This document shows positions 1 to 32,303 of a stretch of 32,303 nt of DNA, piece by piece. Position 1 is the stretch's first letter. Each line of letters opens with the position of its first letter. The stretch covers positions 1 through 32,303 of the forward strand of contig JANTHP010000012.1 of the NCBI GenBank assembly GCA_024762395.1. The letters run 5' to 3'. Source of the stretch: Anaerolineae bacterium (GTDB lineage: Bacteria > Chloroflexota > Anaerolineae > Promineifilales > Promineifilaceae). Below the pieces are notes generated by a model that made no database searches, was not told the origin of the DNA, and worked only from the letters and a program-made list of their open reading frames with translations. The translations under genes were made by a program, and so were the position numbers.

Positions 1-23
1 ACCCAAAGAAAAACGTAACTATT

Positions 24-100
24 CAGGTGTACCCTTAGATTTGTCAAATTTAGTCTGGTAAACGCCTGGTCATGCTGAAAAATTTGACAAATCTTCCTGG
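24..100. repeat. Dispersed hairpin repeat, copy 1
   Basis: The arms AGATTTGTCAAATTT (37-51) and AAATTTGACAAATCT (80-94) are exact inverse complements of 15 bp around a loop of about 28 bp. The first 42 bp (24-65) recur identically at 32260-32301, and a variant of the whole unit lies at 17694-17759. Just after the right arm, TTGACA (84-89) and TATAGT (109-114) are 19 bp apart, which resembles a weak sigma-70 promoter. The same spacing is kept in the 17.7-kb copy. Confidence 0.85.
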
Positions 101-310
101 CAGCGCTGTATAGTTACAGAAAAACAATACTTTTTTCGCATCGCCAAAGGTTCTGTGTACGAAGTGGTTAGTTTGATGGTGATGATGGGCAAACGCAACT
201 TTCTTAATAAAGATAGTTATCGAGAATACCGCCGTGAAGCCAACGAAATCGCCGCCATGCTCACAGCCTTATCAAACACGCCCTCTAGCTCTAGCTCCCG
301 CTCTAGCTAA
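62..310 (+). pseudogene. 3' remnant of a four-helix-bundle (23S rRNA intervening-sequence type) protein gene
   Basis: An open frame without a start codon ends at TAA 308-310. It reads ...EKQYFFRIAKGSVYEVVSLM..., then KDSYREYRREANEIAAML. This resembles the C-terminal half of the small four-helix-bundle proteins often called S23 or IVS proteins, which are usually about 120 residues. Only about 60 residues resemble the family; upstream the frame runs into the dispersed hairpin repeat and meets TAA at 59-61. The tail is a serine run encoded by a CTCTAG-like hexamer repeat (about 282-307). The likeliest reading is a gene truncated by, or joined to, the repeat. The family assignment is by recognition only. 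Confidence 0.55.
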
Positions 311-323
311 TACCGGAGGTATT

Positions 324-1271
324 ATGAACGATAAAGTAGCCGTCATTGCAATTGGCGGCAATTCATTAATTCAAGATAAAGCGCACAAAAGTGTGCAAGA
401 CCAGTATGACGCGGCGAATGCTACAACAAAGCATATCGCCAAAATGATTAAGCAGGGCTGGAATGTAGCTATTGCGCATGGCAATGGGCCGCAAGTTGGC
501 TTTATTTTGCGGCGGTCGGAATTAGCGGCAAATGAACTGCATGAGGTTCCACTGGATGTGTGTGGTGCGGATACGCAAGGGGCAATTGGTTATGCCTTGC
601 AGCAGACGCTTTACAATCATTTTCAGGATATGGGTATTGATAAAGAGGTGACAACTGTCGTCACCCAGGTTGAGGTGGGCGCCGACGATCCGGCTTTTCA
701 AAATCCGACAAAGCCGATTGGTTCGTTTATGGACGAGGCGCAGGCAATGTCTCGCCGCGACAATGATGGCTGGGATGTGGTAGAAGACGCCGGACGCGGT
801 TGGCGCCGTGTAGTGGCTTCGCCGCTGCCAAAACGGATTGTTGAAGAAACGGCCGTCAAACATCTCATCTCGGCTGGCATCAGTGTCATCACCGTAGGCG
901 GCGGCGGTATCCCCGTTGTGGCTGAAAACGGCAAGCTCAAAGGCGTGCCGGCCGTGATTGACAAGGATTTCGCATCGGCCCTGTTAGCGAACCGGATTGG
1001 CGCGGATTTATTCGTCATCAGTACGGCCGTTGAGAAAGTCGCCCTCAACTTCGGCAAACCCAACGAACAGTGGCTGGATAAAATGAGTCTGGCCGAAGCC
1101 AAAGCGTATCTGGCCGAAGGCATCCACTTTGCCAAAGGCAGCATGGCCCCCAAAATCCAGGCCGCCATCAACTTCCTGGAGCGCGGTGGAACCCATGTCA
1201 TCATCACCGACCCGCAGAACATCGAACGGGCGCTGAACGGCGAAACAGGAACGCATATTGTAGTCGAATAG
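324..1271 (+). CDS. arcC: Carbamate kinase
   Basis: Predicted to catalyse reversible phosphoryl transfer between carbamoyl phosphate and ADP, giving ATP, carbamate and finally ammonia and CO2, in the cytoplasm. The 315-residue product has the amino-acid-kinase N-terminus AVIAIGGNSL, the carbamate kinase signature HGNGPQVG, DVCGADTQGAIGYALQQ, the glycine-rich VITVGGGGIPVV and a late AKGSMAPKIQAA segment. Length is as expected for the family. ATG 324 is chosen over the GTG at 234 in the ORF track because GGAGGT (315-320) sits directly upstream and the extra residues come from the overlapping pseudogene frame. Two PLP-enzyme genes follow on the same strand, suggesting a catabolic unit that releases carbamoyl phosphate. 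The enzyme making carbamoyl phosphate is not in the window. Confidence 0.95.
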   Translation: MNDKVAVIAIGGNSLIQDKAHKSVQDQYDAANATTKHIAKMIKQGWNVAIAHGNGPQVGFILRRSELAANELHEVPLDVCGADTQGAIGYALQQTLYNHFQDMGIDKEVTTVVTQVEVGADDPAFQNPTKPIGSFMDEAQAMSRRDNDGWDVVEDAGRGWRRVVASPLPKRIVEETAVKHLISAGISVITVGGGGIPVVAENGKLKGVPAVIDKDFASALLANRIGADLFVISTAVEKVALNFGKPNEQWLDKMSLAEAKAYLAEGIHFAKGSMAPKIQAAINFLERGGTHVIITDPQNIERALNGETGTHIVVE

Positions 1272-1350
1272 TCAGGTAGTCGGGTAGTCGGGTAGTCCGA
1301 CTACCCGGCCACATGACTACCAGACTGCGTAACTACAGGACTACACAACT
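1272..1350. repeat. Octamer repeat array between arcC and the next gene
   Basis: The spacer is built of degenerate 8-bp units, first GTCAGGTA/GTCGGGTA/GTCGGGTA and then inverse-oriented units ending AACTACAG/GACTACAC/AACTATGG. The two halves can pair (GGGTAGTC with GACTACCC). The start codon of the following gene lies in the last unit and has no clear Shine-Dalgarno sequence. Confidence 0.75.
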
Positions 1351-2610
1351 ATGGATCACGTAAAACATCTCAAATGCCTCATCTGCGGCAAGGAATACGC
1401 GACGGATGAGATTGAGTACATTTGCCCCGATCACGGCAACGAAGGCATTGTGGATGTACGTTACGATTACGACCTGATCAAGACGCGCATCAGCAAGGAA
1501 AGCCTGGCCGCCAATGATGATTACACCATCTGGCGCTACAAACCGCTGCTGCCCATCGAAGCAGACGCGGCCGTACCGCCGCTCTCTATCGGCTGGACGC
1601 CGCTGTATGACGCACCCCGCTTGGCCGAGAAGTTGGGATTGAAGCACGTGTGGGTGAAGGATGACGGCCGTCTCCCCACCGCCAGTTTCAAAGACCGGGC
1701 CAGCGCCATCGCGGTTGTTAAGGCACAAGAGCAAAACGCCGACATCATCACCACCGCCAGCACCGGCAACGCGGCGGCGGCTTTGAGCGGCATCTGCGCC
1801 AGCATGGAGCAGCCCAACGTCATTTTTGTACCTGAAGCCGCGCCCCCGGCCAAAATCGCCCAACTGCTGGTCTATGGATCAACGGTGATGCTGGTTAAAG
1901 GGACGTATGACGATGCTTTTGAGCTTTGCCTGGAAGCGGCGGCTGAGTATGGCTGGTACAACCGCAACACGGCCTACAATCCTTATATGACCGAGGGGAA
2001 GAAAACGGCCGTTTACGAAATCTGCGAACAACTCAACTGGAACGCCCCCGACGCCATCTTCGTCAGCGTAGGCGACGGCTGCATCATCGGCGGGCTGCAC
2101 AAAGGGCTGAAAGATTTGCTGGCGTTAGGTTGGATAGACCATATACCGCGCATCTACGGCGTACAGGCCGAAGGCAGCGCCTTCATGTACGAAGCGTGGC
2201 GCGATGGCGAAGATGTACTGACCAAAGCGCCCGTTTCCGGCAAAACCGTTGCCGACAGCATCAGCGCCGGATTGCCCAGGGATAGGATTAAGGCGTTAGC
2301 GGCCGTCACCGAAACCAACGGCGCCTACATCTGCGTCAGCGACGACGAAATCCTGACCGCCATCCCCAACCTGGCGCGCGGCGTCGGCGTCTTTGCCGAA
2401 CCGGCCGGGGCCGCCGCCTACGCCGGACTGGTCAAAGCGGCTGCCGACGGCCTCGTCAGCGCCGACGACCGCATCGTCGTCCTCAACACAGGCAATGGCC
2501 TCAAGGACATCAAAGGCGCGATGAAATCCGTCGAGATGGTCGGCACAACACCCAACCGCGTTGAAACCAATCTAGCTGACCTGAAACAGGTCATGCAAGA
2601 AATCAAATAA
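1351..2610 (+). CDS. Threonine synthase-like PLP-dependent enzyme
   Basis: A 419-residue fold-type II pyridoxal-phosphate enzyme. The N-terminus has a zinc-ribbon-like pair (C9/C12 and C25/H28) as in many class I threonine synthases. The PLP lysine is predicted as K114 in ASFKDR, with the phosphate/asparagine loop ASTGNAAAAL (about 137-146) and GDGCIIGGL (241-249) in the cofactor-binding half. Threonine synthases convert O-phosphohomoserine to threonine, but neighbouring carbamate kinase and a second fold-II enzyme make a role in amino-acid or ureide breakdown possible, for example an ammonia-lyase-type reaction. No hom or thrB gene is adjacent. Family membership is secure; the substrate is not. 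Confidence 0.8.
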   Translation: MDHVKHLKCLICGKEYATDEIEYICPDHGNEGIVDVRYDYDLIKTRISKESLAANDDYTIWRYKPLLPIEADAAVPPLSIGWTPLYDAPRLAEKLGLKHVWVKDDGRLPTASFKDRASAIAVVKAQEQNADIITTASTGNAAAALSGICASMEQPNVIFVPEAAPPAKIAQLLVYGSTVMLVKGTYDDAFELCLEAAAEYGWYNRNTAYNPYMTEGKKTAVYEICEQLNWNAPDAIFVSVGDGCIIGGLHKGLKDLLALGWIDHIPRIYGVQAEGSAFMYEAWRDGEDVLTKAPVSGKTVADSISAGLPRDRIKALAAVTETNGAYICVSDDEILTAIPNLARGVGVFAEPAGAAAYAGLVKAAADGLVSADDRIVVLNTGNGLKDIKGAMKSVEMVGTTPNRVETNLADLKQVMQEIK

Positions 2611-2680
2611 TTTAAGATTAAAGATTGACGATTGGATTGCATATTCAATCATTAATCTCTAATCGTCAATCTTTTTTAAG
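2611..2680. repeat. Mirrored heptamer array/hairpin, possible terminator
   Basis: AAAGATTGACGATT (2620-2633) is the exact inverse complement of AATCGTCAATCTTT (2661-2674), followed by further T residues. The arms consist of 7-bp units (AAGATTA/AAGATTG/ACGATTG and CAATCAT/TAATCTC/TAATCGT/CAATCTT). The hairpin could attenuate read-through into the next gene, whose ribosome-binding site AAGGA follows at once. Confidence 0.75.
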
Positions 2681-2688
2681 GAAATATT

Positions 2689-4182
2689 ATGAGCGATTTA
2701 ATTGATTTAACCATTCACAGCGAAGAAGCATTAGAACACGCCGTTCAGCGCGCGCGCGAACGCAACATCATCATCCCCACCTTCAAGCAGCAGCGTAACC
2801 CGGAACTCATTCCCGACGCGATCAAAGAAAAACTGGCCGACGTCGGCTTGTGGGACTTAAACCCGCTCAACCTGTTCCGCATCACCTGGCATAACGAACC
2901 CAAAGAAAAAGGCGGGAAATATGGCGGCGTCAACTACATCGTCTTCCCGCCCGAACTAACCGGCGTCAACGCCAAAATCGTCATGCTCATCGGCAAATGG
3001 TTCCCCACCGGAGCGCACAAAGTCGGCGCCGCCTTCGGCTGCCTCGTCCCGCGCCTCGTCACCGGCCAATTCGACCCCACCACGCAAAAAGCGGTCTGGC
3101 CCAGCACCGGCAACTACTGCCGCGGCGGCGCTTACGATTCCAACCTGCTGGCCTGCGAATCCATCGCCATTTTACCCGAAGGGATGAGCCAGGAACGGTT
3201 CGACTGGCTGGCCTCCGTTGCCGGCGAAACGATCAAAACCCCCGGCACCGAAAGCAACGTCAAAGAAATCTTCGACAAATGCTGGGAACTACGCGAATCA
3301 GGCGAAGATTTGGTCATCTTTAACCAGTTCGATGAATTTGGCAACTACCTGTGGCACTATGAAATTACCGGCCCGGCAATGATGGAAGTATTAGATAAGG
3401 TAATGGGACCAAACGACACCTTCCGCGCAACCGTCTCCAACACCGGCTCCGGCGGCACCATTGCCTGCGGCGATTACATGAAAGAACAATTCCCCACCAG
3501 CAAAGTCGTCGCCAGCGAAGCACTGCAATGCCCCACCCTGCTGCAAAACGGCTTCGGCGCGCACCGTATCGAAGGCATCGGCGACAAACATGTGCCCTGG
3601 ATTCACAACGTCCAGAACACCGACTTCATCACCGCCATTGACGACAACGATCCGATGGCCTTGATTCGCCTCTTCAACGAACCGGCGGGGCAGGAATACC
3701 TGGTTTCGCAAGGCGTCCCGGCCGATTTCGTGGAAAAATTGCCACTGTTGGGCATCTCCAGCGTCGCCAACCTGCTCGCTTCCATCAAAATCGCCAAATA
3801 CTACGAGATGACGGATGAAGATGTCATCATCACGGTGGCGACGGATTCGATGGAAATGTACGAAAGCCGTCTGGTTGAGTTGACCGAAGAAGAAGGCGAG
3901 TTCACGCCAATGAAAGCGGCGGCGGCGTTTGCCCGTAGTTTGCAGGGCATCAGCACCGATTACATGCAGGAATTGACTTTTGTGGACAAAAAACGGGTTC
4001 ACGACCTGAAATACTTCACCTGGGTGGAACAGCAGGGTAAAACCTACGAAGAAATCCAGGCGCAGTGGTATGACCGCAATTATTGGAAATCCATTCACGG
4101 CCATGTAGATGAGATGGATGCGTTGATTGATGCGTTTAATGAACGTGTCGGTCTGCTACAAAAGTTGTTGGACGAGGAATAA
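2689..4182 (+). CDS. PLP-dependent fold-type II enzyme, cysteine synthase/tryptophan synthase beta-like
   Basis: A 497-residue protein with fold-type II PLP signatures. The predicted Schiff-base lysine is K111 in PTGAHKVGAAFG, the substrate loop is PSTGNYCRGG (138-147) and the phosphate loop is TGSGGT (252-257). A lyase-like segment, HRIEGIGDKHVPW, follows the phosphate loop. The protein is longer than cysteine synthase (about 310) or TrpB (about 400), with extra N-terminal (about 90) and C-terminal (about 100) regions; the latter is rich in Trp and Tyr. No trpA is nearby. It follows the threonine synthase-like gene after a hairpin spacer, so the three genes from arcC on may act together, perhaps in ammonia-releasing degradation of a diamino or ureido acid. 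The gene contains no ACGGCCGT octamer, unlike most long genes here. The reaction is unknown. Confidence 0.75.
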   Translation: MSDLIDLTIHSEEALEHAVQRARERNIIIPTFKQQRNPELIPDAIKEKLADVGLWDLNPLNLFRITWHNEPKEKGGKYGGVNYIVFPPELTGVNAKIVMLIGKWFPTGAHKVGAAFGCLVPRLVTGQFDPTTQKAVWPSTGNYCRGGAYDSNLLACESIAILPEGMSQERFDWLASVAGETIKTPGTESNVKEIFDKCWELRESGEDLVIFNQFDEFGNYLWHYEITGPAMMEVLDKVMGPNDTFRATVSNTGSGGTIACGDYMKEQFPTSKVVASEALQCPTLLQNGFGAHRIEGIGDKHVPWIHNVQNTDFITAIDDNDPMALIRLFNEPAGQEYLVSQGVPADFVEKLPLLGISSVANLLASIKIAKYYEMTDEDVIITVATDSMEMYESRLVELTEEEGEFTPMKAAAAFARSLQGISTDYMQELTFVDKKRVHDLKYFTWVEQQGKTYEEIQAQWYDRNYWKSIHGHVDEMDALIDAFNERVGLLQKLLDEE

Positions 4183-4186
4183 TCGT

Positions 4187-4220
4187 AGATTGGTCAAATT
4201 TTTTCAAATTTGACCAATCT
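4187..4220. repeat. Perfect inverted repeat after the PLP gene
   Basis: AGATTGGTCAAATTT (4187-4201) and AAATTTGACCAATCT (4206-4220) are exact inverse complements with a 4-base loop. The sequence is one base change per arm from the stem of the dispersed repeat at 37-94 (AGATTTGTCAAATTT), so it belongs to the same family. Confidence 0.85.
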
Positions 4221-4231
4221 TCTTGACAGTG

Positions 4232-4268
4232 AAAAAGGGCTGTGGAATGCTGTTCCACAGCCCTTTTT
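4232..4268. terminator. Bidirectional rho-independent terminator
   Basis: AAAAAGGGCTGTGGAA pairs exactly with TTCCACAGCCCTTTTT across a 5-base loop. It has an A-run on the left and a T-run on the right, so it can stop both the + strand PLP operon and the convergent - strand cytochrome operon. Confidence 0.93.
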
Positions 4269-4277
4269 GTCTTTGCG

Positions 4278-5570
4278 TTACTCTTTCAAAAGCGCCGGCA
4301 GGAAGATATTCTCATTCAAAGGCGGCGGCGCATCCATGCCATGCGGGCCGCTGCCTGTCGGTTGGGTGGCATGGCAGACGGTGCAGGTTTCTAATGTACC
4401 GGCGTGTCCTTGCAAGCCGACAAACTTGATGCCGTCGCGCGGTTCGCGGCTGGGGGCGATGGCGTGGGGGCTGTCATGACACGCTTCGCAGTAGATGCCG
4501 CCATGCTCTTTGGACATGCGGTACAAGGGTTGATCCTGGTCATAAGCGCCGCTGTCGTGACAATCGTCGCAGCGGGGTTCGCTTAACCAGGGACTGTTGT
4601 TCTGTGAGACTTGTTCCATACCGCCGTGACAATCGTCGCATTCCATTCCGGACATGGACATTGTGCCGCGTAAACATTGGGTTTGCGGGCCTGGATGGCA
4701 GTTGTAACAACCGTCCAGGTTGTCGGTTACTTCGCCGGCGTGTTTGTTGTGGATGGCATTGGAGAGGCTGGGAATGCCGGGTAATCCGGGTTCACCCAGG
4801 GCATTGGATTCATGGCATTCGGCGCACAGGATGGGGCGGCGATCCATCAGGGGGCCTTCATGGCCGGGAGGATATTCGTCCATGTTTTCCATGTCGTGCA
4901 GGGTGAGGATATTGGTGTCTACGCGGCCGGTGGCGATGCCTTCGATGCCGCCGTCGTAATGGCAGTTGTCGCAGTTAAGTTCGGTGGAGACGGGGGCGAC
5001 GGTGGTGGTGCGGGCCAATTCGACGCCGGTTTCTACGTCATAGGCAATGACGGTGGCTAGCTGGTAGGGATCGCGGACGCCGGGCGCGCTGTCGCTGAAT
5101 TCGGTCAGGGGGATGCCTTCGGCTTCGAAATGGTCGCCGCGTAAATCCATTGTGTCGGCTAAGCCTTTGCCGGTTAAACCGACGTTTGGGGGCAGGTCTA
5201 CGCCGAATAGCTGCTGATCGTAGTCCCAAAAGTTGGATTTGCCGACGGAGTAGGTGTTGTCGGCGAATTCGTAGACGATTTCTACGCCTTCGGTGATGAT
5301 TTGGGGCGGGTCGCCGATTTGGACGAGCTGTGCCCAAAGGGTGTTGTAGGGGGGCAGGACGGCCAAGTCCTGAAAATCGGGGTTGTAGCAGTGCATGCCT
5401 AAATCGTTCCAACTGAGGATGATGTAGTCGCCGTCTGTTTGGGTGCTGGTGACGTCTGGCGGTTTGGCTTCGAGATCAGGTTGTGTGAGTACGGCCGTTC
5501 CCACTCCCACAACCACGATTATCATCAATGCCGCCATAAACCATTGTTTCCACTTCCTTAAATTTTCCAT
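4278..5570 (-). CDS. Seven-haem c-type cytochrome with N-terminal WNDLGMHC domain
   Basis: An exported 430-residue multihaem cytochrome, last gene of the probable operon 9189-4278. The start at 5570 (MENLRKWKQW) is preferred over the track's 5591 because GGAGG lies 8 bases before it. A signal anchor (FMAALMIIVVVGVGTAVL) is followed by a haem-free domain of about 150 residues with the conserved-looking WNDLGMHCYNPDF and NTLWAQLVQ segments. Seven CXXCH sites come next: CDNCH, CAECH, CYNCH, CDDCH, CDDCH, CEACH and CTVCH. A non-haem QCLRG segment sits between sites 3 and 4. The C-terminus ENIFLPALLKE resembles that of the surface protein at 9316-13026. Role inferred: extracytoplasmic electron carrier or terminal reductase receiving electrons from the neighbouring 18-haem protein. 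Confidence 0.9.
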   Translation of the reverse strand: MENLRKWKQWFMAALMIIVVVGVGTAVLTQPDLEAKPPDVTSTQTDGDYIILSWNDLGMHCYNPDFQDLAVLPPYNTLWAQLVQIGDPPQIITEGVEIVYEFADNTYSVGKSNFWDYDQQLFGVDLPPNVGLTGKGLADTMDLRGDHFEAEGIPLTEFSDSAPGVRDPYQLATVIAYDVETGVELARTTTVAPVSTELNCDNCHYDGGIEGIATGRVDTNILTLHDMENMDEYPPGHEGPLMDRRPILCAECHESNALGEPGLPGIPSLSNAIHNKHAGEVTDNLDGCYNCHPGPQTQCLRGTMSMSGMECDDCHGGMEQVSQNNSPWLSEPRCDDCHDSGAYDQDQPLYRMSKEHGGIYCEACHDSPHAIAPSREPRDGIKFVGLQGHAGTLETCTVCHATQPTGSGPHGMDAPPPLNENIFLPALLKE

Positions 5571-5620
5571 CTTAATTTCCTCCAAAATCAATGCTGGACA
5601 CTAGCGTTTTGTATCTATAC

Positions 5621-5635
5621 AAGTGATAATCACTT
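5621..5635. promoter_or_regulatory. 15-bp palindrome between the two cytochrome genes
   Basis: AAGTGATAATCACTT is a perfect palindrome around a central A. It lies between the 18-haem and 7-haem genes and could be a regulator site. The adjacent GTATCTATACA and the nearby GTGACTGTCACC are parts of dispersed repeats, so it may simply be repeat-derived. Confidence 0.35.
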
Positions 5636-5670
5636 CTTCCAAAGGTATTAGCCAAAGCCATGATGTTGGT

Positions 5671-5686
5671 AAGTGACTGTCACCTC
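5671..5686. repeat. Partial copy of the GTGACTGTCACC repeat
   Basis: AAGTGACTGTCACCTC here is identical to 15728-15743, the right arm of a longer inverted repeat. Only one arm is present at this locus. Confidence 0.7.
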
Positions 5687-5695
5687 CGGTTACCA

Positions 5696-7405
5696 TCAAT
5701 CATCGTCCGGACTGTCACCATTGGCGTGACAAGCGACGCAGTTATGGGAATAGTTACTTACTTCGTCATGTTCTGCATCCTCTTCGGCATAGTTATGACA
5801 GGCTGTACAAGTGTAACTGGCCGTATCGCCGCCAGGATGGCAGGTGGCGCAATCGCCATTTGCTCCTTCGTGGTTAAGTGGAAATGTGTGATCAAATGAA
5901 GCGCCATCCCATGTATCGGTGTTGTGGCAATCGGAACATTGACCGGCGAAGTGGTTAGACGGCCGTGCATGGCAAGACTGACAATCTGTTAACCCATTAT
6001 GGCTAAAGTTCACATTATGGAAATTGCCCGTGTCAACATGACAGGCACTGCATGCACCGCCGTAGTGATTGGCCGGGGGCGTATGACAAGCCGAACAATC
6101 CGTGCCGCCAATGGTGGCGTGGTTGAAGGTGGCATTGCTAAAGTTGCTGGTATCGCTGTGACAAGCAGTGCATGCGCCGCCGTAATGATTGGCCGGAGGT
6201 GCATGACAAGCCGAACAATCCGTGCCGCCGATGGTGGCGTGGTTAAAGGTGGCATTGCTAAAGTTGCTGGTATCGCTGTGGCAGGCAGTGCATGCGCCGC
6301 TGTAATGGCCTGCCGGCGCTGTGTGACAGGCTGCGCAATCCGTGCCGCCGATAGTGGCATGGTTAAAAGTGGCGTTACGGAAGTTGCTGGTATCGCTGTG
6401 GCAGGCGCTGCAAGCGCCGCTGTAATGGCCTGCCGGCGCTGTGTGGCAGGCTGCGCAATCTGTGCCGCCGATGGTAGCGTGGTTAAAAGTAGCATTGGCG
6501 AAGTTTTCGGTGTCGGAATGGCAGGCGCGGCATTCGCCATCATAATGGTTGGCTGGCGGCGTGTGGCAAGCCGCACAGTCGTTATCGCCGATGAAGCTGT
6601 GGTCGTAGTTGACGTCTTGCCACCCGCTGATATTATGACAAGTGGCGCAGTCGGCGCCATAAAGGCCATTGTGGGAATCATCCTGGGTGTGACAAGTAAT
6701 ACAGGCTGTATCTGTCCCCTGATATGAGCCGCCGCTGTGGCAAGTTTCGCAACTTATCTCGGCATGACCACCGCTCAACGGGAAAAAGCTGTGATCAACG
6801 GAACCTTCAGGAAAGGGAACCATGCGGGAATCCGCCAGGCTGTTGGTTCCGGAGGCTGTGGAAACAGTTGAATTGTCTGCAACAATCGGCCGTTCGTTTT
6901 CCGGGGCAATGGCGCTGATGGCGGCAGTGGGGTTGGGAGCGGTTAAGGCTAACTGAATGGATTGGGATTTGGCGATAAAAGCGAGTACGGCCGTTTCCCC
7001 TTCCCCATCTTTAATTCCATCCGCCAACGCAATCGCCCGCTCCGTTAGCGCCATCAGCCTGGCTTGCAAAGCAGGCTGTGTTTCTGCCGGCGCTGCGGTA
7101 ACGGCCGTTACCGCATGATCCAACGCCCTATCGAGGTAAGTCAAAGCAATTAACTCATGTTCTGTGCCCAGCGACGCTTCTAAATCATCCAGGCGGCGTT
7201 CCAATAAATTAAGAAAAACCGCAGCCCGCTCAGCCGCGTCAACGTTAAAAGCCAATCCCCACTGCTGCTCTGACCATAATTGAGCCGGAAACAACCAACT
7301 TCCCGGCAAAAACGGGGCTTTCCCAGCCATGACGTAGGTTGCAGTCCCGCCAACAACGCCAACAAACAACAACAAAGCGAATGAAATCAAAAAAAATCGT
7401 CGCAT
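5696..7405 (-). CDS. Eighteen-haem c-type cytochrome with DUF5667-like N-terminal domain
   Basis: A 569-residue exported cytochrome. An N-terminal membrane segment (FFLISFALLLFVGVVGG) is followed by a helical region (about 30-165, PFLPGSWLFPAQLWSEQQWGL... ERAAVFLNLLERRLDDL) that resembles DUF5667, a domain usually found without haems. After a linker there are 18 CXXCH sites. Their core is a 40-residue unit, NATFNHATIGGTDCxACHxxPAxHYxGACxACHSDTxNF, carrying two haems, repeated four times almost identically with diverged copies on either side. AGGTGG just before ATG 7405 supports the start. It lies 38 bp after the FAD oxidoreductase gene and before the 7-haem gene. Inferred role: periplasmic or cell-surface electron wire. 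The tail GDSPDDD is acidic. Confidence 0.92.
   Translation of the reverse strand: MRRFFLISFALLLFVGVVGGTATYVMAGKAPFLPGSWLFPAQLWSEQQWGLAFNVDAAERAAVFLNLLERRLDDLEASLGTEHELIALTYLDRALDHAVTAVTAAPAETQPALQARLMALTERAIALADGIKDGEGETAVLAFIAKSQSIQLALTAPNPTAAISAIAPENERPIVADNSTVSTASGTNSLADSRMVPFPEGSVDHSFFPLSGGHAEISCETCHSGGSYQGTDTACITCHTQDDSHNGLYGADCATCHNISGWQDVNYDHSFIGDNDCAACHTPPANHYDGECRACHSDTENFANATFNHATIGGTDCAACHTAPAGHYSGACSACHSDTSNFRNATFNHATIGGTDCAACHTAPAGHYSGACTACHSDTSNFSNATFNHATIGGTDCSACHAPPANHYGGACTACHSDTSNFSNATFNHATIGGTDCSACHTPPANHYGGACSACHVDTGNFHNVNFSHNGLTDCQSCHARPSNHFAGQCSDCHNTDTWDGASFDHTFPLNHEGANGDCATCHPGGDTASYTCTACHNYAEEDAEHDEVSNYSHNCVACHANGDSPDDD
6061..6540 (-). repeat. Four tandem 120-bp repeats encoding di-haem modules
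   Basis: Units 6061-6180, 6181-6300, 6301-6420 and 6421-6540 align without gaps at exactly 120 bp and are nearly identical at DNA level, with only scattered substitutions. The sequence before 6061 and after 6540 continues as diverged copies. Each unit encodes 40 residues with two CXXCH motifs. Confidence 0.92.
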
Positions 7406-7420
7406 ATTCCCACCTTTGAA

Positions 7421-7466
7421 GTAACTGGTAAACGGTAATCGGATTACTGCTTACTGCTTACTTTTA
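7421..7466. repeat. Heptamer array at the junction of FAD and cytochrome genes
   Basis: The sequence falls into 7-bp units AACTGGT/AAACGGT/AATCGGA/TTACTGC/TTACTGC/TTACTTT. It covers the stop codon of the FAD oxidoreductase, whose C-terminus KVSSKQ is encoded by the array. Confidence 0.75.
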
Positions 7467-8808
7467 CCGCCTGCTGTTTTTGATTCAATCCTATCCAGAA
7501 CTGTTGGATATTTTTCTTTAATGCCTGACCGCCAATAGAAAAATCAGGATGTACTTCGCGGAAATTAATTCGGTTTTCGATGATGTAACGCAGGGGATCG
7601 GCCGTGCTTTGGTCGCCAACGAGCAGCGCGCCTACCAGATAGTCGCCATCCATTACCAGCCGGACGGTATTGGCGCCATCTTCCGACCAGGCGCTGGCGT
7701 AATGGCGCGGGTAGGTGTACCAGACTTCGGATGAGCCGCGCGACAGGAATTGTAAAATCTCGGCCTCATCCGCATCGCCGTTACGCCGAGGATTGATTTG
7801 CCCCATTGTGGTGATATGAAGCCCGAAGAGCAGGCAGGCGTTGAACGGACTGCCTTTTTCATACTCGTGTTTCTCGCCGACCATGTTTAAGGCGGCCGCA
7901 TGTCCCTCGGCGACGGCGCTGGGCCATAAAATGTCGAGCATGTGCTGTTTTGTCCATGAGTCGTAGACTTGGGCGCAGTCGCCGGCGGCGTAGACGCCGC
8001 GCACGTTGCTCTGCATGGTTTGGTCTACCAGAATGGCCCGGTCGGTTTGGATGGGGGTGTTTTGAATGAGATCGAGTAACGGCCGTACCCCAATCGCTAC
8101 GCCCACAATGTTGCACTTAAATTCCTCCCCAGTTTTCAACCGCACTGCCCGCACCCGGCCGCGACGGTCGCCCAGAATCTCTGCAACTTCGGTGTTGTAA
8201 TGAATGGCGACGCCATGATGACGCATCCGCTCTTCCAAAATTTTGGCTTCCGTGTCGTTAAAAACCTTGCCCCACAGCCGGTCGCGGCGCAGGAAGTAGT
8301 GGGTGTCTACGCCATGATGGGCTAATCCCTCTGTCATTTCTAGCGCGGTGATGCCGCCGCCAATAACGATGGCGCGCCGCCGCCGTTTGGCCTGTTTCAT
8401 CAATGCTTTGGTTCCGTCCAGGGTGTCCAGGTAATGAACGCCTTTCAAATCTGCGCCGGGATAAGGGGGCGGTACGGCCCGCGCGCCGGTAGCGATGAGG
8501 AGGCGATCGTAGGGAAGGATACGGCCGTCTTTCAAACGCACTTCCTGCCTGTCCACATTGAGGGAAACGGCCGTGCCAAACAACAAATTCAACCGCATCT
8601 GCTGATACCACTCCGGCTGGCGGGCAAACACCTGCCGCCGGGGAATTTCATTGATGAAAAGATACGCCAAACCGGGTCGGGAATACATCGGATACGGCTC
8701 CGCGCTCACAATCGTCACGTCTCCAAACGGATCGTGTTGGCGAATGGTTTCCGCGGCCGTGACGCCGGCAGCGCCATTGCCAATGATTAAATAGCGAAGT
8801 GGTTGCAT
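7444..8808 (-). CDS. FAD/NAD(P)-dependent oxidoreductase
   Basis: A 454-residue two-dinucleotide-binding-domain flavoprotein of the nitrite-reductase/rubredoxin-reductase type. The FAD motif GNGAAG is at 10-15, ATGAR at 107-111, a second Rossmann motif GGGITALE at 150-157 for NAD(P)H, and the FAD-closing GVYAAGDCAQ at 271-280. No CXXC redox pair is seen, so a disulfide-reductase mechanism is unlikely; it should pass electrons one at a time to an Fe-S or haem partner. The adjacent 2[4Fe-4S] protein (54 bp upstream) and downstream multihaem cytochromes are natural partners. No export signal is visible, so it is probably cytoplasmic. The C-terminal residues come from a heptamer repeat. Confidence 0.9.
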   Translation of the reverse strand: MQPLRYLIIGNGAAGVTAAETIRQHDPFGDVTIVSAEPYPMYSRPGLAYLFINEIPRRQVFARQPEWYQQMRLNLLFGTAVSLNVDRQEVRLKDGRILPYDRLLIATGARAVPPPYPGADLKGVHYLDTLDGTKALMKQAKRRRRAIVIGGGITALEMTEGLAHHGVDTHYFLRRDRLWGKVFNDTEAKILEERMRHHGVAIHYNTEVAEILGDRRGRVRAVRLKTGEEFKCNIVGVAIGVRPLLDLIQNTPIQTDRAILVDQTMQSNVRGVYAAGDCAQVYDSWTKQHMLDILWPSAVAEGHAAALNMVGEKHEYEKGSPFNACLLFGLHITTMGQINPRRNGDADEAEILQFLSRGSSEVWYTYPRHYASAWSEDGANTVRLVMDGDYLVGALLVGDQSTADPLRYIIENRINFREVHPDFSIGGQALKKNIQQFWIGLNQKQQAVKVSSKQ

Positions 8809-8814
8809 ATTTTG

Positions 8815-8878
8815 GGGAAGATTGAAGATTGGAGACTGGTGATTTGAACCAATCTCTAATCTCTAATCTCCAGTTCCC
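8815..8878. repeat. Mirrored heptamer array
   Basis: Units such as AAGATTG/AAGATTG/GAGACTG on the left and CAATCTC/TAATCTC/TAATCTC/CAGTTCC on the right are inverse-complementary in style. The array fills the whole gap between the ferredoxin-like and FAD genes. Confidence 0.75.
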
Positions 8879-9189
8879 TCCAATACGAATCGGTTTACCA
8901 ACAATGAATGCACCTGCGTTTCCCATCGCAGCGTACCACGCGGACAAACATTGATGCAGTTGCCGCAGGTGATGCAGGTTGGATCGTCAACCGGGAGGCC
9001 GCGATGGGCGTAATCGCGCACAGGAATGCCTACCGGGCAGTTATAGCCGCAGACGCCGCACTGCACGCAGCGGCTGGCGTCGGGAACAACACGCCCCAAC
9101 CGGGCCAATTCATCCTGGGAAAGGACTGGCCGATCAGAATCTGAGGTTGGCGCTTTGAATAATGAACGAAAAAAGCTTTCTTTTGCCAT
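8863..9189 (-). CDS. Ferredoxin-like protein with two [4Fe-4S] clusters
   Basis: A 108-residue protein with CVQCGVCGYNCP (Cys 41, 44, 47, 51) and CITCGNCINVCP (Cys 72, 75, 78, 82), the classic pattern for two [4Fe-4S] clusters. The N-terminal 38 residues are polar and lack a signal peptide. The spacing between cluster motifs is wider than in bacterial ferredoxins and more like Fe-S subunits of heterodisulfide-reductase or oxidoreductase complexes. It is the first gene of the operon leading to the FAD oxidoreductase and two cytochromes, so it likely links flavin to the membrane or haem components. The C-terminus overlaps the heptamer array. The shared upstream motif (9208-9240) lies just before the gene. 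Confidence 0.88.
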   Translation of the reverse strand: MAKESFFRSLFKAPTSDSDRPVLSQDELARLGRVVPDASRCVQCGVCGYNCPVGIPVRDYAHRGLPVDDPTCITCGNCINVCPRGTLRWETQVHSLLVNRFVLEGTGD

Positions 9190-9207
9190 ATTAGAGTCGT
9201 GTATCTT

Positions 9208-9240
9208 TTCTATAGTCGCTTAAAGAGAGAAAAGGTAACG
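9208..9240 (-). promoter_or_regulatory. Shared upstream motif, copy 1 (before the ferredoxin-like gene)
   Basis: On the - strand the sequence begins CGTTACCTTTTCTCTC and ends TTTAAGCGACTATAG. A close match with one indel stands upstream of the cytochrome b gene (15605-15640). Both copies precede electron-transfer genes on the same strand, which suggests a common promoter or operator. Confidence 0.5.
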
Positions 9241-9273
9241 GGGCAATCATGAATGTCCAGTCCCACTGAAGAC

Positions 9274-9302
9274 CTGCGAGGTTTCTAGTATAAACCTCGC
9301 AG
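9274..9302. repeat. Hairpin CTGCGAGGTTT / AAACCTCGCAG
   Basis: Exact 11-bp arms around a 7-base loop, just past the stop codon of the surface-protein gene. There is no T-run, so it is a weak terminator at best. It looks like one more dispersed palindromic repeat. Confidence 0.7.
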
Positions 9303-9315
9303 ATCTCAATCAAAA

Positions 9316-12300
9316 CTATGGTTTGATTATCACCGGCAAAAATACCATAAACTCTCCAACAGAGATGTTCACTGCGGCTCCAACAGCCGCGTAATCAATG
9401 CCATCAGAGCCATTCCAGTTAAAACTGGTCATACCTTTCCAATCAGTGTCGGGAGTGAAGGTTAACAGATCCAAGTCAGCAACTGGAATCTCCTGGTTAA
9501 TGGTAACGGCCGTTCCATCCAAAGCCAGAATCCCATTAGCCGGTAATGAACTGATTAACACCATCGCCAGACTATCACCATCTACATCGGCAAACGCCTC
9601 TTCAAAATCGGTCGCCGTAAACATAACGACCGTATTGGTTTCAACACTAACATTAAAATTGGTTACCGTCGGTAAATCCTGAAGGGGATTCACGGTAATG
9701 ATAAATGTTTGCGGATCGGAGGTGTCGCGGCCCCCGTGGGCCGTACCGCCGTCATCCGACAATGTAACCGTTACCGTTGCGCTGCCATTGGCATCATCGG
9801 CCGGAGTATAGGTCAAATCGCCAGTTACGGCATCAATCGCCGGCGCGACGGCAAACAAGTCCCCATTGTCATTAACGGTGTGGAAGGTTAGCGTTTGTCC
9901 CGCCTCTCCCGGTGAACCAGGATCTATTTCCGTTGCCCAACCGGGTACAGTTTGGAGGCCAGCATCCTCATCAACCATCTGATCCGGACCAACGGTAAAA
10001 GTAGGCGGGTCATTGATAAAAGTTACGGTGATAGTAAACATTTGCGGCGCAGATGTATCAAAACCGCCATTTGCTGTGCCGCCATCATCGCTTAACGTGG
10101 CCGTCACCATCGCCGAGTCGTCACTACCGCCTACGGCCGTAAAAGTTAAATCGCCGCTTATGGGATCAATAGTCGGCAAAACAACAAAAAGGGCATCATT
10201 ATCTGTGACAATATCAAAAGCCAACATTTGCCCGCTTTCGTTTGTCGGCCCGGCGCTGATGTTAGCTGCCCAGGCGGGCACAGTTGTGCCGCTGGCCGCA
10301 AATTCTTCATCTACAAAGACGTCTGGGCCGCCGGTGAAAGAGGGTGCATCGTTAACGGCCGTTACACTAATCACAAACATCTGTGGATCCGACGTATCAT
10401 CACCGCCAAAATCTATACCCCCATCATCCTGCATCACTACCGTCACCGTCGCGCTGCCATTGGCATCTTCCGCTGGCATGTAAGTTAAGTTGCCGTTGGG
10501 ATCAATGGTCGGTAGTGTCGCAAATAACTCATCATTATCAGTTGAGACATTAAATTGCCATGTCTGACCTGACTCATTCGCTGGCCCGGTAGACATATTC
10601 ATCGCCCATCCAGGCTCAGTTTGTGCCCCTGCGTCCTCCAACACCGCCAGACCCGGCCCCCCGGTAAAAGAGGGTGGATCATTTACAGGATTCACTGTAA
10701 GCGTAAACACAGTAGGCGCTGAGGTATCATCGCCGCCGCCATTATCCGAGAGCGTTACCGTCACTATCGCCGTGCCAAACAAATCTGGCCCAGGCGTAAA
10801 TGTCAAATCGCCGCTAATTTCGCTGACGGTTGGCGCTGAAGTGAATAAGGCCAGATTATCAGTCGTCACATCAAAAGAGATAGTTTGGCTCTCGAACGGG
10901 CCTGCGGAAATATCAGTCGCCCATCCAGAAATAGTCGTAGCCCCATTGTCTTCATTTACGGCCACATTGCCGCCGCCAGTGAAAGAAGGCGGGTCGTTTA
11001 CGGCACTGATAGTGATGGTGAACGTCTGCGGCGCTGATGTGTCCACACCTCCGTTATCTGTTCCACCGTCATCATGCGCCCGCACCGATACGGCAGCAGC
11101 GCCGAAGCGGTTGGGGGCGGGGGTGTAAGTCAGGGCGCCGTTACCGTCTATCGTTGGCTGTACAGCGAATAAAACTGTGTTGTCGTTAGTTACCAGGAAA
11201 TCAATGGTTTGCCCACCTTCGTTTGGTCCTGGATCTATACTGGCAACAAGGCCAACAACTGACTGCGCTCCTGCATCTTCCGACACAAATTGGTCAGGGT
11301 TGACCATGAAAGTGAATGATGGCGCATCGTTAATGTTGGCAATGGTAATGTTGACTGAGGCGTCTGTGAGCGCATAGTCCAAACCGTCAAATCCATTCCA
11401 GCTAAAACTATCGTCGCCAAACCAATCGCCGTCTGGGGTATAGGTTAGATTATTCAGATTTGCAGTTGCAATTTCTTGAGCGACTGCAACATCCACACCA
11501 TTTAGCTGCAAAGTACCGTTGGCCGGCAGCGATGTGATTTGTACCTGGACCAAGCTGTCGCCATTGCTATCATCAAAGTTATTTACAAAGTCAACGGCCG
11601 TAAAACTAACCGCGCTATCTTCATCTCCCGACTTGAGTATATCGGTAAGCGTGGGCGGCATATTATGCGATGCGTACTGGGCTGCGGCGAAATTCATATT
11701 GCCAAGCGTTAGGGGAACATCTGTCAGCCCAACAACGACAATTTTGTCATTGTAAACCGCCACGTCATACGCTTCATCCTGGCTGTTGTTGTTACCTGCT
11801 CCAACAATAGAACCAATATCGGTGATCACAAATCCACTTGCGCCAAATGCTGTGTCTAGAGAGCCGTCAGCGTTGTAACGAACCAATTGGAAATCTTCAT
11901 GGGTTGTTGGATCAACACGGAACCCCGCGACGACGATTTTGTCGGTAGGTTGAACGGCTATGCCATTTACCCAATCATCGCCAGCATTAGCCGTAATAAC
12001 TGTACCGCCGCTGCCAAATGCGGTATCTAATACCCCATCAGCGCTGAACCGGGCCAGGCCAATATCTACCGCATTGGTAACATGGCCTGTTTCCACAATA
12101 CCGGCCAATACCAGGCTGCCATCTGATTGTTCACCGAGCCCATACGCCAAATCGTTGATATTGAGGGTAGGATTAAGCGAAACGTCCACGGTAGCAACGC
12201 CGCCAGCGCCAAATGTCGTTGTGTCCAGGCTGCCGCTGCTGGTGTAGCGAGCCAGGGCGAAGTCCTGATGATTGCCAGCAATATCTTCCGCTGTTCCACC

Positions 12301-13026
12301 CAGCACAATGCTGCCAGTCGCCTGAATGACGACACCATGCGCTTCGTCGGCATTGCCGGCGCCGTTAATGTCTGTGGTGTTGTAGCCTACGCTGTTGAAG
12401 GATGTGTCTAACGCGCCGGTATTTGCATCCAGCCGCGCGACAGCAAAATCTTTATCAACCGTTCCAGCTATAATGATTTTACCGTCATTCTGGATGGCAA
12501 CGGCCGTTGCTTCTGCTTCTGTTCCGCCTAAATTATGAGAAAAAATACCACCCGATCCAAAATTTGTGTCCAACGAGCCATCGGCATTATAACGAACGGC
12601 AACAAAGGCAACGGGTAAACCGGCCCCATTTTCCCTAAATCCCACCACTACAATTTGCCCGTCCGGTTCAATGGCAACGGCTTGCGCTCTGTCACGATTG
12701 GCGCTAACGGCCGTTACTGCGATTCCATCCCCGCTGAATGAAACATCCAAACTGCCATCGCCATTATACCGGACAACGCCAAAATTATTTTCACTTTCGC
12801 CAACTGACACGACTTTACCATCGGATTGAACAGCAACGCCAAAAGCCATATCGTTTGTGACGCTAAAATCAGTGTAAGTCACACCATCGCCACTGAATGT
12901 CGTGTCGAGGTCCCCCGGCGAAGCGGCTTTAACGATGCTAAATAAACCAAGAACGATAATCCCTACAAACGCAAAAACAAGTACAGGGTACCGCTTCGTC
13001 CATTGAGCAAATAAATTGTGCTTCAT
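9316..13026 (-). CDS. Giant secreted surface protein: delta-60 beta-propeller repeats plus cadherin/Ig-like modules
   Basis: A 1236-residue exported protein. An N-terminal signal (YPVLVFAFVGIIVLGLFSIVKA) leads to about 400 residues with seven delta-60 style repeats (GSLDTxFGxGG spaced about 55-70 residues), usually modelled as a beta-propeller. Next comes a module containing SLPANGTLQLNG, then five modules of about 100 residues starting NDxPSFT and rich in SEDAG, DDGGxDxGG and TFTITV, then a second copy of the first module type (SLPANGILALDG). The C-terminus reads EFMVFLPVIIKP. AGGAG before ATG 13026 supports the start. It lies between the two electron-transfer operons on the same strand. Likely extracellular and adhesive or matrix-forming; no enzyme motif was seen. 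Asp-rich loops suggest calcium binding. Confidence 0.88.
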   Translation of the reverse strand: MKHNLFAQWTKRYPVLVFAFVGIIVLGLFSIVKAASPGDLDTTFSGDGVTYTDFSVTNDMAFGVAVQSDGKVVSVGESENNFGVVRYNGDGSLDVSFSGDGIAVTAVSANRDRAQAVAIEPDGQIVVVGFRENGAGLPVAFVAVRYNADGSLDTNFGSGGIFSHNLGGTEAEATAVAIQNDGKIIIAGTVDKDFAVARLDANTGALDTSFNSVGYNTTDINGAGNADEAHGVVIQATGSIVLGGTAEDIAGNHQDFALARYTSSGSLDTTTFGAGGVATVDVSLNPTLNINDLAYGLGEQSDGSLVLAGIVETGHVTNAVDIGLARFSADGVLDTAFGSGGTVITANAGDDWVNGIAVQPTDKIVVAGFRVDPTTHEDFQLVRYNADGSLDTAFGASGFVITDIGSIVGAGNNNSQDEAYDVAVYNDKIVVVGLTDVPLTLGNMNFAAAQYASHNMPPTLTDILKSGDEDSAVSFTAVDFVNNFDDSNGDSLVQVQITSLPANGTLQLNGVDVAVAQEIATANLNNLTYTPDGDWFGDDSFSWNGFDGLDYALTDASVNITIANINDAPSFTFMVNPDQFVSEDAGAQSVVGLVASIDPGPNEGGQTIDFLVTNDNTVLFAVQPTIDGNGALTYTPAPNRFGAAAVSVRAHDDGGTDNGGVDTSAPQTFTITISAVNDPPSFTGGGNVAVNEDNGATTISGWATDISAGPFESQTISFDVTTDNLALFTSAPTVSEISGDLTFTPGPDLFGTAIVTVTLSDNGGGDDTSAPTVFTLTVNPVNDPPSFTGGPGLAVLEDAGAQTEPGWAMNMSTGPANESGQTWQFNVSTDNDELFATLPTIDPNGNLTYMPAEDANGSATVTVVMQDDGGIDFGGDDTSDPQMFVISVTAVNDAPSFTGGPDVFVDEEFAASGTTVPAWAANISAGPTNESGQMLAFDIVTDNDALFVVLPTIDPISGDLTFTAVGGSDDSAMVTATLSDDGGTANGGFDTSAPQMFTITVTFINDPPTFTVGPDQMVDEDAGLQTVPGWATEIDPGSPGEAGQTLTFHTVNDNGDLFAVAPAIDAVTGDLTYTPADDANGSATVTVTLSDDGGTAHGGRDTSDPQTFIITVNPLQDLPTVTNFNVSVETNTVVMFTATDFEEAFADVDGDSLAMVLISSLPANGILALDGTAVTINQEIPVADLDLLTFTPDTDWKGMTSFNWNGSDGIDYAAVGAAVNISVGEFMVFLPVIIKP

Positions 13027-13088
13027 TTTTTCTCCTAGTTTTACTAAAAACGAGCATGGTTCAGTTCTTGAACAGCGTATCTTTACAA

Positions 13089-13187
13089 ATCACGAATACC
13101 GTGAATAAGCGAATAGCGCGAATTTCTCGATAAATAATTCGCTTTATTCGACCACTTGAGGCATTCGCGTTCAAAAATTTGTAAAGA
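13089..13187. repeat. Inverted repeat with GCGAAT-rich interior
   Basis: TCTTTACAAAT near the left end and ATTTGTAAAGA near the right end are exact inverse complements about 75 bp apart. Between them are repeated GCGAAT/CGAATA words. It is probably a dispersed non-coding element filling the space between the 18-haem gene and the surface-protein gene. Confidence 0.65.
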
Positions 13188-13201
13188 ACCAATAGTTGTC
13201 A

Positions 13202-14683
13202 TCAATCGCCCTCTTGACCGGTAGGATGACAAGCAGCGCAATCGGCAAGTTCCTCCAAGCTGATACTTTCTTCCAAATGTTTACGTTCTGTTTCAGCCGG
13301 ATCATGTTCGTGGCAGCCGTAGCAGGTGTACTGGGTATACGTGGCTGTGTGGCAGGTTTCGCAAGCCAATTCGCCCTGTTCACCATGATCAAGTGGGAAG
13401 CTGTGGTAGGTAAGTTGAGCCGGCTGCCAGGCAACGGCCGTATGACAATTTTCACACGTCAGGCCAAACAATCCGGCATGAATCGCCGGTTCATCATGAC
13501 AAGCGGCGCATTCACCCGATGTACCGGCAAACACCCGATCAACGTGGCACGCCGTGCATTCAATGGCGGCGTGCCGCCCGGCCAACGGCCATACAACCGC
13601 GTGATCAAAATTAGCCATCGCGCCCGTTCCATCATGGCAGCCCATACAATCATCGCCGAATTGAGCCGAGTGATTGGCAACAAATTGGGCGTCAGCCTGG
13701 GCATGACAATCGGCGCACTGGGCGTTGGTATGCTCAAACTGTTCGCCGCCATGATGACATGTCTGGCAAGTAAAAGGTGTGTTATCAAAGTTGGTTGTGT
13801 GTTTAACCAAACTAAAATTGGTCGTGATGGCATGATCAAACGGTTGACCGTCCATCATGGCCGGCAGCCAGCCGTCAGGCGTATGGCATTCCGCGCAGTT
13901 GGTCGTAAATAATCCTTGATGGGCTTCCGGCTCTTGATGACAGCCAACACATTCCTGAGGCGTTCCTTCAAATGTTCCATCCATATGACAGCTTTCGCAC
14001 GCTGTTTGTTGGTGGACGCCGGTGAGGGCAAAAATTTGCTCATGATCAGCCGGGGTAAACTGGGCCATTGTGTCTAAACCGTCATGGCAAGCCAAACAAT
14101 CGTCGCCATAAGCTGCGCGGTGACGGCTCATGAAGGGTTGATCGGCCGTTTGGTGGCAGTCGGCGCAGGCGGCCGGGGCGACGGTAAAATCGGTGTCGCT
14201 GACGTGGCATTCGGTACAATTGAGGGTCAATCCATCGTAATTACGTGTATGTTTGGCCAGGCTGAAGTGTGTTAGATCGTGGTTGAAACCATCCAGGGCG
14301 ATGGTTAGCAAGTTAAAATCGCGGCCCTGGTGGTCAAGATGACATTCGGCGCACATGTCGGCGGCCTGTAAACGGCCGTGTACCCCCTCCCCCATCTGCC
14401 TTTCCTGCTTCACAGATTCATGACATACCTCGCAGCGCGCCGCCTCAACCCCTTTGAACGGCGTGTGACAATAACTGCAATCACCGCCAAATTCAGCATG
14501 ATCGAAAAAACCGCCCGCCGGCTGACCGCTGTGATTAACCGCCGATAAATCACCCGGACTAAACGCCCGCCCGCCTGTTAAATAGACAACGACGGCCAAA
14601 ACGCCTGCCAAAATCAAAGTGGAAATAATCGCCACTGGCGAAAAAATTGGATGCTGTCGTTCAACAAGCGTGTGTTGTCTCAT
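13202..14683 (-). CDS. Eighteen-haem c-type cytochrome, coupled to cytochrome b
   Basis: A 493-residue membrane-anchored multihaem protein. The ORF-track start (14932) is rejected: ATG 14683 forms an ATGA overlap with the stop of the preceding cytochrome b gene, and MRQHTLVERQHPIFS is followed directly by one membrane helix (VAIISTLILAGVLAVVVYLTG). It has 18 CXXCH sites, from CSYCH to the terminal CAACHPTGQEGD. Many distal His residues and a weak internal repeat (FxHxxTxFSLxKHTxNYD... CTECH) suggest bis-His ligation. It resembles cytochrome c3/c7-type modular proteins. Translational coupling implies a tight complex with the membrane subunit, so it is the likely electron acceptor from the quinone pool. 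Confidence 0.92.
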   Translation of the reverse strand: MRQHTLVERQHPIFSPVAIISTLILAGVLAVVVYLTGGRAFSPGDLSAVNHSGQPAGGFFDHAEFGGDCSYCHTPFKGVEAARCEVCHESVKQERQMGEGVHGRLQAADMCAECHLDHQGRDFNLLTIALDGFNHDLTHFSLAKHTRNYDGLTLNCTECHVSDTDFTVAPAACADCHQTADQPFMSRHRAAYGDDCLACHDGLDTMAQFTPADHEQIFALTGVHQQTACESCHMDGTFEGTPQECVGCHQEPEAHQGLFTTNCAECHTPDGWLPAMMDGQPFDHAITTNFSLVKHTTNFDNTPFTCQTCHHGGEQFEHTNAQCADCHAQADAQFVANHSAQFGDDCMGCHDGTGAMANFDHAVVWPLAGRHAAIECTACHVDRVFAGTSGECAACHDEPAIHAGLFGLTCENCHTAVAWQPAQLTYHSFPLDHGEQGELACETCHTATYTQYTCYGCHEHDPAETERKHLEESISLEELADCAACHPTGQEGD

Positions 14684-15546
14684 TGAAAAAGCCCCGCCCG
14701 AAAGTAAAACGTAGCCACAACATGAATGGTCGCGGAAAAGAAAAGCGTCAAGCCCACCGGTACATGCAAAATATGCCAGTAACGAAGCAGCCGTCGGGCG
14801 GCGTCCAGCATTTCCGCTTGACGATCCAGTTCTCGTTTTTGGCTGAGGAGTTGACTCAATTGGCGTCGCTGCGATTCTTCTATCTGGTCTAATTGCCGTA
14901 TGGCCCGGTTTAGCCGCCGCCGGTAACGCCATTGGTAATAGGAACGACCGAATACGGTCAAAAGCGGATTACGCCGGTCGTTACGCCGGCTTAGTTCGGC
15001 AATGGTTTGTTGAACTTGGGCCGATTTATGAGCCTGGAATTGGGAAACGGCCGTTTGCAATTTCCCTGCCTCCGCTGCAATCTGGCTGCGCGAAGCCGCC
15101 ACCCCCGTCAACGAACGCGGCAGCGCCGTGTACAAATACCGCCCCACAAATCCACTGCCCGCCACAATCACCGTCAACAACATACTCACCCCGGCCAGCC
15201 CCCGAAACTGCAGCCCCGTGTGCATCAACACCATAAACGGCCCCACAATTCCCGTAACAATGTGAAATGAAAGCCAATAGCGCACCGGTCCCGCCCAACT
15301 CAGCAGGCGGGTACGTTTACGCAAACTGTACAACACCTCCGTCATAACCATGAGGAGCATGCCGATAATGCCCAACCAATGTCCAAACGGGTGGCCGCCG
15401 CGCGGTTCGGCCAGCAGTTCATAAGCGATGTAAACACCACTGAGGACAAAGAGTACAAAAAAACTTATTTCCAATTCATAGGGTTTTTTCGCGCCGATGG
15501 CAGCCGGCTTGAATTCGGGGCGGTTTGAGAATAAGGATCGCGTCAT
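14680..15546 (-). CDS. Membrane cytochrome b-like subunit with cytoplasmic coiled coil
   Basis: A 288-residue integral membrane protein. Start 15546 (MTRSLFSNRP) is preferred to 15591 because it has GAAAGGCAGGA upstream. About five hydrophobic helices are visible: 25-45, 57-75, 90-110, 118-140 and 258-280. His residues sit in or beside them (H56, H95, H109, H258, H261, H275), enough for one or two bis-His b haems. Residues 153-255 are a charged, Gln/Arg-rich helical segment, probably a coiled coil. It is coupled by ATGA to the 18-haem gene. Likely role: quinol oxidation or transmembrane electron transfer to the haem protein. No named family is recognised with certainty, and haem b binding is inferred. 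Confidence 0.72.
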   Translation of the reverse strand: MTRSLFSNRPEFKPAAIGAKKPYELEISFFVLFVLSGVYIAYELLAEPRGGHPFGHWLGIIGMLLMVMTEVLYSLRKRTRLLSWAGPVRYWLSFHIVTGIVGPFMVLMHTGLQFRGLAGVSMLLTVIVAGSGFVGRYLYTALPRSLTGVAASRSQIAAEAGKLQTAVSQFQAHKSAQVQQTIAELSRRNDRRNPLLTVFGRSYYQWRYRRRLNRAIRQLDQIEESQRRQLSQLLSQKRELDRQAEMLDAARRLLRYWHILHVPVGLTLFFSATIHVVATFYFRAGLFQ

Positions 15547-15604
15547 TTTCCTGCCTTTCCGATGGTCTGAATCCATGCAACAATGGCCCATTCCGGGCGC
15601 ACTT

Positions 15605-15640
15605 TTTGTTTAGTCGCTTTAAGGGGGTAAAAAGTAACGA
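15605..15640 (-). promoter_or_regulatory. Shared upstream motif, copy 2 (before the cytochrome b gene)
   Basis: On the - strand the sequence runs from CGTTACTTTTTACCCCC to TTAAAGCGACTAAAC, matching the motif at 9208-9240 with one indel and a few substitutions. It lies about 60 bases before the cytochrome b start. Confidence 0.5.
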
Positions 15641-15662
15641 TCTGGTTGGAAACTGCTTTCCC

Positions 15663-15760
15663 AAACGTAACTACTAAGGTGACAGTCACTTTCTCCAGAG
15701 GCAATAGTCATAACAAATCGCTATATTAAGTGACTGTCACCTCTGAGACTTAGTAGTTAC
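15663..15760. repeat. Long inverted repeat (possible MITE-like element)
   Basis: The left arm GTAACTACTAAG + GTGACAGTCACTT and the right arm AAGTGACTGTCAC + CTTAGTAGTTAC are inverse complements, apart from an 8-base insertion (about CTCTGAGA) in the right arm. About 40 bp separates them. Pieces recur at 5671-5686 and near 11-28. Confidence 0.75.
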
Positions 15761-15771
15761 TCCCAAACAAC

Positions 15772-15800
15772 AAAAAGGCGCAGACGATAAAGTCTGCGCC
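15772..15800 (-). terminator. Rho-independent terminator for the small membrane-protein gene
   Basis: GGCGCAGAC and GTCTGCGCC pair exactly around a 6-base loop. On the - strand the stem is followed by TTTTT, directly downstream of the gene ending at 15828. Confidence 0.9.
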
Positions 15801-15827
15801 TCCGCAATTAGTAGATATGGTACAAAA

Positions 15828-16088
15828 TCAACGGCCGTTACCGATTAATCGTTCCCGGCGTTGGAGCGCCATACTTGCCATCACAAGCGTCATGCCGATG
15901 ACTACCAGCCCCAAAAGCAGCCAACTGCTCCCAGTCGCTGCCAATAATGGGTGGGAAACGGCCGTTGCCGCCGCCGGCCCTTCATCCACTCCCAACATAG
16001 TCTGCGGCGTCATGATGGGAATGAGCATACTAACAACAAACATCCAGATGAATAGAACAAATTTTGTGAATAGTGTATTGGCGTGCAT
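15828..16088 (-). CDS. Small two-helix membrane protein, unknown function
   Basis: An 86-residue protein starting MHANTLFTKF; ATG 16088 is preferred because AGGAAG stands 6 bases upstream. Hydrophobic segments FVLFIWMFVVSMLIPIM and SSWLLLGLVVIGMTLVMASM flank a short polar loop, and the C-terminus is basic (RRERL). It has its own terminator and is divergent from the selenothioredoxin gene. No family is recognised. Confidence 0.7.
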   Translation of the reverse strand: MHANTLFTKFVLFIWMFVVSMLIPIMTPQTMLGVDEGPAAATAVSHPLLAATGSSWLLLGLVVIGMTLVMASMALQRRERLIGNGR

Positions 16089-16256
16089 TTGATACTTCCT
16101 GCAATGAGATTTTGGTTGTTTTACCGGCTGCAACCAGCTGAAACCGGTTCCATTCGCTTCTGATTTATAATGTACTGGGAACGTGGGCAGAACTCAATAG
16201 AGTAAAAGTCCTAAACCGGTTTGTCCCCCGACTGTGAATCCGTTACACTGGCGGTT

Positions 16257-16745
16257 ATGGAAACAATCAACCAGTATTCAGCCGTTTTTGCGCTGATTTT
16301 TCCATTGGCGCTGTTAGGCATAAGCATCGCATGGCGGAAACGGCCGTTCCTCAGCCGAACCGCGCTCATCATAGGGCTGCTGCTGCTAATTGGCATCGGC
16401 TACTTTCTATTACAACCCGAAGCCAACAACACCGCGCCGGACCAGGCCCTTGCCCTGTTGGACACGCCGCCCGGCCAGCCTGTTTTCATCGAATTGTATT
16501 CTGATTATTGAGTGGCCTGCCTGCAGGCGCGGCCCATCGTGGATGGGCTGGAAGCAGAATGGGGCGAGGAAGTACAGGTTATGCGGCTAAATGTGCATGG
16601 CGCTGGGGTTGAACCGCTTTTGCAGCAGCTCAATTTCCGATTTACGCCCACGTTTGTTTTGCTGAGTGACGGCAGCGAGGTTTGGCGCAGTGTTGGTTCG
16701 CTGGACCCAGATGCAGTGAAACAAGCGGTTTCCGCACAGCCATAA
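16257..16745 (+). CDS. Membrane-anchored thioredoxin-like protein, predicted selenoprotein (in-frame TGA at codon 85)
   Basis: The ORF track splits this gene into 16221-16511 and 16512-16745. Reading through TGA 16509-16511 gives one 162-residue protein: two membrane helices (about 8-25 and 33-51) joined by RKRPFLSR, then a thioredoxin fold ELYSDY-U-VACLQARPIVDGLE with cis-Pro FTPTFVLL. The TGA stands exactly at the first Cys of the CXXC active site, giving U85-V-A-C88. A SECIS-like hairpin follows (16530-16550). By the positive-inside rule the redox domain is extracytoplasmic. Likely role: thiol-disulfide reduction, perhaps of CXXCH cysteines during cytochrome c maturation given the adjacent multihaem genes. 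The alternative is a nonsense mutation in a former CVAC protein. ATG 16257 is chosen over TTG 16221. Confidence 0.75.
16530..16550 (+). promoter_or_regulatory. Candidate bacterial SECIS element
   Basis: GCCCATC and GATGGGC pair exactly around GTG, and the stem extends by a G-U and a C-G pair to 9 bp. The apical loop begins 27 bases after the TGA codon and is G-rich, within the range described for bacterial SECIS hairpins. It lies inside the coding sequence, as expected for bacteria. Confidence 0.6.
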
Positions 16746-16750
16746 CCGGC

Positions 16751-17701
16751 ATGTCTGAATCTTCAGTCTCCAATCTCCAATCGCCAACCGCGCGCCATGT
16801 CCACCTCTTTTTTATGGATGGCGTAGGGCTGGGCGGTTCTGATCCGGCGGTGAATCCGTTTGTCACGGCCGTTCTCCCCAATTTAACCGGTTTGCTGGGC
16901 GAGAATTGGTATTTAGACGGCCGTATCACCACCCACCGCGCCAGCCTCATCCCCACCGATGCCAATTTAGGCATGCCGGGCCGCCCCCAAAGCGCCACCG
17001 GGCAGGCCGCTATTCTTACCGGACGCAACGTCCCCCAGCTCGTGGGCGAACATTACGGGCCAAAACCGAATACGGCCGTTGCCAACATCATCCGCGAAGG
17101 CACACTTTTCCACGCTGTAACCGCCGCCGGTGGACAGGCCGCCCTCATCACCCCATACCCACAGCCCTATTTTGACGCCATCCACAGCGGCAAACGCCTC
17201 TATTCCAGCGTCCCCCTGGCGGCGGTCAGCGCCGGATTATCCTTGATGACGACGGATGATTTGCGCAACGGCCGTGCCGTCAGCCCCGGCTTTACCGGGC
17301 AAGGCTGGCATGATCATCTGGGTTACACCGACATCCCCCTCCTTACCCTACCCGAAGCCGGACAGCGCATCGCCGCCATCGCCCAAACCTACCATTTCAG
17401 CTTCTTTGAACATTGGCCCAGCGACCGCAGCGGCCATCGCGGCTCACTAGCGCAAGCCGTCAGCCACCTGGAAATGCTCGACGCCGCCATTGGCGGCCTG
17501 CTTGACGCCTGGGACGACAAACACGGCTTACTCATCATCACCAGCGATCATGGCAACATCGAAGACAAATCCCAACGCCAACATACGCGCAATCCGGTTC
17601 CCACCATCCTCATCGGCCAGGGACATGCCCAATACGCATCGCGCATCCAAACCCTGACCGACATCGCCCCCATTGTAAAAAATCACCTGAGGTTCCCTTA
17701 G
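16751..17701 (+). CDS. Alkaline-phosphatase/phosphoglycerate-mutase superfamily metalloenzyme
   Basis: A 316-residue protein of the metal-dependent phosphatase/phosphomutase superfamily. Visible elements are FMDGVGLGG (metal Asp at 23), SATGQAAILTG (81-91, with the nucleophile Ser/Thr position), the metal-binding DRSGHRG and the late TSDHGNIED. ATG 16751 starts 5 bases after the thioredoxin stop, so the two genes are probably co-transcribed. The first 15 residues (SESSVSNLQSPTAR) are encoded by a heptamer array, so the true start might be later, near MDGVGLGG. The TAG stop lies inside a dispersed repeat, so the last residues are repeat-derived. The substrate is unknown. Confidence 0.8.
   Translation: MSESSVSNLQSPTARHVHLFFMDGVGLGGSDPAVNPFVTAVLPNLTGLLGENWYLDGRITTHRASLIPTDANLGMPGRPQSATGQAAILTGRNVPQLVGEHYGPKPNTAVANIIREGTLFHAVTAAGGQAALITPYPQPYFDAIHSGKRLYSSVPLAAVSAGLSLMTTDDLRNGRAVSPGFTGQGWHDHLGYTDIPLLTLPEAGQRIAAIAQTYHFSFFEHWPSDRSGHRGSLAQAVSHLEMLDAAIGGLLDAWDDKHGLLIITSDHGNIEDKSQRQHTRNPVPTILIGQGHAQYASRIQTLTDIAPIVKNHLRFP
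16753..16795. repeat. Heptamer array inside the 5' end of the metalloenzyme gene
   Basis: The units AGTCTCC/AATCTCC/AATCGCC/AACCGCG are consecutive 7-mers. They encode the peptide SNLQSPT, nearly the same as the NLQSPISN peptide in the giant gene at 26.0-29.2 kb. Confidence 0.7.
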
Positions 17702-17759
17702 ATTTGTCAAATTTAGCCCGTCAAACGCCTGGTCATGCCAAGAAATTTGACAAATCTTT
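17694..17759. repeat. Dispersed hairpin repeat, copy 2
   Basis: AGATTTGTCAAATTT (17700-17714) and AAATTTGACAAATCT (17743-17757) form the same exact inverted arms as the copy at 24-100, with most of the loop (AAACGCCTGGTCATGC) conserved. It provides the stop codon of the upstream gene. Confidence 0.85.
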
Positions 17760-17777
17760 TCGACAACGGTGTATAAT
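17747..17777 (+). promoter_or_regulatory. Possible promoter for the flavin reductase gene
   Basis: TTGACA (17747-17752) is inside the right arm of the repeat and TATAAT (17772-17777) lies 19 bp on, preceded by TG. The spacing is 2 bp longer than ideal. Copy 1 of the repeat keeps the same arrangement. Confidence 0.4.
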
Positions 17778-17866
17778 TTCAAACCACAAACTTGCCCGAC
17801 AAAAAAGAATCGCTTAAGCTTACACCATCACGCATGACAAATGACAAACCACACACGAGGTAAACA

Positions 17867-18355
17867 ATGAACATTGACACCGAAAATTTCCGCGACGCCC
17901 TCCGCCATTTTCCCGCCGGGGTGACGATTGTAACCGTAAAAACGCCCAACGAACCAGAACCGCATGGGCTGACCGTTTCCGCCTTCTCCTCCATTTCGCC
18001 TAATCCGCCGTTGGTCATGGTCACAATTGACCATCGCAACTATGCCCATACGCTGCTGCAACAAGAAGGCGCGACGTTTACCGTTAACTTTTTGGCCCAC
18101 GACCAGGAAGCATTGTCCAATCGGTTTGCCTGGGTAAAGGATGAGGATAGATTTGCAGAAGGGGATTGGGGAACGGCCGTAACCGGCGCCCCCATCCTAA
18201 AAAACGCCCTGGCCTGGCTCGATTGCACCATCCATGAACGGTACGAAGCCGGAACCAACACCATCTACATTGGCAAAATACAAGCCAGCGGCGTCCCCCG
18301 CCCCGACGAAAAGCCCCTCATCTACTGGAATCGAGGCTACAGGCAGCTTAAATAA
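17867..18355 (+). CDS. Flavin reductase family protein (FMN-binding split barrel)
   Basis: A 162-residue protein of the HpaC/flavin-reductase type. It begins with NFRDALRHFPAGVTIVT, followed by HGLTVSAFSSISPNPPLVMVTID (FMN-phosphate-binding stretch), FTVNFLAHDQEALSNRFA and the late LDCTIHERYEAGTNTIYIGKI. These enzymes reduce free FMN or FAD with NAD(P)H, often for a monooxygenase; no partner oxygenase is nearby. It ends with YWNRGYRQLK and its last 8 bases overlap the end of the convergent metallopeptidase gene. Confidence 0.9.
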   Translation: MNIDTENFRDALRHFPAGVTIVTVKTPNEPEPHGLTVSAFSSISPNPPLVMVTIDHRNYAHTLLQQEGATFTVNFLAHDQEALSNRFAWVKDEDRFAEGDWGTAVTGAPILKNALAWLDCTIHERYEAGTNTIYIGKIQASGVPRPDEKPLIYWNRGYRQLK

Positions 18356-18863
18356 GTTGTTCCTCCTCCTCCAAGCCCACCGCCATCAAATACCCCCGCG
18401 CCCGCTCCGTTAACGGGTAGCGATTGACCAACTTCCAAAAACGCGGCCCATGATTCGCCTCCTTCAAATGGGCCAATTCATGCACAATCACATAATCCCG
18501 CACCCACTTAGGCATCGCCGCCAGCCGGTCGCTGATGCGAATCGTTCCCTGAGACGGCGTACAGCTTCCAAACCGTTTTGTTTGATTTTTAACATACCGG
18601 ATGGACTGCCACCGCAGCTTACCGCCAAAATGCCGTTCATTTAAGCGCCGCGCCGCTTTCTCCAGGTCATCATCCGTTTGCGGGATGGGCCGCGTCCGCC
18701 GCTGCAGCCGTTTTTTCAGCTTTTCAATGATGGGAGCCAATGCCTCATCACTCATCTGGGCCGGCGCGCGAACAACAAACGTGCCATTTTTCAATTCAGC
18801 GCTCACCGTTTTACGCCGCCGCGCGCTGCGGATAATTTCAATAGGCCACTCTTGGTTTTCCAT
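18348..18863 (-). CDS. YgjP-like (SprT/DUF45-type) zinc metallopeptidase
   Basis: A 171-residue protein with the zinc site HELAH (H128, E129, H132) and third ligand H138 in NHGPRFW, plus FGSC and SIRYVKNQTKRFGSC upstream, the standard pattern of the YgjP/DUF45 family. It is shorter than typical members (about 230), mainly at the N-terminus. A possible -10 element (TATAAT on the - strand, 18904-18899) stands about 40 bases before the start. The C-terminus EEEEQLI overlaps the flavin reductase gene tail-to-tail. The physiological substrate is unknown. Confidence 0.88.
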   Translation of the reverse strand: MENQEWPIEIIRSARRRKTVSAELKNGTFVVRAPAQMSDEALAPIIEKLKKRLQRRTRPIPQTDDDLEKAARRLNERHFGGKLRWQSIRYVKNQTKRFGSCTPSQGTIRISDRLAAMPKWVRDYVIVHELAHLKEANHGPRFWKLVNRYPLTERARGYLMAVGLEEEEQLI

Positions 18864-18936
18864 CGCACCCTTCTTGTGATTGGTTTTGAACGGCCGTCAT
18901 TATACCAAACCGCCTGAGATGCAAAAACGGGGCCGG

Positions 18937-18964
18937 TTGCCAGCGCTTTACCATGCAGTATAAT
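18937..18964 (+). promoter_or_regulatory. Promoter-like sequence for the chelatase gene
   Basis: TTGCCA (18937-18942) and TATAAT (18959-18964) are spaced 16 bp apart. Transcription from here would leave a leader of about 75 bases containing the mirrored heptamer array at 18968-19030. Confidence 0.55.
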
Positions 18965-18967
18965 TTA

Positions 18968-19030
18968 GTTGCTGGTAACTGGCGGCTGGTCGCTAAGAAT
19001 CAACAACTAACCGCCAACAACTAACTACCA
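18968..19030. repeat. Mirrored heptamer array in the chelatase leader
   Basis: The left arm has TTGCTGG/TAACTGG/CGGCTGG units and the right arm AACAACT/AACCGCC/AACAACT/AACTACC units. The arms are inverse-complementary in part, so the leader RNA could fold into a hairpin before the GGAG ribosome-binding site. Confidence 0.7.
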
Positions 19031-19046
19031 ATTTTCGGAGAAAACT

Positions 19047-20150
19047 ATGGCACGTCGAGCAGTATTTCCCTTCACAGCAATCGTAGGACAAGAGCGCATG
19101 AAACGAGCGTTGGTACTAAACGCCGTCAGCCCGCAAATCGGCGGCGTACTCATTCGCGGCGAACGCGGCACAGCCAAATCCACCGCCGCCCGCGCCCTGG
19201 CCGCCCTGCTGCCAGACATCGAAGTCATCGCCGGCTGCCGTTTCGGCTGCGCCCCCAGCCGCCCCAACGAATGGTGCGACGACTGCCGCCGCCTGCACAG
19301 CGACGGCAAATTTGAAGTCGCCACCCGCCGCACACCATTTGTAGACTTACCCGTCAGCGCTACCGAAGACCGGGTAGTCGGTACATTAGACATTGAACAG
19401 GCCATTCAAAAAGGGGAAAAACATTTTGAACCGGGCGTATTGGCCTCGGCGAATCGCGGTTTGTTATACGTAGATGAAGTAAACCTCCTCGACGACCACG
19501 TAGTAGATTTGCTGTTGGATTCGGCGGCGATGGGCGTGAATGTGGTAGAACGCGAAGGAATCAGCTTCACCCACCCGGCCAAATTCATCCTGGTGGGCAC
19601 AATGAACCCGGAAGAAGGGGACATTCGACCGCAGCTTTTAGATCGTTTTGCCTTTTCAGCCCATATCACCGGGTTGGCCGATACACAGCAGCGCGTCCAA
19701 ATCATGGAACGCCGCATCGCTTTTGAAATGGACCCTGATGGTTTCCGCGAGCAGTGGGCCGACCAGGAAAAGCAGCTTTCCGACCAGATTTACAATGCAC
19801 GTAAAATCTTGAATCGGGTTCGATACACCCGCCGCGACCTTATTTCAATCGCCGGTTTAACCTCTTCAATGAATGTAGACGGCCATCGCGCCGATTTGGT
19901 GATTTTACGCGGAGCGCAGGCGTTAGCAGCGCTGGACGGCCGTGAATACATCAACGATCAAGACATTATTCTGGCGGCTGAGTTGGCGCTGCCTCATCGG
20001 GTAAAGGGACGGCCGTTCCAAGACGCCAGCGTCAGCGCCTACGAACTGGAAGAACAACTCCAAGACGTGCAGCAAGAAATGGGCATCGGCGAAGAAGGCG
20101 AATCCACCGACGAGCAAATGGACGCCGAAAACGTAAAAAAAAAGCCCTAG
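19047..20150 (+). CDS. Chelatase AAA+ subunit, zero-frame product (ChlI/BchI-like)
   Basis: A 367-residue AAA+ ATPase of the magnesium/cobalt chelatase I type. Walker A GERGTAKST is at 38-46, a four-Cys cluster (C62, C66, C75, C78) lies in the insert, Walker B LLYVDEVNLL is at 137-146, and GTMNPEEGDIRPQLLDRFA contains sensor 1 and the arginine finger region. GGAG before ATG 19047 supports the start. The frame ends KKKP-stop directly after an A9 run, and the -1 frame continues with a linker and VWA domain. This product would serve as the small ATPase subunit if frameshifting is partial. No large CobN/BchH subunit is in the window. Confidence 0.88.
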   Translation: MARRAVFPFTAIVGQERMKRALVLNAVSPQIGGVLIRGERGTAKSTAARALAALLPDIEVIAGCRFGCAPSRPNEWCDDCRRLHSDGKFEVATRRTPFVDLPVSATEDRVVGTLDIEQAIQKGEKHFEPGVLASANRGLLYVDEVNLLDDHVVDLLLDSAAMGVNVVEREGISFTHPAKFILVGTMNPEEGDIRPQLLDRFAFSAHITGLADTQQRVQIMERRIAFEMDPDGFREQWADQEKQLSDQIYNARKILNRVRYTRRDLISIAGLTSSMNVDGHRADLVILRGAQALAALDGREYINDQDIILAAELALPHRVKGRPFQDASVSAYELEEQLQDVQQEMGIGEEGESTDEQMDAENVKKKP

Positions 20151-21088
20151 ATTCTGAATCCAGCGAGGGGGCCGAAACGGCCCAAACCGAAGCCGGCCCC
20201 CAAACCATCCCCCACACCCCCCAAGAAGGGCATTGGTGGGAAGGCGGGCAAAAAGTCCAATCCACCCAGGAATTTACCGCCCGCCGCCTGGACACCCAGC
20301 TAGACAAACTTACCCGCAAACAAGCCGGCCGCCGCTCCCAAACCAAAACAGAGCGTAAACGCGGCCATTACATCCGCGCCCGCATCCCCCAAAAAGACAA
20401 AATCACCGATTTAGCCTTCGACGCCACCCTGCGCGCCGCCGCCCCCTACCAAAAACAGCGCGACCGCTCCCAACTGGCGCTCTCCCTCAAAAAGCAAGAT
20501 TTGCGCGAAAAAGTGCGCGTCCGCCGCTCCGCCAACCTCATTTTATTTGTCGTAGATGCCAGTTGGAGCATGGCCGTCGCCGAACGCATGGAAGCGACAA
20601 AGGGCGCCATCATGTCCCTGCTGACAGATGCGTACCAACGGCGCGACCGGGTGGGCTTGATTGTGTTTAACAAAAATGACGCTAAACTGGTTCTACCGCC
20701 GACCAATTCGGTTCAGTTGGCAAAAGATGCGCTGGTGGATGTGGCTGTAGGCGGCAAAACGCCCCTTTCGGCCGGATTGATGATGGCCTATGACGTATTC
20801 CGCAAAGAATCCTACACCCATCCCGATGTGATTCCGATGATGATTTTGCTGACCGACGGCGCAGGCAATGTGAGTTTATCAGATTTGCCGCCCCAGCAAG
20901 AAGCGCATCGCATCGCCCAACTCATCCGCGATGAAAATGTGCGCTCGGTGGTCATCAACATGGAACACGCCGCCTTCGATCAAGGGTTAGCGCAGCTCCT
21001 GGCCGATAACCTGGACGCCCCCTGCCATTCGCTGGCCGATTTACGCGCCGATACGTTGTACCAAACAGTAATTGATGAGATGGAGTGA
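19047..21088 (+). CDS. chlD: Full-length chelatase AAA+/VWA protein made by -1 frameshift (ChlD-like)
   Basis: A shift to the -1 frame at the A run (20135-20143) joins the AAA+ domain to ...KKKALDSESSEGAETAQ..., a low-complexity linker of about 130 residues, and then a von Willebrand A domain. The total is 680 residues, a normal length for ChlD/BchD-like proteins. The VWA metal site DASWS begins near residue 504, with KTPLSAGL and LLTDGAGN after it. The second ORF has no plausible start of its own: the track's start at 20501 lies in the conserved RVRRSANLILFVVDAS block. The protein should act with a large chelatase subunit to insert Mg or Co into a tetrapyrrole. A plain frameshift mutation is the alternative. 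Confidence 0.8.
20138..20144 (+). promoter_or_regulatory. Slippery heptamer A AAA AAG
   Basis: In the zero frame the bases read A AAA AAG followed by CCC TAG, the same -1 slippery heptamer used in E. coli dnaX. A hairpin GGGCCG-AAA-CGGCCC (20169-20183) lies 24 bases downstream, and GGGGGCC (20167-20173) could alternatively pair with GGCCCCC (20195-20201). Confidence 0.7.
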
Positions 21089-21093
21089 ATACT

Positions 21094-21162
21094 AAAGGCG
21101 AAAGGATGAAGGATGAAGGATGAAGAAGAATGATTTCAGCTTTCAGCTTTCAGCCTTCTTTT
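21094..21162. repeat. Heptamer array at the convergent chelatase/glycosyltransferase junction
   Basis: AAGGATG is repeated three times and CTTTCAG three times. The second set encodes, on the - strand, the last residues LKAES and the stop codon of the glycosyltransferase. Confidence 0.75.
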
Positions 21163-22101
21163 CCGCCGCTGCCAAAGGCCGACGGGGTAGCCGAGCATTT
21201 TGGCAACATCGCCAACGAGGCGGATGATGGGGATGAGGGCGAGGGCGCGGGCGCGGGCGGGGGGACGCCAGCCCCAGGTGTTATTCCAAACGCGCTGGGC
21301 GGGGCGGCGGCTGTAAGCGCCAATGCCCAGCGCAAGCAGCAGCCATCCCCAGATTTTCTCGCGCCAAATGAGCCGCAAAATAACCGGTAAGCCGAGAAAG
21401 TAAGTGATGAAGCGGATGGCGTGTCGTTTGCGCCAGAGGTCGGCTTTGCCGTCGCCGCGGGCGTAGAGGTAGTATTGGCGGAAGAAGGCGCGCAGGCTGC
21501 CGCGTGGCCGAAAGTAGGCAACGGCCGTATCCACAAAGGCGAATTTGCCATATTTTTCCCGTAGGGCCAGGTCAAATATCAAATCTTCGCTGTAATCGAG
21601 CCATTCCGGGTAGCCGCCAACCGCTTCCCAGGCGCTTTTGAGAAAGGCGACAGAGCGGCTGGAGGGCAGGAATTTTTCCGGGTCAATATCCTGTCGGGCG
21701 GGGAGAACGGTGGAACCCATAACGACTTCGAAGTCAGTGTAGGGGTCAGACTCAAACCAGCCGCTGGCAACGGCCGTTTCTCCCGCTTCAATCGGCCTGA
21801 CCAAATCCTCCAGCCAGTACGGCGACAAAATCACCCCTGCATCCGTAGCGGCGATGATGGGGCCGGATGCGGCGGCGATGGCCCGGTTACGCCCCTGGCT
21901 GATGTTAGCGCCGGGGGCGACGATGATTTTTAACGGCAGCCATTGGGTGTATTCCGCCAACACATCCAGCGTGTTATCAGTCGAACCGCCATCGCAAATA
22001 ACAACCTCGTCGGGCAGCCGGGTTTGTTGGATAAGGGAATCGAGTAACGGCCGTATCGCCTCCCCTTCATTCATAACAGTGACAATCACAGAAGTAAGCA
22101 T
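21136..22101 (-). CDS. Family 2 glycosyltransferase
   Basis: A 321-residue GT-A fold glycosyltransferase. MLTSVIVTVMNEGEAIRPLLDSL is the usual N-terminus, followed by ICDGGSTDNT (nucleotide-sugar Asp pair), ISQGRNRAIAAASGPIIAATDAG (the DxD-like region) and EDLIFDLALREKYG (catalytic ED). Two hydrophobic helices near the C-terminus (about 228-260) suggest membrane attachment. It is transcribed opposite to the neighbouring envelope genes. The acceptor is unknown. The C-terminal RRKRRLKAES is partly heptamer-derived. Confidence 0.88.
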   Translation of the reverse strand: MLTSVIVTVMNEGEAIRPLLDSLIQQTRLPDEVVICDGGSTDNTLDVLAEYTQWLPLKIIVAPGANISQGRNRAIAAASGPIIAATDAGVILSPYWLEDLVRPIEAGETAVASGWFESDPYTDFEVVMGSTVLPARQDIDPEKFLPSSRSVAFLKSAWEAVGGYPEWLDYSEDLIFDLALREKYGKFAFVDTAVAYFRPRGSLRAFFRQYYLYARGDGKADLWRKRHAIRFITYFLGLPVILRLIWREKIWGWLLLALGIGAYSRRPAQRVWNNTWGWRPPARARALALIPIIRLVGDVAKMLGYPVGLWQRRKRRLKAES

Positions 22102-22153
22102 ATCTTTGCACTATAACCCCGTATCATTTAATAAGCTACGGATTTCATGAGAT

Positions 22154-22210
22154 TGCAGCAACTCCAATTCTAAACGATGTCTGATACCGATCCCAGAATT
22201 AGAATTGCTG
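22154..22210. repeat. Inverted repeat before the UPF0104 gene
   Basis: GCAGCAA and AATTCTAA on the left match TTAGAATTGCTGC on the right in inverse orientation. The palindrome lies in the divergent promoter space between the glycosyltransferase and UPF0104 genes. A TATAAT (22251-22256) follows, with no good -35 sequence. Confidence 0.5.
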
Positions 22211-22265
22211 CTCGCAGCGTCAGAAAATACCGACGCGCCGCCCAATATGTTATAATTTCCCGCTT

Positions 22266-23294
22266 ATGCTAAAGAACAAAAAGGTACGCGGCATCCTGCA
22301 AATACTTTTGAGTCTGGCCCTGTTAGCCTGGTTAATTCAGCGGGCGGGCTTAAAGGAAGTTTTGGACACTCTATCCACCATTCGGTGGAACTGGTACGCG
22401 CTTGCCTTTTCCCTTTTTTTGCTCAATGTCGTCATTCGCGCTTACCGCTGGTATGTTTTGCTGCATTCGTTGAATGATCGCCCCTCTTTCCGGCATCTGG
22501 TTTATCTATATTTTGTGGGCTTTTTTGCCAACAACTTCATTCCGTCCGGTTTTGGCGGCGATGTCATCAAGGTGATGGGGCTGCGCCAGGCGTATGGCCG
22601 AGGGGCGGAGGCGTTGAGTTCGGTTATGATGGACCGATTGACAGGCCTGCTTGGTTCTGCGCTCATCGCCCTGATCGCTTTAATCGGTAACAGCCTGGGA
22701 CATGTAACGGCCGTTTCCCTCCCCGGCGCATTGTGGGCCGCTATTGCCGTCATCAGCGGCGGCATCCCCATTAGTTTTTTAATCCTTCGTTGGACCAATC
22801 CATCCCACATCATTGCCAAACGGCTGCCGGCCCTTCAACGCCTACCAAAATATGACAAATTCGAGCAGTTGGTAGATACCGTCAACCGGTATCCCATCTC
22901 CGCCTTGACACAATCATTATTGACCAGTCTGCCATTTACAGTAAGTTTGATCATATTGCAATACAGCATTGCCCGCGCTCTGGACGTTCATCTCTCAATT
23001 TTCACCTTTGCCTTGTTCGTTCCCGTCATTTCAATCATCAACCTGCTGCCATTGTCATTTAACGGATTGGGCGTGCGTGAAGGCGTGTATCAATTTTTGT
23101 TCGTCCCCATTGGCGTACCCAATGCCACCGCGATTGCGATGTCGCTGGCTTTTTATCTTCTACGGTTTACCACGGGCTTGATTGGGGGCGTGATGTACGC
23201 CCTCCAGAGCATATTAAACCTCGCCCCTACCATGCAGCCCGATTTACAAACTGACATACAATCTCAAACGCCAGTTGAATCTGGTACAAAATAA
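22266..23294 (+). CDS. UPF0104/lysylphosphatidylglycerol-synthase-TM family membrane protein
   Basis: A 342-residue protein with about eight membrane helices. Conserved family features include the LLSLALLAWLIQRAG start, NVVIRAYRWYVLL, FFANNFIPSGFGGDVIKV, SSVMMDRLTGLLGS and NLLPLSFNGLGVREGVYQFLF. These proteins are the flippase-like membrane part of MprF or stand-alone AglD2-like proteins involved in envelope lipid or glycan transport. The stop overlaps the next start (TAATG), indicating an operon with the phosphatase-superfamily and glycosyltransferase genes. Confidence 0.88.
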   Translation: MLKNKKVRGILQILLSLALLAWLIQRAGLKEVLDTLSTIRWNWYALAFSLFLLNVVIRAYRWYVLLHSLNDRPSFRHLVYLYFVGFFANNFIPSGFGGDVIKVMGLRQAYGRGAEALSSVMMDRLTGLLGSALIALIALIGNSLGHVTAVSLPGALWAAIAVISGGIPISFLILRWTNPSHIIAKRLPALQRLPKYDKFEQLVDTVNRYPISALTQSLLTSLPFTVSLIILQYSIARALDVHLSIFTFALFVPVISIINLLPLSFNGLGVREGVYQFLFVPIGVPNATAIAMSLAFYLLRFTTGLIGGVMYALQSILNLAPTMQPDLQTDIQSQTPVESGTK

Positions 23295-24967
23295 TGAAAT
23301 CAGAACATTCAATTAAACGAAAAACGGCCGTTTTCGGCCTCGATGGTATTACATTTGATTTACTACAACCCTGGCTGGATGAAGGCCGAATGCCCAATCT
23401 GGCGAAATTATTGGCAGAAGGGGCCGATGCCCGTCTGCGCTCCACCATCCCCCCCGTTTCCGCCTCCGCCTGGGCCTCCTTCTCCACCGGCAGCAATCCG
23501 GGGCAGCACGGCCTGGTAGATTTCACCTACCCGGAAGCAAATGGCTATGGCGTTCAGGTGAGCAACGGCCGTACCCGTTCCGCCCCCGCCCTGTGGGAAA
23601 TTGTGGGCCAGGCCGGCGGCCAAACCGGCGTCGTCAGCCTGCCCATGACCTATCCGCCACAGCCCCTCGACGGCTTCATGCTCTGCTCCTTCCTTACCCC
23701 CAGCGCCGACAGCCGCTACACCTACCCCAACGAATTACAAGAAGAAATCACCGCCGCGGCAGGCGCCTTTCCATTGCACATGTCCGAAAAAGGGCGCGGC
23801 AGCGACCCGGCCAAATTTGTCCGCGCCTGTAAACAAATGGAAATAGACCGCGCCCGCGCCGTCAAATACATGCTGCAAAACAAACCCTGGGATTTATTCA
23901 TCTACGTCATCGAGACCACCGACAACTTACAGCATGAAGTGTGGCATTTGCTCGACGAAAGCCACCCCATGCACGATGCCCGGCAGGCGGCAGAGGTCTT
24001 GCCGGTCATTCTGGATTACTACGAAACGGTTGACAAGCTGCTGGGCGAGATGCTGGCTCTTGTTCCCGACGATGCGTTGGTAGCCGTCCTTTCCGATCAT
24101 GGATTTGGCCCCTTCCATAAATTTTTCCACATCAACAACTGGCTGGCGGCCAATGGCTGGCTCAAATTCAAACGAACGCCGTTGAGTTTACTCAAACGGC
24201 TGGCCTTCAAACTGGGCGTCACCCCCATCAACGCCCTGAAATGGGTGACGCGGTTCCGCATGAGCGGCTTGCGTAAAAATGTAAAGCGCGGGCGCGGCGG
24301 CGGCATGTTACGCCGCTTGTTCCTTTCTTTCCATGATGTGGATTGGACGCGGACGAAGGCGTTTTCGGTGGGGAATTTCGGGCAGGTGTATTTGAATGTG
24401 CAGGGGAAACGGCCGTCCGGCCCCGTTAGCCCCGCCGAATACGACTCATTGCGCGATGAAATCAGCAAAAAAGCATTGGAACTACGCGATCCGGTAGACG
24501 GCCGTGTCGTCAACCAGGTATACAAACGAGAAGAAGTCTTCCACGGTGTCAGCGCCGAACGGCTGCCCGACCTGGTACTGCACACCGACCGCGCCAAATT
24601 CGTCTCCTTCGGTCACGCCGATTTTGGCTCCAACAAAATTATTGAACCCAGTACCGGCCAAACCGGCCATCACCACATGGTCGGCGTTCTGGGCTTGCGC
24701 GGGCCGGACATCAAACAAACCACATTACCGGAGGCCAGTCTGATGGATTTGGCCCCGACTATTTTGCACTATATGGGCCTGCCAGTTCCCGACCACATGG
24801 ATGGCAAAGTGTTGACAAACGCTTTTACCGATGAATTTAATGCGGCTAATCCGGTTCAATTCGTCAAAAGCGATCTAACCGGCGGCGGCAGCGACGATTC
24901 AGTCTATGGGCCGGACGAGGAAGCGCTGGTGTTGGAAAAATTGCGCGGCATGGGGTATGTCGCTTAG
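23294..24967 (+). CDS. Alkaline-phosphatase superfamily phosphodiesterase/pyrophosphatase-like protein
   Basis: A 557-residue protein of the type I phosphodiesterase/nucleotide pyrophosphatase group. FGLDGITFDLL provides the first metal Asp; PPVSASAWASFSTGSNPGQHG holds the nucleophile region; ETTDNLQHEVWH, LSDHGFG and TGHHHMVG provide further metal ligands. No signal peptide is seen, so it is probably cytoplasmic or acts at the inner membrane face. Homologues often sit beside glycosyltransferases in polymer or glycolipid loci, as here. It overlaps the UPF0104 gene by one base and is followed 19 bases later by a GT2 gene. The substrate is unknown. Confidence 0.85.
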   Translation: MKSEHSIKRKTAVFGLDGITFDLLQPWLDEGRMPNLAKLLAEGADARLRSTIPPVSASAWASFSTGSNPGQHGLVDFTYPEANGYGVQVSNGRTRSAPALWEIVGQAGGQTGVVSLPMTYPPQPLDGFMLCSFLTPSADSRYTYPNELQEEITAAAGAFPLHMSEKGRGSDPAKFVRACKQMEIDRARAVKYMLQNKPWDLFIYVIETTDNLQHEVWHLLDESHPMHDARQAAEVLPVILDYYETVDKLLGEMLALVPDDALVAVLSDHGFGPFHKFFHINNWLAANGWLKFKRTPLSLLKRLAFKLGVTPINALKWVTRFRMSGLRKNVKRGRGGGMLRRLFLSFHDVDWTRTKAFSVGNFGQVYLNVQGKRPSGPVSPAEYDSLRDEISKKALELRDPVDGRVVNQVYKREEVFHGVSAERLPDLVLHTDRAKFVSFGHADFGSNKIIEPSTGQTGHHHMVGVLGLRGPDIKQTTLPEASLMDLAPTILHYMGLPVPDHMDGKVLTNAFTDEFNAANPVQFVKSDLTGGGSDDSVYGPDEEALVLEKLRGMGYVA

Positions 24968-24986
24968 GGCTGACTTGGAAATAAGT

Positions 24987-25967
24987 ATGCTAACAAAAGA
25001 GCTGAGTGTCGTTGTTCCCGTTTACAATGAAGTTGAAAATTTACGGCCGTTAACCGAAGAAATCACCGCCGCCCTGGCCAATCAAGGGCTGGATTACGAA
25101 ATCATTTTTGTAGATGATGGCAGCAGCGACGGCAGTTTTGAGTTGGTCCGGCAGTTGCATGAGGAAAACGGCCGTATCACCGCCATCCGCTTCCGTCGCA
25201 ACTTTGGGCAAACAGCCGCCTTCGCCGCCGGATTCGACCACGCCAAAGGGCGCATCATCGTCACCCTGGACGCCGACCGGCAAAACGACCCCGCCGACAT
25301 TCCTGCCTTACTCGCCAAATTGGAAGATGGCCCTTTTGATGTCGTAAACGGTTGGCGCGTGAACCGGCAAGACCCCTTTTTGTTTAGGAAAGTCCCTTCC
25401 AAAATCGCCAACGGCTTAATTGCCCGAAGCACCGGCGTCGGCCTGCATGACCGGGGCTGCTCGTTACGCGCTTTTCGCAATGAGGTCGTGCATGAATTCC
25501 ATTTGTACGGCGAAATGCACCGCTTTATCCCCGAAATGGTGCATTTTGCCGGATTCAGCATGGCGGAAGTGCCGGTCAACCACCGTCCGCGCGTGGCTGG
25601 CGATTCCAAATATGGCCTCTCGCGCACCTTCCGCGTTGTTTTGGATTTGATGACGGTGCTGTTTTTGCGCCGCTATGGCGACCGGCCCATGCACATTTTT
25701 GGTCAACTGGGTATCGCTTCCGGCGCGCTGGGCGTCCTGCTGGGCGGCTGGCTGACGGGAACGAAGCTTTGGGCGGGCATTACGGGCGGCATGGATGCGT
25801 TTCATGAAACTCAGATTGGGGAACGGCCGTTACTCCTCCTATCCGTTCTCCTCATGATTTTGGGCGTCCAATTCCTGGTCATGGGGCTGCTGGCCGAAAT
25901 GAATGTGCGCACTTATTACGAAAGCCAAAATAAACCCGTCTACCATGTCCGTGAAATAGTTAGTTGA
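24987..25967 (+). CDS. Family 2 glycosyltransferase, polyprenyl-phosphate sugar transferase type (DPM1/ArnC/GtrB-like)
   Basis: A 326-residue protein. The track's 24906 start lies inside the previous gene, so ATG 24987 is chosen, giving MLTKELSVVVPVYNEVENL. FVDDGSSDGS (41-50) and TLDADRQNDP give the nucleotide and metal sites, and RRNFGQTAAFAAGFDHAKG is typical of GtrB/DPM1. Two C-terminal helices (LGIASGALGVLLGGWL and LLLLSVLLMILGVQFLVMGLLAE) anchor it. It would transfer a sugar to a lipid carrier such as undecaprenyl phosphate, feeding the giant membrane protein that follows. The C-terminal IVS and stop lie in a heptamer array. Confidence 0.9.
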   Translation: MLTKELSVVVPVYNEVENLRPLTEEITAALANQGLDYEIIFVDDGSSDGSFELVRQLHEENGRITAIRFRRNFGQTAAFAAGFDHAKGRIIVTLDADRQNDPADIPALLAKLEDGPFDVVNGWRVNRQDPFLFRKVPSKIANGLIARSTGVGLHDRGCSLRAFRNEVVHEFHLYGEMHRFIPEMVHFAGFSMAEVPVNHRPRVAGDSKYGLSRTFRVVLDLMTVLFLRRYGDRPMHIFGQLGIASGALGVLLGGWLTGTKLWAGITGGMDAFHETQIGERPLLLLSVLLMILGVQFLVMGLLAEMNVRTYYESQNKPVYHVREIVS

Positions 25968-26000
25968 TAGTTGGCAGTTGATAGTTGACGGCTGACCATT
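25957..26000. repeat. Heptamer array between glycosyltransferase and giant membrane protein
   Basis: The units AGTTGAT/AGTTGGC/AGTTGAT/AGTTGAC are consecutive 7-mers, starting within the last codons of the glycosyltransferase gene. Confidence 0.75.
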
Positions 26001-26007
26001 ATTTGTT

Positions 26008-29000
26008 GTGAATAAATCCCGCTTCCAAACCATTTGGCATCTATTTCTCATTGCCCTCTTTGGTTTGCCGCTGGTGTCGCCGCTGCTGCGGATGACGGCC
26101 GTTCCCTGCACCCACGACGGCCATCTCCACTACCACCGCATCGCCGCCATGCGCTACGCCTGGGAGAACGGCCTCCATTTCACCCGCTGGCTGCCCGATT
26201 TAGCCTTCGGCTACGGCTACCCCTTCTTCGTCTACCGCGAACCAATCCCGCTTTACGCCGCCTTCTTCCCCCATTTGCTGGGCCTGCCGCTGCCCGCCGC
26301 CGAAAACCTCATCTACATTTTGGCGATTTTGGCCGGGGGCTGGTTCATGTATTTGTGGGTGCGCGATATTTTGGGGGCACGGGCGGGGCTGGTGTCGGCC
26401 GTCGCCTACATGGCCGCCCCCTACATTTTGATTGATGCCCTCATTCGCGGCAATTCCCCCGAATCGGTAGCCCTGCCCCTGTTTCCGCTGCTGCTTTGGC
26501 TGGGGCGGCGCTGGCTGCTAACCGGCACAGCCCGTTATTTCCTGCTTGCCGTTTTCAGCCTGGCCTTCCTCTCCCTCAGCCACAACATTTCCCTGCTGCT
26601 GTTTACGCCCACATTGGGCGTTTACCTGCTGCTCGTTGGCTGGCTGCATAAGCTGGATTGGCGGCAGATTGCGGGGCGGTTGGCGCTGCTCTTTGGTCTG
26701 GGGCTGGGGATGACGGCCTTTTATTCCGGCGGCGCGCTGCTGGAAATGGATCAGGTAACGCTGCAACAATCCACGACTACGCGCAACAATGATTTTCATT
26801 ACAATTTTGCCAGCCTGGGCGAAATTTTTGCCCCCGTCGCGTCCGAAGACCCCACGCTGCTCAATCCACCGCTGAAATTTCGGATAGGCTGGGTTCCGGC
26901 AGTGTTGGCAGTTTTGGGATTGGCGTTGTGGAGGAAAAAGGAGGCTGGAGATTTGAGATTTGAGACTAACGATCTTCCTCCAGGCTCAAATCTTCAATCT
27001 CCAATCTCTAATCGGGAACAACGCTGGCACATCATTATGATGGCGGCGGCAACGGCCGTTTTCCTCCTCCTCGCCCTGCCCATCACCCTACCCATCTGGG
27101 AAAATGTGCCGCTGATAGATTTTCTCCAATTCCCCTGGCGTATGGTGGGGCGGGCCGCGCTGCCAATAGCGTTTTTGGCAGGTGTACCCTTCGCAAGCGG
27201 CGCATGGCGCGCGCCAGGCAGCCAAAGGCTGCCTGGCAAGTATTCACGTTTCACGTTTCACGCATCACGTTTCACGTTTTACGCCGCTCTCACCCTCCTC
27301 ATCCTCGAAGCCATCCCCATGCTCTACCCGACTGCCTGCAAAGAAGACCCTTTTCCGACAATCCGGACGGTTCACACTTACGAACATGTGACGGGGCTGG
27401 TGGGCGTTGACCCGGAGGGCAGTTATTTCCCCAAAACGGTGGCGCGTCGTCCCAAAGAATCGGTTTTGGAGGCAGATTATCAGGCGGGGCGCACGCCGCA
27501 GCGGTTTGATGAAGCGGCTTTGCCGGATGGGGCGGTGACGATGGCTGAAGAGTACGGCCGTCTTTCCGCCACCATCCATCTCACCACTCCCGCGCCTTTC
27601 ACCGCCCGCTATTTCAGCTTTGCTTTTCCCGGCTGGACAGTTGAGGTAGACGGCCGTTCCATCCCCATCACTCCCAGCAGCCCCGACGGACTCATCACGT
27701 TCCCCGTTCCGGCCGGCGAACACAGCATCGTCGTCCGTTGGCGCTCCACCCCGCTGCGGACGGCCCTGTTGGGGTTTAGCATAATGGCGATGGCGGGCGT
27801 ATTGGTAACGGCCGTTATTCTGGCAGAAAAACAAGGCCGCAGCAATGCCAACGGGTCACACATCACACATCCCTTCGACAATGCCCAGGGCAGGCGCGCA
27901 GCACGCTTGAACCTTCCAGCCTTGTTCGCCCTCGGCTTGCTCCTGCTCGCCGGTAAGTTTTTCATTGTGGATCGCGTAGAAACGCCGCTGCGCCGGGCCG
28001 AAACGCCATCTGTCGCCCATCCTGCCGCCCTGCAAGCCGCCGAACTGCGCTTTGATGGCTACAATTTGAGCCAGACCACCGTCCCATCCGGCGCAACCTT
28101 TGATATTGACATGGCCTGGACGGCCGTCTCTCCCCCCACCGCCGACTACCAATCCAATATCTGGCTGGCCGGGCCGGACGGGCTGGTTTGGAGCGAAAAA
28201 GGGACCGAACGCCCTCGTCTCTATGAAGATGCGCCGCCTACCCGCCAGTGGCTGCCCGGCCAATGGGCCTGGGACAGCCGGGAGGTACGGGTATTTGACG
28301 GGACGCCGCCCGGCCAATATGACATTGTTCTGGTTTTGTTCGACAAGGCAACGCTCCAACCGTTGACACTGCTGGATGAGAATGGGGCAGCGGTGGGGCC
28401 AACGGCCGTTATCGGCCAAATAACCGTCACCCGCCCCGACCAACCGGCCCAATTTACCCCTCAATTCCCACTGGAAACGGCCGTTGCCGACCTCACACTC
28501 CTCGGTTACAACCAGGACCGGGCCGAAGCCGCCCCCGGCGACCCCGTTTTACTCACCCTCTTTTGGGAAAAGCCGCCGCCCCCACCCGGCGTTTCTTCTA
28601 TTTTCCAACTCAGATTGCTTAACGAAGAAAACGTCATGGTACAAATCTGGTCAATCAACCCGGTCAACGCCGACTATCCGCCCAGCGATTGGCAGCCCGG
28701 CGAACATCTGCGCGGTCAACACGTCCTGCGCCTGCCCGCCTATTTGGACAGCGGCAAGTATCAGTTCGATTTGAATGGGGTCCCACTCGGTGAAATAACC
28801 ATCCACGCCCCCGACCGCCTATTTGAACAGCCCCCCATCGAAAATACCGTTAACGTCTCCTTCCACAATGCTGACGGCATCCACCTGGCCACACTCATCG
28901 GCTACAACCGACAGCCAGCAGCCAACAACCAACAACCAATCACCCTTCTCTGGCAAGCTGCCGCTGAAACCCCCATCAGCTATCGCGTCTTCGTTCATCT

Positions 29001-29232
29001 AGTGGATGAAACCGGCGGGATAATTGCCCAAAGCGATGGCGAACCGGCCAATTGGACGCGCCCCACCACCGGCTGGGCCATTGGCGAATACATCCTCGAC
29101 CCCCACACCCTCACCCCCGCCCCACTCCCCAACGGCCCGCTCACCCTGCACGTCGGCCTCTACGACCCAACTACCGGACAGCGCTTACATACCCCCGCCG
29201 CCGATTTTGCTGAACTCATCATTTCAGATTAG
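26008..29232 (+). CDS. Giant membrane protein, GT-C/YfhO-like, with C-terminal extracytoplasmic domains
   Basis: A 1074-residue protein starting at GTG 26008 (weak ribosome-binding site). Residues 1-450 contain about ten membrane helices with early THDGHLHYHRI and GYGYPFFVYREP, resembling the 6-pyruvoyl-tetrahydropterin-synthase-related/YfhO-type GT-C membrane proteins. A soluble part with FSFAFPGWTVEVDGRSI follows, then two further helices (about 590-655) and three or four beta-rich extracytoplasmic modules of about 120 residues (LRFDGYNLSQTTVPSG..., LTLLGYNQDRAEAAPGD..., ATLIGYNRQP...). Likely function: lipid-linked sugar-dependent glycosylation or polymer export with the genes upstream. 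Four short repeat-derived peptides interrupt it in frame (see findings). Confidence 0.72.
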   Translation: MNKSRFQTIWHLFLIALFGLPLVSPLLRMTAVPCTHDGHLHYHRIAAMRYAWENGLHFTRWLPDLAFGYGYPFFVYREPIPLYAAFFPHLLGLPLPAAENLIYILAILAGGWFMYLWVRDILGARAGLVSAVAYMAAPYILIDALIRGNSPESVALPLFPLLLWLGRRWLLTGTARYFLLAVFSLAFLSLSHNISLLLFTPTLGVYLLLVGWLHKLDWRQIAGRLALLFGLGLGMTAFYSGGALLEMDQVTLQQSTTTRNNDFHYNFASLGEIFAPVASEDPTLLNPPLKFRIGWVPAVLAVLGLALWRKKEAGDLRFETNDLPPGSNLQSPISNREQRWHIIMMAAATAVFLLLALPITLPIWENVPLIDFLQFPWRMVGRAALPIAFLAGVPFASGAWRAPGSQRLPGKYSRFTFHASRFTFYAALTLLILEAIPMLYPTACKEDPFPTIRTVHTYEHVTGLVGVDPEGSYFPKTVARRPKESVLEADYQAGRTPQRFDEAALPDGAVTMAEEYGRLSATIHLTTPAPFTARYFSFAFPGWTVEVDGRSIPITPSSPDGLITFPVPAGEHSIVVRWRSTPLRTALLGFSIMAMAGVLVTAVILAEKQGRSNANGSHITHPFDNAQGRRAARLNLPALFALGLLLLAGKFFIVDRVETPLRRAETPSVAHPAALQAAELRFDGYNLSQTTVPSGATFDIDMAWTAVSPPTADYQSNIWLAGPDGLVWSEKGTERPRLYEDAPPTRQWLPGQWAWDSREVRVFDGTPPGQYDIVLVLFDKATLQPLTLLDENGAAVGPTAVIGQITVTRPDQPAQFTPQFPLETAVADLTLLGYNQDRAEAAPGDPVLLTLFWEKPPPPPGVSSIFQLRLLNEENVMVQIWSINPVNADYPPSDWQPGEHLRGQHVLRLPAYLDSGKYQFDLNGVPLGEITIHAPDRLFEQPPIENTVNVSFHNADGIHLATLIGYNRQPAANNQQPITLLWQAAAETPISYRVFVHLVDETGGIIAQSDGEPANWTRPTTGWAIGEYILDPHTLTPAPLPNGPLTLHVGLYDPTTGQRLHTPAADFAELIISD
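26940..27012. repeat. Mirrored heptamer array inserted in frame in the giant gene
   Basis: The left part has GGAGATTTGAGATTTGAGAC and the right part CTTCAATCTCCAATCTCTAATC, matching intergenic arrays at 2.6, 8.8 and 31.2 kb. It encodes the peptide EAGDLRFETNDLPPGSNLQSPISN between membrane segments. Confidence 0.8.
27179..27284. repeat. Composite repeat island inserted in frame in the giant gene
   Basis: It starts with CAGGTGTACCCTT, the same 13 bases that open the repeats at 24 and 32260. The exact hairpin GCCAGGCAGCC-AAA-GGCTGCCTGGC (27213-27237) follows, then a TTCACGT heptamer array (TTCACGT/TTCACGT/TTCACGC/ATCACGT/TTCACGT/TTTACGC). Confidence 0.8.
27868..27900. repeat. CTTCGAC-CAGGGCAGG type repeat in the giant gene
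   Basis: CCCTTCGACAATGCCCAGGG with a following CAGG resembles a class of short interspersed palindromes familiar from repeat-rich bacterial genomes. Here it encodes PFDNAQGRR at a domain boundary. Only one copy is present in the window, so the repeat status rests on recognition. Confidence 0.4.
28913..28945. repeat. Heptamer array in frame in the giant gene
   Basis: CAGCCAG/CAGCCAA/CAACCAA/CAACCAA are consecutive 7-mers. They encode QPAANNQQPI at a loop between beta-rich modules. Confidence 0.7.
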
Positions 29233-29265
29233 ATTGGTCCAATCTTGAAGATTGGACCAATCTCA
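29230..29265. repeat. Perfect inverted repeat after the giant gene
   Basis: AGATTGGTCCAATCTT and AAGATTGGACCAATCT are exact inverse complements separated by one base or less. It immediately follows (and touches) the stop codon at 29230-29232 and belongs to the AGATTNGTC hairpin family seen at 37, 4187 and 17700. The rest of the spacer to 29471 holds a TGGATAATTATCCA palindrome and CGCAGATTT-type repeat words, but no gene. Confidence 0.8.
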
Positions 29266-29471
29266 ATTGACAATTGGTGATTGTGTGGGGTAATATATGG
29301 ATAATTATCCACATATATGTATTGGGCGGTTGTTGAAACGCGCTTTTGAGTCTTCCGAAAAAACCGCAGATTTCGCCGATGACGCAGATTTTTCTCTCTG
29401 GGAATCAACATTAATCCGCATCCTTTTTTCGGTAAAGTCAATTTTCAACTCTCGCTCATCCTCTACCTGCT

Positions 29472-29711
29472 ATGAAAACCATCCAAATGACCATAAACGA
29501 ATCTTTGTTGCTTCAAGTTGATGAAGTTGTAAAAGCAGAAAAGATAAATCGTTCTGCATTTATACGCGAAGCGCTGGAAGCGGCGCTGCAAAAATACAAA
29601 ATCGCCCAACTAGAAAAACAGCATCGGGAAGGATATGCACGCATTCCCCAAAAACCCGAAGAGGCAGAAATCTGGTTGACAGAGCAGGTGTGGGATGATG
29701 AGACGTGGTGA
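29472..29711 (+). CDS. Ribbon-helix-helix antitoxin
   Basis: A 79-residue protein. MKTIQMTINESLLLQVDEVVKAEKINRSAFIREALEAAL is a textbook ribbon-helix-helix DNA-binding fold (residues 1-42), and the acidic C-terminal tail (EEAEIWLTEQVWDDETW) would bind and block the toxin. Its stop overlaps the toxin start by 17 bases. It should repress its own operon. The pair lies in a stretch without ACGGCCGT octamers, consistent with mobile or recent origin. Confidence 0.9.
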   Translation: MKTIQMTINESLLLQVDEVVKAEKINRSAFIREALEAALQKYKIAQLEKQHREGYARIPQKPEEAEIWLTEQVWDDETW

Positions 29712-30018
29712 AGTACGCTGGTACACATTCAAATATCCAGATAAGCGTCGCCCCGTTGTGATACTAACCCGCGATGCGGTTATAAATTACATGCACAATC
29801 TAACAATTGCCCCTGTCACAACAACGATTCGTCATACGCCATCAGAAGTCACACTCACGCAGGAGGATGGTTTGCCGCGATTGAGCGTAGTTAACCTGGA
29901 CAATATACAAACGATGCCCAAAGCAAAAATTGGCGGACTGATTACAGTATTATCGCCAAAAAAGATGAAAGAAGTCGAGAGCGCACTATGCTTCGCTTTG
30001 GGGGTTGATTGGCGCTAA
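29695..30018 (+). CDS. PemK/MazF-family toxin (endoribonuclease)
   Basis: A 107-residue protein with the PemK/MazF pattern: RRGEVRWYTFKYPDKRRPVVILTRD at the N-terminus, LTIAPVTTTIRHTPSEVTL in the middle and SVVNLDNIQTMPKAKIG near the end. The family cleaves mRNA at short sequence motifs. Two adjacent ATG codons (29695 and 29698) are possible starts. It is translationally coupled to the antitoxin by overlap. Length is typical. Confidence 0.92.
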   Translation: MMRRGEVRWYTFKYPDKRRPVVILTRDAVINYMHNLTIAPVTTTIRHTPSEVTLTQEDGLPRLSVVNLDNIQTMPKAKIGGLITVLSPKKMKEVESALCFALGVDWR

Positions 30019-30028
30019 AAATTTCTCC

Positions 30029-30173
30029 TAGCAGCTTGTCGGAGAAAGAATAATGGGACACGGATTTTACGGATAAACACAGATTTTTTAATGTTTTTAG
30101 CCTGAAAATCCGTGCCTATCTGTGTTAATCCGTGTTCTGTCAAGGTTCTCAAGACTTTTCCGACAGCCTGCTA
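30029..30173. repeat. MITE-like element with 19-20 bp inverted ends
   Basis: TAGCAGCTTGTCGGAGAAAG (30029-30048) and the inverse complement of CTTTTCCGACAGCCTGCTA (30155-30173) match with a few differences. Inside are CACGGATT and AACACAGAT words in both orientations. Its right end supplies the C-terminal codons and stop of the membrane-protein gene at 30149-30637. Confidence 0.75.
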
Positions 30174-30637
30174 GTTAGAATGATAAGGCCCGCGCCCAAT
30201 CCCAAAATGAGCAGGATGGGAGCCAAAATGAACCAGCCGATGACGGGCGCGAGTAGGGCGGCGACTAAAACGGCCGCTGTGCGCGAAGTAGCCGCCAACA
30301 ACGTGTGCCCACTCTCTTCATGCGGCGGGTAAAAGCGTTGGCGCAACAGTAAAACCAGCCCTGTTAAGCCAATGAAGGCGATGCCCAGCAAAACCAGCAG
30401 GATGAGCAGCGCCAACAAACCGCCCGCATCGCCGCCCTGGCTGAAGAACAGCGCCACAATGCCAAAGAAGAGAGCGTTTACCAGCCCGATGATAAAGGTT
30501 CGACCGGGCCGGTTTACACTAATGTGCCGGGCGCGTTCGGCGCGGACGGGGATGAGGTAGACCAGGGTGGTGAGTACGGCCGTTAACGTCGCAAAGCCAG
30601 CCAGGGTTAATGCAATTATGCCGATTAGTTCAGTCAT
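30149..30637 (-). CDS. Integral membrane protein of unknown function
   Basis: A 162-residue protein. ATG 30637 (MTELIGIIALTLAG) is chosen over the track's 30682 because GGAG lies 8 bases upstream and the extra residues come from a repeat. About four hydrophobic helices are visible: 5-27, 45-62, 65-95 and 118-155. The C-terminal SRLSEKS is encoded by the MITE-like element. It is the last gene behind the sigma/anti-sigma pair. No family is recognised. Confidence 0.7.
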   Translation of the reverse strand: MTELIGIIALTLAGFATLTAVLTTLVYLIPVRAERARHISVNRPGRTFIIGLVNALFFGIVALFFSQGGDAGGLLALLILLVLLGIAFIGLTGLVLLLRQRFYPPHEESGHTLLAATSRTAAVLVAALLAPVIGWFILAPILLILGLGAGLIILTSRLSEKS

Positions 30638-30647
30638 GAAAATCTCC

Positions 30648-30712
30648 GTGAAACGTGATGCGTGAAATGCATCATTCCGCATTTATCATTCATCATTTAA
30701 TAAGAGTTGGTT
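30648..30712. repeat. Heptamer arrays between membrane protein and anti-sigma genes
   Basis: Units CGTGAAA/CGTGATG/CGTGAAA are followed by CATTTAT/CATTCAT/CATTTAA. The last units contain the stop codon of the anti-sigma gene. Confidence 0.7.
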
Positions 30713-31219
30713 GCCAGCGAGCCAGAGGACCAATGCCAGGATGATGAGCCATGTCCATTGAGCGTTGGCCAGAGGAATAGCGGGGCGGACGGATTGAATT
30801 TGTTGGGTAACGGCCGTTACCCACTCACCAATTTGCTCCCATAAAGCAGGTAAGGACAGGGTAAAATTGGTTTGGAGAAGGCGCACGGCCGTCTCCATTG
30901 TCAGCGCCCAATCTCGCAGCGTCGGCCACAACCAAACAGCCATGCCCAAAACAACGGCGGCCTGGATAAGCAGCAAAGGCCGCAGCCAGGGGGATGCATC
31001 CGGTTGTACCTGTAAATCAGCCAGCACTCGCGCTGATAAATCGGCCGTCAATTCAACCTCGGCCACCTCATCCAGGGCAAAAAAGACAGCCTGCAAATCA
31101 GCCAACGCTTCCCGGCAGCCGCCACAAGCCGCCAAATGAGCTTCGACCGCCTGCCGTTCCGCCTCGTTCAACGCTCCGTCCAGGTATTCGTTTAGTTGAA
31201 ATTCGGTTAAATGCACCAT
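30686..31219 (-). CDS. Anti-sigma factor with zinc-finger (HC2-type) domain
   Basis: A 177-residue protein. The N-terminal ELNEYLDGAL-like region, with EAHLAACGGC providing the His-x3-Cys-x2-Cys zinc site, is the standard anti-sigma domain that binds an ECF sigma factor. A membrane helix (PLLLIQAAVVLGMAVWLWP, about 81-99) and a C-terminal hydrophobic helix (TWLIILALVLWLAGNQLLL) flank an extracytoplasmic loop of about 55 residues that could sense a signal. It follows the ECF gene on the same strand with a heptamer array between. Confidence 0.9.
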   Translation of the reverse strand: MVHLTEFQLNEYLDGALNEAERQAVEAHLAACGGCREALADLQAVFFALDEVAEVELTADLSARVLADLQVQPDASPWLRPLLLIQAAVVLGMAVWLWPTLRDWALTMETAVRLLQTNFTLSLPALWEQIGEWVTAVTQQIQSVRPAIPLANAQWTWLIILALVLWLAGNQLLLNDE

Positions 31220-31221
31220 TT

Positions 31222-31282
31222 CTTACAACTGGAGATTGGAGACTGGAGACCTGTGCCAGTCGTCAATCTCAAATCTCTAGTT
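31222..31282. repeat. Mirrored heptamer array between sigma and anti-sigma genes
   Basis: Eight successive 7-mers can be read: CTGGAGA/TTGGAGA/CTGGAGA/CCTGTGC/CAGTCGT/CAATCTC/AAATCTC/TAGTTTC. The right half is inverse-complementary in style to the left half. Confidence 0.8.
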
Positions 31283-31855
31283 TCCCATCTCCTTTAACTT
31301 CTCCGCCAGCATCCTCCGCGCCCGAAACAGGTCGCTCTTGACGCCGGATAACGGCCGTTCCATCGCCGCCGCAATCTCATCATAGGCCATTTGCTGGAAA
31401 TGCCGCAGTTCAATCACTGCCCGATAACGGGGCGGCAAGACGGCGATGGCCGCCCGAACGCGCCCGACCTGCTCCTGCGCCAACAACGTTTGCTCCGGGC
31501 CGGGACTGTGATGCGCCCATTTGTCCATCGTAACGGCCTCTTCTCCCGGCATTGACAGGTCGGCGGCGGCGATGGCGGGCCGTATTTTGGCTGCTTCCAG
31601 CCGGTTCAGGCAGTGGTTGGCGGCGATGCGCTTGATCCAGGGGGCAAACGGCCGTTCCACATCAAACGTATCCAACGCCCGGAAGGCCCGCACAAACGCC
31701 TCCTGCGCCGCATCCTCCGCATCCTGCCGGCTGCCCATAAACCGGTAAGCGACATTGAAAACGGCCGTTTGATAGCGTTCAACCAATGCGGCAAATGCCG
31801 CTGCGTCGCCCTGCTGCGCTCGTACCAGCCATTCTCGCTCATCTGCCTGTACCAT
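31277..31855 (-). CDS. ECF-family RNA polymerase sigma factor
   Basis: A 192-residue sigma-70 family protein. Region 2 reads FAALVERYQTAVFNVAYRFMGSRQDAEDAAQEAFVRAFRAL...FAPWIKRIAANHCLNRL, and region 4 reads LPPRYRAVIELRHFQQMAYDEIAAAMERPLSGVKSDLFRARRML. ATG 31855 is chosen (AGGA 8 bases upstream); the track's start at 31981 only adds translated tandem repeats. It is paired with the downstream anti-sigma factor. The regulon is unknown; no autoregulated promoter is recognised because the upstream region is filled with repeats. Confidence 0.93.
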   Translation of the reverse strand: MVQADEREWLVRAQQGDAAAFAALVERYQTAVFNVAYRFMGSRQDAEDAAQEAFVRAFRALDTFDVERPFAPWIKRIAANHCLNRLEAAKIRPAIAAADLSMPGEEAVTMDKWAHHSPGPEQTLLAQEQVGRVRAAIAVLPPRYRAVIELRHFQQMAYDEIAAAMERPLSGVKSDLFRARRMLAEKLKEMGN

Positions 31856-31910
31856 TGACGTAATCCTACATGGTAATACAGGAGACGGCGAGAAAAGTTG
31901 CAAAAAACAG

Positions 31911-32075
31911 CGAGTTTGCGAGTGGCGAGTTTGCGAGTGGCAAGTTTGCGAGTGGCGAGTTTGCGAGTGGCAAGTTTGCAAGTGGCGAGTTTGCGAGTGG
32001 CGAGTTTGCGAGTGGCAAGTTTGCGAGTGGCGAGTTTGCGAGTGGCAAGTTTGCGAGTGGCGAGTTTGCGAGTGG
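31911..32075. repeat. 15-bp tandem repeat array
   Basis: GAGTTTGCGAGTGGC alternates with AAGTTTGCGAGTGGC in about eleven copies, with almost no divergence. The unit is itself a 7-mer plus an 8-mer. Being a multiple of three, it yields long spurious ORFs (PLANSPLANL) that should not be annotated. Confidence 0.93.
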
Positions 32076-32085
32076 ATTTTCTACC

Positions 32086-32193
32086 CGCCACCCGCCACCT
32101 GCCACCCGCTACCCGCCACCTGCCACCCGCCACCCGCTACCCGCCACCCGCCACCCGCTACCCGCCACCTGCCACCCGCCACCCGCCACCACG
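32086..32193. repeat. Heptamer tandem array ACCCGCC/ACCTGCC/ACCCGCT
   Basis: About fifteen consecutive 7-mers with C/T variation at two positions. On the complementary strand the units read GGCGGGT, similar in style to the preceding GAGTGGC array, so the two could be mirrored arms of one locus. The remaining 32194-32259 holds no recognisable gene. Confidence 0.92.
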
Positions 32194-32259
32194 TAAGAAA
32201 CATCCCCCCACATCGTCTCAAATCACGAAACAATTTTGCTTATTCGATTTGTATCTATA

Positions 32260-32303
32260 CAGGTGTACCCTTAGATTTGTCAAATTTAGTCTGGTAAACG
32301 CTT
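32260..32303. repeat. Dispersed hairpin repeat, copy 3 (cut by window end)
   Basis: Bases 32260-32301 are identical to 24-65, in the same orientation. TTTGTATCTATACA just before it also occurs, with AAGTG following, at 5609-5622. The element runs off the window. Confidence 0.85.

Follow-up and report, generated by a model that had tools for sequence, protein, structure and literature searches.

A group of five genes in the Chloroflexota reads, on balance, as a transmembrane conduit that would take electrons from NAD(P)H, with NADPH the probable donor, and pass them to an extracellular or cell-wall chain of haems. As delimited by sequence comparison between relatives, the conserved unit consists of the genes for a cytochrome b (CYTB), two multihaem cytochromes (MHC-b and MHC-a), an iron-sulfur protein (FDX) and a flavoprotein (FAD). 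The unit is real and conserved, and is apparently an unnamed, new arrangement of known parts. A search of the open-access literature found no named 18-haem/cytochrome b unit in Chloroflexota, and profile tests likewise gave no named complex, in line with a preliminary description of this DNA that had recognised none. The window, meaning the whole stretch of 32,303 nucleotides analysed here, is an entire contig that carries the gene set on its minus strand, with the transcription order CYTB, MHC-b, giant repeat protein, FDX, FAD, MHC-a, and HEME7 (Table 1).

Table 1. Positions and descriptions of the genes and of one dispersed palindrome in the window.
Feature	Position	Strand	Description
CYTB	14680..15546	-	Di-haem cytochrome b of the membrane with five helices, TM4 and TM5 being separated by a long coiled coil; ORF may reach 15591
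MHC-b	13202..14683	-	Membrane-anchored 18-haem c7/c3-type cytochrome; 18 CXXCH, PF14522 E 1.7e-22
Giant delta-60/tandem-95 repeat protein	9316..13026	-	At this site in this genome only
Dispersed palindrome	9270..9306	.	18-nt arms; directly downstream of the giant gene
FDX	8863..9189	-	Cytoplasmic-looking 2[4Fe-4S] protein; Fer4_7 E 2e-11
FAD	7444..8808	-	AorC/PadH/NirB-like pyridine nucleotide oxidoreductase, probably NADPH-using; Pyr_redox_2 E 3e-56
MHC-a	5696..7405	-	Predicted secreted 18-haem cytochrome, mostly tandem two-haem 40-residue units
HEME7	4278..5570	-	Accessory 7-haem surface-type cytochrome outside the conserved unit

Motif counting found 18 CXXCH sites in each of MHC-b and MHC-a and 7 in the minus-strand frame at 4278-5591 that holds HEME7, the same numbers as in the preliminary description, and no CX3CH or CX4CH motif in the three haem proteins. 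The ATGA overlap reported there between the cytochrome b gene and an 18-haem gene was also confirmed, the letters at 14680-14683 being common to the CYTB stop codon and the MHC-b ATG, and the cytoplasmic look attributed to the Fe-S and FAD proteins was borne out, since neither has a signal or membrane helix in its own sequence. The likely start of HEME7 is the ATG at 5570 (430 aa, with GGAGG 8 nt upstream) rather than the TTG at 5591, and that of CYTB is the ATG at 15546, which matches the start in relatives, rather than the ATG at 15591. All three haem proteins score over the PF14522 cut-off (7.3e-16 for MHC-a and 2.1e-12 for HEME7, with the MHC-b value in Table 1), and profile tests (PF14522/PF14537/PF02085) thus assign them to the c7/c3-type multihaem cytochromes. 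Cytochrome c assembly (PF01578) genes are encoded in the genome.

The contiguous order CYTB-MHCb-FDX-FAD-MHCa was found at a locus of the same genus (L064) and at three loci of the same family (L065, L066, and L067). At the same-genus locus, where the giant gene is missing, the spacing from MHC-b to FDX is just 224 bp. An alternative order, FDX-FAD-CYTB-MHC, occurs in Anaerolineaceae-like and Oscillochloris-like genomes, and one genome of the same genus (G301) contains both orders with one copy each (L064 and L074). In the genome scan, FAD, FDX, and a multihaem gene lay on the same strand and no more than 5 kb from CYTB at 41 of the 42 loci where CYTB is flanked by 3.5 kb or more on either side. 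The preliminary description had treated a six-gene set as linked and had let its proposal depend on co-occurrence in relatives; the core of five genes is indeed linked and kept at these loci, whereas the giant adhesin and HEME7 are not kept and represent local additions. Its suggestion of a linked electron-transfer set that might connect NAD(P)H with an extracytoplasmic acceptor is supported. CYTB homologues were detected in 43 of the 301 sampled genomes of the phylum and in 21 of the 52 family genomes, and the named relatives in the scan belong to the Anaerolineae, Ardenticatenaceae, Oscillochloris, and other Chloroflexota, with two Planctomycetes among the best 80. The module is carried by Oscillochloris, Chloroploca, and Viridilinea. 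FAD/Fe-S/CYTB-like trios without multihaem genes are present in other Chloroflexota families (L046 and L047) and are perhaps an ancestral or quinone-linked form.

Four histidines of CYTB (H110, H124, H276, and H290) are invariant across 71 sequences and form two HX13H pairs. Such spacing is classically associated, as in bc1 and NOX, with a stack of two bis-His haems that spans the membrane. The AlphaFold2 model (pLDDT 84.7) contains helices at residues 39-60, 68-93, 103-124, and 132-155, followed by a long last helix at 239-298. According to the positive-inside rule, the RKRTR loop that follows helix 2 would face the cytoplasm, as would the highly basic region of the coiled coil, and the C terminus would lie outside and adjoin MHC-b; the coiled coil is missing in the Anaerolineaceae-like versions. 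No convincing Pfam or NCBIfam match was obtained for the CYTB of the window. The cytochrome b561/Ni-hydrogenase cytochrome b family (PF01292) is weakly matched by 31 of the 71 relatives (E 0.05 or better, best 3.5e-6), with the window protein remaining without a match, while a single member weakly matches Ferric_reduct and no bc1/b6 family appears among the Pfam matches listed for CYTB. A Foldseek search with the model returned nothing at E 0.001 or better. The structural matches from VIA-align, which include cytochromes b561 and b6f (b6f Z about 7, 10-12% identity), fall inside helical-bundle noise, and the PDB sequences that matched CYTB were short chance matches to the coiled coil.

In MHC-b and 17 relatives (42-69% identity), all 18 CXXCH motifs are invariant, and exactly 18 non-motif histidines are invariant as well (H62, 102, 118, 135, 145, 188, 214, 224, 255, 284, 295, 338, 361, 371, 402, 427, 433, and 469), a conservation that excludes chance for this protein and, with its equal numbers, is the expectation if all MHC-b haems are bis-His with no catalytic haem among them. 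The protein has a single N-terminal helix, at about residues 11-35, which is retained. Its structural model is poor (pLDDT 56.7) and too weak for haem geometry, and its sole match among PDB sequences, a weak one to ACIII subunit A, was not accepted as a relative.

The N terminus of MHC-a reads as a probable cleavable signal (VMA-G), and the middle of the gene (6039-6497) consists of 3.8 tandem copies of a 120-bp repeat (87% matches), in which each 40-residue unit supplies two CXXCH and two other histidines that are candidate ligands. The protein averages 19.8 residues per haem, below the values quoted for MtrA (25.1) and the Burkholderiales proteins (22.4-23.4), which may be counted over whole proteins (PMC7399161). 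The haem-free N-terminal part (residues 33-91, 7133-7309) weakly matches DUF5667 (E 0.079) and is a possible docking domain. A PDB sequence search with MHC-a gave no relative. Across relatives, haem number appears to change in steps, mostly of three for MHC-b and of two for MHC-a. Of 70 complete CYTB-linked proteins, 54 have a haem count that is a multiple of three, and 17 of 19 FAD-linked ones have an even count (naive binomial values 8e-14 and 4e-4, calculated for relatives that are not independent). Among 21 sister pairs on a quick CYTB tree, haem number is unequal in 10, with a difference of 3 or 6 for five pairs and of 1, 2, 8, or 10 for the remainder. Owing to the non-independence of relatives and these mixed differences, the pattern of threes and twos, clear in the counts, is only suggestive for single events. 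Variation in haem number is already known for Chloroflexi cytochromes, and the Anaerolineales have many large cytochromes of varying haem number (PMC7399161). Single cytochromes with 44, 42, and 47 CXXCH lie in or beside the module at other loci (L113:13958-17206, L069:2566-5436, and L049:11971-15438, respectively).

The best solved relative of FAD is AorC (8c0z_E, E 6e-51), and PadH is the nearest curated family, below its cut-off (206 bits vs 475). Where the second beta strand of the second Rossmann fold ends, AorC has an NAD-type Glu; the FAD family has Leu-Arg instead, and 90% or more of 77 sequences share the Arg (R174). An Arg at this position resembles glutathione reductase and is an NADPH-type feature. 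From the Leu and R174 in place of the AorC Glu, we infer that FAD probably uses NADPH. In FDX, all eight cluster Cys, arranged in two 4Fe-4S motifs, are at least 90% conserved among 75 sequences. The terminal ferredoxin cluster of AorC lies 9.5 A from FAD (PMC10413684), a geometry that offers, by analogy, a precedent for the FAD-FDX pair.

Several known systems share parts of this arrangement. AorABC of Aromatoleum and the phenylglyoxylate dehydrogenase PadEFGHI likewise contain a FAD subunit, AorC or PadH, that works with a ferredoxin-like partner to move electrons to or from NAD; unlike them, the unit couples its FAD protein to cytochrome b and c haems, and no gene for a tungsten or thiamine catalytic subunit was found among the ORFs read in the window. 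In sulfate reducers, the Hmc, Nhc, and Ohc complexes contain a multihaem c3-like cytochrome, octa- or nona-haem in Ohc and Nhc, an Fe-S protein, and a membrane subunit, with no FAD/NAD(P)H arm. The unit resembles them in these three components and in a weak match to the HmcA profile, which at 27.8 bits against a cut-off of 400 led to the rejection of an HmcA identity, and it differs in its conserved FAD gene and in the cytoplasmic look of its Fe-S and FAD proteins. The Geobacter inner-membrane proteins CbcL and ImcH take electrons from quinol and pass them to c haems for extracellular respiration, CbcL fusing its b and c parts. The likeness is a membrane part that hands electrons to c haems, and the difference is the flavoprotein input of the unit; a CbcL-type fused b/c cytochrome was dismissed as an identification, the b and c parts being separate genes in the window and in relatives. 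In NADPH oxidase and ferric reductase, electrons pass from NAD(P)H through FAD and two stacked b haems to the outside, with HX13-14H spacing. The proposed route and His spacing of the unit are alike, whereas its polypeptides are separate and a ferredoxin is placed between FAD and haem. The large cytochromes of the Anaerolineales (PMC7399161, Fig. 5) are also from Chloroflexi and have high haem numbers that differ between close relatives; the accessible part of that paper gives neither a link to an Fe-S/FAD/cytochrome b unit nor a pattern of threes and twos.

The giant protein combines delta-60/DUF5122 propeller repeats with tandem-95/cadherin repeats, and its gene has a GC content of 0.506, against 0.54-0.57 around it. 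The preliminary description had suggested that, as an adhesin in one island with HEME7, it could hold the cytochromes at the surface. These genes are neighbours in the window; however, nothing matches the giant gene at the 80 loci of the genome scan, it is also missing from the same-genus locus, and the same-genus genome G302 lacks HEME7 at this site, with a 242-bp gap instead. Neither is therefore part of the machine, and the synteny leads us to reject the adhesin as a surface holder and leaves a joint machine hardly probable at all. The distribution of HEME7 is patchy, also within the order, with matches in 32 of 396 class genomes, and in genome G303 it lies on a different contig from the module. 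A PDB sequence search with HEME7 gave no relative. In its length of 430 aa, its seven CXXCH, and an N-terminal helix from residue 8, the features on which alone the two were compared, HEME7 is like ARMA_0580, a heptahaem cytochrome detected at the surface of Ardenticatena maritima (PMC5808234), and it stands outside the conserved unit.

A C-terminal sorting motif, guessed from the FLPVIIKP end of the giant protein, was discarded as rare, being present in 3 of 1077 ORFs; two other ORFs at the loci analysed have a comparable hydrophobic end. The palindrome downstream of the giant gene (GACCTGCGAGGTTT...AAACCTCGCAG) is the second dispersed one and occupies eight genome sites. The other is a MITE-like palindromic element of ~95 bp with AGGTGACAGTCACTT arms, complete at 15667-15760 and represented by a single arm at 5671-5685. 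Exact copies of the arm number 208 forward and 202 reverse in the 4.9-Mb genome, compared with 2-3 per strand in two same-genus genomes and no more than 7 in sampled family mates; this abundance here and scarcity in relatives point to a recent burst of the element in this genome. Other multihaem gene groups are found elsewhere in the genome (L178-L182, on contigs C7, C55, C90, C138, and C117), including an operon like that of alternative complex III (ACIII) on C7 and proteins with 7 to 14 haems, one of which is fused to a membrane part.

In the proposed route, NADPH would reduce FAD, and the electrons would then pass singly through the two clusters of FDX, which would dock on CYTB at its coiled coil, on the cytoplasmic side, and at its basic loops. 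The membrane would be crossed via two stacked b haems, ligated by H110/H276 on the inside and H124/H290 on the outside, after which electrons would enter the anchored MHC-b, whose gene appears to be translationally coupled to CYTB. MHC-b would pass them to MHC-a, in which the haem chain could be lengthened or shortened by two-haem repeats and, in a cell with one membrane, could extend across the wall as far as an acceptor outside the cell. Such outward flow without proton pumping would make the unit an electron outlet and not a coupling site. Porin-cytochrome conduits (MtrCAB) were not found in Anaerolineales by a published search (PMC7399161). In the Chloroflexota isolate Ardenticatena maritima, which has been shown to respire electrodes, seven is the largest number of haems in any protein (PMC5808234), so electrode respiration there does not require the unit, and the phylum has more than this one route.

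Other readings of the unit differ in the partner of CYTB or in the direction of flow. CYTB might have a menaquinone site, at which FAD and FDX reduce quinone or from which quinol feeds the c haems, with electrons then travelling via the quinone pool instead of along a direct path. Many small di-haem b proteins bind quinone, and the trios that lack multihaem genes would need another acceptor for their CYTB, which may therefore also serve quinone or another partner; the weak PF01292 matches of CYTB members agree with this. However, the four invariant histidines are accounted for by two haems in a complete ladder, and a quinone-site signature could not be identified in CYTB, so that a quinone-linked complex retains a minor though appreciable probability.

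A haem chain could equally end short of true extracellular transfer, with the haem proteins serving a soluble extracytoplasmic acceptor or storing charge. A capacitor function has been put forward for large multihaem proteins (PMC7399161), and the other multihaem groups of the genome, which include octahaem proteins, could be acceptors; against this, no conserved terminal reductase gene was seen beside the unit in an overall look at the neighbours at relative loci, and we regard such a role as unlikely. If the chain ran inward instead, extracellular Fe(II), minerals, or partner cells would supply the electrons for making NADPH, which would suit both the NADPH-type motif, as one fitting biosynthesis, and the presence of the module in Oscillochloris, Chloroploca, and Viridilinea, phototrophic genera that need reductant. 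The potential of bis-His c haems, however, usually lies above that of NADPH, which makes outward flow the downhill one, and electron uptake is distinctly improbable. The outward conduit thus remains the favoured reading. Its broadest form, a widespread unnamed Chloroflexota complex that would carry electrons from NADPH to extracellular haem wires, bypass the quinone pool, and evolve in length by units of two or three haems, is possible and is advanced tentatively.

Sediments, digesters, and sludge abound in Chloroflexota, a phylum in which extracellular electron transfer is suspected. The route by which electrons would leave their probably single-membrane cells is a question that a defined conserved unit makes biochemically testable. 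In addition, haem number that changes unit by unit, with two CXXCH and two candidate ligand His in each MHC-a repeat, may provide a natural series of wire lengths for biophysics.
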